The notes under the pieces: generated by a model
What the model saw: the letters and a program-made list of their open reading frames with translations, nothing else
Told to the model about the DNA's origin: nothing
Database searches by the model: none
Source: Flavobacterium flevense
Lineage (GTDB): Bacteria > Bacteroidota > Bacteroidia > Flavobacteriales > Flavobacteriaceae
DNA length: 64,000 bases
Assembly: GCF_900142775.1 (NCBI RefSeq)
Contig: NZ_FRCC01000009.1
Span: forward strand, 1-64,000
Direction of reading: 5' to 3'
Shown: positions 1 to 64,000 of the stretch, piece after piece
Layout of the letters: the number at the start of each line of letters is the position of its first letter
How positions within the stretch are numbered: the stretch's first letter is position 1
Position numbers and translations under genes: made by a program

Positions 1-88
1 GGCTCACCTCTTCCCATCCCGAACAGAGTAGTTAAGCCCGCCTGCGCAGATGGTACTGCAGTTTTGTGGGAGAGTATGTCGTCGCCTT
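1..88 (+). rRNA. rrf: 5S ribosomal RNA, 3' part
   Basis: The window opens inside a 5S rRNA. The conserved block containing CCCGAACAGAG and AGTTAAGCCC, followed by GATGGTACTGC and GTGGGAGAGTA, is visible. The first roughly 20 to 25 bases lie outside the window, and the 3' end near 88 is estimated. It is presumably the last rRNA of an rrn operon, because a terminator and two tRNAs follow on the same strand. Confidence 0.93.
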
Positions 89-96
89 TCTTTATG

Positions 97-127
97 AAAA
101 GCCTGTCTGGAAAGATGGGCTTTTTTA
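97..127 (+). terminator. Intrinsic terminator after 5S rRNA
   Basis: A 12-bp stem with two G-U pairs (arms 97-108 and 113-124, AAAAGCC paired with GGGCTTTT) ends in a run of six T. It closes the rRNA transcript ahead of the tRNA genes. Confidence 0.75.
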
Positions 128-148
128 TTCATACTTTAAGTATGTATT

Positions 149-221
149 GGTACCTTAGCTCAGATGGTAGAGCAATGGACTGAAAATCCATGTGTCCCTG
201 GTTCGATCCCTGGAGGTACCA
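149..221 (+). tRNA. tRNA-Phe (GAA)
   Basis: This is a 73-nt cloverleaf. The acceptor arm GGTACCT pairs with AGGTACC, the anticodon stem ATGGA/TCCAT encloses the loop CTGAAAA with anticodon GAA at 182-184, and the T-loop contains GGTTCGATCC. The 3' CCA is not fully encoded. It lies eight bases before tRNA-Leu, so the two are probably processed from one transcript. Confidence 0.95.
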
Positions 222-228
222 CAATAAT

Positions 229-314
229 GCTCGGATGGTGAAATTGGTAGACACGCTGGACTTAAAATCCAGTGAACAGCAATGTTCGTGCGGGTTCAAG
301 TCCCGCTCTGAGTA
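229..314 (+). tRNA. tRNA-Leu (TAA)
   Basis: This is an 86-nt class II tRNA with a long variable arm. The anticodon stem CTGGA/TCCAG encloses the loop CTTAAAA with anticodon TAA at 263-265, and the T-arm is CGGGTTCAAGTCCCG. The acceptor stem GCTCGGA/TCTGAGT contains two G-U pairs. The CCA end is not encoded. It reads leucine UUA/UUG codons, which are heavily used in AT-rich genomes. Confidence 0.94.
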
Positions 315-318
315 CTAA

Positions 319-358
319 AAGCTTCAATTGGCAACTTGCTAATTGAAGCTTTTTTTTT
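319..358 (+). terminator. Intrinsic terminator after tRNA-Leu
   Basis: An 11-bp stem AAGCTTCAATT/AATTGAAGCTT (319-329 and 341-351) is followed by nine T. It ends the tRNA transcript. Because the opposite strand also carries a short T run after the stem, it may serve the convergent GH43 gene too. Confidence 0.85.
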
Positions 359-362
359 GGTA

Positions 363-1334
363 TTATTTGAATGAATTTCCAACGCCTAAAGCGGTTCTGT
401 TTATTTTTTGAATAGTACCATCCTCATTAAAATAAAGATTTTCGGCACATACCTGACGTTGTTTATCTCCACATTCCGATTTGTTTTCGATCCATCGGTG
501 ATAAAATAGCACCCATTTCCCTTTGTATTCTACAATAGAATGATGGTTGTTGCTTTCGCCTTCTTCGTCCATAATCACTCCTTGATATTTCCAAGGGCCT
601 TTAGGAGATTTTGCTGTATAATAAGTTAGAATTCTATTTTCTTCCGGCATGGTATAATAGTAAATTCCTTTTCTTTTAAAAACCCAAGGACCTTCTCTTT
701 TGGGTTTATAGCCACCCATATCCATTTTATACATATCCCCTTTTACGCTGAGTAAATCGTCATTCATTTCGGCAACCAGATAATCGCCGCCGCCATTAAA
801 ATAAATATAGCCTGTGCCATCATCGTCTATAAAAAGACAAGGGTCATTAGCGTATGGAGCGGTCCATAATGGTTTTCCGATGGCGTCTTTAAATGGACCG
901 GTGGGAGAATCACTTACAGCAATACCAATTCCCATCCATTTCGTACTGTTTTTTGGGTTAACGCGATCTTTAAAACCAGTTCCCACAGGAAAGCAAAAGT
1001 AATATTTACCGTTTTTATAAGCGCAATCTGGAGCCCAGGCAAAATTATCGGCCCAAGTGAGGTCTTTTACCGAAAAAATAGCGCCATGATCCGTCCAGTT
1101 TACTAAATCACTTGATGAAAAGGCATGCCAGTCTTTCATAAAAAAATCGGTTTGACATTCTTCATCGTGAGAAGTATAGACATACATTTTTCCATCTTTC
1201 CATACATGAGCGGAGGGATCTGCAGTGAATATTTTGCTGCCAAAATTAAGTGGATTTTGCGAATGAACCGAGTTTGCAGAGAGGGTTGCTATCGTTAATG
1301 CTGCCAGAAATTGAAATGCCTGAGTTTTCTTCAT
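363..1334 (-). CDS. Glycoside hydrolase family 43 protein (secreted)
   Basis: A 323-residue exported glycosidase that probably hydrolyses arabinosyl or xylosyl linkages in plant polysaccharides. Residues 1-25 form a signal peptide ending VHSQ. The GH43 five-blade fold is indicated by TADPSAHVW with the likely catalytic base Asp39, WAPD at 100-103, ANDPCLF with the pKa-modulating Asp164, and REGPW with the likely general acid Glu214. Length fits a single catalytic domain with no carbohydrate-binding module. It stands alone, without a susCD pair or other glycosidases, so it is not part of an evident polysaccharide utilisation locus here. Substrate and GH43 subfamily cannot be fixed from sequence alone. 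Confidence 0.88.
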   Translation of the reverse strand: MKKTQAFQFLAALTIATLSANSVHSQNPLNFGSKIFTADPSAHVWKDGKMYVYTSHDEECQTDFFMKDWHAFSSSDLVNWTDHGAIFSVKDLTWADNFAWAPDCAYKNGKYYFCFPVGTGFKDRVNPKNSTKWMGIGIAVSDSPTGPFKDAIGKPLWTAPYANDPCLFIDDDGTGYIYFNGGGDYLVAEMNDDLLSVKGDMYKMDMGGYKPKREGPWVFKRKGIYYYTMPEENRILTYYTAKSPKGPWKYQGVIMDEEGESNNHHSIVEYKGKWVLFYHRWIENKSECGDKQRQVCAENLYFNEDGTIQKINRTALGVGNSFK

Positions 1335-1382
1335 ATTTATTTAAATTGTTTAATAGACTTGTAAATATAAATTATTTATAAC

Positions 1383-1414
1383 AAAAAAACCTTGCACTGG
1401 TTAGGCAAGGTTTT
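1383..1414 (-). terminator. Intrinsic terminator for the 1434-1913 lipoprotein gene
   Basis: A 9-bp stem AAACCTTGC/GCAAGGTTT (1387-1395 and 1405-1413) gives a run of seven T on the minus strand, directly downstream of the minus-strand lipoprotein gene. Confidence 0.75.
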
Positions 1415-1433
1415 GAATAGTAGTTTCTTTTGA

Positions 1434-1913
1434 TTATTTAGTTTTTACTAAAGTATATTTTTCAGAAGTTACTTTTTTTAGTTGTATTCCGGAAATTTCT
1501 GTTATTAAGCTGTTATTTGTACCCTTTTTATACGTGATTTTTTGAGGATAATCATTTTGTAGATTTTCAAAAATCAATTCATTTTCTGTATCTTCTTTTA
1601 ATTGAAAATGAATGGGTTTGTCATTATTTTGGCCTTTTATCGTTGTGATATACGTTAGACTTTCAGCTTTTTGTTGCAGGATAATATTTTCCTCATGAAG
1701 AGTATCTTTGTCTTTTATAAAAAGAGATTCCGCTTTAAATGTACTGTCGTTAACTTTTTTCCAATTTTCAGAGAGGATTCCGAAATCGGTTTTACTTTGC
1801 CAATTGCCTATAAGCCAATCGGCTTTTTTTATTTGGTCTTTTTCAATAGTTGAGTTTTTTTGGCATGCCGCAACAACCAAAAGGAGCGAGAGTAAACAGG
1901 CTTTTTTTTGCAT
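1434..1913 (-). CDS. Small lipoprotein, DUF6265-like
   Basis: I place the start at the ATG at 1911-1913, which gives 159 residues beginning MQKKACLL. A longer frame from a TTG at 1940 would put nine extra residues ahead of the signal peptide and is less likely. The signal peptide ends in the lipobox VAAC, so this is a predicted lipoprotein. The mature part contains ADWLIGNWQSK and later NDYPQKITYKK, which resembles the lipocalin-like DUF6265 family (WLxGxW start, Phe/Tyr-Pro motif). Function is unknown. Its neighbours, a glycosidase and an MFS transporter, give no strong hint. Confidence 0.75.
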   Translation of the reverse strand: MQKKACLLSLLLVVAACQKNSTIEKDQIKKADWLIGNWQSKTDFGILSENWKKVNDSTFKAESLFIKDKDTLHEENIILQQKAESLTYITTIKGQNNDKPIHFQLKEDTENELIFENLQNDYPQKITYKKGTNNSLITEISGIQLKKVTSEKYTLVKTK

Positions 1914-2060
1914 AAAAAGAATGAATTGATTAAGTGTCAAATCCAGAGCAAAATTAGTGAAAATAGTAATAGATTTTTAAGAATATCATTTAGCTGTTTT
2001 AATATTTTAAGCTAATTAAAAGATTTAAATTTGCATTTTAAATATTAAAAATCAAAATTA

Positions 2061-3221
2061 ATGCTTTCAGCTTATATAAAAAGATTAAGAGAATCTCCTC
2101 AAGGTTATCGTTTAGCAACTACCGTATTTTTTTTCATATCAGGTTTTGGGTATTCATCCTGGGCTTCACGTATTCCTGCTATAAAAGAGCAGTTGCATTT
2201 GTCGGAAGCTGAATTTGGAGCTGTTTTATTTGCTTTTCCTATTGGGTTGATGCTAACCATGCCTTTTACAGGAAGAATTTTAAATTTATTCAGTAGTAGG
2301 TATTGTATGTTGTTAGGAGCTGTTTTGTTTAATATAGTTTTAGCATTGCCTGGTTTTGCTGCATTTGTATGGCAGCTGGTTCTTATTTTGTTGATTTTTG
2401 GAGGTTCCAGAAATATTTTGAATTTGTCAATGAATGCTCAGGCTCTTGAAGTACAGCGGCTGTATCCAAAATCAATTATGACCACTTTTCATGCGGTATG
2501 GAGTTTAGCCGGATTTGCTGGCGCAGGTTTAGGATATGTAATGGTAACCCAGCATATTGATCCGTCTTTTCATTTGTTAGGGATTAGTGTTGCTATGCTT
2601 GCTGTAACAGCTTGTTTTTATCCGCTCACTATTGAAAACGAACCTTCCGGAGAGCAAAAAAAGTTTTTTTCTATGCCCGACAAAAATTTATTAAAGTTTT
2701 CCATAATTTGTTTTGTTTCTATGGCTTGTGAGAATACGATGTATGACTGGAGTGGGATTTATTTTCAGAATGTATTGCATGCCTCTCCTAAAATTACTAC
2801 TGCAGCTTTTGTGTTTTTTATGACCGCAGTTACTTTAGGTCGTTTTTTAGGTGATTATGTGGTGATGCGTTTTGGGATTAAAAATATTTTATTTTACAGT
2901 GCTGTTCTTATTTCTGTTGGATTTTTACTTTGTTTTGTTTTACCATTTATTTTCTCTACAATGATTGGTTTTGTATTGATAGGAATAGGGGTTTCCTGTA
3001 CTGTTCCGCTGGTTTTTAGTATTGCAGGGAAATCTAAGAGTTTGAGCAGTGGGTCAGCTTTGACGTCCATTTCAACGATTGGATATCTTGGTTTTTTAGT
3101 AGTTCCGCCGATGGTGGGATTTATATCTGAGTTGTTGAGTATGAAATGGGCTTTTTTAGTTATGGCGCTTTTAGGTGGGATTATGATTTATATGGTAAGT
3201 AAAATTCCGGAAGAGCATTAA
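2061..3221 (+). CDS. MFS transporter, YbjJ-like
   Basis: A 386-residue integral membrane protein with about 12 hydrophobic segments, hence a major facilitator superfamily carrier. The N-terminal SSWASRIPAIKEQL and the first-loop region before GRILNLF resemble the YbjJ/FucP-like branch (SWASRxPAI). The second half contains LGRFLGDYVVMRFG, the repeated MFS loop motif. The transported compound cannot be named; relatives have been linked to sugars or drugs without firm assignment. An AT-rich leader precedes the ATG. A hairpin repeat element, not a clear terminator, follows the gene, so read-through toward prfA is possible. Confidence 0.82.
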   Translation: MLSAYIKRLRESPQGYRLATTVFFFISGFGYSSWASRIPAIKEQLHLSEAEFGAVLFAFPIGLMLTMPFTGRILNLFSSRYCMLLGAVLFNIVLALPGFAAFVWQLVLILLIFGGSRNILNLSMNAQALEVQRLYPKSIMTTFHAVWSLAGFAGAGLGYVMVTQHIDPSFHLLGISVAMLAVTACFYPLTIENEPSGEQKKFFSMPDKNLLKFSIICFVSMACENTMYDWSGIYFQNVLHASPKITTAAFVFFMTAVTLGRFLGDYVVMRFGIKNILFYSAVLISVGFLLCFVLPFIFSTMIGFVLIGIGVSCTVPLVFSIAGKSKSLSSGSALTSISTIGYLGFLVVPPMVGFISELLSMKWAFLVMALLGGIMIYMVSKIPEEH

Positions 3222-3241
3222 TTGTTATGATAACTGATTGA

Positions 3242-3318
3242 TAGCCCTGATAGAAGCGACATCCTTTTTCAAGTTTTTTACTTGAAAAAGATACAGCGGA
3301 TAGCAGGAAACAGCTCCT
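3242..3318. repeat. Interspersed hairpin repeat, copy A
   Basis: Conserved outer arms (AGCCCTGATAGAAGCGACATCC on the left in two parts, AGCGGATAGCAGGAAACAGC on the right) flank a perfect 10-bp hairpin CTTTTTCAAG/CTTGAAAAAG (3264-3273 and 3281-3290). Related copies occur at 21775-21897 and 38107-38193 in the opposite orientation, each with a different central hairpin. Confidence 0.7.
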
Positions 3319-3362
3319 GAAAAAATGTGAAAAAGGGATTCTAAAATGTGCAATCTTTTTTG

Positions 3363-3370
3363 TATTTTTG
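3363..3370 (+). promoter_or_regulatory. Probable -7 promoter element of prfA
   Basis: TATTTTTG matches the Bacteroidota -7 consensus TAnnTTTG and sits 25 bases before the prfA ATG. No good -33 TTG element is present at the usual spacing. Confidence 0.4.
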
Positions 3371-3395
3371 CACTCCAATTATAAGGACTACAACT

Positions 3396-4472
3396 ATGTT
3401 AGACAGACTTCAAATAGTGAAACAACGTTTTGACGAGATTTCGGATTTAATTATCCAGCCGGATGTTATTGCTGATCAAAAACGTTATGTGCAGTTGAAT
3501 AAAGAATATAAGGATTTGAAAGCTTTGGCTGGAAAAAGAGATGAATATGTTCTTTTGATGGCTAATATTGACGAAGCAAATGAAATTATTGCTGACGGAA
3601 GTGATGCTGATATGACTGAAATGGCTAAGATGCAACTGGATGAAGCAAAACAAAGATTACCAGAACTTGAGGAAGAAATCAAATTTATGTTGATTCCTAA
3701 AGATCCAGAAGATGCTAAGAATGTAATGGTGGAGGTTCGAGCCGGAACGGGTGGAGATGAAGCGAGTATTTTTGCAGGTGATTTATTTAGAATGTATACT
3801 AAATATTGTGAAAGTCGTGGTTGGAGAACATCGGTCGTGGATATGAACGAGGGAACTTCAGGAGGCTTTAAAGAGGTTATTTTTGAAGTTACCGGAGAAG
3901 ATGTTTACGGAACATTGAAGTTTGAAGCAGGAGTTCACCGTGTGCAGCGTGTACCTCAAACGGAGACACAAGGACGTGTGCATACATCAGCAGCAACCGT
4001 GATGGTATTGCCGGAAGCGGAGGAGTTTGATGTTCAGATTGATATGAATGATGTGCGTGTGGATTTCTTTTGTTCGTCAGGACCTGGAGGACAATCTGTA
4101 AATACCACTAAATCAGCGGTGCGTTTAACGCATATTCCAACAGGATTAGTGGCTCAATGTCAGGATCAGAAATCACAACATAAAAATAAAGATAAAGCTT
4201 TAGGGGTATTGCGTTCTCGTTTATACGAACAGGAATTAGCTAAAAAAGAAGCGGAAGATGCTTCAAAACGTACTTCTCAGGTGAGTTCAGGAGACCGTTC
4301 GGCAAAAATCAGAACGTATAATTATGCTCAGGGACGTGTTACAGATCATAGAATAGGATTGACATTATATGATTTAGGGAACATCATGAATGGTGATATC
4401 CAGAAGATTGTGGATGAATTACAATTAGTTAATAATACAGAAAAACTGAAAGAAGCCAGCGAGGTTTTCTAA
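3396..4472 (+). CDS. prfA: Peptide chain release factor 1
   Basis: A 358-residue class I release factor that recognises UAA and UAG and triggers peptidyl-tRNA hydrolysis. The GGQ motif lies at residues 231-233 within [15 protein letters not shown]. The stop-codon-reading tripeptide position holds PQT (187-189, in [10 protein letters not shown]), where E. coli has PAT. The coiled-coil domain 1 occupies roughly residues 1-100. I chose the ATG at 3396 because [12 protein letters not shown] is the normal family start. The open frame extends upstream to 3348, but that leader includes the -7 element. The gene is well separated from its neighbours and ends at a strong terminator. Confidence 0.97.
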
Positions 4473-4530
4473 TGGTTAACTAAACATTATTAGTTAAAAA
4501 AAATAAAATTTTTTAATATTATTAATAAGA

Positions 4531-4571
4531 AAAAGCACTTAATTTGCGTTATCAAATTAGGTGCTTTTTTT
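4531..4571 (+). terminator. Intrinsic terminator after prfA
   Basis: A 15-bp stem with one G-U pair (AAAAGCACTTAATTT with AAATTAGGTGCTTTT) is followed by a T run ending at 4571. Confidence 0.8.
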
Positions 4572-4602
4572 GTCCCAAATTTATTAACTAATAGTATTAA
4601 AT

Positions 4603-6672
4603 ATGAAGAAGAACGTATTTCTTTCGTTATTTGCTTTTGCAAGTTTTTGTACGGCAAATGCTCAGTCTTATTTAGGTTACACACCCGATAATTATGCAGG
4701 TGTTCAAAGTGTATTATACAATCCGGCGTCTATAGCTGATTCCCGTTTTAAAGCAGATATTAATTTATTCTCAATTAGTTCATCTGTGGCTAACGATTTG
4801 TATGGCGTTAAGATTTTTGATGTTTTTAAAGACGGATATGATTTTGATTTAGAAGCTAAAAAGAATTTTAGCAATGCCAATAATGGTTTTATGAATACCG
4901 ATATTATGGGGCCATCGGTTATGTTTAACATCGCCCCTAAACATTCATTAGCAATATATACCAGAGCAAGAGCTTTTATGAATGTTCTTGATGTTAATGG
5001 AAATGTAGTAAATGAACTTTCTAAAGATAATAAAACTAACTTTGATTATCCGGTAGGAAGCCCAAATGCAGTAGGAAATTCATGGGGTGAATTCGGGATT
5101 TCTTATGCTGCTGTTTTGTTTCAAAGAGGAGAGCATTTCTTAAAAGGAGGTATTACTGCTAAATATTTACAAGGAGTAGCTAATTACCATTTACAGGGAA
5201 CTAATATTAATCTGGAATTTCAGGAGAATGTACTTTTTCCTGAGCAAAGTCAATATGTGAGTGAAGGAACAGCTATTTATGGCTCAAGCCAGGATTTTGC
5301 TGATAATTCAGATGTTGAAATAAATTCAAAGTCAAGAGGTTATGGTCTTGATTTAGGATTGGTTTATGAATGGAGACCTGAATATTCTGCTGAAAGAGCT
5401 GATATTAATGACTTAAAGGAAGTAAACAAATACAAGTTGCGTTTTGGTCTTTCTGTTACTGATTTAGGATCTATGAAGTATGCGGATGGTATTCGTAGAA
5501 ATTATGATTTAAATGAAACAATTACTCAGAATGAATATGATAATGCAGATAGTTTTGACGAGTTTTTGGAAGACAATTATGATTTTACAGTTGTAAATGG
5601 AGGGGTAAAAGCATACTTGCCAACAGCTATTCATGCTGATGTAGACTGGAATATCCATAGAAAATTTTATTTGAATGCTAATGCTGATTTTGGTGTAGTA
5701 AGTAAAACAAAATTAAACCAAAACAGTATTGCTAACCGTGTGAGTTTGACTCCTCGTTTTGAATCAAAATGGTTTAGTGCTTATGTTCCAATTTCGTATA
5801 TGGATTATAGTAAGCAGGCACAAGTGGGCTTAGGATTAAGAACAGGAGTATTTTTTATAGGATCTGGTTCGATAATTTCTAATGCTATTTCAAAAAGCTC
5901 GAGAGCTGCCGATATTCATTTAGGAATGAAAATCCCTATTTATCAAAAAAAGGCCAAGGATAAAGATCAGGATGGAGACGGAGTTTTAGATAAAGATGAT
6001 GAATGTCCTGCTGTTGCCGGCCCTGTTGAGAACAAAGGTTGTCCATGGGAAGACAAAGATAATGATGGCGTTCTAGACAAAGATGATGCATGTCCTGCTG
6101 TTGCCGGTCCTGCTGCCAACAAAGGTTGTCCATGGGAAGACAAAGATAATGATGGCGTTTTAGACAAAGATGATAAATGTCCTGAAGTTGCCGGACCAAA
6201 AGAAAACAACGGATGTTTATGGCCGGATACGGATGGAGACGGAGTTGCAGATAAAGATGATAAATGTCCAAAAGTAAAAGGAACTTTAGCAAACAAAGGT
6301 TGTCCGGAAGTAACTACGGAGGTAATTAAAAAATTAAATGATTTCTCTAAGTCCGTTTTATTTGATTCTTCTAAAGCTACTATTAAACCTGAATCTCATG
6401 ATAAATTAGAAGGAATTGTAAAAGTAATGGATGAATACAATAATGCTAATTTTAAATTGGAAGGACATACTGACAGTACTGGTAATGAGGCTAAAAATCT
6501 TCAGTTATCTAAGGACAGAGCAGCTGCAGTTAAAGATTATTTGATTGCTAAAGGCATTAGTGCTGACAGACTTTCATCAGAAGGATATGGTATTACTAAA
6601 CCAATAGCTACTAACAAAACGGTTGAAGGAAGAGCTCAAAACCGCCGGGTTGAGATTATTTTAATTAAATAA
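4603..6672 (+). CDS. OmpA-family outer membrane protein with DUF5723-like barrel and TSP3 repeats
   Basis: A 689-residue envelope protein. A signal peptide (residues 1-20, cut after ANA) precedes a long beta-rich region, about 21-440, starting [26 protein letters not shown]. This resembles the Bacteroidota DUF5723 barrel. Four calcium-binding thrombospondin type 3 repeats of the form DxDGDGVxDKDDxCP then lead to the C-terminal OmpA domain (about 575-689; [30 protein letters not shown]), which binds peptidoglycan. The protein therefore probably links the outer membrane to the cell wall through a rigid calcium-stabilised spacer. Two neighbouring repeats are nearly identical at DNA level. It is monocistronic, with terminators on both sides. 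Confidence 0.88.
6034..6207 (+). repeat. Two 87-bp tandem repeats inside the TSP3 region
   Basis: Units 6034-6120 and 6121-6207 begin with the same AAAGGTTGTCCATGGGAAGA block and stay nearly identical for about 55 bases. Each encodes 29 residues ([18 protein letters not shown] then a variable tail). The 29-residue period keeps the frame, so unit number could change without breaking the gene. Confidence 0.85.
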
Positions 6673-6692
6673 TTCAAACTTCATTAATATTT

Positions 6693-6733
6693 AAAAAAAG
6701 CTATTTCACTAATCGTGAAATAGCTTTTTTTAT
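6693..6733 (+). terminator. Intrinsic terminator after the OmpA-family gene
   Basis: A perfect 17-bp stem (arms 6693-6709 and 6715-6731) around AGCTATTTCAC/GTGAAATAGCT ends in seven T on the plus strand and has seven A before it, so it could work in both directions. Confidence 0.85.
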
Positions 6734-6792
6734 GGGTATTATTTATGGCTCGAAATAAAAAATACTGACGGAACTCAGCAATAATTGGTTAC

Positions 6793-6831
6793 AAAAAAAG
6801 CCTTTACTTTCAATCGAAAGCAAAGGCTTTT
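6793..6831 (-). terminator. Intrinsic terminator of the envelope operon
   Basis: A stem of AAAAGCCTTT and AAAGGCTTTT with an inner CTTT/GAAAG extension is followed on the minus strand by seven T. It lies 18 bases after the stop of the last gene of the minus-strand operon 6849-9237. Confidence 0.8.
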
Positions 6832-6848
6832 ATTTCGAGAAGACAGAA

Positions 6849-7496
6849 TTATTGTTTAGCTTCTACATTTTCATCAGATTTTGCTGTTGCACGATTAACT
6901 CGATACATTGTAGCAAATTTGATTTTTAAACCTGAAATTTTGATATTGTCTTTAGAAGATAATCCTTCTTTTTCAACAGTATTTTTTCTGGTATCTAATG
7001 CTTCATATAAAAGCTTAATTTCATCCCACTCTTCTCTGTTATAAGAATCTTTGTTTTTTTCTACAGTGTCTATAAAGTTAGAATAAACACCGGCAATGTT
7101 ATCTTTGTTTACCCAAGCAAAACTCATGTCATCGCTTATTTTTTCTGTAAATAAAGAGCTTCTTAGATTTTCACGGAACATTGAGTTGCGTTTTTGAACA
7201 ACTTCAGCTTTATATTCTTCATATTTAGTAGCAATCTTATCCATGTCTGCCTCTTTTTCAGCTTTATTTTCCAGGGCATTTAGAGCTTCTTCTGCATCCA
7301 TTTTGGTTTGCTCATATTTAGCTTCGATGCTTTCCCAATTTTTACTGGTTTCTTCAGCAGCTACATCACTAATAGAGTCTACATACATTTTAAATTCTTC
7401 TACTTTTTTATCAGCCATTTCTTTCTTTTCATCTTTGCATGAACTCATGATAACAGCTATTGCAGCGAGAACGAGAAATTTATTTAGGTTTTTCAT
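6849..7496 (-). CDS. Coiled-coil lipoprotein, DUF6565-like
   Basis: A 215-residue predicted lipoprotein with signal peptide and lipobox MSSC near residue 20. The mature protein is highly charged and helical (EEFKMYVDSISDVAAEE, then KYEQTKMDAEEALNALENKA and KYEEYKAEVVQKR), consistent with an extended coiled coil or helical bundle. The second half contains WVNKDNIAGVYSNFIDTV. It resembles Bacteroidota proteins labelled DUF6565, of unknown function; that label is from memory. It is the last gene of the five-gene operon starting at 9237, 41 bases after the beta-barrel gene, suggesting an envelope-stress role. Confidence 0.7.
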   Translation of the reverse strand: MKNLNKFLVLAAIAVIMSSCKDEKKEMADKKVEEFKMYVDSISDVAAEETSKNWESIEAKYEQTKMDAEEALNALENKAEKEADMDKIATKYEEYKAEVVQKRNSMFRENLRSSLFTEKISDDMSFAWVNKDNIAGVYSNFIDTVEKNKDSYNREEWDEIKLLYEALDTRKNTVEKEGLSSKDNIKISGLKIKFATMYRVNRATAKSDENVEAKQ

Positions 7497-7537
7497 TTTT
7501 ATAAATTTAATTAATTGAATTGTGTTATTGTACTATT

Positions 7538-8074
7538 TTAAAGGTCAAATCCGTAAGCAAGACGCAAAGCAATCTGACTTAATCCATTATCCGCATTATT
7601 ATTTCTTAATGCAGGGAAATCAGGTAAATATTCGTAACGAACGCTTATATCAATGTATTTTGTAGCGTATCCTATACTCGGACTTAATAATAATGACTTG
7701 TCGTTATAGTCATTTGTCACTGCAAATGCACCACCTACTTCTCCCATTAAATAGAATTGATCTTTTAAAACAAAGGCTTTAAAACCCAGTTTAGCAGGAA
7801 TATATCCTAAATCATTGTTATCTCCGCTGATGAACAGGTTATTGAATCCAGTTGTGGCAGTAAGAGAATAACTTTTGGATAAGTCATATTGCAATCGAAC
7901 ATCACCACCTACATTAAGGTTATAAGGTTCTTCGAATGGATATCCAACAGTGGCACCAATTCCTAATTTGAATTTTTGTTCATAGTTGTCATTAGGAAGA
8001 TCCTGCGCCATGGCTTGTGTACTACCAATAATTAGTAAAGCCAGAATTGCTAAATTTTTAATTGCATTTTTCAT
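7538..8074 (-). CDS. Outer membrane beta-barrel protein
   Basis: A 178-residue exported protein. The signal peptide ends QAMAQ (about residue 24). The rest shows alternating beta-strand patterns, for example FKLGIGATVGYPF, DVRLQYDLSKSYSLTATTGF and LGFKAFVLKDQFYLMGEVGG, and ends in the aromatic/hydrophobic strand IALRLAYGFDL typical of an outer-membrane barrel insertion signal. It fits a small eight-strand barrel. It is the fourth gene of the envelope operon, between ytxH-like and the lipoprotein gene. Ligand and function are unknown. Confidence 0.72.
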   Translation of the reverse strand: MKNAIKNLAILALLIIGSTQAMAQDLPNDNYEQKFKLGIGATVGYPFEEPYNLNVGGDVRLQYDLSKSYSLTATTGFNNLFISGDNNDLGYIPAKLGFKAFVLKDQFYLMGEVGGAFAVTNDYNDKSLLLSPSIGYATKYIDISVRYEYLPDFPALRNNNADNGLSQIALRLAYGFDL

Positions 8075-8136
8075 AATTACAATAATATTTGTTATACTTT
8101 TTTATAATGAAATAGATGTTTGAAAAAAAAGCATGA

Positions 8137-8403
8137 TTAATTTTCATTTGCCATTTGGTTGGCAGCTTTTGCTTTTCCCTCCTGAACTAAATCATTAGTG
8201 TTTTGAGCAATATTTTGATATTTATCCTCAATTTTTTGAATCGCTTTATCAAAGTCATTTTTCATAGTGTCTTTTAATTCCTTTGTCTTGTCTTTGATTT
8301 TTTTTCTGGTGGTTTTTCCGCTTTCAGGAGCAAATAGAACGCCTAATACTGCTCCGGTTAATAATCCACCCACTACTCCTATAATTAATTTATTTGTGTT
8401 CAT
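8137..8403 (-). CDS. YtxH domain protein
   Basis: An 88-residue membrane-anchored protein. Residues 5-25 form one glycine-rich hydrophobic segment (IIGVVGGLLTGAVLGVLFAP), followed by the YtxH signature ESGKTTRKKIKDKTKEL and a charged helical tail. YtxH proteins are associated with general stress responses, but no biochemical activity is known. It sits between the lmo0937-like and beta-barrel genes in the envelope operon, 28 bases downstream of the former. Confidence 0.85.
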   Translation of the reverse strand: MNTNKLIIGVVGGLLTGAVLGVLFAPESGKTTRKKIKDKTKELKDTMKNDFDKAIQKIEDKYQNIAQNTNDLVQEGKAKAANQMANEN

Positions 8404-8431
8404 AATTTTTATATTTATTTAAGTTATTAAT

Positions 8432-8584
8432 TTAAAGTCTTCTTCCGCTTATAATTCGCATCAGTATAGCAATAACAGCTATCACTAACAAGATGTGAAT
8501 TAAACTTCCGATACTGTATACAAAGAATCCTAAGGCCCAGAATATTACCAATAATACTGCGACCAGATAGAGTAAGTTTCCCAT
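8432..8584 (-). CDS. Small membrane protein, lmo0937 family
   Basis: A 50-residue frame from ATG at 8582-8584 to TAA at 8432-8434. The translation starts MGNLLYLVAVLLVIFWALGF and ends RIISGRRL. It has two closely spaced membrane segments (about 3-22 and 28-43) joined by a short turn, which matches the lmo0937/DUF5670 family of tiny membrane proteins often found among stress genes. It is 23 bases downstream of the 8608-9237 gene and 28 upstream of the YtxH gene, so it is clearly part of the same operon. Confidence 0.85.
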   Translation of the reverse strand: MGNLLYLVAVLLVIFWALGFFVYSIGSLIHILLVIAVIAILMRIISGRRL

Positions 8585-8607
8585 GATTTTTTTTTTAGAT
8601 TATAATA

Positions 8608-9237
8608 TTATAGTTTGAAACCAACGTACACACTTAGTGCGCTGTTTTTTGAATCAGGAAAAGTATAAGTTTCTCCGGCAAATGTTCTTTCTTTACCTAT
8701 TGTTTGTAATCCATAATTGTAACGAACTCCTATTGAAGTAGATTCAAAATCAAATCCCACACCGGCTGATAAACCATAATCCCATTCGTTCAGATCATCA
8801 TTATTGATGTTTTCTTCAAAATCAAAAGATCCACTGTCGGTTTCATTTGTAGCTTTACCATCAAGTAAATAAGCAACATAAGGTCCAAAATGAACATTGA
8901 AGTTTGGGGTTACATTAAGTTTTAGTAAAACAGGTAATTCTAAATAGTTTAATTTTAGTTTAGTAGTTCCGGATGCAAATACATTATCATAAACTAATTC
9001 AGAACCTTTTCTTGAATAAAGTAGTTCAGGTTGTAAGGATACAGAGTTGGAAACAGGAAAGTTTGCAAATAAACCGGCATTAAAGCTTGTTAAAACATTA
9101 TTGTCATCAACATCTTCTGTGTAAAGATTAGTGAAATTAACTCCTCCTTTAATACCTACTGAAGGTTCCATATCTTGTGCTTGAGTAAAATTTACAACTG
9201 ATAAGCAAACTGCTGCGGCTAAAAATAAATTTTTCAT
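8608..9237 (-). CDS. Outer membrane beta-barrel (PorT/OMP_b-brl_2 type) protein
   Basis: A 209-residue exported barrel protein. The signal peptide ends TQAQ (about residue 20). The mature start VGIKGGVNFTNL, then SFNAGLFANFPVSNSVSLQPELLYSRKGSE and LELPVLLKLN, are hallmarks of the Bacteroidota outer membrane beta-barrel family (PF13568-like). The C-terminal strand is ALSVYVGFKL. It is the first gene of the envelope operon, directly behind a recognisable promoter. The family has no general enzymatic function; a structural or stress-induced envelope role is inferred from its neighbours. Confidence 0.85.
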   Translation of the reverse strand: MKNLFLAAAVCLSVVNFTQAQDMEPSVGIKGGVNFTNLYTEDVDDNNVLTSFNAGLFANFPVSNSVSLQPELLYSRKGSELVYDNVFASGTTKLKLNYLELPVLLKLNVTPNFNVHFGPYVAYLLDGKATNETDSGSFDFEENINNDDLNEWDYGLSAGVGFDFESTSIGVRYNYGLQTIGKERTFAGETYTFPDSKNSALSVYVGFKL

Positions 9238-9268
9238 GACTTGTATTTTAAAATTATTAATTGTTGTT

Positions 9269-9297
9269 TAAATATAGTTCCTAGGCTACATTACAAA
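9269..9297 (-). promoter_or_regulatory. Probable promoter of the envelope operon
   Basis: On the minus strand a TTTG (plus 9294-9297) is followed after 17 bases by TATATTTA (plus 9269-9276), close to the Bacteroidota TTTG/TAnnTTTG pattern. It lies about 32 bases upstream of the first operon gene. Confidence 0.4.
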
Positions 9298-9373
9298 GTT
9301 GCGATATGTTTAGTTTACTAGTATTACAGGATATTTTAAGACTTTTATAGAATTACCATTTTCATTTATAAAC

Positions 9374-9402
9374 AAAAAAAACACCTTAAATAAGGTGTTT
9401 TG
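9374..9402 (-). terminator. Intrinsic terminator of the 9424-9954 gene
   Basis: The stem AAAACACCTTA/TAAGGTGTTTT with a two-base loop is followed on the minus strand by a run of T. It lies about 20 bases after the lipoprotein stop codon. Confidence 0.8.
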
Positions 9403-9423
9403 AGAGACTTTGTATCAGTAATT

Positions 9424-9954
9424 TTATTTTATCGTCTTTGCTTCTTTTTGAAGAATGTTAATATTTTTTTCAAGCTTTACGATGGTTTTATCTGCAAGGT
9501 TTTTTAATTGATCATTAGGTGTAGTTTTGCTGATTCTTTTATATTGATCTAATTCTACACGGAGTAAAATACTAGTTCTGTTTAAATACAATTTAATATT
9601 GGCTTCACTAATAAAACTTTTTAAGGTATTGGTATCATATAATGTATTAGGAATAATAATAAAATTGTCCTTTGCAATTTTTCTAATCTCTTTTTTTAAC
9701 TCAAGATGTTCAAATTCGATTTTTTTAAATAAAAGTTGGGTACTGTTTTCCATTGTGCTTTCCTGAGCTTTTTGAGTAATTGCTACAACTTTTAAATTAG
9801 ATTCTGCAATTTCAATCAGAGTTTGGGGTATTATTCTCATTTCAGGAATATCCTTTTCAGTTTTATTTTTTTTCTCACAGGAAGCCAGCATCATATAACA
9901 GATGGCAAACACTATAAGGAGCAGAACTGGTTTTTTTCTTTTTAAAAACTTCAT
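9424..9954 (-). CDS. Hypothetical lipoprotein, possibly DUF4142-like
   Basis: A 176-residue predicted lipoprotein. Residues 1-26 form the signal peptide with lipobox LASC. The mature part is helical and contains FKKIEFEHLELKKEIRKIAKDN and later LADKTIVKLEKNINIL. The layout, two helix pairs with a conserved-looking His in EHLELK, recalls DUF4142 proteins, but the match is weak. It has its own terminator and lies between the envelope operon and a sensory operon. Possible envelope sensor or stress protein; function unknown. Confidence 0.6.
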   Translation of the reverse strand: MKFLKRKKPVLLLIVFAICYMMLASCEKKNKTEKDIPEMRIIPQTLIEIAESNLKVVAITQKAQESTMENSTQLLFKKIEFEHLELKKEIRKIAKDNFIIIPNTLYDTNTLKSFISEANIKLYLNRTSILLRVELDQYKRISKTTPNDQLKNLADKTIVKLEKNINILQKEAKTIK

Positions 9955-10038
9955 TAGGAATATTTTATGTAAAAATAAAAAAATAATTTTGTATTTAATT
10001 TATATGCATCTTTAATAGTATTACATAATTAGTGGGCT

Positions 10039-11805
10039 TTACGCAGGCAGATAGACTTCAAAAACAGCGCCTTCATTTAGTTTTCCTTTAGCAAAAATAT
10101 ATCCTTTGTGGTTTTCCACAATTTTTTTACAAATAGCAAGTCCCACACCTGTTCCCGGATAATCTTTTTTACCATGCAATCTATTGAATAATAAAAAAAT
10201 CCTTTCAGCATATTCCTGTTCAAAACCAAGACCGTTATCTTTAAAAATAATTTTTATGAATTCTCTCTTGGATTTTTCGTTCAATTTAGGAGCTTTAGAG
10301 GCTTTTATTCTTTTAGAAGTTATAGTCACTATAGCCGGAACATCTGTTTTAGAATATTTAAGAGAATTGCCAATCAGATTAATAAATAATTGTTCCAGCT
10401 GAAATGGAATTCCCTGAATTTTGTGTAATTTTTCGGCATTTATTTGTGCATTTTTCTCGGTAATGCTTTCGGAAAGCTCGCTTATAGCATTCGAAAAAAT
10501 GGTATTTAAATCGACAGTTTCGAATTTCTTTTCGGATCGGTTAGTTCTGGAATATTGCAGCAAATCATCTATCAATACACGCATCCTGTTAGATGCTTCC
10601 TGTATTTTTTGAAAATAATCTTGTCCTGTTTCTGATAAGTTTTCTTTTTCTTTATCTTCAATTCTGGAAATAAAGGTTTGAATTTTCCTGAGCGGTTCCT
10701 GTAAATCATGACTGGCTACATGATTGAATTCGGTTAATTCTTTATTGTTTTGTTCTAATTCCTTATTTCTTAATTCAATTAGTTGTGTCTTATTAAAATC
10801 TTCGGTAATATCTTGTGTAGTACCAATCATTTTTTGATTATTCAGTCTGTCGACAAATATTTTTCCGGTAGTTCTAAAATAACGAACTTCCAGAGTGTCT
10901 TTTTTAATTATTCTGTAATAGGTTAGGGGCAGAAATTTTTTTTCTTTTATTTGTTCAAAAGCATCAATGATGATTTCTTTGTCGTCAGGATGGATGTAAC
11001 TAATTAAATTTTCCACCGTAGGCAGGAATGACTGAGGTTCACAACCTAACAAGCGAAATTTATTATCCGAATAGTCAAAAGTTTTATTTTCCAGATTTAA
11101 TAACCAGCTGCCATATTTTCCAAGTATTTCTGCTTGATTACTGGATTCATCAAATATTTTAAGCCTGATATTTTGATTAATTAAATCTTTGTAATTTTTA
11201 ATAATAAGTAAATATCCTAAACTTAAAAGCAGAATTGAGATCAGGAAAGTCGAAAATATAATTAAAGGGGTGTTTGAATTATTGTATCTGTAGAGTTTTC
11301 CTTTAGAATTTAATAATTTGTTTTCGGTATTAAGCATGATATTTACCTCTGTTTTTAAGGAATCCATGACTAATTTACCGTTATTGAAATAAGTATTAAA
11401 TTCTTTTTTATTGGTAAAATTATTTTTAAAATAAGAAAAGCGTTTGTCAACTAAATCATAGATTCTTTTGAGTCTGATTTGTTTTTTTGGATCATATCTT
11501 ATGGTATGATTTAATGACTGAAAAGAATTATTAATGTTTTTACGTGCATCAATAAAAGGCTCCAGATAAATAGAGTCATTAGTAATAATGTAACCACGAT
11601 AACCGGTTTCGGCATCTTTTAAATAAGAAGTAAGCTGTCCTAACTCAATTGAAATTTCATAAGTATTGATGATTGAATCATTAATTTTATCTAATTCTTT
11701 TATGTGTCTGTATGTTACAGAGGCTAAAAAAATTAAAATAAAAAAAGCGATTAAAAACACAGCTCTTATGAAGCCTATTGAATCAAATAACTTATATTTA
11801 AACAT
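10039..11805 (-). CDS. Membrane sensor histidine kinase (CHASE3-PAS-HisKA-HATPase)
   Basis: A 588-residue kinase. A first membrane helix (about 12-30) and a second (about 178-200) bracket a periplasmic CHASE3-like helical sensor containing LKDAETGYRGYIITND. A PAS domain follows (about 228-340; GSWLLNLENKTFDYSDN, ending GTTQDITEDF). The HisKA box HDLQEPLRK places the phosphorylated histidine at His366. The ATPase domain shows QLFINLIGNSLKYSK, DNGLGF and GTGVGLAICKKI. It autophosphorylates and presumably passes phosphate to the receiver encoded immediately upstream (two-base gap). The signal is unknown. It is the last gene of the AraC-receiver-kinase operon. Confidence 0.92.
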   Translation of the reverse strand: MFKYKLFDSIGFIRAVFLIAFFILIFLASVTYRHIKELDKINDSIINTYEISIELGQLTSYLKDAETGYRGYIITNDSIYLEPFIDARKNINNSFQSLNHTIRYDPKKQIRLKRIYDLVDKRFSYFKNNFTNKKEFNTYFNNGKLVMDSLKTEVNIMLNTENKLLNSKGKLYRYNNSNTPLIIFSTFLISILLLSLGYLLIIKNYKDLINQNIRLKIFDESSNQAEILGKYGSWLLNLENKTFDYSDNKFRLLGCEPQSFLPTVENLISYIHPDDKEIIIDAFEQIKEKKFLPLTYYRIIKKDTLEVRYFRTTGKIFVDRLNNQKMIGTTQDITEDFNKTQLIELRNKELEQNNKELTEFNHVASHDLQEPLRKIQTFISRIEDKEKENLSETGQDYFQKIQEASNRMRVLIDDLLQYSRTNRSEKKFETVDLNTIFSNAISELSESITEKNAQINAEKLHKIQGIPFQLEQLFINLIGNSLKYSKTDVPAIVTITSKRIKASKAPKLNEKSKREFIKIIFKDNGLGFEQEYAERIFLLFNRLHGKKDYPGTGVGLAICKKIVENHKGYIFAKGKLNEGAVFEVYLPA

Positions 11806-11807
11806 TT

Positions 11808-12254
11808 TTACATTCGTAATAAAAAATTATCCTTGTTTAACCCCGAAGTTATATACTGCCAGTTTAGCGTTACCACTTCGGATAATACTTCTTTTAATTT
11901 TCCAAAATTGCTGGGTTTCTTAATATAAATATTTGCTCCCAATACAAAAGTGTTTTCGATGTCTTCTTCAGAAGAAGAAGTAGAATAAATAGCAATAACA
12001 ATGTCTTTAAATCGAGGTTCATTTTTAATTTCCTTTAAACATTCTATACCTGATTTTAAAGGCATGTTTAAATCCAGAAAAATAATATTTGGCAAAATAC
12101 TCTCAGGATCATTAAGGAAATTCATTAAAGCAACGCCATCATTTACCGTGTTAACAACGGTATTAATTTTTAATTCATCAAAAGCATCTGTGAAAAACAT
12201 TCTGTCGTCTTCGTCATCATCTGCCAGGGTAATTAAGATGAAATCTTTTTGCAT
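11808..12254 (-). CDS. Single-domain response regulator (Rcp1/CheY type)
   Basis: A 148-residue receiver with no output domain. The acidic pocket DDDEDD (residues 12-17), the phosphoacceptor Asp61 in FLDLNMP, the switch serine/threonine region YSTSSS and the lysine before proline in IKKPS (about 113) are all present. The insert at NDPESILPN is typical of Rcp1-like receivers that pair with PAS-type phytochrome-like kinases. It is encoded between an AraC regulator (15-base gap) and its probable kinase (two-base gap). Without a DNA-binding domain it must act through protein contacts or as a phosphorelay step. Confidence 0.93.
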   Translation of the reverse strand: MQKDFILITLADDDEDDRMFFTDAFDELKINTVVNTVNDGVALMNFLNDPESILPNIIFLDLNMPLKSGIECLKEIKNEPRFKDIVIAIYSTSSSEEDIENTFVLGANIYIKKPSNFGKLKEVLSEVVTLNWQYITSGLNKDNFLLRM

Positions 12255-12269
12255 ATAGGTATTTGGGGT

Positions 12270-12833
12270 TTAATTGATATTTTGACTGCTAAATTCGTTA
12301 CGTTTTTTCAATATTCGTTGAAATGCCGAAGGCGTAATTCCTGTAGTGTTTTTAAACTGCGAGCTTAAATGCGCTACACTGGAATAATTAAGTTTAAAAG
12401 CAATTTCGGTTAATGTCAGGTTGTGATGAGTAATAAGTTTTTTGACGTACTCAATTTTTTGAATAATGATAAAATTCTCTATAGAAGTATAGGTAACTTC
12501 TGAAAATAAATTAGAAAGATAACCATAACTATGATTGAGCTTTTCAGCTAAATATACTGAACTTTTAACCGAAGGAGCATTTTCGTTGAAAATCATCTCT
12601 ATAATTGTTTCTTTTATTTTTTGAACAATAATGTTTTTTTGATTTTCTATAATTTCAAAACCATATTCGGTCAATAATGCACTTATCTTTTCATAAGTAA
12701 TAGTGTCAATCTCTTCTAAAAATAAAATTTCATTAGTATTAATGATGTTGTATTTGACATTGAAAGTGTCTAATTTTTCTTCTAATATTTTTTTTATTAG
12801 AAAGGATGTATCTGTTTTTAAAAATAATTTCAA
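12270..12833 (-). CDS. AraC-family regulator with N-terminal ferredoxin-like domain
   Basis: A 187-residue regulator. Residues 1-65 form a small alpha/beta domain (ILEEKLDTFNVKYNIINTN...LLTEYGFEII) like the metal-binding-fold domain seen in a Bacteroidota AraC subgroup, but without a CxxC pair. The C-terminal 100 residues hold two helix-turn-helix units: LAEKLNHSYGYLSNLF and LTEIAFKLNYSSVAHLSSQF, then the signature TTGITPSAFQ. The start is TTG at 12831-12833; no nearby ATG keeps the family N-terminus. It is first in the operon with the receiver and kinase, and so is a candidate output of that signalling system. Confidence 0.85.
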   Translation of the reverse strand: MKLFLKTDTSFLIKKILEEKLDTFNVKYNIINTNEILFLEEIDTITYEKISALLTEYGFEIIENQKNIIVQKIKETIIEMIFNENAPSVKSSVYLAEKLNHSYGYLSNLFSEVTYTSIENFIIIQKIEYVKKLITHHNLTLTEIAFKLNYSSVAHLSSQFKNTTGITPSAFQRILKKRNEFSSQNIN

Positions 12834-12994
12834 GGCGATTATTTTAAGTTATATTAGTTTTTAAGTTTAGTAAAAGTAATAAATAGGTTTATTATTTCAC
12901 AGTTTTTAAATATTTGTTTATCCAAAAATAAAATGTATTGTAGAATTTTTATAGAAATATCTGTAATTTTTATATAAATTTAGGATTGGCTTTG

Positions 12995-13002
12995 TAACTT
13001 TG
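12995..13002 (+). promoter_or_regulatory. Probable -7 promoter element of pyrF
   Basis: TAACTTTG matches TAnnTTTG and lies 20 bases before the pyrF start. The -33 region is only T-rich. Confidence 0.45.
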
Positions 13003-13021
13003 CGTTTGTAAAATAAAATGA

Positions 13022-13855
13022 ATGACTACACAACAGCTGATTGAGCAAATCCAGATAAAAAAATCCTTTCTGTGCATAGGTTTAGATGTCGATTTAAATA
13101 AAATTCCAAGCCATTTTTTAGCCTTAGAAGATCCTATTTTTGAATTTAATAAAGCCATTATTGACGCTACGCATGATTTAGCGGTGGCCTATAAACCCAA
13201 TACTGCTTTTTTTGAAGCTTATGGAATTAAAGGCTGGATGTCTTTGCAAAAAACAATTAGTTATATAAACGAAAAATATCCTGAAATATTTACTATCGCC
13301 GATGCAAAAAGAGGCGATATTGGGAATACTTCTTCTATGTATGCCAAAGCTTTTTTTGAAGATTTAAATTTTGACAGTATTACCGTTGCTCCTTACATGG
13401 GAAAAGATTCGGTGGAACCTTTTTTAGCTTTTGAGGACAAACATACTATAATGTTAGCGTTAACTTCTAATGAAGGTGCTTTTGATTTTCAAACCCTTCA
13501 GGTAAATGGAACCAAAGGCGAGGCTAAAGAATTGTATAAAACTGTTTTAGAGACTTCTAAAACATGGAAAAACAGTGAAAACCTAATGTATGTAGTAGGA
13601 GCGACTAAAGCAGAATATTTTACAGAAATTAGAAAAATAGTTCCCGATAGTTTCTTGTTAGTTCCAGGTGTTGGAGCACAAGGCGGAAGTTTGTCAGAAG
13701 TATGTAAATACGGAATGAATGCTAATGTAGGATTGCTAATCAATTCTTCGAGAGGGATTATTTATGCTTCAAAAGAAGCTGATTTTGCTCAAAAAGCACG
13801 AATTGAGGCTTTAAAAATGCAACAGGAAATGGCTGCAATAATGCAGGCTGAATAA
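13022..13855 (+). CDS. pyrF: Orotidine 5'-phosphate decarboxylase (type 2)
   Basis: A 277-residue cytosolic enzyme for the last step of UMP synthesis, decarboxylation of OMP. The active-site block [10 protein letters not shown] holds the Asp94-Lys96-Asp99 set. [14 protein letters not shown] near the N-terminus and [11 protein letters not shown] near residue 220 (phosphate-binding strand) are characteristic of the longer type 2 subfamily found in Bacteroidota. A second ATG four bases upstream is in another frame. It has its own promoter element and a terminator; no other pyrimidine gene is adjacent. Confidence 0.96.
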
Positions 13856-13879
13856 TAAAACAATAACGTTTATAAAGGC

Positions 13880-13910
13880 AAAACCATTAATTTTTTTTAA
13901 TGGTTTTTTT
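13880..13910 (+). terminator. Intrinsic terminator after pyrF
   Basis: A 10-bp stem AAACCATTAA/TTAATGGTTT with a T-only loop is followed by a T run. Confidence 0.75.
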
Positions 13911-13927
13911 ATTTTAAATACAATCAG

Positions 13928-14728
13928 ATGAAATCTTATTCTTTAATTGATGGGGTCGGGATTACGCATACTTTTGATAAAGTACCACAACGTATTGTTT
14001 CTTTAGTTCCTTCGCAAACGGAGTTATTGGTCGATTTAGGTTTAGAATCTAAAATAGTGGGAATTACTAAATTTTGTATTCATCCGCAACATTTAAAGAG
14101 TGCCAAATGCATTGTGGGAGGAACAAAAAATGTCAATTATGATAAAATCAAAGCATTAGAGCCGGATATTATCATCTGTAATAAAGAAGAAAACACTTTA
14201 GAAATAGTAGAAAACCTTCGTTCCGTATGTCCGGTTTGGGTGACTGATATTCTTACAGTACAGGATAACTTAAAAATGATAGATGATTTGGGCAAACTTT
14301 TAGACTGTCAAGTCAAAGCTGAGTATTGGATTAGCAGATTGTCTTTTGCCTTGAGCGATTTCAAACAATTTACAGAAAACAAATCCGTTCAGAAAGCAGC
14401 ATATTTTATTTGGAAAAATCCTTATATGGTAGCAGGTTCGGAGAATTTTATAAATGAATTATTAAAACTAAATCATTTTGAAAATGTTTTTGAAAATCAA
14501 CCCCGATATCCTGAAATTGAACTTCAGCAAATAATTAAAAAAACAGATTTGGATTTAATTTTTCTTTCTTCTGAGCCTTATCCGTTTAAGGAAAAAGATG
14601 CATTAGAAATGATGCCATTGGTAACTCAGGCAAAAATTCGTCTGGTAGATGGCGAAATGTTTTCCTGGTACGGCAGTCGCTTGTTAAAGGCGTTAGTTTA
14701 TTTTAAAGAACTGCACTTAAAATTATAA
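13928..14728 (+). CDS. BtuF/FepB-like helical-backbone binding protein without signal peptide
   Basis: A 266-residue protein of the metal-chelate and cobalamin periplasmic-binding family. RIVSLVPSQTELLVDLGL near residue 22 and VGGTKNVNYDKIKALEPDIII near 65-85 are the family's N-lobe signatures; VAGSENFINELLKL is in the C lobe. Homologues serve ABC importers for B12, haem or siderophores. Here the sequence begins MKSYSLIDGVGITHTF with no hydrophobic leader, and no permease or ATPase is adjacent, so a cytoplasmic binding or sensing role is possible. The last six bases overlap the end of a convergent small gene. Confidence 0.85.
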   Translation: MKSYSLIDGVGITHTFDKVPQRIVSLVPSQTELLVDLGLESKIVGITKFCIHPQHLKSAKCIVGGTKNVNYDKIKALEPDIIICNKEENTLEIVENLRSVCPVWVTDILTVQDNLKMIDDLGKLLDCQVKAEYWISRLSFALSDFKQFTENKSVQKAAYFIWKNPYMVAGSENFINELLKLNHFENVFENQPRYPEIELQQIIKKTDLDLIFLSSEPYPFKEKDALEMMPLVTQAKIRLVDGEMFSWYGSRLLKALVYFKELHLKL

Positions 14729-14863
14729 TTCGCAGGTTTCAGCAAGCTGTTTCTTTTCTTTATTTTTAGTTGCAGACGTTTCTTTTTGTCCCATTCCGGT
14801 TAAAATTTTAAACTCTTCCTGTAGTTTTTTAATTTCAGTTTTCTCTTTCAGTAATCCTTTCAT
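14723..14863 (-). CDS. Small charged protein, Lacal_2735/DUF6435-like
   Basis: A 46-residue frame from ATG at 14861-14863 to TAA at 14723-14725, beginning MKGLLKEKTEIKKLQEEFKI. The start matches the pattern of the Flavobacteriia Lacal_2735 family (short leader, then EIxKLQExxKxL), although the usual C-terminal part (about 15 more residues) is replaced by a Lys/Glu-rich tail ending ETCEL. A possible -7 element TAAATTTG lies at plus 14880-14887 on the minus strand. It overlaps the 3' end of the BtuF-like gene by six bases, tail to tail. Function unknown. Confidence 0.6.
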   Translation of the reverse strand: MKGLLKEKTEIKKLQEEFKILTGMGQKETSATKNKEKKQLAETCEL

Positions 14864-15265
14864 AACAGTAAATTTTTCGCAAATTTACAGTATCATAACA
14901 TTAAAAACCTAGTTTTTTGTGTTAAGTTTAGCATTTTACGGCTGTTTTGTGATAAAAATTAAGAATAATACTAAATTTTAAAAAGCTGTGAAAGAGGATG
15001 ATTATGGGTTAGAAGTAGTTTTTTTATGCAATAGATACGGATTATAGTGTATGTGATTAATAATTGGATTTTCCTTAAATAAAGAAGTGCCAGTATTAAA
15101 AAATACTAGCACTTGTTTAACTAACCAAAACCAAATATAATAAATAACCAGTTCATTACATTGCAAAGATGCTACATAACAGCGTATATTGCTGTTAAGG
15201 TTTTGTTATTACTTTGTTGGTTATAAGTTAAGTTTTAAACGTGTGTTTAATAAAATAAAAGAGCG
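14864..15265. other. Structured intergenic stretch without an evident gene
   Basis: No convincing protein frame is seen. It holds an imperfect hairpin AAGTGC-AGTATT/AATACT-GCACTT at 15085-15114, a perfect AACAGC/GCTGTT hairpin at 15178-15196, and wider complementary flanks TTAACTAACCAAAACC (15117-15132) and TTGGTTATAAGTTAA (about 15219-15233). It could be a 5' leader remnant or a small RNA; nothing decides this. Confidence 0.4.
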
Positions 15266-16120
15266 TTACGAAAAAATCACGGTTTTGTTGTTGTAAACCA
15301 TTGTTTTACGTTCAGCATGCAGTTTGATTGCTCTTGCTAATACGCTTCTTTCTAAATCTCTCCCTTTCACAATAAAATCTTCTATAGAATGACTATGGGA
15401 TACTCTGGTAATATCCTGCTCAATAATTGGGCCTTCATCTAATTCCTCGGTTACATAATGACTGGTTGCACCAATGATTTTAACACCACGGGCAAATGCC
15501 GAATGATAGGGTTTTGCTCCCGGGAATGCCGGTAAAAACGAGTGATGGATATTGATTATCTTGTTTTTATACAATTCAATCAGTTTAGGAGTGATAATTT
15601 GCATGTATCGGGCCAAAACTATAAAATTAATATTGTACTCTTTTAATAACGCAATTTGTTGTTTTTCTCCTTCGTCTTTTATGTTTTTATTAAAAGGGAT
15701 ATGGTGAAAAGGAATTCCAAAACGCTCAGCAACACCTTTTAAATCTTCATGATTACTAATAATCAAAGGGATTTCCAGAGGTAATTCACCGGCACTGTAA
15801 CGTCCTAAAATATCATATAAGCAATGATCGTATTTTGAGATAAAAAGTGCCATTCGGGGTTTGTATTCCTGAGTATAAATTTCCCAGGACATATTAAATT
15901 TATCAGCGAGATTGGTTTGGAAATCCTTTTTAATTAATTCCAGATCCCAATTTTGAGTACTGAATTCGCATTCTAATCGCATGAAAAAAACATTTTCATT
16001 AGCATCAACATGCTGATCCAGATAGATAATGTTTCCTTCTATGGCTGCAATATAATTAGTAACTGAGGCGATAATTGCTTTTTGATCCTCACAGTGGATC
16101 AGGATGGTTATTTTTTGCAT
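15266..16120 (-). CDS. purU: Formyltetrahydrofolate deformylase
   Basis: A 284-residue cytosolic enzyme that hydrolyses 10-formyl-THF to formate and THF, balancing one-carbon units. An N-terminal ACT domain (residues 1-80; ILIHCEDQKAIIASVTNYIA) precedes the formyltransferase-fold catalytic domain. The latter contains VLARYMQIITPKLIELYKNKIINIHHSFLPAF in parts: the Asn-His pair in NIHHSFLPAFPG and the Asp in EELDEGPIIEQD are the catalytic triad positions. Length is normal. It is monocistronic, 31 bases from the next minus-strand gene upstream. Confidence 0.95.
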   Translation of the reverse strand: MQKITILIHCEDQKAIIASVTNYIAAIEGNIIYLDQHVDANENVFFMRLECEFSTQNWDLELIKKDFQTNLADKFNMSWEIYTQEYKPRMALFISKYDHCLYDILGRYSAGELPLEIPLIISNHEDLKGVAERFGIPFHHIPFNKNIKDEGEKQQIALLKEYNINFIVLARYMQIITPKLIELYKNKIINIHHSFLPAFPGAKPYHSAFARGVKIIGATSHYVTEELDEGPIIEQDITRVSHSHSIEDFIVKGRDLERSVLARAIKLHAERKTMVYNNKTVIFS

Positions 16121-16151
16121 TTTATAATTATTTCATTCTTTCGATAAACCT

Positions 16152-16859
16152 TTATTTGTTGTCCTGCATGGCAAAAACCTTTTGTAGTAAAGGTGTTGTT
16201 CTGGCGCTGATATTATTTCGGATGTTTTTTTCTTCAACGGCTACCATTTTAAAAACACCATTCATGGCCTGATTCGTTACATAATCGGTTAAATCAGGAT
16301 TTACTTTAGTAACCAGCGGGATGCTGTTGTATTTGGTTATAATGTTTGCCCAGACTTTATCGGCTCCTACTTTAGAAAAAGAGTTTTTAATAACAGGATT
16401 GAATTTGCTGTACAAAGAAACAGAAGTGCTATTTTGTAAATAGGAGGTTGCAGAAGTATCGTTACCCAGCAAAATCCCTTTAGCATCAGTAAAAGACATG
16501 TTTTTTACTGCTGATACAAATATTGGTGTAGCTTCTTTTACGGCATCTTCTGCAGCACGATTAAGTACTTTTAATCCTTCATCGGCTAATGAGCTTAAAC
16601 CAATTCGTCTTAATCCGCTGTCTACTTTTCTTAGTTCTTCAGGAAGCAGGATTTTTACCGCTTCGTTTTTATAAAAGCCATCAGTAGCAGTCAGTTTGCT
16701 AACTTGTTTGGTAATTCCGTTATTCAGCGCTTCTTTTAGTCCTCCTGCAATATCTATTGTTCCGGTTGTTCCGGTTTGAGGCAGTTGACTAAGCACTTGT
16801 TGCATCTCTGCACAACTAATAAAACTAAATACAAGGAGGAACGATACTATTTTTTTCAT
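16152..16859 (-). CDS. DUF4197 lipoprotein
   Basis: A 235-residue predicted lipoprotein with lipobox ISC near residue 16. The mature protein contains GGLKEALNNGITKQVSKLTATDGFYKNEAVKILLPEELRK (quoted in part: GGLKEALNNGI and AVKILLPEEL), VKNMSFTDAKGIL and TDYVTNQAMNGVFKMVAVEE, which are the signature blocks of DUF4197. The family is widespread in Gram-negative bacteria and its role is unknown. It is probably a helical envelope protein. It could be cotranscribed with purU, 31 bases away, but no functional link is known. Confidence 0.88.
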   Translation of the reverse strand: MKKIVSFLLVFSFISCAEMQQVLSQLPQTGTTGTIDIAGGLKEALNNGITKQVSKLTATDGFYKNEAVKILLPEELRKVDSGLRRIGLSSLADEGLKVLNRAAEDAVKEATPIFVSAVKNMSFTDAKGILLGNDTSATSYLQNSTSVSLYSKFNPVIKNSFSKVGADKVWANIITKYNSIPLVTKVNPDLTDYVTNQAMNGVFKMVAVEEKNIRNNISARTTPLLQKVFAMQDNK

Positions 16860-17027
16860 TTTAAGGATATCAAAGGTTGAATTTTTTGTTTTTACATTAT
16901 TGTTGTCAAAAATACTATTTATTATAATAAGTAATCACTTAGATTATTTATTGCTTTAAAAAAATATATAGCAATGCTTTTTAATTGGCTTTTGTTAAAT
17001 TTACAGGAAAATCAACTAAAATAGCGA

Positions 17028-17987
17028 ATGGCCTTTTTAAATAAAATTAACCTGAAAGCAGTATTAGACAGAAATACAGGATTTGGTACCAATGCAAATA
17101 GTTACGGTGGTCGTTTTGTAAATAAAAATGGAACTGCCAATGTAGAAAAGCGAGGTATGAATTTTTTGCACCGCATCAGCTGGTACCATACTATGATTGA
17201 AATGCCTGCCTGGCAATTTATGGGGGTTATCATCTCTTTTTATATCGTAATAAATTTAGTTTTTGCGTTGATTTATTTTGCTATCGGAATTGAACATTTG
17301 GATGGTATTCCAACTACGGATAGTGATTGGGTTAAATTTGGTCAGGCTTATTTTTTTAGTGCACAAACGTTTACCACAGTGGGATATGGACATATAAGTC
17401 CGCTAGGTTTTTTTACCAGTTTGCTTGCTGCAGCGGAAGCTTTGATGGGTTTACTCAGTTTTGCAATTGCTACAGGTTTGTTTTTTGGGCGTTTTAGTAA
17501 GCCCACCGCTTTTTTAAAATTCTCTCACAATGCATTGATCTCGCCTTATGGTGATATCTCCGGATTGATGATCCGGATGACTCCTTTTAAAAATACAAAT
17601 TTTACTGATGCCGAAGCCAAAATGACTCTGGGAATGAGTGTGGAAGAAAACGGTGTAAAAGTGAATAAGTTTTATTCCTTAAACTTAGAACTTGAAAGAA
17701 TCAATGCATTAACCTTGAGCTGGACATTAGTTCATCCTATAACCGAAGAAAGTCCTTTGTATCATTTTACCAAAGATGATTTTATAAATACAGAAGGAGA
17801 AATTCTGGTTTTTATAAAAACATTCGATGATATGTTTTCTAATACTGTAGCGGCAAGAACTTCCTATACTTTTGATGAAGTTGTTTACGGGGCTAAGTTT
17901 GTGCCTATGTATGAAAGGAGTACAGATAATTCTAAAACAATTCTGGATTTAGACAAGCTAAATTCTTACGTAGTATATAATATTTAA
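17028..17987 (+). CDS. Inward-rectifier potassium channel (KirBac type)
   Basis: A 319-residue K+ channel. Two membrane helices (about 64-86 and 130-153) enclose a pore loop with the selectivity filter TVGYG (117-121) in QTFTTVGYGHISP. The N-terminus has the amphipathic slide-helix region WYHTMIEMPAWQF. The C-terminal half (about 160-319) is the cytoplasmic immunoglobulin-like Kir domain (ISGLMIRMTPFKNTNF, LTLSWTLVHPITEESPLY). Four subunits form the channel. Kir channels in bacteria often respond to lipids or pH; nothing here shows the ligand. Codon use and context look native. The CarH-like regulator gene starts 69 bases downstream. Confidence 0.94.
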   Translation: MAFLNKINLKAVLDRNTGFGTNANSYGGRFVNKNGTANVEKRGMNFLHRISWYHTMIEMPAWQFMGVIISFYIVINLVFALIYFAIGIEHLDGIPTTDSDWVKFGQAYFFSAQTFTTVGYGHISPLGFFTSLLAAAEALMGLLSFAIATGLFFGRFSKPTAFLKFSHNALISPYGDISGLMIRMTPFKNTNFTDAEAKMTLGMSVEENGVKVNKFYSLNLELERINALTLSWTLVHPITEESPLYHFTKDDFINTEGEILVFIKTFDDMFSNTVAARTSYTFDEVVYGAKFVPMYERSTDNSKTILDLDKLNSYVVYNI

Positions 17988-18027
17988 TTTGTTTTTAACT
18001 TTATAGTAGGTTGTAGATGTAAAAACG

Positions 18028-18064
18028 TATATTTGTTTAATGTTATTTATAAATAGATGAACAA
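18028..18064 (+). promoter_or_regulatory. merR promoter with half-degenerate TTGTTTAA-N16 operator
   Basis: The -7 element TATATTTG (18028-18035) overlaps TTGTTTAA (18033-18040). Exactly 16 bases later ATGAACAA (18057-18064) matches six of eight positions of the partner half TTAAACAA and includes the start codon. The arrangement copies the crtI and tetR/TIGR01777 operators in spacing, suggesting autoregulation by the B12-binding regulator. Confidence 0.5.
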
Positions 18065-18953
18065 TATAAAAAATGTTTTTAGTATCAAAGACCTTGAAAA
18101 TTTGTCAGGGATTAAAGCACATACCATTCGGATATGGGAAAAAAGATATCAAATTCTGGAACCCATGCGAACGGATACTAATATAAGATTGTATGATTTA
18201 GTGAGTTTGCAAAAACTGCTTAATATTACTTTTTTACATAATTACGGCTATAAAATATCCAAAATAGCGACCTACAAAGAAGATGAAATCCCGGAGTTAG
18301 TCAGTCAGATTGTATCCGTTAAAAATTCCCGAAATCATGCATTAAGTGCTTTTAAAATGGCAATGATGAATTTTGATCAGCAATTGTTTTTTAATACGTA
18401 TGACTGGTTAGCTGCCGAAAAATCTTTTCAGGAAATTTTCTTAGATGTCTTTATTCCTCTTTTGGAAGAAATTGGGGTTTTATGGCAAACAGACACCATT
18501 ACTCCGGCTCATGAGCATTTTGTAAGCTATTTAGTACGTCAGAAAATAGTTCTGAATTCAGAAAAACTTCAGGTTTTAAATCCTACCCGGTTGGATAAAG
18601 TTTTTGTCTTGTCACTTCCGTTGAATGAAATTCACGAACTGGGACTAATGTATCTGCATTATGAAATACTTTCTAAAGGGTATAAAAGTATCTATTTAGG
18701 TGAAAGTATGCCTATCCAAAATTTGAAAGATCTGAAAAAGCATTTTGAAAATATTGTCTATGTTTCTTATTTAACTATAAAACCGGACAGAGATCAGGTA
18801 AATGAGTATGTTGAAGAAATGGTGGCGGAGTTACAAGACGATACCACCGAATTATGGTTTATAGGGCGATTGGCTTCATTAATTAATTCAGAAAAAGTAA
18901 CAGATAAGATTACGGTAGTTGATTCCATTTTGGATTTTAGTTACAAGTTGTAA
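18057..18953 (+). CDS. MerR-family B12-dependent photoreceptor regulator (CarH/LitR type)
   Basis: A 298-residue regulator. Residues 6-75 are a MerR-type winged helix (FSIKDLENLSGIKAHTIRIWEKRY). A four-helix cap follows, with the W-x9-EH motif (Trp143, Glu153, His154) that covers the upper face of adenosylcobalamin in CarH. The Rossmann B12 domain then carries E-x-H-x-x-G (Glu191, His193, Gly196), His193 being the expected lower cobalt ligand. In characterised relatives the dark form is a DNA-bound repressor and light breaks the cobalt-carbon bond and releases it. It heads a cluster of carotenoid genes and a photolyase, the classic targets. Light regulation is inferred from motifs and context. 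Confidence 0.9.
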   Translation: MNNIKNVFSIKDLENLSGIKAHTIRIWEKRYQILEPMRTDTNIRLYDLVSLQKLLNITFLHNYGYKISKIATYKEDEIPELVSQIVSVKNSRNHALSAFKMAMMNFDQQLFFNTYDWLAAEKSFQEIFLDVFIPLLEEIGVLWQTDTITPAHEHFVSYLVRQKIVLNSEKLQVLNPTRLDKVFVLSLPLNEIHELGLMYLHYEILSKGYKSIYLGESMPIQNLKDLKKHFENIVYVSYLTIKPDRDQVNEYVEEMVAELQDDTTELWFIGRLASLINSEKVTDKITVVDSILDFSYKL

Positions 18954-18987
18954 TTTTGTTTAATATTTTTGTATATTTGTTAAACAA
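18948..18987 (+). promoter_or_regulatory. crtI promoter with perfect inverted-repeat operator
   Basis: TTG (18948-18950), a 21-base spacer and TATATTTG (18972-18979) form a good Bacteroidota promoter. TTGTTTAA (18956-18963) and its exact reverse complement TTAAACAA (18980-18987), 16 bases apart, bracket the -7 element. The ATG follows at once, so the transcript has an extremely short leader. The right half is also the core of a 15-base palindrome (18975-18989). A bound regulator would block the polymerase. Confidence 0.65.
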
Positions 18988-20457
18988 ATGAGAAAGAAAA
19001 TTACAATAATAGGATCTGGTTTTTCAGCATTATCCGCTGCTTGTTATCTGGCAAAAAGTGGTCATGAAGTGCTGGTGTTTGAAAAAAATAATGCTGTAGG
19101 AGGAAGAGCTAGGCAATTAAAAAAAGACGGTTTTACTTTTGATATGGGACCAAGTTGGTACTGGATGCCTGATGTTTTTGAGCGTTTCTTTGCCGATTTT
19201 GGAAAAAAAACAACCGATTATTATGAGCTTATAAAATTGTCTCCGGCTTATCGGGTCTATTTTGGAGTGAATGATTTCATTGCTATTGCTGATAATCCGG
19301 ATGAAATTGTTGCCACTTTTGAAAATATTGAAAAGGGCAGCGGAAAACAACTTCGGGAGTTTATTGCCGAGGCTAAAAGTAATTATGATATTGCAATTAA
19401 GGACTTAGTGTATCGCCCGGGAGTTTCTCCATTAGAATTAGTGACGGTAGAAACAGCTAAAAAAATAGGACAGTTTTTTAGCAACATCAGTCGGGATGTT
19501 AGAAAGAAATTTAAAAACGAAAAGCTTATTCAAATTTTAGAATTTCCTGTTTTGTTTCTTGGCGCTAAGCCATCTGATACGCCTTCTTTTTATAGTTTTA
19601 TGAATTATGCCGACTTTGGTCTCGGAACCTGGCATCCTAAAACGGGAATGTTTGATGTGGTGAGAGCCATGGAAAGTTTAGCCCGTGAATTAGGAGTTCA
19701 GTTTTTTGTCAATTCGAATATTGAAAAAATAATTGTCGAAAATAAAACTGCCAAAGCGATTATAGTAAACGGAGAAAGAATTGAATCTGATTTGGTTTTA
19801 AGTGGTGCCGATTACCATCACACTGAAACTTTATTGGATCAGCAATATAGAATGTATTCAGAACAGTATTGGGAAAGTCGCGTTTTTGCACCTTCTTCCT
19901 TATTGTTCTATGTTGGTTTCAATAAAAAAATAACCAATATTTCGCATCATGCCTTATTTTTTGATACTGATTTTTATCAGCATGCTAAAGATATCTATGA
20001 TGAGCCGCAATGGCCGGCTGAGCCTTTATTTTATGCTAACTTTCCTTCGTTAACTGATAAAACAGCAGCACCCGAAGGTATGGAATCAGGTTTTTTCTTA
20101 GTGCCTTTAGCGCCTGGAATTAATGATTCAGAAGCATTAAGAGAGGTTTATTTTGATAAAATAATACAACGTTTTGAGGCGATTACGCAGCAAAATATTA
20201 AAGAGAATATTATATTTAAGCAATCCTTTTGCAAAAACGATTTTGTAGAACAATACAATTCGTACAAAGGAAACGCTTATGGAATGGCAAATACTTTATT
20301 ACAAACTGCTTTTTTAAGGCCAAAACTAAAAAGTAAAAAAGTTCGTAATTTATATTTTACAGGACAATTAACAGTTCCGGGACCCGGAGTTCCTCCGGCA
20401 TTAATCTCCGGAAAGTTAGTATCTGATTTGATAGACAAACAATTTCTAAAAGTATAG
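18988..20457 (+). CDS. crtI: Phytoene desaturase
   Basis: A 489-residue FAD-dependent CrtI-type desaturase that introduces the double bonds turning phytoene into lycopene. The dinucleotide-binding motif IIGSGFSALSAACYLAKSG lies at 7-25 and continues into GGRARQLKKDGFTFDMGPSW, the usual CrtI block. The C-terminal signature LYFTGQLTVPGPGVPPALISG is complete. Length is typical. It is the first structural gene behind the operator-controlled promoter and is followed by crtB after two bases, indicating translational coupling. Confidence 0.96.
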   Translation: MRKKITIIGSGFSALSAACYLAKSGHEVLVFEKNNAVGGRARQLKKDGFTFDMGPSWYWMPDVFERFFADFGKKTTDYYELIKLSPAYRVYFGVNDFIAIADNPDEIVATFENIEKGSGKQLREFIAEAKSNYDIAIKDLVYRPGVSPLELVTVETAKKIGQFFSNISRDVRKKFKNEKLIQILEFPVLFLGAKPSDTPSFYSFMNYADFGLGTWHPKTGMFDVVRAMESLARELGVQFFVNSNIEKIIVENKTAKAIIVNGERIESDLVLSGADYHHTETLLDQQYRMYSEQYWESRVFAPSSLLFYVGFNKKITNISHHALFFDTDFYQHAKDIYDEPQWPAEPLFYANFPSLTDKTAAPEGMESGFFLVPLAPGINDSEALREVYFDKIIQRFEAITQQNIKENIIFKQSFCKNDFVEQYNSYKGNAYGMANTLLQTAFLRPKLKSKKVRNLYFTGQLTVPGPGVPPALISGKLVSDLIDKQFLKV

Positions 20458-20459
20458 TT

Positions 20460-21302
20460 ATGAAGCAATTATTTGATGATGTTTCCTTTAAATGCAGTAA
20501 ACTGGTCACAACAAACTATAGTACTTCTTTTTCGCTGGCGGTGTATATGCTTTCGCCAAGTATCAGAGATGCTATTTATAGTATTTATGGTTTTGTCCGT
20601 TTTGCTGACGAAATTGTAGATTCTTTTCATGGTTTTCAAAAAGAAGACCTGATTAAGGATTTCGAAAAAGAATATTACAAAGCCTATCATTCGGGCATTA
20701 GTCTCAATCCTATTTTGAATTCTTTTCAGCACACGGTTAAAAAGTATAATATTGATGACGATTTAATTCAGGCTTTTTTAACAAGCATGAAAATGGATTT
20801 AATTAAATTAGATTATCAATCAAAAGCGGAATACGAAGAATACATTTACGGTTCAGCCGATGTAGTGGGACTGATGTGCCTAAAAGTATTTGTAAACGGA
20901 AAAGAACATAAATATGAAACTTTAAAAGATGAAGCCATGCGATTGGGATCTGCTTTCCAGAAAGTAAATTTCCTGCGTGATTTAAGAGATGATAATCTTA
21001 TTTTGAACCGTAATTATTTTCCCGGAGTCGATTTAAATTCTTTTGATGAAAAAGCTAAAAAAGCCATCATTAACGAAATAAAAGAAGATTTTCGAATTGC
21101 TTATCAGGGAATTGTAAAATTACCTATAGAAGCTAAATTTGGCGTCTATACCGCTTATGTATATTACAAAAAATTACTGAAAAAACTGGAAAATACGCCT
21201 TGTCATGACATAGGAAATGCCAGAATCCGAGTTTCTAATTATACTAAAGCAACCCTTTTAGCCCAGTCTTTCGTGACGTACAAACTGCGAATGATTGAGT
21301 AA
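20460..21302 (+). CDS. crtB: Phytoene synthase
   Basis: A 280-residue squalene/phytoene synthase family enzyme that joins two geranylgeranyl diphosphates into phytoene. The first aspartate-rich motif is DEIVD near residue 50 (in GFVRFADEIVDSF) and the second lies in NFLRDLRDD near 178. YGSADVVGLM corresponds to the conserved region between them. The start codon lies two bases after the crtI stop, and crtZ follows after 24 bases. It is a cytosolic or membrane-associated enzyme and an obligate partner of CrtI. Confidence 0.95.
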   Translation: MKQLFDDVSFKCSKLVTTNYSTSFSLAVYMLSPSIRDAIYSIYGFVRFADEIVDSFHGFQKEDLIKDFEKEYYKAYHSGISLNPILNSFQHTVKKYNIDDDLIQAFLTSMKMDLIKLDYQSKAEYEEYIYGSADVVGLMCLKVFVNGKEHKYETLKDEAMRLGSAFQKVNFLRDLRDDNLILNRNYFPGVDLNSFDEKAKKAIINEIKEDFRIAYQGIVKLPIEAKFGVYTAYVYYKKLLKKLENTPCHDIGNARIRVSNYTKATLLAQSFVTYKLRMIE

Positions 21303-21326
21303 ATAACCGATTTTAAAAACTAAAAA

Positions 21327-21767
21327 ATGATTTATTTTTTAATTACAATAGCCGTTTTTTTATTGATGGAATGTGTCACCTGGCTCACTCATAAATACAT
21401 CATGCACGGACTCATGTGGTATTTTCATGAAGACCATCATCAGCCTAAATACGAACACGTGTTTGAACGCAACGACATTTTTTTTGTCATTTTTGCCATT
21501 CCCAGCATCGTTCTTTTTTATTACGGAGTTGAGGGCGGCGTCAACTATTTGTTTTTCATAGGCCTCGGTATCACCATTTACGGAATTTGTTATTTCCTGA
21601 TCCACGATGTCTTAATTCATCAGCGTTTCAAGTGGTTTAAGAATACAAAAAACAAATATTTAATAGGTTTGCGAAAAGCTCATAAAGTACACCATAAGCA
21701 TTTAGGAAAGGAACACGGCGAGTGTTTCGGGATGCTTTTTGTGCCTTTCAAGTATTACAAAATGTAA
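21327..21767 (+). CDS. crtZ: Beta-carotene hydroxylase (fatty acid hydroxylase superfamily)
   Basis: A 146-residue membrane di-iron hydroxylase. The histidine clusters HKYIMH, HEDHH, HDVLIHQRF and HKVHH provide the iron ligands in the usual CrtZ order between hydrophobic helices. It should add 3-hydroxyl groups to beta-ionone rings, giving zeaxanthin. No lycopene cyclase gene is in the window, so the ring-forming step must be encoded elsewhere. It is the last carotenoid gene of the crt operon. A hairpin repeat element separates it from the SRPBCC and photolyase genes. Confidence 0.93.
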   Translation: MIYFLITIAVFLLMECVTWLTHKYIMHGLMWYFHEDHHQPKYEHVFERNDIFFVIFAIPSIVLFYYGVEGGVNYLFFIGLGITIYGICYFLIHDVLIHQRFKWFKNTKNKYLIGLRKAHKVHHKHLGKEHGECFGMLFVPFKYYKM

Positions 21768-21774
21768 AATAATC

Positions 21775-21897
21775 AGGGCGTGCCCTTTTTGAAAAAACAA
21801 GAAAAATGTTTTTTCAAAAAGGTCGGGCTATCCGTTGCAATCTTTATGTTTTTAAAGAAAAAACATAAAGGATTTCCACTACTATCCCTCACGCGAC
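21775..21897. repeat. Interspersed hairpin repeat, copy B (reverse orientation)
   Basis: Two hairpins lie in series: one around 21786-21822 with TTTTTGAAAAAAC repeated as its complement, and one at 21843-21870 with TTTATG and CATAAA arms. The flanks GGGCTATCCGTTGCAATC and GGATTTCCACTACTATCCC are the reverse-complement counterparts of the arms of copy A. The element lies between crtZ and the SRPBCC gene, on the coding path to the photolyase. Confidence 0.65.
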
Positions 21898-21922
21898 TCA
21901 CTTTGTCTGAAAAAACAAACTC

Positions 21923-22384
21923 ATGAAAGTATATTCAAAACAAACCGTCCAACATGTCAATGCTACGATCGAAGAATGTTGGACTTTTTTTTCCAGTCCG
22001 GCTAATTTGCAAAAAATAACACCGCAATCCATGGGATTCAAAATCACTGATTTTGACGGAAAAAATATGTATGCAGGACAAATTATTCAATACAAAGTTT
22101 CACCACTTTTCGGAATTAAATTACCCTGGGTTACTGAAATCACTTTCGTAAAAGAAGGCAGTTATTTTATAGACGAACAGCGTTTTGGACCTTATAGTTT
22201 GTGGCATCACAAACATTTTTTTGAACCTGCTGAAAATGGTGTAAAAATGACCGACTTGGTACATTATGCTCTACCATTGGGTTTCATTGGACGCATCATG
22301 AATACCTTGGTTGTTAAAAACAAACTCAAAGAAATTTTTGAATACCGCGAGCAAAAAGTTAACGAAATATTCAATTCTAAGTAA
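21923..22384 (+). CDS. SRPBCC-fold (START-like) protein
   Basis: A 153-residue protein of the Bet v1/START fold, starting KVYSKQTVQHVNATIEECWTFF and containing SPANLQKITPQSMGFKIT and RFGPYSLWHHKHFFEP. Such domains bind hydrophobic ligands. The same domain is fused to TIGR01777 epimerases in many bacteria, and a separate TIGR01777 gene is in this island at 28539, so the two may work together. The stop codon shares one base with the photolyase start. There is no signal peptide. Ligand unknown; a pigment or isoprenoid is conceivable. Confidence 0.85.
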   Translation: MKVYSKQTVQHVNATIEECWTFFSSPANLQKITPQSMGFKITDFDGKNMYAGQIIQYKVSPLFGIKLPWVTEITFVKEGSYFIDEQRFGPYSLWHHKHFFEPAENGVKMTDLVHYALPLGFIGRIMNTLVVKNKLKEIFEYREQKVNEIFNSK

Positions 22385-23679
22385 TGACTAAAACAGCTGT
22401 TTCTTTTTTTTGGTTCCGACGCGATTTAAGGTTGGAAGATAATATTGGTTTTTACCACGCTTTAAAATCCAAATTTCCCGTTATTCCATTATTCATTTTT
22501 GACGAAGCTATTTTAGACAGTTTGCCTGAAGATGATGCCAGAGTAGGGTTTATTCATGAAACACTTTCTAAAATAAATGCAGAATTAAAGCTAACCGGAA
22601 GTTCATTATTAGTAAAAAAAGGAAAAACACAGCAAGTCTGGCAGCAGCTTATTGAAGAATTTGATATCAAAGAAGTCTTTTTCAATAAGGATTATGAACC
22701 TTATGCTAGAGAACGGGACGAAAGCATTTGTCAATTATTAGAAGCACATCAATGCATCACTTTTTCATTTAAAGATCAGGTAATTTTTGAAGAAAATGAA
22801 ATTACAAAGGCTGATGGTTTGCCTTATACGGTTTATACGCCTTATAAAAATAAATGGTTGGAAAAATTCCATCAGGAAAAACCCATTCGGGAATATAGTA
22901 CTTCGGGATTAGTTTCTAATTTATATACAAGCAATTTCAGTTTTCCATCATTAGAGCAAATCGGCTTTGTAGAAAGTCCAGTAAAAGTAAAACCGTATAC
23001 ACTTGATACTTTAGATAATTACCAGGAAACAAGGGATTTTCCAGCGGTAGATGCCACGTCTTATTTGTCGCCACATTTGCGTTTCGGAACGGTGAGTGTT
23101 CGTAAAATGGTCAATTTTGCAGTCAAAACCAATGCTGTTTTTTTGAGCGAATTAATCTGGAGAGAATTTTTTATGCAAATTCTCTATCATTTTCCTAAAG
23201 TAGTGACGCAGAATTTCAAATCAGCTTATGATGGAATTCAGTGGCGTAATAACGAAGAAGATTTCCAGCGCTGGTGTACAGGAACCACCGGTTATCCCAT
23301 GGTCGATGCCGGAATGAGACAACTTAATGAAACCGGTTATATGCACAATAGGGTTAGAATGGTTGTAGCTAGTTTTTTATGCAAACATTTGATGATTCAA
23401 TGGCAATGGGGGGAAGCTTATTTTGCTCAGAAATTACTGGATTATGATTTGTCAGCCAATGTAGGAAACTGGCAATGGGCAGCAGGAACAGGCTGTGATG
23501 CGGCACCGTATTTCAGAGTTTTTAATCCTGATATCCAACTCAAAAAGTTTGATGAAAAAGGAATCTACATCCGCAAATGGATTCCCGAATTTGATTTGGG
23601 TTATGGAAAACCCATGGTGGAACATGCTTTTGCGAGAGACAGAGCCATTGCTACTTACAAAGCCGGAATTATTAAGTGA
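22384..23679 (+). CDS. phrB: Deoxyribodipyrimidine photolyase (cryptochrome/photolyase family)
   Basis: A 431-residue flavoprotein that repairs UV-induced pyrimidine dimers using blue light. The N-terminal Rossmann domain (FFWFRRDLRLEDNIGFYHAL) would bind an antenna chromophore. The C-terminal FAD domain contains LSELIWREFFMQILYHFP, TGYPMVDAGMRQLNETGYMHNR and NWQWAAGTGCDAAPYFRVFNP, including the tryptophan electron chain. Length fits a bacterial class I CPD enzyme, though a signalling cryptochrome role cannot be excluded. Its start overlaps the SRPBCC stop (TAATG). Location behind a CarH-type regulator supports light-induced expression. Confidence 0.93.
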   Translation: MTKTAVSFFWFRRDLRLEDNIGFYHALKSKFPVIPLFIFDEAILDSLPEDDARVGFIHETLSKINAELKLTGSSLLVKKGKTQQVWQQLIEEFDIKEVFFNKDYEPYARERDESICQLLEAHQCITFSFKDQVIFEENEITKADGLPYTVYTPYKNKWLEKFHQEKPIREYSTSGLVSNLYTSNFSFPSLEQIGFVESPVKVKPYTLDTLDNYQETRDFPAVDATSYLSPHLRFGTVSVRKMVNFAVKTNAVFLSELIWREFFMQILYHFPKVVTQNFKSAYDGIQWRNNEEDFQRWCTGTTGYPMVDAGMRQLNETGYMHNRVRMVVASFLCKHLMIQWQWGEAYFAQKLLDYDLSANVGNWQWAAGTGCDAAPYFRVFNPDIQLKKFDEKGIYIRKWIPEFDLGYGKPMVEHAFARDRAIATYKAGIIK

Positions 23680-23688
23680 TTTTTGTTT

Positions 23689-23813
23689 TAAACATATAAG
23701 TCATATAAGCCTTTTTTACCATTAAGAAATTAAGCTTCATTTAGTTTTTACTTAATTAAACTTAATTTCTTAATGGTTTATTTTAGTTTCAACTTATATG
23801 ACTTATATGTTTA
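23689..23813. repeat. Large nested inverted repeat between convergent genes
   Basis: Outer arms of 21 bases match perfectly (23689-23709 with 23793-23813; TAAACATATAAGTCATATAA... and complement), and inner arms of 17 bases also match perfectly (23718-23734 with 23761-23777; ACCATTAAGAAATTAAG). The result is a long two-tier hairpin between the photolyase stop and the SDR-DUF2867 stop, able to act as a bidirectional terminator. Similar words recur at 35310-35430. Confidence 0.8.
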
Positions 23814-23819
23814 AAAAAA

Positions 23820-25238
23820 TTATCGAATCAATCTCCGCAACATTCCCTCAAAAATAAACCCATGAAAAGGTAAAACTGAATACCAATATAATTTTCCCCA
23901 AATGCCTCGTGGTCTAAAAGTAGCCGACTGATACAGTGTATTTCCAATAATCTTGAATTCCAGCCAGGCTTCTCCCGGAAGTTTCATTTCGGCAAATAAA
24001 ATTAATTTTCCTTCTTCTTTATTGGCATACAAAACCCGCCAAAAATCCAATACATCGCCGGAATTAATACTGTGTTTATTGGTTCGTCCTCTTCGTAATC
24101 CTACGCCACCAAATAATTTATCGATAAATCCTCTTATATTCCAGAGCCAATTGCCGTAATACCAACCAGTTTCTCCACCTATGGACCATATTTGATTAAT
24201 AGTGAAATCCCGATTTATGACTTCTTTTTTGCGTCTGTCGATAAAACAGTCTTTTTTTGGGACTTTTAAATAACCGGAAAGATTAGTATTAAAGCGCCCG
24301 CTAATTAGGGAATCTTTCCAGCTTGACGCCACCTGATCTTCTTTTACTTTCAGCAAAGCTTTAGACAAAGCTTTTTCATAGGACATGGGTTGCACATTCA
24401 ATAACTCATTGATTTTAGTATCCTTGCATATCACTTCCACTTTCATACTGCTTACCAATGCTGTAGCTAATTTGTAGGATGTCGAGGTGACAAAATACAG
24501 CCAGTAGGATGATAATTTTGGGGTCATAACCGGAACTGTAAAGATCCAGCGACGTAGTTTTTTTGCTTTGGCGAAAGTCAGAAGCATTTCTTTATAAGTG
24601 AGAATATCAGGACCGCCAATATCAAAACTTTGATTGTAAGTAAGCGGATTCAACAAGGATTTGGTCAGGAATTTCAGTACATCATTGATGGCAATAGGTT
24701 GGCATTTAGTATTGAGCCATTTGGGGGTAATCATCACGGGAAGTTTATTGACTAAATCCCGAATAATTTCGAATGAAGCACTGCCGGAACCCACGATAAT
24801 TCCTGCTCTTAAAGTAGTCATGGCAAAAGTTCCCAAATTGAGTACATCTTCTACTTGTTTCCGTGATGATAAATGTTTGGAAAGCGATTTATCATTGACA
24901 ATCCCGCTTAGGTAAATCACTTGTCTAGCTTGAGTCTGATTGATTCTTTCTGTGAAATTTTCAGCCGAAATTCGTTCCAGTTCATCATAATTATCCGAAG
25001 ATCCGGACATGGAATGAATTAGGTAATAAGCAGCGTCAATGTAAATTGGAATTTGGGATAGCGTTTCCTTTTTTAAAAAATCAACTTCAATAATTTTCAC
25101 ATTTGCCTGCAAAGCTGCAGCTAAATAAAACCGGTTTTTATCTCTTACACAGCACAAAACTTCATGGCCTTGCGCTACCAAAAGGGGCAAAAGCCGTTTT
25201 CCAATGTAACCTGTTGCACCTGTTAAGAGAATTTTCAT
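23820..25238 (-). CDS. SDR-family NAD(P)-binding protein with DUF2867 domain
   Basis: A 472-residue two-domain protein. Residues 1-300 form an atypical/extended SDR domain (ILLTGATGYIGKRLLPLLVAQG; YLSGIV; GGPDILTYKEML). Residues 330-472 are the DUF2867 domain (WSIGGETGWYYGNWLWNIRGFIDKLFGG in parts; VLDFWRV; MKLPGEAWLEF; ATFRPRGIWGKLYWYSVLPFH), which has a START-like fold. The combination mirrors an epimerase plus lipid-binding pair. The substrate is unknown. It is transcribed toward the photolyase and separated from the upstream SDR gene by a hairpin repeat element. Confidence 0.88.
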   Translation of the reverse strand: MKILLTGATGYIGKRLLPLLVAQGHEVLCCVRDKNRFYLAAALQANVKIIEVDFLKKETLSQIPIYIDAAYYLIHSMSGSSDNYDELERISAENFTERINQTQARQVIYLSGIVNDKSLSKHLSSRKQVEDVLNLGTFAMTTLRAGIIVGSGSASFEIIRDLVNKLPVMITPKWLNTKCQPIAINDVLKFLTKSLLNPLTYNQSFDIGGPDILTYKEMLLTFAKAKKLRRWIFTVPVMTPKLSSYWLYFVTSTSYKLATALVSSMKVEVICKDTKINELLNVQPMSYEKALSKALLKVKEDQVASSWKDSLISGRFNTNLSGYLKVPKKDCFIDRRKKEVINRDFTINQIWSIGGETGWYYGNWLWNIRGFIDKLFGGVGLRRGRTNKHSINSGDVLDFWRVLYANKEEGKLILFAEMKLPGEAWLEFKIIGNTLYQSATFRPRGIWGKLYWYSVLPFHGFIFEGMLRRLIR

Positions 25239-25251
25239 GGTTTTTAATTTT

Positions 25252-25388
25252 TGAATTGCCGTTGATTTTAGTCAACGGAATTAAGTTGAATATTGAATGG
25301 GCTTTAGCCAAATAGTTATTATAAATTTGGCTAAAGCCAATACATGTATTATTTGTAAACCTTTGGCTTAAGCCAAAGGCAATTCAAG
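25252..25388. repeat. Composite three-hairpin repeat element
   Basis: Three hairpins lie in series: CCGTTGATTTTAGTCAACGG (25259-25278), GGCTTTAGCCAAAT with its complement (about 25299-25338), and CCTTTGGCTTAAGCCAAAGG (25360-25379). The whole is bounded by TTGAATTGCC and GGCAATTCAA, which are also complementary, giving a cruciform-like block of about 135 bases. It lies between two minus-strand SDR genes. Elements of this shape are a familiar class of non-coding repeats in flavobacteria. Confidence 0.8.
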
Positions 25389-25486
25389 CAAAAAACAGAG
25401 GTATGCTTTAATCTGGGCAGTTTTTTATTGATTTTTTAAATTTATAAATTGTGAATTACAATCAATCTCCCTGTTATTACATTATT

Positions 25487-26170
25487 TTATATTTTAAAAC
25501 TGACAATGCCATAATCCATTTCAAAAATTTGTCCTGAAATTGATTTTGCTTTTTCTGAAATCAAGAAATCAGCCATTCCGGCAACTTCTGTTGGTTTTAA
25601 ATAGCCCTTCATAGGATGGCGTTCTGTCATGTTTTCTTTCATTCGGTCGTTTCTTAAAATATTCGAAGAAAGCGAAGTTTCAGTTATCGTAGGAGCAATG
25701 GCATTGATACGAACTACCGAAGCCAGTTCAGCTCCTAATGATTTAACCAGTCCTTCAATTCCTGCTTTTGCAGTAGCAATACTCGCATGAAAAGGCATTC
25801 CTAGTTTTGCAGCCACGGTGCTGAATAGTACAATTGATGGTTCATCTCCTTTTTTTAAAATGGGTAAATATTTCTGAATGGCTTTGACCGCTCCGATTAC
25901 ATTGATTTCAAAATCATTCCTGAAATCATCAATGCTGAGATTACCAATGGGTTTTAGATTAATAGAACCCGGACAATAAATGAGGGTATCAATGGCTTCA
26001 ATTTCCGGGAGTGCATCCTGTAGTACATCCACTGTAAAATGTTTCAGGTTAGGATGTGTAATCTCAGGTGCAGATCTACTGATGTTATACACAAAATTAT
26101 TTTCTAATTGTTTTAGCAAGATAGCACTCCCAATTCCTTTACTGCCTCCTATAATGGCGATTTTTTTCAT
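25487..26170 (-). CDS. Short-chain dehydrogenase/reductase lacking the catalytic tyrosine
   Basis: A 227-residue classical-size SDR. The cofactor motif is IIGGSKGIGSAI at 5-16, INVIGAVKAIQKYL is the dimer-helix region, and LFSTVAAKLGMPFHASIATAKAGIEGL covers the active site. The usual serine is replaced by the STV region and the YxxxK tyrosine position reads Ile (IATAK), so classical proton relay is not available. It may be a non-catalytic or altered-chemistry member, or use another residue. It is fourth in the tetR-ABC1-DUF2805-SDR run, 18 bases after the DUF2805 gene. Confidence 0.85.
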   Translation of the reverse strand: MKKIAIIGGSKGIGSAILLKQLENNFVYNISRSAPEITHPNLKHFTVDVLQDALPEIEAIDTLIYCPGSINLKPIGNLSIDDFRNDFEINVIGAVKAIQKYLPILKKGDEPSIVLFSTVAAKLGMPFHASIATAKAGIEGLVKSLGAELASVVRINAIAPTITETSLSSNILRNDRMKENMTERHPMKGYLKPTEVAGMADFLISEKAKSISGQIFEMDYGIVSFKI

Positions 26171-26188
26171 ATTCGAAATCTGTTTGAA

Positions 26189-26467
26189 TTACCTTTTTGA
26201 AATTTTGTTGCTGTTAATTTGTCTTTGTCTGCTGCATTTAAAGCGACCTTCACTAAAACTTCTCAATTTTTCATGTTTCGTTTTACGGCCTTGCACTCTT
26301 TCGCGCCACATTTTAAAGCTGGAAGGCTTCATTTCGATACGCATCAGGTCAATGACTTCCTGCTCTTTTAGTCCAAATTGAACCCGAATGGCATCAAAAG
26401 TTGTCCGGTCTTCCCATGCCATTTCGATAATGCGGTCTTTATCTAAATCAGATAATTCAATTTTCAT
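26189..26467 (-). CDS. DUF2805 / TIGR03643 family protein
   Basis: A 92-residue basic protein. LDKDRIIEMAWEDRTTFDAIRVQFGLKEQEVIDLMR followed by MKPSSFKMWRERVQGRKTKH (both quoted as family blocks: IIEMAWEDRT and SFKMWRERV) is the complete TIGR03643 signature. The helix pattern looks like a small helix-turn-helix fold. It often accompanies photolyases in light-responsive loci, an observation I recall rather than can test here. Its start codon lies inside the last codons of the ABC1 kinase gene (11-base overlap), so translation is coupled. Possible DNA-binding accessory regulator. Confidence 0.88.
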   Translation of the reverse strand: MKIELSDLDKDRIIEMAWEDRTTFDAIRVQFGLKEQEVIDLMRIEMKPSSFKMWRERVQGRKTKHEKLRSFSEGRFKCSRQRQINSNKISKR

Positions 26468-27767
26468 TTTGATATTTTAAATAATTATTGACCACGATTT
26501 TAGCTTTCAGATCAAACATCAGATTGTACAAACCAAAAAAGGTTCTGTTCATGTAAATAAAGTGTTTCGAACCACGGTTTCCATTCATTTTTTTAAGATT
26601 GGTATCTTTAGAAAAACGTTCGCCTAACTGCGCGATGTTTTCAAAAAACACTTCGTCGGAAAAATCAAAAGTTTCCGTTTGAAAAGGTTTGGTAAACAAT
26701 GACAATAAATCATAAAACATTTGCGTGAAATAAGTAATTTCTTCGGGAGTGTCATCCGTTCTGAGAATTTCTAATTCAAATAATTTTTTTCGAAAGAGTT
26801 CCTCGTCATCAATAATGTCTTTGTTAATGAGTTCGAAATACGGAATGTAAAAATCATTCGGAATTTGTTTCATACATCCAAAATCCAGAGCTACCAATTC
26901 GTTTTTATCATTAATCAGGAAATTTCCGGGATGCGGATCAGCATGTACTTTTTTAAGAACATGAATTTGATACATGTAAAAATCCCAAAGTGCTTGACCT
27001 GTTTTATTAGCAATTTCAGGATCTGAATTTTTAAATTCGGAGAGATGAACTCCTGTCATCCAGTCCATTGTAATGATTTTTTCTGAAGAAAACTCAGGGT
27101 AATATTCCGGAAAAACCAGATTTTCTATTTTTTTGCAGGCATCCACTACTTCCTGACTTTGTTTGAGTTCCAGTAAATAATTGGTTTCCTCAATTAATTT
27201 ATCTTCTACTTCTTTAAAATATTTATCAGAATCTTTTCCTTGGAGATTAAACATTCGGATCGCTATTGGTTTAACCAAAGCCAAATCAGACGAAATACTG
27301 TTAGCAACTCCGGGATATTGGATTTTGACGGCTAGTTTTTTGTTGTTTTTTACTGCCAGATGTACCTGACCGATACTTGCCGCATTGACTGAATTAGCAT
27401 TAAATTCATCAAAAATTTCATAAGGTGTTTTGCCAAAATTAGATTTGAATGTTTTTAATACTAATGGCGCCGAAAGCGGTGGAACAGAGAATTGCGACAA
27501 AGAAAATTTTTCTACATAAGCCTGTGGCAGGAAATTTTTGTCCATGCTTAGCATTTGTGCTACTTTTAACGCACTTCCTTTCAGGCTCTTTAAACCGTCA
27601 TAAATATCTTCGGCATTGTTCTCGTTTAATTTATCACGGCTTAAGTCTGAATTGACTATTTTTTCACCATAATATTTTAAATAATTCACACCTACTTTAG
27701 CTCCGGTTTGCACCAGTTTTGTGGCACGTTCAATTTTTGAAGTTGGAATATAATCGATTGTTTTCAT
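26457..27767 (-). CDS. ABC1/AarF/UbiB-family atypical kinase
   Basis: A 436-residue protein-kinase-like protein. The family-specific KxGQ-type motif appears as LKGSALKVAQMLSMD with Ala in place of Gly-Gln context, NAASIGQVHLA is the Ala-rich nucleotide loop, KKVHADPHPGNFLI is the catalytic loop and ALDFGCMKQ contains the DFG metal motif. Family members support ubiquinone and other isoprenoid lipid metabolism in ways still debated. Here it sits among carotenoid and light genes. It shares one base with the tetR stop and overlaps the DUF2805 start. Confidence 0.9.
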   Translation of the reverse strand: MKTIDYIPTSKIERATKLVQTGAKVGVNYLKYYGEKIVNSDLSRDKLNENNAEDIYDGLKSLKGSALKVAQMLSMDKNFLPQAYVEKFSLSQFSVPPLSAPLVLKTFKSNFGKTPYEIFDEFNANSVNAASIGQVHLAVKNNKKLAVKIQYPGVANSISSDLALVKPIAIRMFNLQGKDSDKYFKEVEDKLIEETNYLLELKQSQEVVDACKKIENLVFPEYYPEFSSEKIITMDWMTGVHLSEFKNSDPEIANKTGQALWDFYMYQIHVLKKVHADPHPGNFLINDKNELVALDFGCMKQIPNDFYIPYFELINKDIIDDEELFRKKLFELEILRTDDTPEEITYFTQMFYDLLSLFTKPFQTETFDFSDEVFFENIAQLGERFSKDTNLKKMNGNRGSKHFIYMNRTFFGLYNLMFDLKAKIVVNNYLKYQNEN

Positions 27768-28426
27768 TAGTTTTTTTGCATTTTTTCTTTAAAAATAAAT
27801 TTCCCAAAATCAATTAAGCTATTGATAGGTGCCACATTCATTAATTCAAAACTTAATTTCACTGATTTTTCAATATAAACATCGGTTTTTTCAAAATTAG
27901 GAGAACCGTCTTCCAGCCAGAATTTTAATGTAAACAGAAATTGAATCCAGGCACTTTCCTGAATTGCTTTCTCCTGAAATTCCTGTATTTTTTCTTGTTG
28001 CAGTCTCACTTCATCGGTGGTTATTGCGGCAATGAAATTCTTGAAATGAGTTCTTAAGTCTGAAAGCTGTATCAGGTTTTTTAACTGATTTTTGTTTTCG
28101 TTCAAACTCATGGTTACATAACTTCTGTTAGCAGCCAGCAATTCGAAAAAAGTAAAATAAAAACTTAATAGTTTACTTTTCATGTCATAAGTTTCATAAT
28201 TAGGGTCTTTAGAAAGTAATTCAACCGTTTTTTCTAAAAACATAGTATAGATTTCTTTTTCAATACTTTCTAAATTCCCAAAGAACGAATAAAATTCGGC
28301 TTCTGTAAATCCGTTTAATTTAGCAAAAAGATATACTGATTTGGGTTTTTCATTGTGTTCTAATGTGTAATCCATGTATAGGGATACAATAGTTTCCTTT
28401 GTGAGTTTTATTTTTTTAGTTGCCAT
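27767..28426 (-). CDS. TetR-family transcriptional regulator
   Basis: A 219-residue regulator. The N-terminal 50 residues (TKETIVSLYMDYTLEHNEKPKSVYLFAKLNGFTEAEFYSFFGNLESIE, shown by the blocks SVYLFAKLNG and AEFYSFFGN) form a divergent TetR helix-turn-helix, and the remaining helices form the ligand and dimer domain (LSFYFTFFELLAANRSYV). It heads the minus-strand run of five genes and is divergent from the TIGR01777 gene. The shared intergenic region holds a perfect inverted repeat that may be its own operator or that of the B12 regulator. Ligand unknown. Confidence 0.82.
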   Translation of the reverse strand: MATKKIKLTKETIVSLYMDYTLEHNEKPKSVYLFAKLNGFTEAEFYSFFGNLESIEKEIYTMFLEKTVELLSKDPNYETYDMKSKLLSFYFTFFELLAANRSYVTMSLNENKNQLKNLIQLSDLRTHFKNFIAAITTDEVRLQQEKIQEFQEKAIQESAWIQFLFTLKFWLEDGSPNFEKTDVYIEKSVKLSFELMNVAPINSLIDFGKFIFKEKMQKN

Positions 28427-28463
28427 TTTTTATATGTTTTATTTAGTTTATAAAGATAATGAA

Positions 28464-28513
28464 TTGTTTAACTAAAATGTGTTAATGTTAAACAAAATAA
28501 CTTTGTATCTTTG
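28464..28513. promoter_or_regulatory. Divergent promoter region with TTGTTTAA-N16-TTAAACAA operator
   Basis: TTGTTTAAC (28464-28472) and GTTAAACAA (28487-28495) are exact complements; the 8-base cores are 16 bases apart, the same spacing as upstream of crtI. Two overlapping -7 elements for the plus-strand gene follow: TAACTTTG (28498-28505) and TATCTTTG (28506-28513). For tetR a -7-like TATCTTTA lies at plus 28450-28457 on the minus strand. One bound regulator could control both directions. Confidence 0.6.
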
Positions 28514-28538
28514 AAATAAAACTGCGAAAAGTGATTTT

Positions 28539-29453
28539 ATGAGAAAAAATATAGTAATAACCGGTGGAACAGGATTTGTGGGAAGGCATTTAACTAAATT
28601 GTTAGTAGCCAATGGCTTTTCGGTTTCTATTATGAGCAGGACTAAAAAAGTAAATACAGAAAATGTTTTTTACTATACCTGGGATGTGGAAAAACAAACT
28701 ATGGAAGAGGAAGCAGTTCAAAAAGCGGATTACATTATTCATTTGGCCGGGGCTAATATTGCAGGAAAGCCCTGGACAGATAAACGTAAAAACGAAATTG
28801 TATCGAGTAGAGAACAAACTGCCCAATTGATTTATGATACTTTGCAAAAAACGAATACGCAATTAGAAGCTTTTGTTTCAGCATCGGCGGTAGGGATTTA
28901 TGGCGCCATGAATGGTCAGGCAATTTGCCATGAAGATATGCAGCCGGCAAATGATTTTTTAGGATTGACCTGTCAAAAATGGGAAGTTGCAGCGGATGCA
29001 TTTGAAAAACTAGGAATCAGAACCGTAAAAATTCGTACTGGTTTAGTGATGGGAGAAAATGATGGTTTCTTAAAAAAATTAGCTCCCGTTTTTAAATTTA
29101 AACTCGGAGCTGCTTTAGGATCGGGAAAACAATATATGCCGTGGATTCATATTGATGATTTGTGCAGGATATATTTAGAAGCCATACAAAACCCGGAAAT
29201 GCGAGGAGCTTATAATGCGGCTGTTTCTGATGATACTACTAATGAATCATTTTCTAAGGTTTTAGCCAAGGTTTATGGATATAAATTATGGTTGCCTAAT
29301 GTGCCTTCGTTTTTGATAAAATTAGTTTTGGGCGAAATGTCAAAATTACTCTTAACAGGAAGAAGAGTTTCTGATGCAAAAATAAAGAAACTCGGTTTTC
29401 AATTTAAACATACCAATTTAGAAGCGACATTAAGAGATTGTTTGTCATTGTGA
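28539..29453 (+). CDS. TIGR01777-family epimerase (SDR39U1/YfcH-like)
   Basis: A 304-residue extended SDR. NIVITGGTGFVGRHLTKLLVANG is the cofactor motif, IIHLAGANIAGKPWTDKRKNEI is the diagnostic TIGR01777 block, ASAVGIYG and WEVAADAFEKLGIRTVKIRTGLVMG follow, and the C-terminus (VPSFLIKLVLGEMSKLLLTGRRV) is the DUF1731 tail. The substrate is unknown in general; the family is often fused to SRPBCC domains, which here is a separate gene at 21923. It ends one base before the convergent yceI-like gene. Confidence 0.92.
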   Translation: MRKNIVITGGTGFVGRHLTKLLVANGFSVSIMSRTKKVNTENVFYYTWDVEKQTMEEEAVQKADYIIHLAGANIAGKPWTDKRKNEIVSSREQTAQLIYDTLQKTNTQLEAFVSASAVGIYGAMNGQAICHEDMQPANDFLGLTCQKWEVAADAFEKLGIRTVKIRTGLVMGENDGFLKKLAPVFKFKLGAALGSGKQYMPWIHIDDLCRIYLEAIQNPEMRGAYNAAVSDDTTNESFSKVLAKVYGYKLWLPNVPSFLIKLVLGEMSKLLLTGRRVSDAKIKKLGFQFKHTNLEATLRDCLSL

Positions 29454-29454
29454 T

Positions 29455-29997
29455 TTATTGAAGTTCAGCATCGACGGTGACACTGACATTTTTAGATATT
29501 TTACTGCGTACCATAAAAGGGATGTCAATTTTAAAATCGTCAGTATTTAATGTGAAATTAGAATGAATGGCAATCTTATTTGTTTTTGTTTTAGAAAGCG
29601 TCGCAGCTACTCGGATGTTTTTAGTGACACCATGAATGCTAATTCTTCCTTTGATATAATATTCACCGGGGTTATCATTGATTTTAAGAATAGAAAATTT
29701 TTCAATTTCGCCTTTAAAAGTTGCTTTTGGATATTTGTTACTTTCCATATAATTAGCATTAAAATGATCCCGCATCAGGCTTCTTTCAAAAATAAAATTT
29801 TGAATAAAGGCTACAAAGGTGATGGAGCCGTTTTTAGTATTTAAAATGGAGTGCAGTTTATTGTTTTCTGCCGCTACAGCTTCATAAAAAGGAACAGAAG
29901 CTTCAAAAGAAATCATGCCATTAGTTGTCGTTTTTTTATCCTGAGCAACTATTGGAATACTGAAAAAAAATAAAAACAGGAGTAATTTTTTTTTCAT
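29455..29997 (-). CDS. YceI-family exported lipid-binding-like protein
   Basis: A 180-residue protein with signal peptide (cut after IVAQ, about residue 19). The YceI lipocalin-like barrel is indicated by GMISFEASVP, MRDHFNANYMESNKYPKATFKGEIEKF and GRISIHGVTKNI with ITHxVTRxV-like pattern. The family binds isoprenoids such as polyisoprenoid quinones in structurally studied members. That fits the neighbouring carotenoid island, although the gene converges on it and may be independent. It has no obvious operon partner. Confidence 0.9.
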   Translation of the reverse strand: MKKKLLLFLFFFSIPIVAQDKKTTTNGMISFEASVPFYEAVAAENNKLHSILNTKNGSITFVAFIQNFIFERSLMRDHFNANYMESNKYPKATFKGEIEKFSILKINDNPGEYYIKGRISIHGVTKNIRVAATLSKTKTNKIAIHSNFTLNTDDFKIDIPFMVRSKISKNVSVTVDAELQ

Positions 29998-30103
29998 GGC
30001 ACTTGAACTTTTATACTTAAAGTTAGAAAAAAAATGCCAAAAATCCTAATAAACAAAACCTAAAAAATCCCTAAAATAAGCTCTGAAAAATAAAAGTGTT
30101 TTT

Positions 30104-31474
30104 TTAATCAATCAGTTTGGTATCGTCTTTTTGAGCCCGTGCTAAAATGCTTTCAGGAAGTGCTTTTTTAGCTTTGGCTCCCATCTTTTTAAGTTTTTCT
30201 ACTCTTACAATCAGGTTTCCGCTTCCGTCAACTAATTTGTTCATAGCGCCACTGTATTCTGTTTTTGTCTCGTCAATTTTTTTACCAATTTTAATTAAAT
30301 CGGCTACAAAACCTTCAAATTTATCATAAAGAGCTCCAGCCTGACGGGCAATTTCAAAAGCATTTTCCTGTTGTTTTTGATTAGTCCACATGCTGTCAAT
30401 TGTACGCAAAGTGGCTAATAAAGTGGCAGGTGTTACAATAATAATATTTTTTTCGAACGCCTTATTGTACATAGTGGTATCTTCATTTAGTGCAATCGCA
30501 AAGGCTGGCTCAATCGGGATGAAAAGCAATACAAAATCCGGGCTTTCTATCTGATATAAATCCTGATAACTTTTATTGCCTAATTGCTCCACATGGCGTC
30601 TGATAGAATTTACGTGTTCTTTTAAATAAATGATTTTTAAAGCATCATCTTCTTCATTGATGTATTTTTCATAGGCGGTCAACGAAACTTTAGAATCCAC
30701 AATCATCTTTTTTCCGTCAGGTAAATTAATCACAACATCCGGAAAAACACGGTTGCCATCCTCAGAAGTGAAACTTTGTTGTACTTCATATTCCCGTCCT
30801 TTTTCCAGTCCTGATTTTTCCAGCACCCGTTCTAAAACCAGTTCGCCCCAGTTTCCCTGCATTTTACTGTCGCCTTTTAAAGCTTTGGTTAAATTAAGGG
30901 TTTCTTTACTCATTTGAAGATTCATTTCCTGTAATCCCACAATTTGCTGGCGTAAAGCGGCGTGGTAATCAATACTTTCTTTGTGAGTATCTTCAACTTT
31001 CTTTTCGAATAACTGAATTTTATCCTGCAAGGGAGACAGGATATTTTTCATGTTTTCTTTATTCTGCTCGGTAAATTTATTCGATTTTTCGTCTAAAATT
31101 TTATTAGCTAAGTTTTCAAATTCTTTGGTGAATTTCTCCTGTAGTTTTTCTACTTCGTCTTTTTGTTCTTTATTTCTTTCCCAAAGATTCTCAAAATCCA
31201 CTTCTTTTTTTGAAAGTTGGATGGCAAGACTGTCTTTTTCGTTTCGAATAGTTTCTTTTTCCTGATTGCTAATCATTAATTGTTTTTCAAACTGCATTTT
31301 CTCATTCGAAAATTGTTCTCTCAGTTGATTCATTTGTGAAGTGATGGCAATTAATTTTTCTTCCAAACTTGTTTTTTCGGATAGAAAACGAGCAGAAAAC
31401 AGGAGTTTTCCAATAAAAATTCCAATGGCAAGTGCAATGATAAACGACAATAAAAACGGAAGCAAATTTGACAT
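30104..31474 (-). CDS. rmuC: DNA recombination protein RmuC
   Basis: A 456-residue protein. An N-terminal membrane helix (about 3-25) precedes a coiled coil (about 30-170, rich in KEK/EKL repeats) and the RmuC nuclease-like domain: KGDSKMQGNWGELVLERVLEKSGLEKGREY, VFPDVVINLPDGKKMIVDSKVSLTAYE and VTPATLLATLRTI are the family signatures (each shown in part). RmuC limits inversions at short inverted repeats in E. coli, relevant in a genome with many hairpins. It is monocistronic on the minus strand. Confidence 0.94.
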   Translation of the reverse strand: MSNLLPFLLSFIIALAIGIFIGKLLFSARFLSEKTSLEEKLIAITSQMNQLREQFSNEKMQFEKQLMISNQEKETIRNEKDSLAIQLSKKEVDFENLWERNKEQKDEVEKLQEKFTKEFENLANKILDEKSNKFTEQNKENMKNILSPLQDKIQLFEKKVEDTHKESIDYHAALRQQIVGLQEMNLQMSKETLNLTKALKGDSKMQGNWGELVLERVLEKSGLEKGREYEVQQSFTSEDGNRVFPDVVINLPDGKKMIVDSKVSLTAYEKYINEEDDALKIIYLKEHVNSIRRHVEQLGNKSYQDLYQIESPDFVLLFIPIEPAFAIALNEDTTMYNKAFEKNIIIVTPATLLATLRTIDSMWTNQKQQENAFEIARQAGALYDKFEGFVADLIKIGKKIDETKTEYSGAMNKLVDGSGNLIVRVEKLKKMGAKAKKALPESILARAQKDDTKLID

Positions 31475-31626
31475 ATATAAGTTTTACAGGTAAAGTAAGC
31501 AAAAATAAAGATTAATGATGATTCTGCCTCTTTTTTTATTCAAATGAAATTACTTTTTTTAATTATTTTAACGCAACCATTTACAGCAATTCTAATCTAC
31601 TTAATAGTTAACTGAATAGTATAATT

Positions 31627-32037
31627 ATGAGAAAGCTCAGCATTTTGTTTTTATCCATTTTTGTGCTTTTCCTTGTTTTCTTCCTGTGGAAAAAAGAGGA
31701 GAAAAACATTCAAAATGCTACAGCGATCTATGGAACCTGGCATTGGAAACAATCCAGAGGAGGAACAAACGGAAAAGAGGTAATAACTCCTGAAGAAACA
31801 GGGGTTGATAAGAAATTAGTTTTCAATACTAATAAAAAAGTGACTGTTTTTACTAATGAGGTAGAGACAGGAAATTATACTTATAGAATAACAAAGGGAA
31901 ACAGTATCTTTGATGATAAACAACATTATTTATTGACTTTTAATGATATGACTTATGTGATTCAGTCGCTTGATAATAAGAATTTGAGTATTCTGGACAA
32001 TTTTGCAGAGGGGTATGTTTTGACATATACCAAGTGA
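31627..32037 (+). CDS. Small exported or membrane-anchored hypothetical protein
   Basis: A 136-residue protein with one N-terminal hydrophobic segment (residues 4-20) followed by Lys/Glu residues, so either a signal anchor or an uncleaved leader. The rest is beta-rich: AIYGTWHWKQSRGG, KKLVFNTNKKVTVFTN, GNYTYRITKGN and MTYVIQSLDNKNLSILD resemble lipocalin-like domains of Bacteroidota that begin with a GTW motif. I do not recognise a named family. It lies 44 bases upstream of the ECF sigma gene on the same strand and may share its transcript. Confidence 0.65.
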   Translation: MRKLSILFLSIFVLFLVFFLWKKEEKNIQNATAIYGTWHWKQSRGGTNGKEVITPEETGVDKKLVFNTNKKVTVFTNEVETGNYTYRITKGNSIFDDKQHYLLTFNDMTYVIQSLDNKNLSILDNFAEGYVLTYTK

Positions 32038-32081
32038 ATTTTTAATTTTGTTTACGTTAAACTGTTTTAAGAGTTATTTTT

Positions 32082-32633
32082 TTGAAAGAACCATTAGACC
32101 ATTATATCCGAAAATGTATCGAAAATGATAGAGGAGGGCAACAGCAGATTTATCAGTTGTTTGCTCCTGTATTGTATGGTCTGTGTATGAAATATATGAA
32201 GAATGAAGAGGATGCTAAAGATGTTTTTCAGGAAGCATTTGTAATTGCTTTTCAAAAAATAAATCAGTACCGGTTTGAAGGAAGTTTTGAGGGCTGGTTA
32301 AAGCGAATTTTTATCAATAAATTAATAGAAACGCTGAATAAGAGAAAACGCGATGTTCTTTTTGTAGATGAAATGTATCAGGAAGATCTCGCCGATGATG
32401 AAGAGGATATAGATTCTTTTTCACTCCCTCAGGAAAAATTACTGGAAATTATTCAACAATTACCGGATCAATACCGATTAGTTTTTAATCTGTATTTTTT
32501 CGAAAAAATGAAACATAAAGAAATTGCAGTTTTACTGAATATTTCAGAAGGCACGTCTAAATCCAATCTGAATCGGGCAAAAAGTAATTTACAAAAAAAA
32601 ATAACAGCATTAATGGCTTCGAAGAATAGTTAA
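32082..32633 (+). CDS. ECF RNA polymerase sigma factor
   Basis: A 183-residue sigma-70 family factor. Region 2 spans about 18-85 (YQLFAPVLYGLCMKYMKNEEDAKDVFQEAFVIAF in parts: DAKDVFQEAF, GWLKRIFINKLIE) and region 4 about 122-175 (LPDQYRLVFNLYFFEKMKHKEIAVLL, ISEGTSKSNLNRAK). The start codon is TTG at 32082; no ATG would keep region 2 intact. It is followed 27 bases later by its probable anti-sigma partner. The target regulon cannot be read from this window. Confidence 0.93.
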   Translation: MKEPLDHYIRKCIENDRGGQQQIYQLFAPVLYGLCMKYMKNEEDAKDVFQEAFVIAFQKINQYRFEGSFEGWLKRIFINKLIETLNKRKRDVLFVDEMYQEDLADDEEDIDSFSLPQEKLLEIIQQLPDQYRLVFNLYFFEKMKHKEIAVLLNISEGTSKSNLNRAKSNLQKKITALMASKNS

Positions 32634-32660
32634 AAAAACAGAAGGCAACAAAAAGAAATT

Positions 32661-34037
32661 ATGAAAAAAGATGATATAGAAAAACTGTTTTCTTCTCTGG
32701 AAGATTTTTCTAAAAACCCTCCGGATGAGTTGTGGATTGGGATTGAGGAAAAATTACATCCTGAGAAGAAAAAAGCATTGCCTTACTGGTGGGCTATTGC
32801 CGCAAGTTTAGTGATTGGCTTAGGGCTTTTGGCTACTTTTAATTTCAATTCCGGTTCTAAAAACAGTTTAATAACTACTCCTGTTGAAAATGGAGTTGTT
32901 AATCAATTAAAATCCTTTGATAGTCTGGGAAAAGACAATGTTAGCAATAAAGTAAAAGAAGAAAACACGATTATTAACGGTAAAACTTCAAAATCATTAG
33001 TTGAAAATGAAAATGAAAATCCTGCAGCACAATTAAATAAACCGGCTGTTGTCAATAGAACTCAAAATAAAAATCAGCCTTCTCAGCAGAATAAAGCTGT
33101 GGTAGTTGCTGACAAGAAAGATAATACAGCTGTTAAAAATTCGAACGAAAATAAAATTCAGATAAAACAAAACGGGATTGCTGAAAAAGGAAATCAAATA
33201 GCAGATGTAAATCAAGCGATTACAGAGAAAAAGGATGTTAAGGTAAAAGATGATTTAGCTTCAACAAGTCTGGCAGATAATGCTTTGGCAGCAATTGCAA
33301 AAGGGCAGGAAAATCAGCAGAAAAAAGCGGTTGTTGAAGATAAATGGTCGTTACAAGTATTTGCCGGAGTAAATAGTTCTCAGAATTTAAAAAACCAAAA
33401 AACATTAGGGAATACGATTGAATCTCAAACAGGACATAGTTACGGGGTGAAAACAAATTACAAACTCAATAGCCGATGGGCGGTGAGTACAGGTTTGAAA
33501 ATAAGTGAATTAGGTCAACAGGTGGCGAATGTTTCTTATGTTAATCAGTCTAAAAATCTGCTTAATATCTCTAAAGCGCCTTATGCTTCACCACAGGAAA
33601 AAGGCACAATTTCGACTAATTCTGATTATTTATTTATTCCGAACAACAATGCTCAAAAAAATTCAGCTTTAGCCAGTACTACGTTTTATCAAAAAGGAGA
33701 TTTGTCTCAAAAAGTGCAATATATAGAAATGCCAATGGAGATTTCGTATGCTCTTTTAAATAAAGGGAAAGCAAGAATCAACATGAATACCGGAGGATTT
33801 GTAGGAAAAATGATTTCGAATAAAGTATTGCTGGACAATAATCTGATAGGAGAAAATCAAGAGGTGAATGATGTGGTTTTTGGAACGGTTTTAAGCAGTA
33901 CTTTACAATATGAAGTATTCAAAAAAACAAAAGTTTTTGTAGAGCCGGGAATGAATTATTATACACAGCCGGTTCAGAATCAGAATTTCAATCAGTTTCA
34001 GCTGATATTTAATTTTGGATTGAATGTCTCTTTTTAA
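32661..34037 (+). CDS. Anti-sigma-like protein fused to an outer-membrane-barrel-type domain
   Basis: A 458-residue protein. Residues 1-40 are a short cytoplasmic part (DIEKLFSSLEDFSKNPPDELW) of the anti-sigma type found after Bacteroidota ECF genes. One membrane helix follows at about 41-60 (WWAIAASLVIGLGLLATF), then a low-complexity Asn/Lys/Gln-rich linker (about 65-225). The C-terminal half (about 228-458) has beta-barrel strands (WSLQVFAGVNSSQ, YGVKTNYKLNSRWAVSTGLKI) and ends FQLIFNFGLNVSF like an outer membrane protein. It could physically link envelope state to sigma-factor release. Topology is unresolved. Confidence 0.8.
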   Translation: MKKDDIEKLFSSLEDFSKNPPDELWIGIEEKLHPEKKKALPYWWAIAASLVIGLGLLATFNFNSGSKNSLITTPVENGVVNQLKSFDSLGKDNVSNKVKEENTIINGKTSKSLVENENENPAAQLNKPAVVNRTQNKNQPSQQNKAVVVADKKDNTAVKNSNENKIQIKQNGIAEKGNQIADVNQAITEKKDVKVKDDLASTSLADNALAAIAKGQENQQKKAVVEDKWSLQVFAGVNSSQNLKNQKTLGNTIESQTGHSYGVKTNYKLNSRWAVSTGLKISELGQQVANVSYVNQSKNLLNISKAPYASPQEKGTISTNSDYLFIPNNNAQKNSALASTTFYQKGDLSQKVQYIEMPMEISYALLNKGKARINMNTGGFVGKMISNKVLLDNNLIGENQEVNDVVFGTVLSSTLQYEVFKKTKVFVEPGMNYYTQPVQNQNFNQFQLIFNFGLNVSF

Positions 34038-34075
34038 ATCTCTTTAAAAAACAGCTGAGACTGAGCTGATTTATG

Positions 34076-34083
34076 TATTTTTG
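34076..34083 (+). promoter_or_regulatory. Probable -7 element of the pseudouridine synthase gene
   Basis: TATTTTTG matches TAnnTTTG, 20 bases before the start codon. Confidence 0.35.
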
Positions 34084-34103
34084 CGCAAATTTCACTTTAG
34101 CTC

Positions 34104-34751
34104 ATGTCACATCAGCATTTTATTCTTCATAAACCTTATGGTTATCTGAGTCAATTTATCTATGAATTGAAACGAAAAAAGAAACTGTTGGGAGAATTGC
34201 ATGATTTTCCTGAAGGAACTATGGCTATTGGACGTTTAGATGAAGATTCTGAAGGTTTGTTGTTACTCACAACGGATGGAAAAGTAAGCGAGCAAATCCG
34301 CTCCCGAAAAGTCGATAAAGAATATTATGTTCAGGTGGATGGAATCATTACCCAAGAAGCTATTGAAGCACTTAAAAAAGGAGTCGAAATAGGTTTTAAT
34401 GGGACTAAGTATATTACCAAACCCTGTGAAGCCCGATTGATCCGGGAAATTCCTGGTTTTGGAGTGAGAGGAAAAAAAATCCGTGACGAGCGTCATGGAC
34501 CTACTTCCTGGGCTTCGATAACTGTTAATGAAGGAAAGTTTCGTCAGGTGCGTAAAATGACTGCTGCTGTTGGATTTCCCACGTTACGTTTGGTTCGGGT
34601 TCGAATAGGAAATGTGCATTTGAACAATTTACAATCAGGAGAGGTGATTGAAGTGGGGAATTTCAATGGCAATGACAATATCAATGGCAATGGCAATGAC
34701 AAAGGCAATGACAATGACAATCTCAAAGAAAATAATCAAATAACCGAATAA
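34104..34751 (+). CDS. RsuA/RluE-type rRNA pseudouridine synthase
   Basis: A 215-residue enzyme converting a specific rRNA uridine to pseudouridine. The catalytic block is AIGRLDEDSEGLLLLTTDG, with the nucleophilic Asp in GRLDEDSEG; HFILHKPYGYLSQF at the start and NEGKFRQVRKMTAAVGFPTLRLVR near the end are the RluE-like signatures. There is no S4 domain, as in RluE (23S U2457 in E. coli). The last roughly 30 residues are an Asn/Gly/Asp/Lys low-complexity tail encoded by 6-base repeats, absent from typical homologues. It lies 18 bases upstream of trmL. Confidence 0.9.
   Translation: MSHQHFILHKPYGYLSQFIYELKRKKKLLGELHDFPEGTMAIGRLDEDSEGLLLLTTDGKVSEQIRSRKVDKEYYVQVDGIITQEAIEALKKGVEIGFNGTKYITKPCEARLIREIPGFGVRGKKIRDERHGPTSWASITVNEGKFRQVRKMTAAVGFPTLRLVRVRIGNVHLNNLQSGEVIEVGNFNGNDNINGNGNDKGNDNDNLKENNQITE
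34664..34728 (+). repeat. Hexanucleotide-like microsatellite in the 3' end of the pseudouridine synthase gene
   Basis: Repeated units GGCAAT and GACAAT (with ATCAAT and GACAAA variants) run for about 65 bases and encode the NGND-type tail. The 6-base period maintains frame, so tail length can vary by slippage. Confidence 0.75.
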
Positions 34752-34769
34752 ACAAATAACCAAATCATA

Positions 34770-35234
34770 ATGCTCAACATCGTTTTAGTAGAACCTGAAA
34801 TACCTAATAATACCGGAAATATTGGTCGTTTGTGTGTAGGAACCGAAAGCCGTTTGCATCTGATTCACCCGTTTGGGTTTGTGATCAACGATAAAAATTT
34901 AAAACGTTCGGGTTTGGATTATTGGATACATCTTGACGTTACCGAATATCAAAATGTAGCCCAATGGATGACTCAAATTCCGGATCAATCCCGTGTTTTT
35001 ATGATGAGTTCTCATGCCGAGAAATCCTATTTGGAAACCGAATTTCAGGATGGCGACTGGTTGGTATTTGGTAAAGAAAGCGTTGGTTTAAGTGCAGAAT
35101 TTCTAGCTTTATTTGATAAAAAAAATCAATTAAAAATCCCTATGTCTCCTTTAATCAGAAGTTTTAATATTGCTAATTCGGTGGCTTTTGTAGTTGGTGA
35201 AGCGAAAAGGCAGATTGCAGCAGGAAAAATTTAG
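34770..35234 (+). CDS. trmL: tRNA (cytidine/uridine-34 2'-O)-methyltransferase
   Basis: A 154-residue SPOUT methyltransferase that methylates the wobble ribose in tRNA-Leu isoacceptors. The N-terminal LVEPEIPNNTGNIGRLC, the middle LVFGKESVGLSAEFL and the C-terminal knot sequence PMSPLIRSFNIANSVAFVVGEA are the TrmL signatures. It is a single-domain dimeric enzyme of normal length. It lies 18 bases downstream of the pseudouridine synthase gene, forming a small RNA-modification pair. Confidence 0.95.
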   Translation: MLNIVLVEPEIPNNTGNIGRLCVGTESRLHLIHPFGFVINDKNLKRSGLDYWIHLDVTEYQNVAQWMTQIPDQSRVFMMSSHAEKSYLETEFQDGDWLVFGKESVGLSAEFLALFDKKNQLKIPMSPLIRSFNIANSVAFVVGEAKRQIAAGKI

Positions 35235-35533
35235 ATTTCAGAAAGCAGAATAGAGAAAATAGATTCTAGAATATAGAAAGCAGATTTAAGAAAAATTAAG
35301 AAAAAAACTTAATAAACTTAAATCTCTTAATGGTTTATAAAAAATTAGTTTTCAATCTTCTTATATGCCCTTTTCAAGACTATCTATTTAAAAAGCTTTA
35401 AATATCCTTATATGACTTATATGGTTCATAAAAAACTAGTTTCACAAAATACATAATTTGCGAATTTGCGGTAAATTAATTTAGCACAGATTATAAAACT
35501 TTGTGCCCTTTGTGGTTAAATACTTTTTTTTAG
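35235..35533. repeat. Intergenic patchwork of genus-type repeat fragments
   Basis: No gene is seen. Recognisable pieces are AGATTCTAGAATATAGAAAG (35261-35280), CTTAAATCTCTTAATGGTTT (about 35319-35338) and CCTTATATGACTTATATGGT (about 35405-35424), both like the big hairpin at 23689-23813, then AATTTGCGAATTTGCGGT (35455-35472), which equals the invariant arm of the 192-bp array at 46131-46898, and CTTTGTGCCCTTTGTGGTTA. It looks like a sink for repeat fragments. Confidence 0.65.
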
Positions 35534-36319
35534 TTAAGAAATCACAAACTTTCCTTTTGTAGCATCAAAAACAATATGTTCGTCTTTGAACAAGGTATTA
35601 AAACTTCCTTTAGAAATAAAATTACAAGGTTCGTCCTGAACTACAGTTTCCGGTGTCATGATAATCATTTCGTCACTTAATTGAATGGCCATGTCAATAT
35701 CGTGAGTAGAAAACAGAATGCATTTTTGGGTTTCCTGAGTGAGTTTTTTCAGGAGTTTGAACAAGGCAACTTTGTGTAATAAATCTAAATGTGTAGTAGG
35801 TTCATCTAAAATAATTAAAGGTGTGTCCTGCGCCAAAGCTCTTGCAACCAATACTTTTTGCAATTGTCCATCGCTAATTTCGTAATGCTTTTTAGAAGCT
35901 AAGTGTTCAATTTGCGTAAGCGCTAATGCCTGATTCACTTTTTGGGTGTCTTCATCGGTTAAGGTTCCAATCCAGTTCGTGTAAGGCTGTCTGCCCAGCG
36001 CGACCAATTCAAAAACCGTCAGATTACTTGGCGGTAATTTCTCAGTTAAAACCAGACTTAAGTTTTTGGCTAATGCCAAAGCATTCATTTGGTGGACGTT
36101 TTTTTCGTTTAAAAAAATAGTTCCGGAAATGGTTTTTTGGATTCCGGTAATGGTGCGTAATAAAGTTGATTTCCCCACACCATTGGCGCCAATAAGTGCA
36201 ATGAGCTTTCCTCTTTCTAAGGTTATATCAATATCAGAAGCTATTATAGTTTGTTCTTTTTTATTAGAATAACCAATGCTAATTTTACTGGTTTGTAATA
36301 TGGTTTTGGATGTAATCAT
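35534..36319 (-). CDS. ABC transporter ATP-binding protein (FepC/BtuD type)
   Basis: A 261-residue ATPase. The Walker A motif is GANGVGKST near residue 44, Walker B is PLIILDEPT near 165, and the switch histidine is in FSTHDID. The signature motif reads ISDGQLQKV rather than LSGGQ, a variant seen in iron-chelate and B12 importers. LGRQPYTNWIG near 113 is also characteristic of that group. No permease or binding protein is adjacent; instead it follows, two bases apart, an exporter-type ABC gene on the same strand. Partners must be elsewhere. Confidence 0.88.
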   Translation of the reverse strand: MITSKTILQTSKISIGYSNKKEQTIIASDIDITLERGKLIALIGANGVGKSTLLRTITGIQKTISGTIFLNEKNVHQMNALALAKNLSLVLTEKLPPSNLTVFELVALGRQPYTNWIGTLTDEDTQKVNQALALTQIEHLASKKHYEISDGQLQKVLVARALAQDTPLIILDEPTTHLDLLHKVALFKLLKKLTQETQKCILFSTHDIDMAIQLSDEMIIMTPETVVQDEPCNFISKGSFNTLFKDEHIVFDATKGKFVIS

Positions 36320-36321
36320 GT

Positions 36322-38076
36322 TTATTGAGCCAGTGAAAATTGAGAATCATACAGGTTTTTATAGTAACCGGATTCTTTGTTAATCAGTTCCTGATGTGTG
36401 CCTTCCTCAACAATTAATCCTTTGTCCATAACCAAAATTTTATCAGCATTGACAATGGTTGCCAGTCGATGTGCAATGACAATCGACGTTCTTCCTTTAG
36501 TAATCGTTTCGGTAGCACGCTGAATCAATTCTTCCGAATACGTGTCGATTGATGAGGTGGCTTCGTCCAAAATCAAAATACTGGGATTGCTTACATAAGC
36601 TCTTAAAAAAGCAATCAGTTGGCGTTGTCCGGAAGACAACATTACTCCGCGTTCTTTTACGTCAAAATCATAATTATCAGGTAAGCTCATGATAAAATTA
36701 TGAACTCCTATTTCTTTTGCGGCAGCATAAACATCTTCTCGTGTAATTTCAGGATTGTTTAGCGTGATATTATTATAAATGGTGTCTGCAAATAAAAATA
36801 CATCCTGCAATACAATGGCAATTTGTTTTCTAAGAGAACTCAAAGTATAGTTTTCTATGTCTTCGTTATCGATACAAATTGTTCCGCTTTTTATTTCGTA
36901 AAAGCGATTCAATAAGTTAATAATAGTCGATTTTCCGGCTCCGGTAGAACCTACAATAGCTATAGTTTCGCCTGAATTCACACTCAGATTAATGCCTTTT
37001 ATCACTTCTTCATTTTCAATATAACTGAAATAAACATCTTTAAAAGTTATATTACCATCAAAAACCGCTGCTTCAATTTTTCCGGTATCCTGAATCTGAT
37101 CTTCCGTGTCTATGATTTCAAAAACACGGTTGGCAGCAATCATTCCCAGCTGCATCTCGTTGAATTTATCCGCAATTTGGCGCAAAGGGTTGAACAGCAT
37201 TCCGATAAACATAGTGTATGAAAACAAATCTCCAAAAGTCGTAAAATTATCACCATTCAGGATTTTAATTCCTCCGTATAATACAATAAAACCCAGTGTT
37301 AGTGACGAAATAATATCGGCAATAGGGAAGAAGATGGAGTTATAAAGAATGGTTTTTATCCAGGCATTTTGATGTTTTTCGTTAATACCTTTGAATTTTT
37401 CCGATTCAATTTCTTCCCTGTTGAACAATTGTACAATCTTCATTCCGGTAACACGTTCCTGCACAAAGGTGTTCATATTGGCAATTTGTGTTCGTACTTC
37501 TTCAAAAGCAACTTGCATTTTACGTTGGAAAATTCGGGTAATAAAAACTAAAATGGGCATAGCTACAATTACAATCCATGTCAATTTCCAGTTCATGTAA
37601 AACATAAAGATAAGTACAACAACCATTTTCATCAGGTCACTTATAATCATGAATAATCCCTGGCTGAAGATTCGTGCAATAGACTCAATATCAGAAACCG
37701 AACGGGTTACAAGTTGGCCCACAGGAACCAAATCAAAATATTTCATTCGAAAACTTAAAATGTGCTTGAACAGTTTAATCCGGATGTCTTTTACAATATC
37801 CTGTCCCAGCCAGTTTGCCCAATACACAAAATAAAATTGCGAAAAAACCTCGAACAAAAGTACAATTCCCATCAAACTGATGTAAAACAAAAGTCCGTTA
37901 GCGTCTTCGGTCTGGATGTAACCATCCACCGTTTGCTTCAGTAAATACGGGCGTAAAGCCGCAAAAAGAGATAGAGAAACGGCAAAAATAACGACGCCAT
38001 TAAAACGCCATTGGTACGGTTTTGTATATTGTAATATTCTTTTGAATAATCGGGTATCGAATGCTTTTGCTTTCAT
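36322..38076 (-). CDS. ABC exporter with fused membrane and ATPase domains (MsbA-like)
   Basis: A 584-residue half-transporter. Six membrane helices span about 20-320, and the ATPase domain about 340-584. ATPase motifs are IVGSTGAGKST (Walker A), VMLSSGQRQLIAFLRAY (signature), SILILDEATSSID (Walker B) and IVIAHRLATI (switch histidine). The signature reads SSGQR in place of SGGQR. Family members export lipids or drugs; the substrate is not evident. It is transcribed first in a two-gene unit with the FepC-type ATPase. Confidence 0.92.
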   Translation of the reverse strand: MKAKAFDTRLFKRILQYTKPYQWRFNGVVIFAVSLSLFAALRPYLLKQTVDGYIQTEDANGLLFYISLMGIVLLFEVFSQFYFVYWANWLGQDIVKDIRIKLFKHILSFRMKYFDLVPVGQLVTRSVSDIESIARIFSQGLFMIISDLMKMVVVLIFMFYMNWKLTWIVIVAMPILVFITRIFQRKMQVAFEEVRTQIANMNTFVQERVTGMKIVQLFNREEIESEKFKGINEKHQNAWIKTILYNSIFFPIADIISSLTLGFIVLYGGIKILNGDNFTTFGDLFSYTMFIGMLFNPLRQIADKFNEMQLGMIAANRVFEIIDTEDQIQDTGKIEAAVFDGNITFKDVYFSYIENEEVIKGINLSVNSGETIAIVGSTGAGKSTIINLLNRFYEIKSGTICIDNEDIENYTLSSLRKQIAIVLQDVFLFADTIYNNITLNNPEITREDVYAAAKEIGVHNFIMSLPDNYDFDVKERGVMLSSGQRQLIAFLRAYVSNPSILILDEATSSIDTYSEELIQRATETITKGRTSIVIAHRLATIVNADKILVMDKGLIVEEGTHQELINKESGYYKNLYDSQFSLAQ

Positions 38077-38106
38077 TTTTTTTAAGCTGAATTAATATCA
38101 GTTTTC

Positions 38107-38193
38107 TTTAGGAGCTATTTCCTGCTGTTCATTACAATCTTGTTCGCCGAAACCCGGCTTCACAAGGATTTCCATTGCCATCAGGGCTAGGGA
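38107..38193. repeat. Interspersed hairpin repeat, copy C (reverse orientation)
   Basis: AGGAGCTATTTCCTGCTGTT and AAGGATTTCCATTGCCATCA are the reverse-complement counterparts of the right and left arms of copy A (3242-3318). The centre is a different hairpin around CGCCGAAACCCGGCTTCAC. It lies between the MsbA-like gene and truA, upstream of the former. Confidence 0.65.
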
Positions 38194-38259
38194 AATGGTA
38201 TGTTTTCAAAATTAGTCTTTAGTTCTTAGATTTTAGTACTAAGGACTAGTGACTAATTA

Positions 38260-39030
38260 CTAATCATCTATATATGGATATTCAATTTTAGTTAAATACA
38301 ATCCGTGTGCCGGGACTGAAAATCCGGCTTTTTCTCTGCTTTTACTTTCGATAATGGCATTAAAATCGGTTAATGTTATTTTGTGTAAACCAATATTGAC
38401 CAAAGTTCCCACAATAGAACGCACCATATTTCTTAAAAACCGATTGGCCGAAATGGTGAAAATTAATTTATTTTCTTCTTTTTTAGCTCCGCTCTGTTCG
38501 GCTTTACCTCGAGTCCAATAAGCTTCAAAAATAGTACAATCAAACGTATTTACATCAGTATTTACCTTTGAAAAACTTTGAAAATCAGTGTGATTAAATA
38601 ATAATTTGGCGGCTTCATTCATCAAATCAATATCTAACTCTTGATGAAAGTACCAACTTTGCTCTTGTGAAAAAACATCTTTATAACTATTGATATGGTA
38701 TTCATAAGTCCTTTTAGTTGCATCAAAACGAGCGTGTGCTTCGCTGTCAACAGGGAAAATATTATAAATAACAATGTCTTTAGGAAGATAGGAATTGAGC
38801 TTGTGAATTAATTTTGGAATATCAAAATCAGCTTCAAAATCAAAATGAGCATACATTTCGCTGGCATGTACTCCGGTGTCAGTACGACCGGCTCCCATTA
38901 AATTAATTTCAGAATTTAACAAAACAGAAAACGCTTTGTTCAGGGTTTCCTGTACTGAAGCGGCATTAGGCTGAATTTGCCAACCATGATAAGCGGTTCC
39001 GTTGTAGGCTAATTTTATAAAATATCTCAA
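38260..39030 (-). CDS. truA: tRNA pseudouridine(38-40) synthase
   Basis: A 256-residue enzyme that isomerises uridines 38-40 in the anticodon stem-loop. The catalytic aspartate lies in MGAGRTDTGVHASEMYAHFD; the N-terminal FIKLAYNGTAYHGWQIQPN and the C-terminal FLRNMVRSIVGTLVNIG complete the TruA pattern. Length is typical. It is monocistronic, flanked by repeat-bearing intergenic regions on both sides. Confidence 0.96.
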   Translation of the reverse strand: MRYFIKLAYNGTAYHGWQIQPNAASVQETLNKAFSVLLNSEINLMGAGRTDTGVHASEMYAHFDFEADFDIPKLIHKLNSYLPKDIVIYNIFPVDSEAHARFDATKRTYEYHINSYKDVFSQEQSWYFHQELDIDLMNEAAKLLFNHTDFQSFSKVNTDVNTFDCTIFEAYWTRGKAEQSGAKKEENKLIFTISANRFLRNMVRSIVGTLVNIGLHKITLTDFNAIIESKSREKAGFSVPAHGLYLTKIEYPYIDD

Positions 39031-39384
39031 GTTTTTAATCTCAAAGTTTCAGAGTTTCAAAGGTACAAAAAAGAAGCTATGGTACTGAGATGCCCAGTTG
39101 CTAAGTTTTTGTTAAGAGATGCCTGATAACGAATTTTATCAAAGTTTCGAGGTTAAAAAGTTTTCGCCACGAATTACACCAATAAACACAAATTACCTCT
39201 CGTTTTAATTACCTGAATCTGCCAAGGCAGATAAAAATCTGTGCCATTCGATTTTAATTTTAATTAGAATTAGTGGCAATTGGTGTACAACTTTTTTAAA
39301 CAAAGACTCTGTAGTTGAATAACCAATTTTGAAGCTCTGGAAAACTTAGTATCTTAGCATACTAAAATCTCAGGTTATAAAAAA
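39031..39384. repeat. Repeat-bearing intergenic region with a promoter-like element
   Basis: No gene is seen. CGCCACGAATTACACCAAT (about 39166-39185) is partly complementary to ATTAGTGGCAATTGGTGTA (about 39269-39287), and a small CTGCCAAGGCAG hairpin lies between them. The last 60 bases carry TTTTG followed after 18 bases by TATCTTAG, a plausible promoter for the phosphodiesterase gene at 39385. Confidence 0.5.
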
Positions 39385-39882
39385 ATGAAAAAAATCCTTT
39401 TGCTTTCTGATACCCACAGCCATATTGATGATGCTATTTTGAAATATGTAAATCAAGCGGATGAGGTTTGGCATGCCGGAGATATTGGTGATCTGAAAGT
39501 AACGGATACTTTGAAAAAAATAAAACCTTTGCGTGCTGTTTACGGTAATATTGATGATGCTCAGGCGCGCTTGGAATTTCCGTTGCACAACAGGTTTATG
39601 TGTGAAGAGGTTTCAGTATGGATAACACATATTGGCGGATATCCGGGAAAATACAACCCGAATATAAAAGTTGAAATAGCAACGAATCCTCCTCAATTAT
39701 TCATCTGCGGACATTCACATATTTTAAAAGTAATGTTTGATAAAAAACATAATCTTTTACATATGAATCCCGGTGCTTGCGGGAAAAGTGGATTCCATCA
39801 GGTTCGTACGATGTTGCGCTTTGTGATTGAGGGAGATAAAATTAAAGATTTGGAAATTATTGAACTCGGAAAAAGAGGCTGA
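39385..39882 (+). CDS. YfcE/MJ0936-type metallophosphoesterase
   Basis: A 165-residue calcineurin-like phosphodiesterase. The metal ligands appear in order: LLLSDTHSHID, EVWHAGDIGD, AVYGNIDD, ITHIGGYPGKY and FICGHSHILKV, ending with MNPGACG. The family hydrolyses small phosphodiesters; the natural substrate is usually unknown. There is no signal peptide, so it is cytosolic. Its stop codon abuts directly the stop codon of the convergent histidine kinase gene, with no terminator between. Confidence 0.92.
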   Translation: MKKILLLSDTHSHIDDAILKYVNQADEVWHAGDIGDLKVTDTLKKIKPLRAVYGNIDDAQARLEFPLHNRFMCEEVSVWITHIGGYPGKYNPNIKVEIATNPPQLFICGHSHILKVMFDKKHNLLHMNPGACGKSGFHQVRTMLRFVIEGDKIKDLEIIELGKRG

Positions 39883-41580
39883 TTATTTCGCATATTCAAT
39901 AGGAACAGTAATCTCAATTCGGGTTCCTTCTTTTGGTTTTGAAATGATTTTAAATTTTCCATTCATGGTGTTTATTCTGGCCTTAATCTGGTTAAGTCCA
40001 AAACCTTCAATGGTTTGGTATTGATTGATTTCAAAGCCTTTTCCATTATCGCTTACCACAATACGCAATTGCGAATTTATTTCTTTTAAACTTAGTTTTG
40101 CCTTATTGGCTTCACTGTGTTTAATAATGTTGTTTAATAATTCACTAATTATAAAATACATTCTCATTTCGTAATCCTCATTGTAGCGGGTTTCATTAGA
40201 AACACTACTGGAATATTCAAAATGAATAGTAGAGTTTGAATTCATTTCACATAAATCATTCAGAGCAAAAAATAATCCAAAACGCGCTAATAACGATGGT
40301 AAAAGCTGGTGTGATAAGTCGCGTATTTTATAATGTGCCTGAATCAGGATTGCTTTAGTTTTTGTTATTTCTTCGGAGTTATTTTTGTTTTTTGTAGAAA
40401 ACACACTCAGATGTAAAGCAGCCGATGAAAGTAAAGCACTAATGTTGTCATGCAGGAATGCGGCAATTTTTTTTCGTTCAATTTCTTGTCCGTTTATGGA
40501 AGCTGTGATAATATTTTCCTGAATCTTACTTTCAATATTTTTAAGCTTGTTTTTTTGTTTTAATTTGTTGTTTTGAAAATACAAATAAGAGAAAACAATA
40601 ATCAAAAGCAGTATTGAGATAATAGTGATACTGTACAACTTATTTTTGGATTGTTTTTCCAGTAAAATTTGGTGCTGTGTTTTGTATTCTGTTTTGATGT
40701 TGTCAATTTCTCTTCTGTATTCATCAATTTCCAGATTGATACCGGCAACGTTCAGTTTTTTTAATTTGTCTTCGTTGTTAATTTTCGCAGTAAGTTCATT
40801 GTAAGCCTTAAGATATTCGTAGGCTTTTTTAAAATGTCCTGTTTTAAATAAAAATTTAGAATATTCCTGATAGGCAAAGGATAAGTCTGATTTTTCATTT
40901 CCTTCTTCTCCCAGTTTGATAGCCTGGTCAAAATAAAAAGTAGCTTTTTGGGCGTTGTTTAAATGGGAATAATACATGCCGTTTAACATTTTTAATGCTA
41001 CTATGGTTGTTTCATCTCCATGTTTTTTATGGTGTTTATTGACATAGTTGAGATAGGGAAATCCTAAACTAAATTTATTGATGTCAAAATAAGCCCAGGT
41101 GATATTCAGCTTTGTTAAAATAATTTCGGAAGAGTCAGCAGATTTAATGCTGTATTCAAGCGATTTTTTATAATAGTAAATTCCTTTAGCATATTCTTTT
41201 TTGTCAAAACAATAAATGTTGCCTAAGTTGTTGTTTAACCAGTTTTTTAGATGGTTGTTATCTGTTTTATTAGCATGAATAAGTCCTTTTTTATAATAAA
41301 ACAATGCTTTTTCATATTCTGCTAACTGATCAAAATTAGCTGCAATGGTATTATAAGACAAGGCAATCAGGTTGTCGTCTTTTAATGAAATTGCCAGGCT
41401 TAAAGCATTGCGGGAAAGAATTAATGATTTTTCATAATTCTCGGCTCTCATTAATCGGGTTGCTTCCTGAGTTAAAGCAGTGGTTTCAGTATGTAACGAA
41501 TTTTTAGTTTGGGCATACAACAAGTCAGTAATACTAATAAATAGTGCAAACAACAAATAGTAGAGACGTGTATAGTGCAT
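39883..41580 (-). CDS. TPR-containing sensor histidine kinase
   Basis: A 565-residue kinase. A signal peptide (1-23, LLYAQ) is followed by about six tetratricopeptide-type helical repeats in the periplasm (about 30-280; for example EYEKALFYYKKGLIHA). A coiled stretch, one membrane helix (about 310-330, LYSITIISILLLIIVFSYLYF in part) and the cytosolic kinase come next. The phosphoacceptor region is ERKKIAAFLHDNISALL, and ATP-binding motifs are ISELLNNIIKHSEA, DNGKGF and EGFGLNQIKARI. This is the NarX/LytS-like HisKA_3 architecture and pairs with the LuxR-type regulator 17 bases upstream. Confidence 0.92.
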   Translation of the reverse strand: MHYTRLYYLLFALFISITDLLYAQTKNSLHTETTALTQEATRLMRAENYEKSLILSRNALSLAISLKDDNLIALSYNTIAANFDQLAEYEKALFYYKKGLIHANKTDNNHLKNWLNNNLGNIYCFDKKEYAKGIYYYKKSLEYSIKSADSSEIILTKLNITWAYFDINKFSLGFPYLNYVNKHHKKHGDETTIVALKMLNGMYYSHLNNAQKATFYFDQAIKLGEEGNEKSDLSFAYQEYSKFLFKTGHFKKAYEYLKAYNELTAKINNEDKLKKLNVAGINLEIDEYRREIDNIKTEYKTQHQILLEKQSKNKLYSITIISILLLIIVFSYLYFQNNKLKQKNKLKNIESKIQENIITASINGQEIERKKIAAFLHDNISALLSSAALHLSVFSTKNKNNSEEITKTKAILIQAHYKIRDLSHQLLPSLLARFGLFFALNDLCEMNSNSTIHFEYSSSVSNETRYNEDYEMRMYFIISELLNNIIKHSEANKAKLSLKEINSQLRIVVSDNGKGFEINQYQTIEGFGLNQIKARINTMNGKFKIISKPKEGTRIEITVPIEYAK

Positions 41581-41597
41581 GCCGGTAAAATTGAAAT

Positions 41598-42260
41598 CTA
41601 AGATTTTATTAAATTATTTTTCAGAGCAAATTTGACTAAGCTAATAGTGTTTTTGGCCTGAAGTTTTTTCATGATATTTTTTCGGTGTGTTTCCACAGTG
41701 TTGGCACTAATGAATAATTGATCTGAAATTTCTTTTCCGCTAAACTCTAAAGCAATTAATGTAATAATTTCAATTTCTCTTGATGTGAGTTGATAATCAG
41801 GGTTGAGTTTGCTTTTATTGAGTTTGGAATTGTTTTTAGTAGCCGAAGAAAAAATGATTTCCCGTACCCGGCTGCAAAAATATTCTTCATTATTACTTAC
41901 AACTTCAATGGCTTCCACAATGTTTTCTCCGGCACATTGTTTAGTCAGATAGCCACTGGCACCTAATTTCATAACTTCCTGTATTATTTTTATATCATCA
42001 TAGGTTGACAGTACAATCACTTTACAGGGAAATCCTTTTTTTGAAAATTCTTTTAGCACTTCTATACCGTCTTTTTCAGGCATACTGATGTCTAAAATTA
42101 ATATATCAGTAGCGTTGTTGCTGACTTCTTCATAAAGAGTCGTTCCTTTTAAAGAATACCCTATTACCTGGAAGTTGGGGATGGCATTTAACAGTGTACG
42201 CATGCCCACAATTAATACCTGATGGTCGTCGGCAATATGAATTCGTATAGGGGTTTCCAT
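41598..42260 (-). CDS. NarL/LuxR-family response regulator
   Basis: A 220-residue two-domain regulator. The receiver (1-120) holds ADDHQV, the phosphoacceptor Asp57 in LILDISMPEKDG, the LSTYDD switch and YLTKQCAGE with the conserved lysine. The C-terminal LuxR helix-turn-helix (about 155-220) reads LTSREIEIITLIALEFSGKEISDQLFIS and ANTVETHRKNIMKKLQ in parts. It is encoded immediately upstream of the TPR histidine kinase and is its likely target. Regulated genes cannot be read from sequence. Confidence 0.95.
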   Translation of the reverse strand: METPIRIHIADDHQVLIVGMRTLLNAIPNFQVIGYSLKGTTLYEEVSNNATDILILDISMPEKDGIEVLKEFSKKGFPCKVIVLSTYDDIKIIQEVMKLGASGYLTKQCAGENIVEAIEVVSNNEEYFCSRVREIIFSSATKNNSKLNKSKLNPDYQLTSREIEIITLIALEFSGKEISDQLFISANTVETHRKNIMKKLQAKNTISLVKFALKNNLIKS

Positions 42261-42302
42261 AAAATGATTTCTAATATTTTCAAATGTATAAAAAAAAGAT
42301 CA

Positions 42303-42332
42303 CAAAAAAACCCGAATGTAAAATTCGGGTTT
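42303..42332 (-). terminator. Intrinsic terminator of the DUF4293 gene
   Basis: The 10-bp stem AAACCCGAAT/ATTCGGGTTT (42308-42317 and 42323-42332) is followed on the minus strand by seven or eight T. Confidence 0.8.
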
Positions 42333-42363
42333 CCTTCGCACTAATAAATTAAAATTTATAGGT

Positions 42364-42777
42364 TTACCTCAATCGATCCACAGATTTTACAAGATCTTCA
42401 TCCTTTTTGATCGCTTTATTAGCTAAAACTAATGCTACGATAGCAAAAATAGGCAGAAACATCCCAATACCTTTCTCAGAAACCTCAGGGGCTTCTCCAG
42501 ATAAATTTAATGAATGATATAAAAACAATCCTAATAAAATCAAATTTAATATGATATTCAATCTGCCGATAACAAATTGATTTTGTCTTTTTTTATAGGA
42601 TAAAATACTTAATACTGAGAGTGTTGTGCTTAATCCGAATAAAATTACATATAACTGGTTTTGCATAAATAAAAATGATTTACCGTCATTAAGTGTCCAT
42701 AATGGAAAAATAAAAGGCAAAACACCTGTAATTACAAAAGCGATAAGTAAATATATGGTTTGGATTCTTTGTATCAT
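42364..42777 (-). CDS. DUF4293 membrane protein
   Basis: A 137-residue membrane protein with four hydrophobic helices. I place the start at the ATG at 42775-42777, because MIQRIQTIYLLIAF is the standard beginning of DUF4293 proteins; the open frame runs 35 residues further upstream through non-family sequence. The family is Bacteroidota-specific and of unknown function, commonly encoded beside rho, as here, where rho is divergent 185 bases away. Confidence 0.88.
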   Translation of the reverse strand: MIQRIQTIYLLIAFVITGVLPFIFPLWTLNDGKSFLFMQNQLYVILFGLSTTLSVLSILSYKKRQNQFVIGRLNIILNLILLGLFLYHSLNLSGEAPEVSEKGIGMFLPIFAIVALVLANKAIKKDEDLVKSVDRLR

Positions 42778-42962
42778 TATCTCAATATTGTTGTACAAAA
42801 ATATATTTTTCTTTTTATAAAATACTATTGTATGATAAAATTTTATTCGTATTATTGCAATACAATACCGTAAGCACTTCATACTGCGGTGAATTCATAA
42901 TAAAAAAAACACACCCAATCTTTTTTCAAGATTCCCCATTTAATTAAATTCATAGAACATTC

Positions 42963-44723
42963 ATGTTTGATATTTCGGCATTAAAGGAAATGAAGCTTTC
43001 TGAGCTTCAACAAATAGCTAAAGCTGCTAAAACGATAAAATACAACGGTGTAAAAAAGGATGCCTTAATCACAAGTATTTTGGATTTTCAAAACTCTTTA
43101 GCAACAACTGCAGTGGAAGAAAATCCCGCTATAGCTGATACTGATGATAAACCTAAAAGGCAACGTATTGCTCCTGCAAAAAAGCCGGCAATTGTAAAAA
43201 ATAAAGCCAATGCAGCTGCCAGAAATGAAGATGAAAATAAGGAAAGCCAGTCTGCTCAACCTGATTTGCCTGTTGCAACTGACGAAAAAGAAGTTGTAAA
43301 AGAACAAAAAGAAGGTACAAAACAAGAGACTGTTGCTGAAAAAGCGAAAACTGTAAAGTTTAATAAAGCAACTTACGAAAAGAAAATAGCTTTAAAAAAG
43401 GATAAAGAAAATCAGGAACCGGTAAAAGAAGCTGAAACTGAAACAAAGTCAGAGGAAGTTTCGAATGATACTGTAACTCCGGCTCCTCAAAAGAAAATAA
43501 ATCCCAATCAAAACAAACAGAATCCGAATCAGAATTCGAACCAAAACCAGAATCAAAATCCTAATTTTAAAAACAAAAAAAATAATTTTAGAGACTCTGA
43601 TTTTGAATTTGACGGTATTATAGAAAGCGAAGGCGTTCTGGAAATGATGCCTGATGGTTATGGTTTTTTACGTTCTTCCGATTATAATTACCTGGCTTCT
43701 CCGGATGATATTTATTTATCAACTTCACAAATCAGACTTTTTGGTTTAAAAACCGGAGATACTGTAAAAGGGGTGGTAAGACCTCCTAAAGAAGGAGAGA
43801 AATTCTTTCCTTTAGTTCGTGTGCTAAAAATTAACGGACATGATCCACAAGTGGTGAGAGACCGAATTTCATTTGAACATTTAACGCCTGTTTTTCCATC
43901 AGAAAAATTCAAATTAGCCGAAAGAGACAGTTCGATTTCTACTCGTATTATTGATTTGTTTTCACCAATAGGTAAAGGACAGCGTGGTATGATTGTAGCG
44001 CAGCCAAAAACAGGTAAAACCATGTTGTTGAAAGAAATAGCCAATGCTATTGCTGCTAATCATCCGGAAGTTTATCTTATTGTTTTATTGATTGACGAAC
44101 GTCCGGAAGAGGTAACTGATATGCAACGTTCTGTAAGGGGAGAAGTAATTGCTTCTACTTTTGACAGAGAACCACAGGAGCATGTTAAAATCGCGAATAT
44201 TGTTTTGGAAAAATCAAAACGTTTAGTAGAATGCGGTCATGATGTAGTGATTCTTTTAGACTCTATAACACGTTTAGCCCGAGCTTACAATACCGTACAG
44301 CCTGCATCAGGAAAGGTATTGAGTGGAGGTGTTGATGCGAATGCATTACAAAAACCAAAACGTTTCTTTGGAGCTGCCCGAAATGTTGAAAAAGGAGGTT
44401 CTTTAAGTATTATTGCAACAGCTTTAACTGAAACAGGTTCTAAAATGGATGAGGTAATCTTCGAAGAATTCAAAGGAACCGGTAATATGGAATTGCAATT
44501 AGACAGAAAAATTGCCAATAAACGTATCTTCCCTGCAATCGATTTGACTTCATCAAGTACACGTCGTGATGATTTATTATTAGATAAAGATACCTTACAA
44601 AGAATGTGGATCATGAGAAAATACCTTTCTGACATGAATCCTGTGGAAGCAATGGAATTTATCAATGACCGTTTTAGAAAAACCAGAAATAACGAAGAGT
44701 TTTTGATTTCTATGAATGACTAA
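42963..44723 (+). CDS. rho: Transcription termination factor Rho with extended N-terminal region
   Basis: A 586-residue RNA-dependent ATPase, about 170 residues longer than E. coli Rho. Residues 1-45 are the Rho_N SAP-like domain ([19 protein letters not shown]). A charged, Asn/Gln-rich insert (about 50-215, with [12 protein letters not shown]) follows, then the RNA-binding cold-shock-like domain ([15 protein letters not shown]) and the ATPase core with Walker A QPKTGKT, Walker [16 protein letters not shown] and the secondary RNA-binding loops near [20 protein letters not shown]. Long low-complexity inserts are usual in Bacteroidota. A strong terminator follows. Confidence 0.96.
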
Positions 44724-44765
44724 CTTAGAGAAAAGAATATAGAATAAAGAAGCTAGAAAACAGAT

Positions 44766-44799
44766 AAAAAAAATCCTCGTGTATGCGAGGATTTTTTTT
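44766..44799. terminator. Bidirectional terminator between rho and the RsmB-like gene
   Basis: The 9-bp stem AAATCCTCG/CGAGGATTT (44771-44794 overall) is flanked by A7-8 and T8 runs, so it can end transcripts on both strands between two convergent genes. Confidence 0.85.
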
Positions 44800-44829
44800 G
44801 AATTATGAATAATCTAAGATCTATATTCT

Positions 44830-46089
44830 TTATTCTGTTTTCTTTTCTCTGACTTCTTTTTTCTCTTTTACTGGATTTTCTTTACGTTCTAACAAAGCCA
44901 TATAAAATCCGTCAAAACCGGATTCTGAAGCCAGGATTTTATGGTCTTTTATAAAAGTAAATTGTTTTCCAATATCAGTAGTTAAAAAGCGTTGTACTTG
45001 CTCCTGATTTTCCGAAGGAAGAATCGAACAGGTGGCATACACTAATTTTCCGCCTGGTTTTACTATTTTAGAATAACTTTCTAATACTTCCGATTGTACT
45101 TTTCGAATATTATCAATAAACTCAGGTTTTAATTTCCACTTAGCATCCGGATTTCTTTTTAAAACACCTAAACCGCTACAAGGAGCATCAATCAATACGC
45201 GATCTGCTTTTTCATGCAGTTTTTTGATCACTTTTGTAGTGTCTATAATTCGGTATTCTATGTTGAATGCACCGTCACGTTTAGCTCTTAATTTTAATTG
45301 CTTTAATTTACTTTCGTATAAATCCATTGCAATTAATTGGCCTTTATTTTCCATTAAGGCTGCCATGTGTAATGTTTTTCCACCGGCACCGGCACAAGTA
45401 TCTACCACGCGCATTCCCGGTTTTACATCCAGAAAAGCGGCAACTAATTGTGAATTAGCGTCCTGAACTTCAAAAAAACCTTGTTTGAAAGCATCTGTCA
45501 TAAAAACATTAGCACGTTCTTTTAGTACTAAAGCATCTGGTTGGTCTTTTAGATATTCGGTTTCGATATCTAAATCCATCAAAATAGCTCTTAGAGCTTC
45601 TTTAGTCGTTTTTAGGGTATTGGTTCTCAGGATAACTTTGGCAGGTTGGTTTTGAGCTGCAATTTCTTTAGCCCATACTTTTTCGCCTAATTCCTTAGCA
45701 CCCAGTTCGTCCATCCAGTCCGGAATAGATTCTTTGATGGCTCTGGTTTTAGACAATTCATCAAAACGACCTTTTATTTTTCTCTCCGGAGTTCCTTCAA
45801 GCTGACGCCAATCAGGAATTGGGTAGCCTCTTAATACTGCCCAGACAGCAAACATCCTCCAGAGATTATCTCTGTCATAAGGTTCTTTTACTTCGGCAAT
45901 TTCAGAATATAATCTTTTCCAACGAACAATTTCGTAAATAGTTTCAGCGACAAATTTCCTGTCAGAACTTCCCCAACGCTTGTCTTTTTTTAATGCTCTT
46001 GCTACTACTTTATCGGCATATTCTCCTTCATTAAAGATAGCATTTAGAGAATCGATAGTAGTGTATACTAAGTTTCTGTGTAATCTCAT
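44830..46089 (-). CDS. RsmB/NOL1/NOP2/Sun-family rRNA cytosine-C5 methyltransferase
   Basis: A 419-residue S-adenosylmethionine enzyme. Residues 1-140 resemble the NusB-like N-terminal domain of RsmB, containing LKKDKRWGSSDRKFVAETIYEIVR in part. The methyltransferase domain has motif I DTCAGAGGKTLHMAALM, motif IV DAPCSGLGVLKRNPDAKW and motif VI YATCSILPSENQEQV, giving both catalytic cysteines. It should methylate a cytosine in 16S rRNA. The charged tail EKKEVREKKTE is extra. The -7 element TACCTTTG lies 18 bases before the start, just ahead of the 192-bp tandem array. Confidence 0.92.
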   Translation of the reverse strand: MRLHRNLVYTTIDSLNAIFNEGEYADKVVARALKKDKRWGSSDRKFVAETIYEIVRWKRLYSEIAEVKEPYDRDNLWRMFAVWAVLRGYPIPDWRQLEGTPERKIKGRFDELSKTRAIKESIPDWMDELGAKELGEKVWAKEIAAQNQPAKVILRTNTLKTTKEALRAILMDLDIETEYLKDQPDALVLKERANVFMTDAFKQGFFEVQDANSQLVAAFLDVKPGMRVVDTCAGAGGKTLHMAALMENKGQLIAMDLYESKLKQLKLRAKRDGAFNIEYRIIDTTKVIKKLHEKADRVLIDAPCSGLGVLKRNPDAKWKLKPEFIDNIRKVQSEVLESYSKIVKPGGKLVYATCSILPSENQEQVQRFLTTDIGKQFTFIKDHKILASESGFDGFYMALLERKENPVKEKKEVREKKTE

Positions 46090-46106
46090 TTTAATTATTT
46101 GAGCTG

Positions 46107-46114
46107 CAAAGGTA
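46107..46114 (-). promoter_or_regulatory. -7 promoter element of the RsmB-like gene
   Basis: TACCTTTG on the minus strand matches TAnnTTTG exactly, 17 bases upstream of the start codon and 17 bases from the edge of the tandem array, so the -33 region overlaps the array. Confidence 0.5.
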
Positions 46115-46130
46115 CTATTAAATGATTTGA

Positions 46131-46898
46131 AATTAAATTAATACCGTTTATTATTTCAAATTAGCAGATTAATCCCGATAGATTGGGAAAATTAAAAAAA
46201 TACCGCAAATTCGCAAATTGTACAGAACCCTTATTCTTAAATAATTTGCGAATTTGCGGTAAAAAGTAAGCGTATTTTATTTTAAATTTTCTTTGAAAAA
46301 ATCAATGGTTCTTGTCCATGCTAATTAGATTATTACCGTTTATTATTTCAAATTAACAGATTAATCCCGATAGATTGAGAAAATTAAAAAATTACCACAA
46401 ATTCGCAAATTGTACAGAACCCTTATTCTTAAATAATTTGCGAATTTGCGGTAAAAAGTAAGCGTATTTTATTTTAAATTTTCTTTGAAAAAATCAATGG
46501 TTCTTGTCCATGCTAATTAAATTAATACCGTTTATTATTTCAAATTAGCAGATTAATCCCGATAGATTGGGAGAATTAAAAAAATACCGCAAATTTGCAA
46601 ATTGTACAGAACCCTTATTCTTAAATAATTTGCGAATTTGCGGTAAAAAGTAAGCGTATTTTATTTTAAATTTTCTTTGAAAAAATCAATGGTTCTTGTC
46701 CATGCTAATTAAATTAATACCGTTTATTATTTCAAATTAGCAGATTAATCCCGGTAGATTGGGAGAATTAAAAAATTACCTCAAATGCGCAAATTGTACA
46801 GAACCCTTATTCTTAAATAATTTGCGAATTTGCGGTAAAAAGTAAGCGTATTTTATTTTAAATTTTCTTTGAAAAAATCAATGGTTCTTGCCCATGCT
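46131..46898. repeat. Four-unit 192-bp tandem array of a gene 3' end plus terminator
   Basis: Units begin at 46131, 46323, 46515 and 46707 with an exact 192-base period. Each contains an 18-base arm ACCGCAAATTCGCAAATT-like sequence and the invariant partner AATTTGCGAATTTGCGGT (for example 46202-46219 with 46243-46260), followed on the minus strand by six to seven T. It also carries a copy of the last 15 codons plus stop of the dienelactone hydrolase gene. Unit 4 contains the real gene end. Left arms have drifted by one or two bases per unit, while the right arm is unchanged in all four. Confidence 0.93.
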
Positions 46899-47740
46899 AA
46901 TGTTGCTGCTTTTTCATCATAACGTGGAGTGGTATTATTATGAAATCCGTGATTGACATTAGGATAAATGTAAGCAGTATTAGGAACTTTGTTTTGATTT
47001 AAAATAGCTTCAAATGCCGGCCATCCTTCGTTTACTCTGGTATCTAAGCCGGCATATTGTAAAAGCAAAGGAGTTTTAATTTGTGCTGCTTCAGCGGCAG
47101 TAGGTTGTCCTCCATAAAATGGAACTGCAGCTTTTAATGTGGGAACTTTAACAGCCATTAAATTAGCAATCCATCCGCCAAAACAAAATCCCACCACTCC
47201 GATGTTTCCATCACAGTCCGGATGACTTTTGAGATAATAATAAGCGGCTATAAAATCTTCAAGCATTTCATATCGGTCTCTTTTTTTCTGCATTTCTCTA
47301 CCTTCATCATCATTACCGGGATAACCGCCTAACGGAGTTAAGGCATCAGGTGCTAAACTTATAAAACTATCAACAGCAGTATGGCGTCCCACATCTTCGA
47401 TATAGGGATTTAAACCACGGTTCTCATGAACCACGATTACTCCGGGTAATTTTTTGTTTGTTTTAGCCGGTTTAGAAAGTAAACCTTTGATTTTTCCTCC
47501 GCCTTTTGGCGAATCATAAAAAATGTAATCCGAATCAATTCTGGGATCATCAGCCTTAATCGTTATTGAATTTACATAGTCCGGAGTTATAAAACTCAAT
47601 AAAGAGGGAAGTGTAAGTGCGCCAACAGCAAAAACAGAGAGTTTTTCGATAAACTGTCTTCTTTCAATTTTGTTGTGAGCATAATCATCGTATAAGTCAA
47701 AAATTTCCTGACTGATGTCTTCTTTGGTTATTTTTTTCAT
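46853..47740 (-). CDS. Dienelactone hydrolase family protein
   Basis: A 295-residue alpha/beta hydrolase. Residues 26-50 (IERRQFIEKLSVFAVGALTLPSLLSF in part) look like a twin-arginine-type export signal. The catalytic cysteine is Cys186 in VGFCFGGW, the stabilising Glu106 lies in VVHENRGL, and the histidine is in NVNHGFHNN. The family hydrolyses lactones or esters; its substrate here is unknown. Its last 15 codons and stop lie inside unit 4 of the 192-bp array, and degenerate copies of that end recur three times downstream. Confidence 0.9.
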   Translation of the reverse strand: MKKITKEDISQEIFDLYDDYAHNKIERRQFIEKLSVFAVGALTLPSLLSFITPDYVNSITIKADDPRIDSDYIFYDSPKGGGKIKGLLSKPAKTNKKLPGVIVVHENRGLNPYIEDVGRHTAVDSFISLAPDALTPLGGYPGNDDEGREMQKKRDRYEMLEDFIAAYYYLKSHPDCDGNIGVVGFCFGGWIANLMAVKVPTLKAAVPFYGGQPTAAEAAQIKTPLLLQYAGLDTRVNEGWPAFEAILNQNKVPNTAYIYPNVNHGFHNNTTPRYDEKAATLAWARTIDFFKENLK

Positions 47741-47795
47741 TTCAGATAGGGTTGATTTAGAATAGCTTAAATATAATTTATTTTGATTGATTTAA

Positions 47796-47825
47796 AACAA
47801 AAAAAAGCTCCATTAAGGAGCTTTT
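47796..47825 (-). terminator. Intrinsic terminator of the TonB-dependent receptor gene
   Basis: The 9-bp stem AAAAGCTCC/GGAGCTTTT (47803-47811 and 47817-47825) is followed on the minus strand by a run of T. Confidence 0.82.
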
Positions 47826-47846
47826 AGAAAAATAACCGACAAGGTT

Positions 47847-50084
47847 TTATAATTTGTATTTTAAACTAGCCATTATTTGACGAGGAGCGATTGGATTTAC
47901 ACTATAATTTTCGTGTACAGTGTAGTTCAACTCGTTAGTAATATTTGATAATTTGCATAAAAGGGAGATTTTTTTCCATTCATAACCTACAGAAGCATCG
48001 ACTGTGGCGTAACCTTTTAATGGAATGTCTCTGTCTTCGATTGTAACATCATATCCGGTAGGTGAGGAGCTATTTGCTTTCCATACATAGCGGTCATTCC
48101 AACCTCCGGTTCTGTCTCCAATATAATTTGCGATAGCTCCAAAACTTAATCCTTTTAACACACCGCTAGGTAGTTTGTAGAAAAAGCTTAAATTGGCAGT
48201 GTGTTTTGGTGTTCTGGCTAAAATATCTCCTACTACAAGACTTCCGTTGGTACCTGAAGATTTAGAAATTTTGGTTTCGTTAAAACTATAACCGGCCAGG
48301 ATGTTTAATCCTTCAACAGGTTTAGCAGTGATGTCAATTTCGATACCTTTTCCTTTTGTAGCTCCTACTAATTCTTTTAAATTATTGTTTACGTTCAGTG
48401 TTACTCCGTCAGCTTGAAATTGAGCTGTTTGAGCTAAGTTATTGTTGGTTATTTGGTACAAAGTAACATTTGTACTTAAAATTCCTCTCCAGAAATCTTT
48501 TTTGATACCTACTTCATATTGGTCAATAATGGAAGGATCCAGTGTTTTTAGGTCAACTGTTGTTCCTGTATTTGGGGTAAATGAGTTCGAATAACTCGCA
48601 AATATTGATGTTTCCTTGTTGGGTTGAATAACCAATCCTCCTTTTGGAGAGTAAGCTCTGTTTAATGTTTTAGCACTTGTTGTTGTAACCCCGGTAGCAT
48701 AAACTTCGGTATCTACTTCAGCTTCTTGCCAAGACCAACGAATACCTCCCAAAACTTTAATATAATCAGTAATTGAAATTAAATCCTGTGCATAAGCTCC
48801 AAAACGCTGTGTATTAGTAGTTGCTAGTTGTGTAGACTGAGAGAAAGGAATTTCTGTACTTTGAGTGCTGTAATCATAATCAAAAAGATTAATTGTACCA
48901 TAATCTGCTAAAGCGAAAGCAAAAGTATAGCTTGGTGCAATCGAATTTTCATAATCAACACCGGTAAATATTTGGTGTTTGATGTTTCCTGTATTAAAAG
49001 TTCCTTGTAAGCTTAATTGGTCTCCAAAAATTCTTTCGGCTGCATCCGCTTGAGTTAATCCACGTTTCCAATCGCCACTAGAAGTGACACCATTCATCTG
49101 AGCTGTAGATTTTTGTGTTCTTCTGTATGATTGAAAAGAACTGTTGAAACTTAATTTCCAGTTTTTATTGAAATCATGGTTGAATAAGATCGAGGCACTG
49201 GCTGATTTAGTATTTCCGGTTGACCATAATGCTCCAAAGTAAATATTACGCGGAAGATCTAAAACGGTTTCTCCAATAATTCCGGTACCAAAATCAGGAG
49301 TCCAATCGGCACTTAAGTAATCTCCCTGCACGGTAAGATGTGTTTTTTCAGAGATATTAAATAAAAAGGAAGGGTTAAAATAGATACGGTCGTTTTTTAC
49401 ATAATCTCTAAAACTTTTTGAGTTTTCATAAGATCCGTTAAAGCGATAAGCAATATACTTATTTATTGGACCATAAAAATCAATTGAAGGCTTGTAGAAA
49501 TCATAGCTTCCCGCTTGCATAGCGATTTCTCCGCCTCTGGTAAATTGAGGGGTTTTAGTCACTAAATTTAAAATTCCTCCAGGAGCAACATTACCATATA
49601 ATAAGGCAGAACCTCCTTTTAAGAATTCGACTTTTTCTAACGAAGAAACCTCCGGAATAGAACCGGCATTATAACGAAAACCATTTTTAAACATATTATT
49701 GGCTCCCATATCATAACCTCTTGACCAAAAAGATTCCTGAGCTCCACCACGTGCCGAACCTACATAGACACCATTAGCATTTTTAATTACATCACTTAAA
49801 CGAATAGCCTGTTGTTGTGTGATGATTTCATTGCCTATAACCTGAACACTTTGTGGTAAGTCCATTGGTTTAATTCCTGATCTTGCTGCCGAAACCGGTT
49901 TTTGCGGTTTGTTTCCGGTTACTATAATCTCATTTAATATTTCTCCTTTTTTGTTTTTGATAGTGTCAAATGGAGAGGAAGAAATTGATGTTAAACTTTT
50001 ATGTTCCTGTGCTGAAGCCATTTCCTGAGCTTGAGCTGATAGGGAAAATAATAGTGCTATTGCAGGCAATAATATACTTTTCAT
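47847..50084 (-). CDS. TonB-dependent siderophore receptor
   Basis: A 745-residue outer membrane receptor. The signal peptide ends SAQAQ (about residue 19). A TonB-box-like EIIVTG lies near residue 52, the plug domain (about 65-190) contains LPQSVQVIGNEIITQQ and VEFLKGGSALLYGNVAPGGILNLVTK, and the 22-strand barrel ends in APRQIMASLKYKL. LPQSVQVI and GGILNLVTK are features of the FhuA/FpvA siderophore branch. There is no N-terminal carboxypeptidase-like domain and no adjacent SusD. It probably imports an iron chelate; no Fur-type box is obvious. It is flanked by terminators and so is monocistronic. Confidence 0.92.
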   Translation of the reverse strand: MKSILLPAIALLFSLSAQAQEMASAQEHKSLTSISSSPFDTIKNKKGEILNEIIVTGNKPQKPVSAARSGIKPMDLPQSVQVIGNEIITQQQAIRLSDVIKNANGVYVGSARGGAQESFWSRGYDMGANNMFKNGFRYNAGSIPEVSSLEKVEFLKGGSALLYGNVAPGGILNLVTKTPQFTRGGEIAMQAGSYDFYKPSIDFYGPINKYIAYRFNGSYENSKSFRDYVKNDRIYFNPSFLFNISEKTHLTVQGDYLSADWTPDFGTGIIGETVLDLPRNIYFGALWSTGNTKSASASILFNHDFNKNWKLSFNSSFQSYRRTQKSTAQMNGVTSSGDWKRGLTQADAAERIFGDQLSLQGTFNTGNIKHQIFTGVDYENSIAPSYTFAFALADYGTINLFDYDYSTQSTEIPFSQSTQLATTNTQRFGAYAQDLISITDYIKVLGGIRWSWQEAEVDTEVYATGVTTTSAKTLNRAYSPKGGLVIQPNKETSIFASYSNSFTPNTGTTVDLKTLDPSIIDQYEVGIKKDFWRGILSTNVTLYQITNNNLAQTAQFQADGVTLNVNNNLKELVGATKGKGIEIDITAKPVEGLNILAGYSFNETKISKSSGTNGSLVVGDILARTPKHTANLSFFYKLPSGVLKGLSFGAIANYIGDRTGGWNDRYVWKANSSSPTGYDVTIEDRDIPLKGYATVDASVGYEWKKISLLCKLSNITNELNYTVHENYSVNPIAPRQIMASLKYKL

Positions 50085-50227
50085 TATTATTTGGATTTAT
50101 TTAAAATAACGGTGCAAATGTATAAGCTAAAATTGGTTTTACAATGGGTTATTTGGAATAAATTAAAATAATAATTAACAAAATAGTCAGAAGTTGTTTG
50201 GTTTTTTTTAACAGTAGGTTTGCAGCT

Positions 50228-50274
50228 GAAAAAAAAGTCTCATAAAAACATTTTTCAGGGTTTTTATGAGTCTG
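50228..50274 (-). terminator. Intrinsic terminator of the alpha/beta hydrolase gene
   Basis: The stem GTCTCATAAAAAC/GTTTTTATGAGTC has one mismatch and is followed on the minus strand by eight T. It lies about 100 bases downstream of the hydrolase stop codon. Confidence 0.7.
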
Positions 50275-50375
50275 TAAAACAGGTGTTTGTGTTTATGTGT
50301 GTTTTGGTTTTTAGGAGGTTTTTCAGTTTTACTTTTTAAAGTCTTTTTCTAATTTTATAAGGCATAATCTCTCCA

Positions 50376-51746
50376 TCAGTCTATTTTGGGTGAATTGAGG
50401 TGTTTTTTAAAGAAACTGTAAAGTGTATTTAACGAAGCTGCTGTTTCCGGAATGGCATGTCCTTTTCCGTAATTGACTAAGGTAGCCGTTGGAACATTTA
50501 AATTATCCAGTTTGTTTTTAAGATGCCCAATTTGATCCTGATAATAAAGATCATCATCAGTATTGTAAAAAAACAGCGTAGGAGCAGTGGCAGCTGTTTC
50601 AACCAAAGAATAAGATCCCATAGATTCCCATAATTCTCGGTTTTGGTCTAAAGCTCCCCAAACCCAGGGACATCTGAGTTCCATATTTTTATCTCCGTCA
50701 TTAGATTTATCATAGATGAGCGTGTAATCAAAAACGCCGGGTCCCAGAGCTGCGGCTTGTACAGCATCGGAAATACCAATATTAAATCCGGCATTTTCTA
50801 AATCCGTTACTTTTTTGTCGCCAATGGCCATAGAACCTGCTGTAGAACCTCTTGAAAAACCGAAAACGCCTATTTTATCCGAAAGTCCCATCATAGTATT
50901 AAAAGCCCGTAAAGTTCTAATAGCCGATTTTACTTTTTGAGCCGCATCAGGATTAGTTTGATATGATTTATAAGCGTCATTAGGACCGTTAGCAGGCTTT
51001 CCTTTTCCCCAAGGACAATATTTAGGATGATCTGCAATGGCCCATGCCATTCCATGAGCAGGTGCTCCTTCAAGAAAAGAATCATTGAATCCGGCAAAGG
51101 TGTAGGCCAGATTTATTCGTTGATCTTTGTAAGCATCGGTTAATTTTCCTTTCTCCTGATCGTAATTTGCATAGCTGTTACTGTAAGAAAATGATAAAAC
51201 AGCAGGCACTTTTACTTTTGCATTAGCGGGATAAATAATATCCATATGCAATGAATCCCCCACAATGTATTGTTCGGGTGTGTTGTAAACAGATGGATCG
51301 TCGATAAAATAGCTGACATCTCTGGCTATACGATAACCTTCAAATAATACATAAGATTTATATTGTGAGCAGTTGTTGAGATTACAAAAACTTCCTGCCG
51401 AAATAGAGTCATTTATAGCAATAATGTCTTCGTTTATTTTTAAAGCTTTTGCATTTTTATTTTTTTTATAATCAAGTTCTATTACACGATATCCCTGTGA
51501 AAGTAACCACTTCACATCTTTTTTAATACTGTTTTGTCCAATTTTTTTAAAAGCAAGATTTTTTAAATAAACCACTGTTACATAATTACCGGCATAATCT
51601 TTTATCGGGTTTTGGGATTCGGTTGCTTTATATTCAATAGTAGTAGCTGTAGTCTTGCTTTTCCATTTACCGGTTGCGGCACAGGAACTAAAGTTTATAA
51701 GGATGCTAAATAGAATTATAAAAAATAGTGACGGATGGTATTTCAT
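50376..51746 (-). CDS. Alpha/beta hydrolase lipoprotein
   Basis: A 456-residue predicted lipoprotein with lipobox SSC near residue 22. The hydrolase fold is indicated by VPAVLSFSYSNSYANYDQ (first strand and oxyanion area), the nucleophile elbow IGVFGFSRGSTAGSMA with the GxSxG serine, TLFFYNTDDDLYY for the acid and GKGHAIPETA for the histidine. An N-terminal segment (about 35-140) precedes it and contains YVTVVYLKNLAFKKIG. The substrate is unknown; secreted carbohydrate or peptide esterases are the nearest idea. It is divergent from pafA. Confidence 0.78.
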   Translation of the reverse strand: MKYHPSLFFIILFSILINFSSCAATGKWKSKTTATTIEYKATESQNPIKDYAGNYVTVVYLKNLAFKKIGQNSIKKDVKWLLSQGYRVIELDYKKNKNAKALKINEDIIAINDSISAGSFCNLNNCSQYKSYVLFEGYRIARDVSYFIDDPSVYNTPEQYIVGDSLHMDIIYPANAKVKVPAVLSFSYSNSYANYDQEKGKLTDAYKDQRINLAYTFAGFNDSFLEGAPAHGMAWAIADHPKYCPWGKGKPANGPNDAYKSYQTNPDAAQKVKSAIRTLRAFNTMMGLSDKIGVFGFSRGSTAGSMAIGDKKVTDLENAGFNIGISDAVQAAALGPGVFDYTLIYDKSNDGDKNMELRCPWVWGALDQNRELWESMGSYSLVETAATAPTLFFYNTDDDLYYQDQIGHLKNKLDNLNVPTATLVNYGKGHAIPETAASLNTLYSFFKKHLNSPKID

Positions 51747-51967
51747 TATATGCGTGTTTCGAAAGATTTCAATCTTAGAGAGATTGTTATTTTATAAACA
51801 CAAAAATAACTTTTTAAAATTTGATTTACATAAGAGAGATTATATTTGAACTGATATTGAAGCGTATTTTTTGTGTTCTTTTTTCTTCTGTTAGTGATTT
51901 CCGTAACCATTTGATAATATTAGCTCGTGTTTTAATTTGTATTTTTGTTTTTTATCTAATTTTTATC

Positions 51968-53581
51968 ATGAAAAAAATATTTTTACTTTTTGCCTCAATG
52001 GCAATGTTTAATGGCCATGCACAGCAAAGACCCAAACTGGTAGTAGGTATTGTTGTTGACCAGATGAAGATGGAATACCTCTATCGCTTCTCTGATGATT
52101 TTTCGACTAATGGTTTTAAGAGATTAATGAATGAAGGTTATGTTTTTCATAATACGCATTATAATTACATGCCTACTTATACCGGACCCGGTCATGCGTC
52201 GATTTATACCGGAACAACTCCGGCAATACATGGGATTGTTGGGAATACCTGGTTTGATAAATCCATCGGGAAATCAAGATATTGTACAGATGATGCTTCG
52301 GTTACAATTTTAGGAACCGGAGATTCAGATGAAGGTAAAATGTCTCCACTTAATTTAGAAAGCACAACCGTAACGGATGAATTAAGAATGGCGACTAATT
52401 TTAAAGGAAAAGTTATTGGTATCAGTGTTAAAGATCGTGGAGCAATACTTCCTGCGGGACATTTTGCTAACTGGGCTTTTTGGCTGAGTGATTCCGGGAA
52501 TTTTATTTCCAGTACTTTTTATGGAAAACAATTGCCAAATTGGGTTTCTGAATTCAATGCAAAGAAAAAGTATGAAAGTTATTTAAATAAAGATTGGACT
52601 TTACTGAAACAGGAATCCGTTTACAGCAAAAGTTTAGCAGATGATAATCCGTATGAAGGACTTTTATATGGAAGCAAAAAACCGGTTTTTCCTTATGATC
52701 TAAAGAAAATGTATGCTGAAAAAGGAGCAAAGGTGATTAAAACTACTCCTTTTGGAAACGATATAGTCGCTGATTTTGCTAAAGAATCAATTGTTAGTGA
52801 AAATTTAGGGATGGATAATGAAACTGATTTTTTAGCCGTTAGTTTTTCATCAACCGATTATATTGGGCATTTAACAGGACCTCGCTCCAGAGAAGTTCAG
52901 GATACTTATTTACGATTAGACGAAACTATTGCTGATTTCCTGTCTTATTTAGATAAAAAAGTGGGTAAGGATAATTATTTGTTGTTTTTGACTTCCGACC
53001 ATGCAGCAGCCGAAAACGTGAATTTCTTAAAAGATAATAAGTATGCTGTAAATGCGGTAGATTATAAAAAGTTGTCTACTCAATTGCGGGAATTCTCTAA
53101 AGCTACATTTGGAACTGATTTGGTTTTGAATTACTCTAATTTTAATCTGTTTTTCGATCAGAAACAAATTCAGGAAAAAGGGCTTTCATTAGATAAAGTG
53201 AAAGCAGCTTTTAAAGATTTTTTAATGAAAATGCCACAGGTAAAACGTGTATATACTGAAGAAGAAATTCTGGCAGGAACAACTGCGGATCATTTTTTAA
53301 CTTATATTACTAAAGGTTATGACCCAAAACAGAATGGGGATTTGGTTATTTTAGATAAACCGGGTTACATTGAACATGAAGGAACAGGTACTTCTCATGG
53401 AACTCCTTATAGCTATGATACACATGTACCTTTGCTGTTTTATGGTTGGAATATCAAGAAAGGAGAGTCTTTTGATAAAAAAGTAATTACTCAGATAGCG
53501 CCAACAATTGCTCAGAAGATTAAAATTGATTTTCCTAATGGTACTGAAGCGCATGTGCTGACAGAGGTTTTAGGAAACTAA
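51968..53581 (+). CDS. pafA: PafA-type alkaline phosphatase
   Basis: A 537-residue exported phosphomonoesterase of the alkaline phosphatase superfamily. I start at the ATG at 51968, because MKKIFLLFASMAMFNGHAQQ is a clean signal peptide; the open frame continues 49 residues upstream without one. Expected PafA residues are present at a constant offset of seven from the Elizabethkingia enzyme: Thr72 nucleophile (TGPGHAS; T79), Asn93 (N100), Lys155 and Arg157 in KDRGA (K162, R164). Zinc ligands appear in VVDQM, SSTDYIGH, TSDHAAAE and THVPLLF contexts. In Flavobacterium PafA acts constitutively in the periplasm and supplies phosphate from organic esters. Confidence 0.95.
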   Translation: MKKIFLLFASMAMFNGHAQQRPKLVVGIVVDQMKMEYLYRFSDDFSTNGFKRLMNEGYVFHNTHYNYMPTYTGPGHASIYTGTTPAIHGIVGNTWFDKSIGKSRYCTDDASVTILGTGDSDEGKMSPLNLESTTVTDELRMATNFKGKVIGISVKDRGAILPAGHFANWAFWLSDSGNFISSTFYGKQLPNWVSEFNAKKKYESYLNKDWTLLKQESVYSKSLADDNPYEGLLYGSKKPVFPYDLKKMYAEKGAKVIKTTPFGNDIVADFAKESIVSENLGMDNETDFLAVSFSSTDYIGHLTGPRSREVQDTYLRLDETIADFLSYLDKKVGKDNYLLFLTSDHAAAENVNFLKDNKYAVNAVDYKKLSTQLREFSKATFGTDLVLNYSNFNLFFDQKQIQEKGLSLDKVKAAFKDFLMKMPQVKRVYTEEEILAGTTADHFLTYITKGYDPKQNGDLVILDKPGYIEHEGTGTSHGTPYSYDTHVPLLFYGWNIKKGESFDKKVITQIAPTIAQKIKIDFPNGTEAHVLTEVLGN

Positions 53582-53589
53582 GAGATATA

Positions 53590-53621
53590 AAAAAAGGGGA
53601 TTTTTGAAGTCCCCTTTTTTT
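53590..53621. terminator. Bidirectional terminator between pafA and lysA
   Basis: The stem AAAAAGGGGA/TCCCCTTTTT is flanked by A and T runs between two convergent genes. Confidence 0.85.
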
Positions 53622-53641
53622 ATGCTTTTTAATTTTTGTAT

Positions 53642-54862
53642 TTATTGGTTTACAACCGATTCCGGCAATGGAATTTGATTTTTTAATAAATCTTCGAAAG
53701 TTTCATGAGCTCTGATCAAATGTCCTTCTCCGTTAATCCATAATACTTCAGCTGGTTTGTATCTTGAATTGTAGTTAGAAGACATAGAGTAGCAATAAGC
53801 TCCTGCGTTTCTGAAACAAAGAATATCACCTTCGGCGATTTCCTGAATTCTGCGGTTGCTTGCAAAAGTATCTGTTTCACAAATGTATCCTACCACAGAG
53901 TAAAAACGCTCTTTACCTTTTGGGTTCGAAATGTTTTCGATATGGTGTTGTGAACCGTAAAACATAGGACGAATCAAATGGTTGAAACCGGAATCGATTC
54001 CTGCAAAAACAGTAGAAGTAGTTTGTTTTACTACGTTTACTTTCGCTAAGAAATAACCTGCCTCACTCACTAAAAATTTCCCTGGTTCAAAAATCAACGT
54101 TAATTCTTTACCGTATTCATCACAAAAAGCATTGAATCTTTTCGATAATTTTTTACCTAATTCTTCAATATCAGTTTCGATATCGTCTTTTTTGTAAGGT
54201 ACTTTAAATCCACTACCAAAATCTAAGAACTCAAGGTTTTTGAAATTTCTGGCAGCATCAAATAAAATTTCAGCAGCATACAAGAATACTTCGATATCTA
54301 AAATATCAGAACCCGTATGCATGTGAATACCCACGATGTTCATATTTGTATTTTCTACAATACGTACTAAGTGTGGCAATTGATGTACTGAAATACCAAA
54401 TTTACTATCAATATGTCCTACTGAAATGTTTTCGTTTCCACCCGCCATAACGTGAGGATTGATTCGGATACATACAGGAACTGTTGGATGTTTTGTACCA
54501 AATTGCTCCAGGATAGATAAATTATCAATATTGATTTGAACTCCTAAAGCGTGTACCTCTTCAATTTCTTCAAGAGAAACACCGTTTGGAGTAAAGAATA
54601 TCTGATCAGGAGAATAACCTGCGTGAAGTCCTAATTGTACTTCCTGAATGGAAACAGCATCTAAGCAAGATCCCAATTCTCTTAATAATTGAAGAATAGA
54701 AACGTTAGACAATGCCTTCATAGCATAGTTGATACGTAGTTTTTCTACTTTAGAAAAAGCTTTCGTTAATCTATTGTACTGTGATTTTATTTTTTCGGCA
54801 TCATATACATATAATGGGCTGCCAAATTGTTCTGCTAATTGAAGTAAGTCTTTTGATTGCAT
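53642..54862 (-). CDS. lysA: Diaminopimelate decarboxylase
   Basis: A 406-residue PLP enzyme of the alanine-racemase fold that makes L-lysine from meso-diaminopimelate. The PLP lysine is Lys49 in NYAMKALSN. The phosphate and active-site blocks IHMHTGSDI, FLDFGSGFKVPY and EPGKFLV follow, and VGYICETDTFA carries the conserved Cys-Glu pair at the dimer interface. FRNAGAYCYSMSSNYNSR holds the second-domain tyrosine. Length is normal. It is monocistronic and not adjacent to other lysine genes. Confidence 0.96.
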   Translation of the reverse strand: MQSKDLLQLAEQFGSPLYVYDAEKIKSQYNRLTKAFSKVEKLRINYAMKALSNVSILQLLRELGSCLDAVSIQEVQLGLHAGYSPDQIFFTPNGVSLEEIEEVHALGVQINIDNLSILEQFGTKHPTVPVCIRINPHVMAGGNENISVGHIDSKFGISVHQLPHLVRIVENTNMNIVGIHMHTGSDILDIEVFLYAAEILFDAARNFKNLEFLDFGSGFKVPYKKDDIETDIEELGKKLSKRFNAFCDEYGKELTLIFEPGKFLVSEAGYFLAKVNVVKQTTSTVFAGIDSGFNHLIRPMFYGSQHHIENISNPKGKERFYSVVGYICETDTFASNRRIQEIAEGDILCFRNAGAYCYSMSSNYNSRYKPAEVLWINGEGHLIRAHETFEDLLKNQIPLPESVVNQ

Positions 54863-55013
54863 TGCTATTATTTTTACACAAATTTATTATTCTTTATTGA
54901 TACCACAATAGATAAAAATATTTCTAACAAATTGTAACAAATTGTTTTAAAATAAACATACAACGTTGTAATTATTATTTTTTGAACAAAAGGAGAGTGT
55001 GAATTATCCCAAA

Positions 55014-55052
55014 ACAAAAAAGGCTACCTGAAATTACTTTCGGATAGCCTTC
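55014..55052 (-). terminator. Intrinsic terminator of the gltBD operon
   Basis: An imperfect stem AAGGCTACCTGAAA with TTTCGGATAGCCTT is followed on the minus strand by six T. It lies about 20 bases after the gltD stop. Confidence 0.75.
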
Positions 55053-55070
55053 TTTTTAAGTTATTAAGTA

Positions 55071-56525
55071 CTACAATGGAGGTAAGTCTCCGCCTTCTTT
55101 AGTAGGAAGGTTAGTAGTTCCCATTAAATACAAATCAACTTCTCTGGCAGCTTCACGACCTTCAGAGATTGCCCATACAATTAATGATTGTCCTCTTCTC
55201 ATATCTCCCGCAGTAAATATGTTAGGAACATTTGTTTGGTAGTTGTTTGCTTTGTAATTGCTTCTAAAATCAGTTTCAAGACCTAATTGTTCTGCTAAGT
55301 TTTTCTCTGGACCTGTAAATCCAAGTGCTAATAAAGCTAAATCACAAGGCCATGTTTTTTCAGAACCTTCAATCTCGATTAATTCAGGACGTTGTCCCGG
55401 AACCATTTTCCATTCTACATTAACCGTTTTTAAAGCGATTAATTTACCATTAGCATCTTTAATGAATTCTTTAGTATTGATTAACCAGTTTCTTTCAACA
55501 CCTTCTTTGTGAGAAGAAGAAGTTTTTAACTGTAAAGGCCAGAAAGGCCATGGAGTAGATTCGCTTCTTCCCACTGGTGGTTTAGGCATAATCTCAAAGT
55601 TAGTTACTGATTTTGCTCCGTGACGGTTTGATGTACCTACACAGTCAGAACCTGTATCTCCACCACCAATAACGATTACATCTTTACCGGTAGCCATAAT
55701 TTGGTTTTCAATTTTCTCTCCAAAAACAACCTTAGTTTGTTGTGTTAAGAAATCCATTGCCTGAACAACACCGTCTGCATCAGCACCCGGAGTAGGTAAG
55801 CTTCTTCTTTCAGTAGCACCACCACAAAGAACGATAGAATCAAATGCTTTTAAATCTTCTATGGAGTAGTTAACCCCAACATTAGTATTTACTTTAAAAG
55901 TGATTCCTTCTGCTTCCAAAATAGCAACTCTACGGTCGATAATTTCCTTTTCCATTTTGAAATTAGGAATTCCGTAACGTAATAATCCACCAATAGCGTT
56001 GTCTCTTTCAAAAACAGTAACAGTGTGACCTGCTCTGTTTAATTGTTGTGCAGCTGCTAAACCTGCAGGACCTGAACCAACAACAGCAACTGTTTTTCCA
56101 GTTCTTGTTTTTGGCGGCTGAGGTTTAATCCATCCTTCAGCAAAGGCACGCTCCACAATATTTTTTTCTATATTTTCAATAGAAATCGGATCAGCAATAA
56201 TTCCTAATACACATGCTTTTTCACATGGTGCCGGACATAAACGTCCTGTAAATTCAGGGAAGTTATTTGTTGAATGTAGTATCCAGGAAGCTTTTTGCCA
56301 TTCACCCTGGTGTACCATGTGGTTGAAATCAGGGATTAAATTCCCTAATGGACATCCACTGTGGCAAAAAGGAATACCACAATCCATACAACGTGATCCT
56401 TGTTTCGTAATTTCAGCTTCACTCAAAGGAACTGTAAATTCTTTATAATGTCCTACACGCTCTTGAACTGCTGTGTATGATTCATCTTTTCTTTCGAATT
56501 CTTTAAAACCTGTTACTTTTCCCAT
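55071..56525 (-). CDS. gltD: Glutamate synthase (NADPH) small subunit
   Basis: A 484-residue flavoprotein that passes electrons from NADPH to the large subunit. The N-terminal iron-sulphur cysteines appear in CMDCGIPFCHSGCPLGN and CPAPCEKAC. FAD binding is at VVGSGPAGLAAAQQLNRAG and NADPH binding at VIGGGDTGSDCVGTSNR. The terminal NIFTAGDMRRGQSLIVWAI is the usual second FAD contact. Length fits the family. It follows gltB after four bases on the minus strand, forming the gltBD operon for ammonium assimilation. Confidence 0.97.
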   Translation of the reverse strand: MGKVTGFKEFERKDESYTAVQERVGHYKEFTVPLSEAEITKQGSRCMDCGIPFCHSGCPLGNLIPDFNHMVHQGEWQKASWILHSTNNFPEFTGRLCPAPCEKACVLGIIADPISIENIEKNIVERAFAEGWIKPQPPKTRTGKTVAVVGSGPAGLAAAQQLNRAGHTVTVFERDNAIGGLLRYGIPNFKMEKEIIDRRVAILEAEGITFKVNTNVGVNYSIEDLKAFDSIVLCGGATERRSLPTPGADADGVVQAMDFLTQQTKVVFGEKIENQIMATGKDVIVIGGGDTGSDCVGTSNRHGAKSVTNFEIMPKPPVGRSESTPWPFWPLQLKTSSSHKEGVERNWLINTKEFIKDANGKLIALKTVNVEWKMVPGQRPELIEIEGSEKTWPCDLALLALGFTGPEKNLAEQLGLETDFRSNYKANNYQTNVPNIFTAGDMRRGQSLIVWAISEGREAAREVDLYLMGTTNLPTKEGGDLPPL

Positions 56526-56529
56526 TGTA

Positions 56530-59500
56530 TTATGCTGTTAATTCTTCTACCATTTGTACCTCAGTTTCCAAACGCTTTAATGCTTTTTTGTACTCTGTAG
56601 GCATTACTTTTACAAAATTTTCTAAGCTTGTATTCCAATCACTCAATAATTCGATACCTTTTGTACTGTTTGTGTACGCTACGTGTCTTTCGATTAAATG
56701 TTTTAATTCGTCAGCTTCGTTTCCTTCAACTGTTTCAAATTCGATGGTTTCAGTATTACATAAACCATTTTTGAATTTGTGCTGAGGATCATAAATATAA
56801 GCGATACCACCACTCATACCTGCAGCAAAGTTTCTTCCTGTTTTACCCAGAACGACTACTTTTCCTCCAGTCATGTACTCGCAACCGTGATCTCCCACAC
56901 CTTCAACTACCGCTGTAGCACCTGAGTTACGAACTGCAAAACGTTCTCCGGCAATACCGTTGATGAATGCTTCTCCTTCGATAGCTCCAAATAAACAAAC
57001 GTTACCTACGATGATGTTTTCTGAGGCAACAAATGTTGCTTTTGCAGGTTTCTTGATGATTAATTTAGCTCCGGATAAACCTTTTCCTAAATAATCATTT
57101 GTATTTCCTTCAACAGTAAAAGTTAATCCGTGTGCACTAAATGCTCCTAAACTTTGTCCTGCAGAACCTGTAAAGTTGATGTTTAAAGTATCTTCCGGCA
57201 AACCTAAGTGTCCGTAGATTTTAGAAATTTCGTTACTAACAATAGCACCTACTGAACGGTCCGTATTTTTAATAGGATATTCTAAAGTCATTTTTTCTTT
57301 TCTGTACAAAGCACGGTGAGAATCTTTCAGGATTTGGAAATCCATTACGTTTTCTAATCCGTGGTCTTGTTTTTCTGTATTACGAACGGTCATGTATTTG
57401 TACTTGTCCGGTCTGTGTAAGATAGAAGATAAGTCTAATCCTCTTGCTTTATAATGTGTAATGGCTTTGTTAGAATTGATTTTATGTGTTTGACCAATCA
57501 TTTCTTCCAATGTTCTGAATCCAAGTTGTGCCATGATACCTCTTAACTCTTCTGCAACATAATAGAAGAAGTTAATAACGTGCTCAGGTGTTCCTTTAAA
57601 GTTTTTACGCAATTCTTTATCCTGAGTAGCAATACCTACAGGGCAAGTATTCAGGTGACATTTACGCATCATGATACATCCAGAAGCTACAAGTGGAGCA
57701 GTAGCAAAACCAAATTCTTCAGCACCTAATAAAGCAGCGATAGCTACGTCACGACCTGTTTTTAACTGTCCGTCACATTCTACAACAATACGGCTTCTTA
57801 AGTTGTTTAATACTAAAGTTTGTTGTGCTTCAGCTAATCCAAGTTCCCAAGGAAGACCTGCGTGTTTCAATGATGTTAATGGAGAAGCTCCTGTACCACC
57901 ATCATAACCTGCAATTAATACTACGTCAGCTTTTGCTTTAGCAACACCGGCAGCAATTGTTCCAACACCAACTTCAGAAACTAATTTCACGTTGATACGT
58001 GCTTCTCTGTTAGCGTTTTTCAAATCGAAGATTAATTGTGCTAAATCCTCAATAGAGTAAATATCGTGGTGAGGCGGCGGCGAAATCAATCCTACGAAAG
58101 GAGTTGAGTTACGAGCCGATGCAATCCAAGGCAATACTTTCTCACCTGGTAATTGTCCACCTTCTCCAGGTTTTGCACCCTGAGCCATTTTAATCTGAAT
58201 CTCTTTTGCACTGGATAAATAGTGAGAAGTTACTCCAAAACGTCCGGAAGCTACTTGCTTGATAGCCGAGTTACGACTGTCACCGTTTACATCCGGCTGG
58301 AAACGAGTTCTGTCTTCTCCACCTTCACCTGAATTAGATTTTCCTCCAATACGGTTCATAGCGATAGCTAAGTTTTCGTGTGCTTCTCTTGAAATAGATC
58401 CGTAAGACATCGCTCCTGTTTTGAAACGTTTTACGATATCCGTCCATGGTTCTACTTCGTCTAATGGAATTGGATCCAGATTATCAAATTCGAATAAACC
58501 ACGAATAGTCATTAAATTTTTAGCCTGATCGTTTACCGTTTTTGCATAAACATCATAACTGTCCTGATCGCTTAAACGTACTGCCTGTTGCAATTTAGCA
58601 ATAGTAGTAGGGTTAAACATGTGTCTTTCCCCGTTACGTCTCCATCTGTATTCTCCTCCAATGTTTAATCCTAAACGGTTAGGAACTAATACATCCGGGT
58701 AAGCATACTGATATCTTTCGTTTATTTCTTTTTCTATTTCATACAATCCGATACCTTCAATTCTTGATGCAGTGTAAGGGAAGTATTTTTCAACAAATTT
58801 AGAGTTGAAACCAACAATTTCGAAAATTTGAGAACCTCTGTACGAGTGTAATGTAGAGATCCCAATTTTGTTCATGATTTTTAGAATACCTGAACCAATT
58901 GCTTTATTGAAGTTGTCAACAGCTTTTTGCTCGCTAATGCCGGTGATGAATCCTTCCTGTACTTGTACGCGAATGATTTCATTAACCATATAAGGATTGA
59001 TAGCACTTGCTCCGTAACCAAATAATGTTGCAAAATGGTGTGGTTCACGTGGTTCAGCTGATTCGATGATGATATCAAAATAAGAACGTTTGCGTAAACG
59101 GTTCATTTGGTGATTTACATACGAACAAGCTAATAATGCAGGAATTGGAGCAAATTCTTTGTTTACACCTCTATCAGATAAGATAATGATGTTAGTTCCT
59201 CTTTCAACTGCTTTTGTAATTTGGATAATAATATCTTCTAAAGCATTTTCTAAACCATTTAAACCTTTATCTTTTGGATATAAGATTTCAATAGTTTCTG
59301 CTTTGAAATGATCAATATCAATATTTCTGATTTTTTCTAAGTCATCGTTAGAAATAACCGGATTCTGAATTCTTAATTTTCGGCATTGTTTGCTTGAAAT
59401 ATCAAAAATATTTCTGTCCTGACCTAGAGCTAAACTAATGTCAGTTACAATTTCCTCACGAATACCATCCAAAGGCGGATTAGTTACCTGAGCAAATAAT

Positions 59501-61044
59501 TGTTTGAAATAGTTAGGAATTAATTGAGGTCTGTCTGATAATACAGCAAGAGGTGTGTCAATACCCATAGAACCTAAAGCTTCTTTTCCAGCCTGAGCCA
59601 TTGGAGTAATCATATCCTGAATATCCTCTAATGTATAATTGAATAAACGCTCTCTGGTTTTTAAATCGATAGTTTCTATCGGACAAGCTTTAGTTGTAGT
59701 AGGAACATCTTTCAGGTTCAAACGGTATTGGTTCAACCATTCCTGATAAGGTCTTTCAGAAACAATTTTGCTTTTGATTTCCTCATCATTAATAATACGC
59801 CCTTCGTTCATGTTTACCAGGAACATTTTCCCCGGCTCTAATCTACCATGACTTTCCACATCTTCCGGCTCAACATTTACAACACCAATTTCTGATGCCA
59901 TAATCAATTTGCCACTTTTAGTAACAGTATAACGGGAAGGTCTTAAACCATTACGGTCTAATAAAGCTCCTACATAATCTCCGTCAGAGAATGGTACAGA
60001 TGCTGGTCCGTCCCATGGCTCCATGATACAGGCATTGTATTCGTAGAAAGCTTTTCTTTCGTCAGACATGGTTTTATGTTTTTCCCATGCTTCCGGAATC
60101 ATCATCATCATTACTTCAGGTAATGAACGTCCTGTATGTGTTAATAATTCAACAACCATATCCATAGAAGCGGAATCTGACTTACCTGGAAGAATGATTG
60201 GGAATAATTTTTCTATTTGTGGTCCAAAGACATCACTTTTCATGATTTCTTCACGCACACGCATTCTGCTTACGTTACCTCTTAAAGTATTGATCTCACC
60301 ATTTTGACACATGTATCTGAATGGTTGGGATAATTCCCATGTAGGCATTGTATTGGTAGAGAAACGCTGATGAACTAACGCTAAACGGGTAACTAAATCC
60401 GTTTGTTGTAAGTCAGTATAATAAGGCCCAATATCCTCAGGCATAATGATACCTTTATATATTAAGGTAGTAGTTGATAAACTAGGAACGTAGAAATAAG
60501 AACTTTGCGATATTTTAGAATTAGCAATAGTGTGTTCTGTAATTTTACGGGCAGCATACAATTTAGCTTTAAAAGTAGCTTCATCAAGAGATTCACTCTG
60601 ACCCACAAAGATTTGCTCAATAGTAGGTTCAGATGCCAAAGCAATTTCTCCTAACTGAGTAGAATCAACAGGAACTTCTCTCCATCCTAAGATAGTAAGA
60701 CCTTGTGCTTTAATTTCTTTTTCAAATATGTCTTTACAAAAAACGTATTGATTTTGGATTTTAGGTAAAAACACCATTCCCACAGCATATTCACGAGGAG
60801 CTGGTAATTTGAAATCACAAACTCTATTGAAATATTCGTGAGGAATATCAATCAAAAGTCCCGCTCCATCTCCCGTTTTTCCGTCAGCACTCACACCACC
60901 ACGGTGCTCTAGTTTTACTAGAATTTCTAATGCGTCGTGTATAATTTGATTCGTTTTCTCACCTTTAAGGTTGCAAATAAAACCAGCTCCACAGTTTTCA
61001 TGCTCGAATTCTGGCAAATAAAGGCCTTGTTCTTTAAGTTTCAT
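56530..61044 (-). CDS. gltB: Glutamate synthase large subunit
   Basis: A 1504-residue enzyme converting glutamine and 2-oxoglutarate to two glutamates. Cys18 in HENCGAGFICNL is the class II amidotransferase nucleophile, exposed after removal of a 17-residue propeptide. The glutaminase domain runs to about 400, the central domain to about 790, the FMN synthase barrel to about 1200 (GGKSNSGEGGED; the 3Fe-4S cysteines in CIMMRKCHLNTCPVG) and the C-terminal beta-helix to 1504 (MSGGIAYIYD). It heads the gltBD operon and is divergent from sucC across a 423-base region. Confidence 0.97.
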   Translation of the reverse strand: MKLKEQGLYLPEFEHENCGAGFICNLKGEKTNQIIHDALEILVKLEHRGGVSADGKTGDGAGLLIDIPHEYFNRVCDFKLPAPREYAVGMVFLPKIQNQYVFCKDIFEKEIKAQGLTILGWREVPVDSTQLGEIALASEPTIEQIFVGQSESLDEATFKAKLYAARKITEHTIANSKISQSSYFYVPSLSTTTLIYKGIIMPEDIGPYYTDLQQTDLVTRLALVHQRFSTNTMPTWELSQPFRYMCQNGEINTLRGNVSRMRVREEIMKSDVFGPQIEKLFPIILPGKSDSASMDMVVELLTHTGRSLPEVMMMMIPEAWEKHKTMSDERKAFYEYNACIMEPWDGPASVPFSDGDYVGALLDRNGLRPSRYTVTKSGKLIMASEIGVVNVEPEDVESHGRLEPGKMFLVNMNEGRIINDEEIKSKIVSERPYQEWLNQYRLNLKDVPTTTKACPIETIDLKTRERLFNYTLEDIQDMITPMAQAGKEALGSMGIDTPLAVLSDRPQLIPNYFKQLFAQVTNPPLDGIREEIVTDISLALGQDRNIFDISSKQCRKLRIQNPVISNDDLEKIRNIDIDHFKAETIEILYPKDKGLNGLENALEDIIIQITKAVERGTNIIILSDRGVNKEFAPIPALLACSYVNHQMNRLRKRSYFDIIIESAEPREPHHFATLFGYGASAINPYMVNEIIRVQVQEGFITGISEQKAVDNFNKAIGSGILKIMNKIGISTLHSYRGSQIFEIVGFNSKFVEKYFPYTASRIEGIGLYEIEKEINERYQYAYPDVLVPNRLGLNIGGEYRWRRNGERHMFNPTTIAKLQQAVRLSDQDSYDVYAKTVNDQAKNLMTIRGLFEFDNLDPIPLDEVEPWTDIVKRFKTGAMSYGSISREAHENLAIAMNRIGGKSNSGEGGEDRTRFQPDVNGDSRNSAIKQVASGRFGVTSHYLSSAKEIQIKMAQGAKPGEGGQLPGEKVLPWIASARNSTPFVGLISPPPHHDIYSIEDLAQLIFDLKNANREARINVKLVSEVGVGTIAAGVAKAKADVVLIAGYDGGTGASPLTSLKHAGLPWELGLAEAQQTLVLNNLRSRIVVECDGQLKTGRDVAIAALLGAEEFGFATAPLVASGCIMMRKCHLNTCPVGIATQDKELRKNFKGTPEHVINFFYYVAEELRGIMAQLGFRTLEEMIGQTHKINSNKAITHYKARGLDLSSILHRPDKYKYMTVRNTEKQDHGLENVMDFQILKDSHRALYRKEKMTLEYPIKNTDRSVGAIVSNEISKIYGHLGLPEDTLNINFTGSAGQSLGAFSAHGLTFTVEGNTNDYLGKGLSGAKLIIKKPAKATFVASENIIVGNVCLFGAIEGEAFINGIAGERFAVRNSGATAVVEGVGDHGCEYMTGGKVVVLGKTGRNFAAGMSGGIAYIYDPQHKFKNGLCNTETIEFETVEGNEADELKHLIERHVAYTNSTKGIELLSDWNTSLENFVKVMPTEYKKALKRLETEVQMVEELTA

Positions 61045-61467
61045 GCTTGATAATTTTTTCTACAAAAATAGATATTTCATTAAATATAATCCATTCATTG
61101 AGGCTATTATGAGCTACTTTTACAGGAATAATAGAAAAATGTATAATAAATAATAATAATTGCATTATTTACGTCATGTATTAACAAATCGTTAATATAC
61201 TCTTGTTTTTTAGGGCATATTTTGACAATTATTTCTGATTTTTTTAAAACCAATATTGTAAAATTTAAGGTAAAAACGTCAGTTTGCTCTTTTTTTCGCT
61301 ATAAAATCTTTTTTTTGCTGAAAAAATGAACGCAAAAGCATTTTTTTTTAACTTTATTTATAAGATATTTTAAATCACTAAAAAGATTTCAGAATTAAGT
61401 TCATTTTTGCTACTTTTGTCGCACTCATATTTTGAAATAAATTCAGAATCCAGACAAATTCTATATT
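61045..61467. promoter_or_regulatory. Divergent gltB-sucC regulatory region
   Basis: No gene is seen in these 423 AT-rich bases. For sucC, TACTTTTG at 61411-61418 matches TAnnTTTG with a weak TTTC 21 bases upstream. Around 61290-61330 a T-rich run twice reads TTTTTTTCGC or TTTTTTTGCT, separated by TATAAAATC, a possible regulator site. No clear gltB promoter was identified. Confidence 0.4.
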
Positions 61468-62661
61468 ATGAACATACACGAATATCAAGGAAAAGAGATT
61501 TTAGCAAGCTACGGAGTGCGCGTTCAACGCGGAATCGTTGCGAATAATGCGGTTGAAGCTGTTGCTGCTGCAAAACAATTAACTACCGAAACTGGAACAA
61601 GTTGGTACGTTGTAAAAGCCCAAATTCACGCCGGTGGACGTGGAAAAGGAGGTGGGGTGAAACTTGCTAAAGGAATCGATAAAGTAGAAGGAGTTGCAAG
61701 CGAAATCATCGGAATGCAATTAATCACTCCTCAAACTTCTGCAGAAGGTAAAAAAGTACACAAAGTTTTAATTGCTGAAGATGTTTACTATCCTGGAGAA
61801 TCTGAAACTTCTGAATTTTATGTTTCTGTTTTATTGAACAGAGCTACTGGTCGCAACATGATTATGTATTCTACTGAAGGTGGAATGGATATTGAAGAAG
61901 TGGCTGAACATACTCCACATTTAATTTTTACTGAAGAAATTGATCCTACTGTTGGATTACAAGGTTTTCAGGCAAGAAGAATTGCTTTTAACTTAGGTCT
62001 ATCAGGAAATGCTTTTAAAGAAATGGTGAAATTCATCGATGCTCTTTATAAAGCTTACATTGGTTCTGATGCTTCTATGTTTGAAATCAATCCGGTTTTA
62101 AAAACATCTGATAATAAAATTTTAGCTGTTGATGCTAAAGTAAATATCGACGATAACGCTTTGTACAGACAAAAAGCTTATTCTGAAATGCGTGATATTC
62201 TTGAAGAAAATCCAATTGAAGTAGAAGCTAAAGAAGTAGGATTGAACTATGTAGATCTTGACGGTACTGTAGGTTGTATGGTAAACGGTGCAGGTCTTGC
62301 AATGGCAACTATGGATTTAATTAAATATGCAGGTTTTGAGCCGGCTAACTTCCTTGACGTAGGTGGAACTGCTGATGCTAAACGTGTAGAAACAGCTTTC
62401 CGTATTATCCTTAAAGATCCAAACGTAAAAGCGATTTTAATTAACATCTTTGGAGGAATCGTTCGTTGTGATCGTGTTGCTCAGGGGGTTGTTGATGCTT
62501 ACAAGAACATGGGAGACGCTATTAAAGTGCCAATCATTGTTCGTTTGCAAGGTACAAATGCTGAAATTGCAAAAGAATTAATTGATAATTCTGGTATGCC
62601 AATTTTATCTGCAGTGCAATTCCAGGAAGCTGCTGATCAGGTACAAGCTGCACTTTCTTAA
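61468..62661 (+). CDS. sucC: Succinyl-CoA synthetase beta subunit (ADP-forming)
   Basis: A 397-residue ATP-grasp subunit of the TCA enzyme that interconverts succinyl-CoA and succinate with ATP synthesis. [17 protein letters not shown] is the canonical start, [20 protein letters not shown] the grasp loop, [27 protein letters not shown] holds the metal ligands (in parts), and [17 protein letters not shown] plus [17 protein letters not shown] are the power-helix and CoA-side blocks. The partner sucD is not next to it: a terminator and unrelated small genes follow, as in other flavobacteria where the two are split. Confidence 0.97.
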
Positions 62662-62683
62662 TAAGAAACTTAGTTATATATTG

Positions 62684-62720
62684 AAATCCTGTCTCGTTTT
62701 TTCGAGACAGGATTTTTTTT
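62684..62720 (+). terminator. Intrinsic terminator after sucC
   Basis: The 13-bp stem AAATCCTGTCTCG/CGAGACAGGATTT with a T-only loop is followed by eight T. Confidence 0.9.
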
Positions 62721-62981
62721 GTTTTTATAATTTACAAGTTGTGTTAATTTAATATTATCGGGCTGATTAGTGTTTTTTATTTACTGTTTTTCCTGTTTTT
62801 ATACGATTAATTAAAAATTAGTTCTTCATTTTTACAGAGCTCCTATTTTTTGAGCGGATACTTTTCATACCTGATAAAAAATAAAAAAGAATCCCTTTTA
62901 TGATTAGGTTAAGTAATTGTTTTTGTGGTTTTTATGTTGGAAAACAGTAGTAATTTTGAACTGTAATTAAAAACTAAAATC
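62721..62981. other. AT-rich intergenic region upstream of the first small exported gene
   Basis: No gene is seen. TAATTTTG at 62951-62958, 24 bases before the start codon, is a possible -7 element; a -33 element at standard spacing is not clear. The last bases before the ATG (AATTAAAAACTAA) are shared with the second paralogue at 63644. Confidence 0.35.
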
Positions 62982-63320
62982 ATGAAAAAATTATTTTTAT
63001 CTGTTATTGTTACTTTGTTTATGAGTACAGCATTTGCTGCTAATAAGTCTCCTAATACAGCAAAAAATTTTGATGAGACTTACAGAGAATTGACTAAAAT
63101 GTTGAATACGTATCCCAACTTTGGAGGATTAGATCAGGACGTTGTTGTAAAGGTGAAAATCGCAATTAATGAAAAACATGAAATTGTAGTATTGAATACT
63201 AATACAACAAATGAAGAATTGAACTACTACATCAAGAATACTTTAAATTATCAAAAGCTGTTAGCTGATGAATTAGAAGTAGGGAAAGGACTTGTTTTTC
63301 TGGTGAAGTTTACCAAGTAA
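62982..63320 (+). CDS. Small exported protein, paralogue 1 (TonB C-terminal-like pattern)
   Basis: A 112-residue protein with signal peptide (1-19, cut after AFA). The mature part reads LDQDVVVKVKIAINEKHEIVV, then NEELNYYIKNTLNYQKL and GKGLVFLVKF. This strand-helix-strand order resembles the TonB C-terminal domain (V-V-I-strand, amphipathic helix, final strand), but the protein is too short to span the periplasm and lacks a membrane anchor. I do not recognise a named family. A close paralogue follows 323 bases downstream with its own leader and a terminator between them. Confidence 0.75.
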   Translation: MKKLFLSVIVTLFMSTAFAANKSPNTAKNFDETYRELTKMLNTYPNFGGLDQDVVVKVKIAINEKHEIVVLNTNTTNEELNYYIKNTLNYQKLLADELEVGKGLVFLVKFTK

Positions 63321-63342
63321 TTTTTTAAACTAAAAAAAGTAA

Positions 63343-63370
63343 AAAATCCCGGGTGTGAATCCGGGATTTT
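63343..63370 (+). terminator. Intrinsic terminator after paralogue 1
   Basis: The 10-bp stem AAAATCCCGG/CCGGGATTTT is strong but has only four T after it within the arm. Confidence 0.65.
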
Positions 63371-63643
63371 GTCGTTCTAGACGTTTTTTAGATAAATTAT
63401 CCGCAAAGAATTAGTTAATTTCACTGTTTTGACTAATTTTTTTTCTACGAAAAAGCTATTTTAATGTGAATAGTGAAAATATTGTTGTTTTTTTTTATTG
63501 GGCTTCTATTTTTTGTGCTACAATATTTTGTGTCTCGTAAAACTTACTGTATCAGTGATTTAAGTGTTTTTTGGATAATGGTTTTTGCTACTTTTACAAT
63601 GAAATCTTGAAACAATTTAATTCTAATTAAAAACTAAGAAATC
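63371..63643. other. AT-rich intergenic region between the two paralogues
   Basis: No gene or clear repeat is seen. TACTTTTA at 63589-63596 is a weak -7-like element for the second paralogue. The final bases TTCTAATTAAAAACTAAGAAATC before its ATG resemble the leader of the first copy, indicating that the duplication included the start region (the common part is AATTAAAAACTAA). Confidence 0.35.
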
Positions 63644-63985
63644 ATGAAAAAACTAATTCTATCAGCTGTCGTTACTTTATTTTTAACAGCAGCATTTGCA
63701 GCAGAGAAATCACCTAGTAATCCAACTGCTTCTTTAAATGAAACGTACAAGGAAATCACTAAAATGCTTAATAGCTATCCAACATTTACAGGATTAGATC
63801 AGGACGTTTTAGTAAAGGTGAGAATCGCAATTAATGAAAATCACGAAATTGTGGTGATGAGTACCAATACGACTAATGAAAGTCTAAACTATTTCATTAA
63901 AAACACGTTGAATTATCAAAAATTATCCACAGCAGAATTGGAAGCTGGTAAAGGACTTGTTTTTCTGGTAAAATTCACTAAATAA
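63644..63985 (+). CDS. Small exported protein, paralogue 2
   Basis: A 113-residue protein with signal peptide (cut after AFAA). Over the last 81 residues I count 16 differences from paralogue 1, mostly conservative (K/R, T/S, V/L), while GLDQDV, IKNTLNYQKL and GKGLVFLVKFTK are identical. The conserved core and varied signal region imply selection on the mature protein. The same TonB C-terminal-like strand-helix-strand pattern is visible. It ends 15 bases before the window edge, so more copies could follow. Confidence 0.75.
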   Translation: MKKLILSAVVTLFLTAAFAAEKSPSNPTASLNETYKEITKMLNSYPTFTGLDQDVLVKVRIAINENHEIVVMSTNTTNESLNYFIKNTLNYQKLSTAELEAGKGLVFLVKFTK

Positions 63986-64000
63986 ATGAAAGTAGTAAAT

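Follow-up and report, generated by a model that had tools for sequence, protein, structure and literature searches.

A gene for a MerR-type regulator with a B12-binding domain lies directly upstream of the phytoene desaturase gene crtI in Flavobacterium flevense, and inverted repeats are found at the starts of both genes. Are these repeats the operators of one regulatory system, and which protein would bind them? The window analysed, that is, the whole stretch of 64,000 nucleotides, is part of contig C10 of the 4.23-Mb genome. The regulator gene, referred to here as merR (18057-18953, + strand; Pfam MerR_1 and B12-binding_2), encodes a CarH-related protein whose closest loci among named records are from Flavobacterium, at 80% identity. 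It is followed on the + strand by crtI (18988-20457; CrtID model, NCBIfam NF058655, 732.9 bits against a cut-off of 640), a gene for a crtB-type phytoene synthase (20460-21302; Pfam SQS_PSY) and, further downstream in the same direction, a photolyase-type gene (22384-23679; Pfam DNA_photolyase and FAD_binding_7). Between the latter two are genes that we take to be crtZ-like and SRPBCC-like; neither gave a family match at the cut-offs used.

Operator sites in the window

The crtI operator, TTGTTTAA-N16-TTAAACAA, was read directly from the + strand at 18956-18987 and consists of TTGTTTAA (18956-18963), a spacer (18964-18979) and TTAAACAA (18980-18987), with the -7 box TATATTTG (18972-18979, +) forming the 3' half of the spacer. 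The merR operator, TTGTTTAA-N16-ATGAACAA (18033-18064, +, also read directly), has its first half at 18033-18040 and, after 16 bases, ATGAACAA at 18057-18064, which is identical to TTAAACAA at six of eight positions and contains the start codon (18057-18059). These coordinates agree with the first-pass annotation, which had described complementary halves 16 bases apart enclosing a -7 element at crtI, and an identical first half, the same gap, a six-of-eight match and an included start codon at merR. Two of its more general statements have to be narrowed. Overlap with the start codon holds for merR, whereas the crtI ATG at 18988 only abuts the operator end and lies outside the site. Likewise, the -7 element TATATTTG is present at both genes as claimed, but it is enclosed between the halves only at crtI; at merR the box (18028-18035, +, TAnnTTTG type) overlaps the first half-site.

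A third perfect TTGTTTAA-N16-TTAAACAA site, which the annotation had left out together with the wider regulon, is located at 28464-28495 (no strand assigned) in a divergent intergenic region, adjoined by a TetR_C_23 regulator gene (27767-28426, - strand; Pfam) and a TIGR01777 oxidoreductase gene (28539-29453, + strand; TIGR01777 family match). Genes for a UbiB-like kinase, a DUF2805/TIGR03643 protein and an SDR protein are found beyond the TetR_C_23 gene. In the whole genome, TTGTTYAA-N16-HTRAACAA occurs without mismatch at five places, namely merR, crtI, 28464-28495 and a pair on contig C18, both upstream of a single gene identified by likeness as a fasciclin-type lipoprotein gene. The two C18 operators (5437-5468 and 5541-5572) are 72 bp apart.

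The -7 box is placed at -12 to -5 in the portion of PMC9723704 used here, and our +1 estimates are based on that numbering, by which the crtI site spans approximately -28 to +4 and the merR site approximately -7 to +25. The crtI transcript is predicted to start about four bases before the ATG, and would thus be nearly leaderless (18980-18988). Its 5' end is expected near 18984 and that of the merR transcript near 18040. A reading of the repeats as an RNA hairpin was rejected because the first half at crtI precedes the predicted transcript start.

Spacing and conservation of the half-sites

In the F. flevense genome, the exact inverted pair occurs at four places over spacings of 2 to 32, three of them at spacing 16. 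Across 61 genomes of the genus, this one included, 216 exact half-site pairs were found over the same spacings, of which 128 were at spacing 16; the remaining 30 spacings together held 88, so that spacing 16 is represented 44 times more often than their mean. When up to two mismatches were allowed in the F. flevense genome, the pattern was not enriched over the reversed control (99 forward and 108 reverse versus 107 and 100). Only near-exact sites are therefore meaningful in a single genome, and weaker sites were counted solely at orthologous promoters. Among the matches listed, 113 of the 121 exact N16 sites were close to the beginning of an ORF of 100 aa or more and three were internal to one; in the separate listing of neighbouring genes, five of the 121 had no start within 250 bp. 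For 10 control loci with other spacings, five were inside ORFs and six near a start. Neither a central third repeat nor an 11-bp register was found in 242 half-sites, where a same-strand TnnACA displaced by 11, 22 or 33 bases occurred in zero to two cases. The sole offset peak, at -21 (53/242), we attribute to a -7 box whose TTTG adjoins the half-site.

We scored 144 crtI promoters, leaving out one duplicate and six without an ATG. The site was exact in 44 and had one mismatch in 38, two in eight, three in six, and four or more in 48, giving 96 promoters with a site at up to three mismatches, whereas ten control spacings gave three positives in 1440 tests at up to two mismatches. TAnnTTTG directly preceded the second half in 89 of the 96. 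A core-matching site was present at 119 of 159 merR loci, and TAnnTTTG preceded 110 of these 119. The second half fell on the start codon in 109 loci, either beginning at the ATG (87) or with the ATG three bases earlier (22; ATG-ATAAACAA), and in 10 the site lay upstream of it, at -8 to -74, a distant clade contributing two of the 10. As for the other loci, 26 had no core-matching site at up to three mismatches, 10 had no usable ATG, three were duplicates and one had too little upstream DNA. Conservation at orthologous promoters, on which the first-pass annotation had staked its proposal, was thus found at both merR and crtI in many genera.

We also compared codon usage at merR starts. Here the site was defined by the first half alone (up to two mismatches, fixed distance), because demanding ACA would make the AAC count circular. 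With one locus per genus, there were 44 Met-Asn starts; codon 2 was AAC wherever the first half was present (40/40) and AAT wherever it was absent (4/4), against a background AAC usage of 33% (459/1378). When all 146 scored loci were taken together, AAC encoded the Asn that overlies the half-site in 114 of 115 cases with the first half and in four of 10 without, and TnnACA was kept in 115 of 123 second halves. Judging from this codon pattern, selection at the merR start appears to act on the DNA as well as on the protein. Preference for a particular start context may account for part of the AAC usage; counter to it, AAC was not favoured where the first half was missing.

In the distant merR clade (31-38% identity, nine loci), spacing-16 pairs use TTAGACAA or TTGGACAA in four loci (L155-L158), and a fifth (L154) has an imperfect spacing-16 pair. 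At the distant merR genes of loci L154-L157, the half-site TTAGACAT continues into the start codon (TTAGACATG) and is differently merged with the ATG. The TnnACA core is common to TTAAACAA, ATGAACAA, ATAAACAA and the TTAGACAA of the distant clade, and in view of its presence in these four sequences we regard the half-site as CarH-like.

Co-occurrence with the regulator gene and candidate targets

The co-occurrence figures that follow are raw counts of genomes in which kinship is ignored. In the genus, the 52 genomes with merR held 125 exact sites, with at least one site in 47 of them, and the nine without merR held three, in three genomes. In a family set of 100 genomes from 100 genera, the 69 with a merR ortholog held 112 sites (in 56 genomes), nine with only a distant merR homolog held five (in two), and 22 in which merR was absent or a fragment held five, all in one 81%-complete genome. 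One rhodopsin-bearing genome (G141) has a site with one mismatch and no merR match.

Could the repeats be chance products of AT-rich promoters combined with the -7 box? The lack of enrichment at up to two mismatches in the F. flevense genome and the TTTG adjoining the half-sites would fit such an origin, but the 44-fold excess at one spacing refutes it in our judgement, and conservation across genera together with the codon evidence leaves it a negligible probability. The paired half-sites are real and non-random. It is also improbable that they belong to some other DNA-binding factor, for instance the TetR_C_23 protein encoded at 27767-28426. A TetR gene is common in the family (62/100 genomes), 10 of the 121 exact sites among the matches listed adjoin TetR-cluster genes, and genome G079 has TetR and five sites with no merR found. 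Against this, sites were present in 13 of 15 family genomes with merR and without TetR (43 of 54 with both) and in none of the 20 lacking both genes (one of two with TetR alone); moreover, one site is located at the merR start itself, and the half-site changes with the merR clade. By these genome comparisons, the sites track the regulator gene rather than the TetR gene, which is disfavoured as their owner.

A set of 296 genomes spanning the phylum included 37 with an exact site. The same family accounted for 25 of these (among 30 genomes), the remainder of its order for none (six genomes), the remainder of its class for 11 (37 genomes) and all other groups for one (223 genomes). Nine out-of-family loci (L312-L320) were read. 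The site adjoins what is presumably a sigma-factor-like gene in six of them (L313, L314 and L317-L320), three of which (L317, L318 and L320) have crtI matches by tblastn and two (L317 and L318) a merR homolog of 39-40% identity. At L315 and L316 it precedes genes that we assume to be rhodopsin-like and fasciclin-like, respectively, and at L312 it precedes no gene.

To describe the regulon, neighbours of the 121 exact sites listed were clustered, and a single representative from each of eight clusters was run against Pfam. Among these sites, the neighbours included fasciclin-type lipoprotein (at least 29), crtI (at least 20), TetR (at least 10), flavin reductase (at least nine), DUF2805/TIGR03643 (at least seven), Brp/Blh and rhodopsin (at least six each), DUF2452 and TIGR01777 (at least five each) and GTP cyclohydrolase I (folE; at least four), as well as an SDR cluster (at least four), named by likeness to the window gene at 25487-26170, and smaller clusters. 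A further cluster of at least eight is presumably mnmA. The six Blh and six rhodopsin entries among the matches listed represent five intergenic regions, one of them with two sites. In the F. flevense genome, the candidate targets are merR, crtI, the TetR/TIGR01777 pair at 28464-28495 and the fasciclin-type gene on C18; Pfam gave no rhodopsin match there.

In 19 of the 61 genus genomes, Pfam identified a total of 21 rhodopsin genes scoring above its cut-off, and 20 of the genes had a scorable upstream region. An N16 site at up to two mismatches was present in 17 of the 20 upstream regions, and in the control 19 other spacings gave zero to three and spacing 6 gave 10; at up to three mismatches several spacings reach 10 to 15 of 20, and only the two-mismatch figures are relied on. 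Twelve of the 20 promoters have two such N16 sites, each at up to two mismatches (L292, L295-L298, L300, L301, L303, L304 and L306-L308). TAnnTTTG directly preceded the second half, as at crtI, in 11 of the 20 (site at up to three mismatches).

The regulator protein aligns to TtCarH (E 2e-14). Its AlphaFold2 model (pLDDT 86.2, pTM 0.81, 39 sequences) has the Rossmann strands present, and by Foldseek was closest to CarH among the matches listed. In VIA-align, the top match listed for the whole chain was CarH 5c8e_A (Z 17.3, 269 aligned, rmsd 11.2); for the B12 domain, among the matches listed, 8c37_C gave Z 17.0 (196 aligned, rmsd 2.6), and photocobilins and a Chloracidobacterium MerR protein came within 1 Z unit of CarH. 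Across 141 orthologs, the W-x9-EH motif is kept (W143 in 141, E153 in 141, H154 in 132), as is ExHxxG (E191 in 141, H193 in 141, G196 in 137). Most of the residues that contact AdoCbl (adenosylcobalamin) are present in the regulator. His132 of TtCarH is the second ligand in the light state; at the corresponding residue 144 of the regulator, the orthologs have Gln in 138 cases, His in two and Leu in one. Most orthologs have another residue in place of the second Gly of the GG motif, PF02310 (B12-binding) did not match the regulator, and the CarH equivalog model of NCBIfam gave 74.6 bits, below its cut-off of 400. We therefore call the protein CarH-related and not CarH, since His132, direct repeats and a score above that cut-off are all lacking. 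The regulator likely uses AdoCbl, and its light chemistry should differ from that of CarH. Because of the Gln at the His132 position, the GG motif change and the PF02310 miss, its use of B12 is less certain than the operator.

Proposed mechanism and comparison with known systems

The operator is real and family-wide, and its architecture is new relative to the CarH direct repeats. Our best reading, which we consider quite probable, is a CarH-related, autoregulated dark repressor acting on this architecture, where binding, repression, and light and B12 control are what we infer. Each half-site (TTAAACAA, core TnnACA) would take one DNA-binding domain, and the inversion of the two half-sites, whose starts are 24 bp apart, would set the geometry. 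Bound in this way, the regulator would cover the -7 box and transcription start of crtI, and its own transcription start and start codon. In the dark it would thereby keep light-response genes and its own gene repressed; if CarH is a guide, AdoCbl may stabilise the bound form and light may release it. Release would switch on carotenoid, photolyase-linked, pterin/flavin and fasciclin genes and, in relatives, proteorhodopsin and blh. The first-pass annotation had proposed operators of one system with promoter overlap, autoregulation and direct occlusion of RNA polymerase. The former points are strongly supported by conservation, spacing, co-occurrence and the AAC codon, and occlusion would follow from operator position. 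Counter to our best reading are the 48 of 144 crtI promoters and 26 of 159 merR loci without such a site, and the merR-less genomes with sites (3/9 in the genus and 1/22 in the family).

The same regulator may bind the sites without direct use of B12 or light, responding to another cue or through a partner protein. The replacement of His132 by Gln in 138 of 141 orthologs, the degraded GG motif, the PF02310 miss and the precedent of Myxococcus CarA, which works without B12 according to parts of PMC8156234, make this a possibility to be taken seriously, but one that we consider the less probable, as the W-x9-EH and ExHxxG residues are retained and the genome encodes a cobalamin adenosyltransferase along with two other B12-binding proteins. 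It is unlikely that the site is an activator site. Most MerR proteins do activate, at promoters with long spacers (PMC9478572, in part), and the TAnnTTTG nearest to the 28464-28495 site is downstream of it; at crtI and merR, however, the sites cover the -7 box, predicted transcription start and start codon, which argues against activation.

Taking the dark-repressor reading further, we think it rather likely that a Bacteroidota CarH-derived regulator with a fixed-spacing inverted operator governs one regulon coupling photoprotection (carotenoids, photolyase-linked) with light harvesting (proteorhodopsin, Blh), and that its own operator half is held in its first codons by DNA-level selection. 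The recurrence of the site at pigment, photolyase-linked and light-driven proton-pump genes points to one shared sunlight switch. In the sections available, a 2013 Dokdonia study stated that opsin gene control needs further work (PMC3587595), and a 2020 study of Chryseobacterium, a genus outside our direct tests, ascribed the light induction of carotenoids to a regulator it did not identify (PMC7064467). For the light control of carotenoid and proteorhodopsin genes in flavobacteria, the present site offers a candidate regulator along with a precisely defined operator and a list of targets. No paper describing the motif was found in the literature searched, in which few subscription journals were covered.

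The Nonlabens spongiae carotenoid cluster likewise has a MerR gene first and then crt genes, and no operator or regulation is described in the portion of that report available (PMC11855829). The photocobilins and the Chloracidobacterium MerR protein (8j2x, 8jbs, 8jbt), compared by fold alone, have a similar B12 domain. Classical MerR activators bind a pseudopalindrome in a long -35/-10 spacer. Here an inverted repeat is present but covers the -7 box and start; a conserved -33 element was not established at the merR and crtI promoters. Myxococcus xanthus CarA is a CarH-type repressor of carotenoid genes, with a different repeat sequence. Its operator was first assigned inverted repeats and direct repeats were later favoured (PMC9304148, in part), which calls for caution about the inverted reading here. 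The AdoCbl photoreceptor repressors CarH and LitR of Thermus thermophilus and Bacillus megaterium share with our regulator the MerR DNA domain, B12 domain and fold, the lower-axial His motif, W-x9-EH, a carotenoid target, the TnnACA contact core and promoter overlap. Published CarH operators are composed of 11-bp direct repeats (nnnnTnnACAn), three or four of them in tandem (PMC9304148 and PMC8156234, both in part); here, in contrast, there are two inverted half-sites with no 11-bp signal, Gln in place of His132, and an operator half within the regulator's own start. On this evidence, the CarH-type DNA domain, familiar from direct repeats, would also be able to work in inverted pairs.
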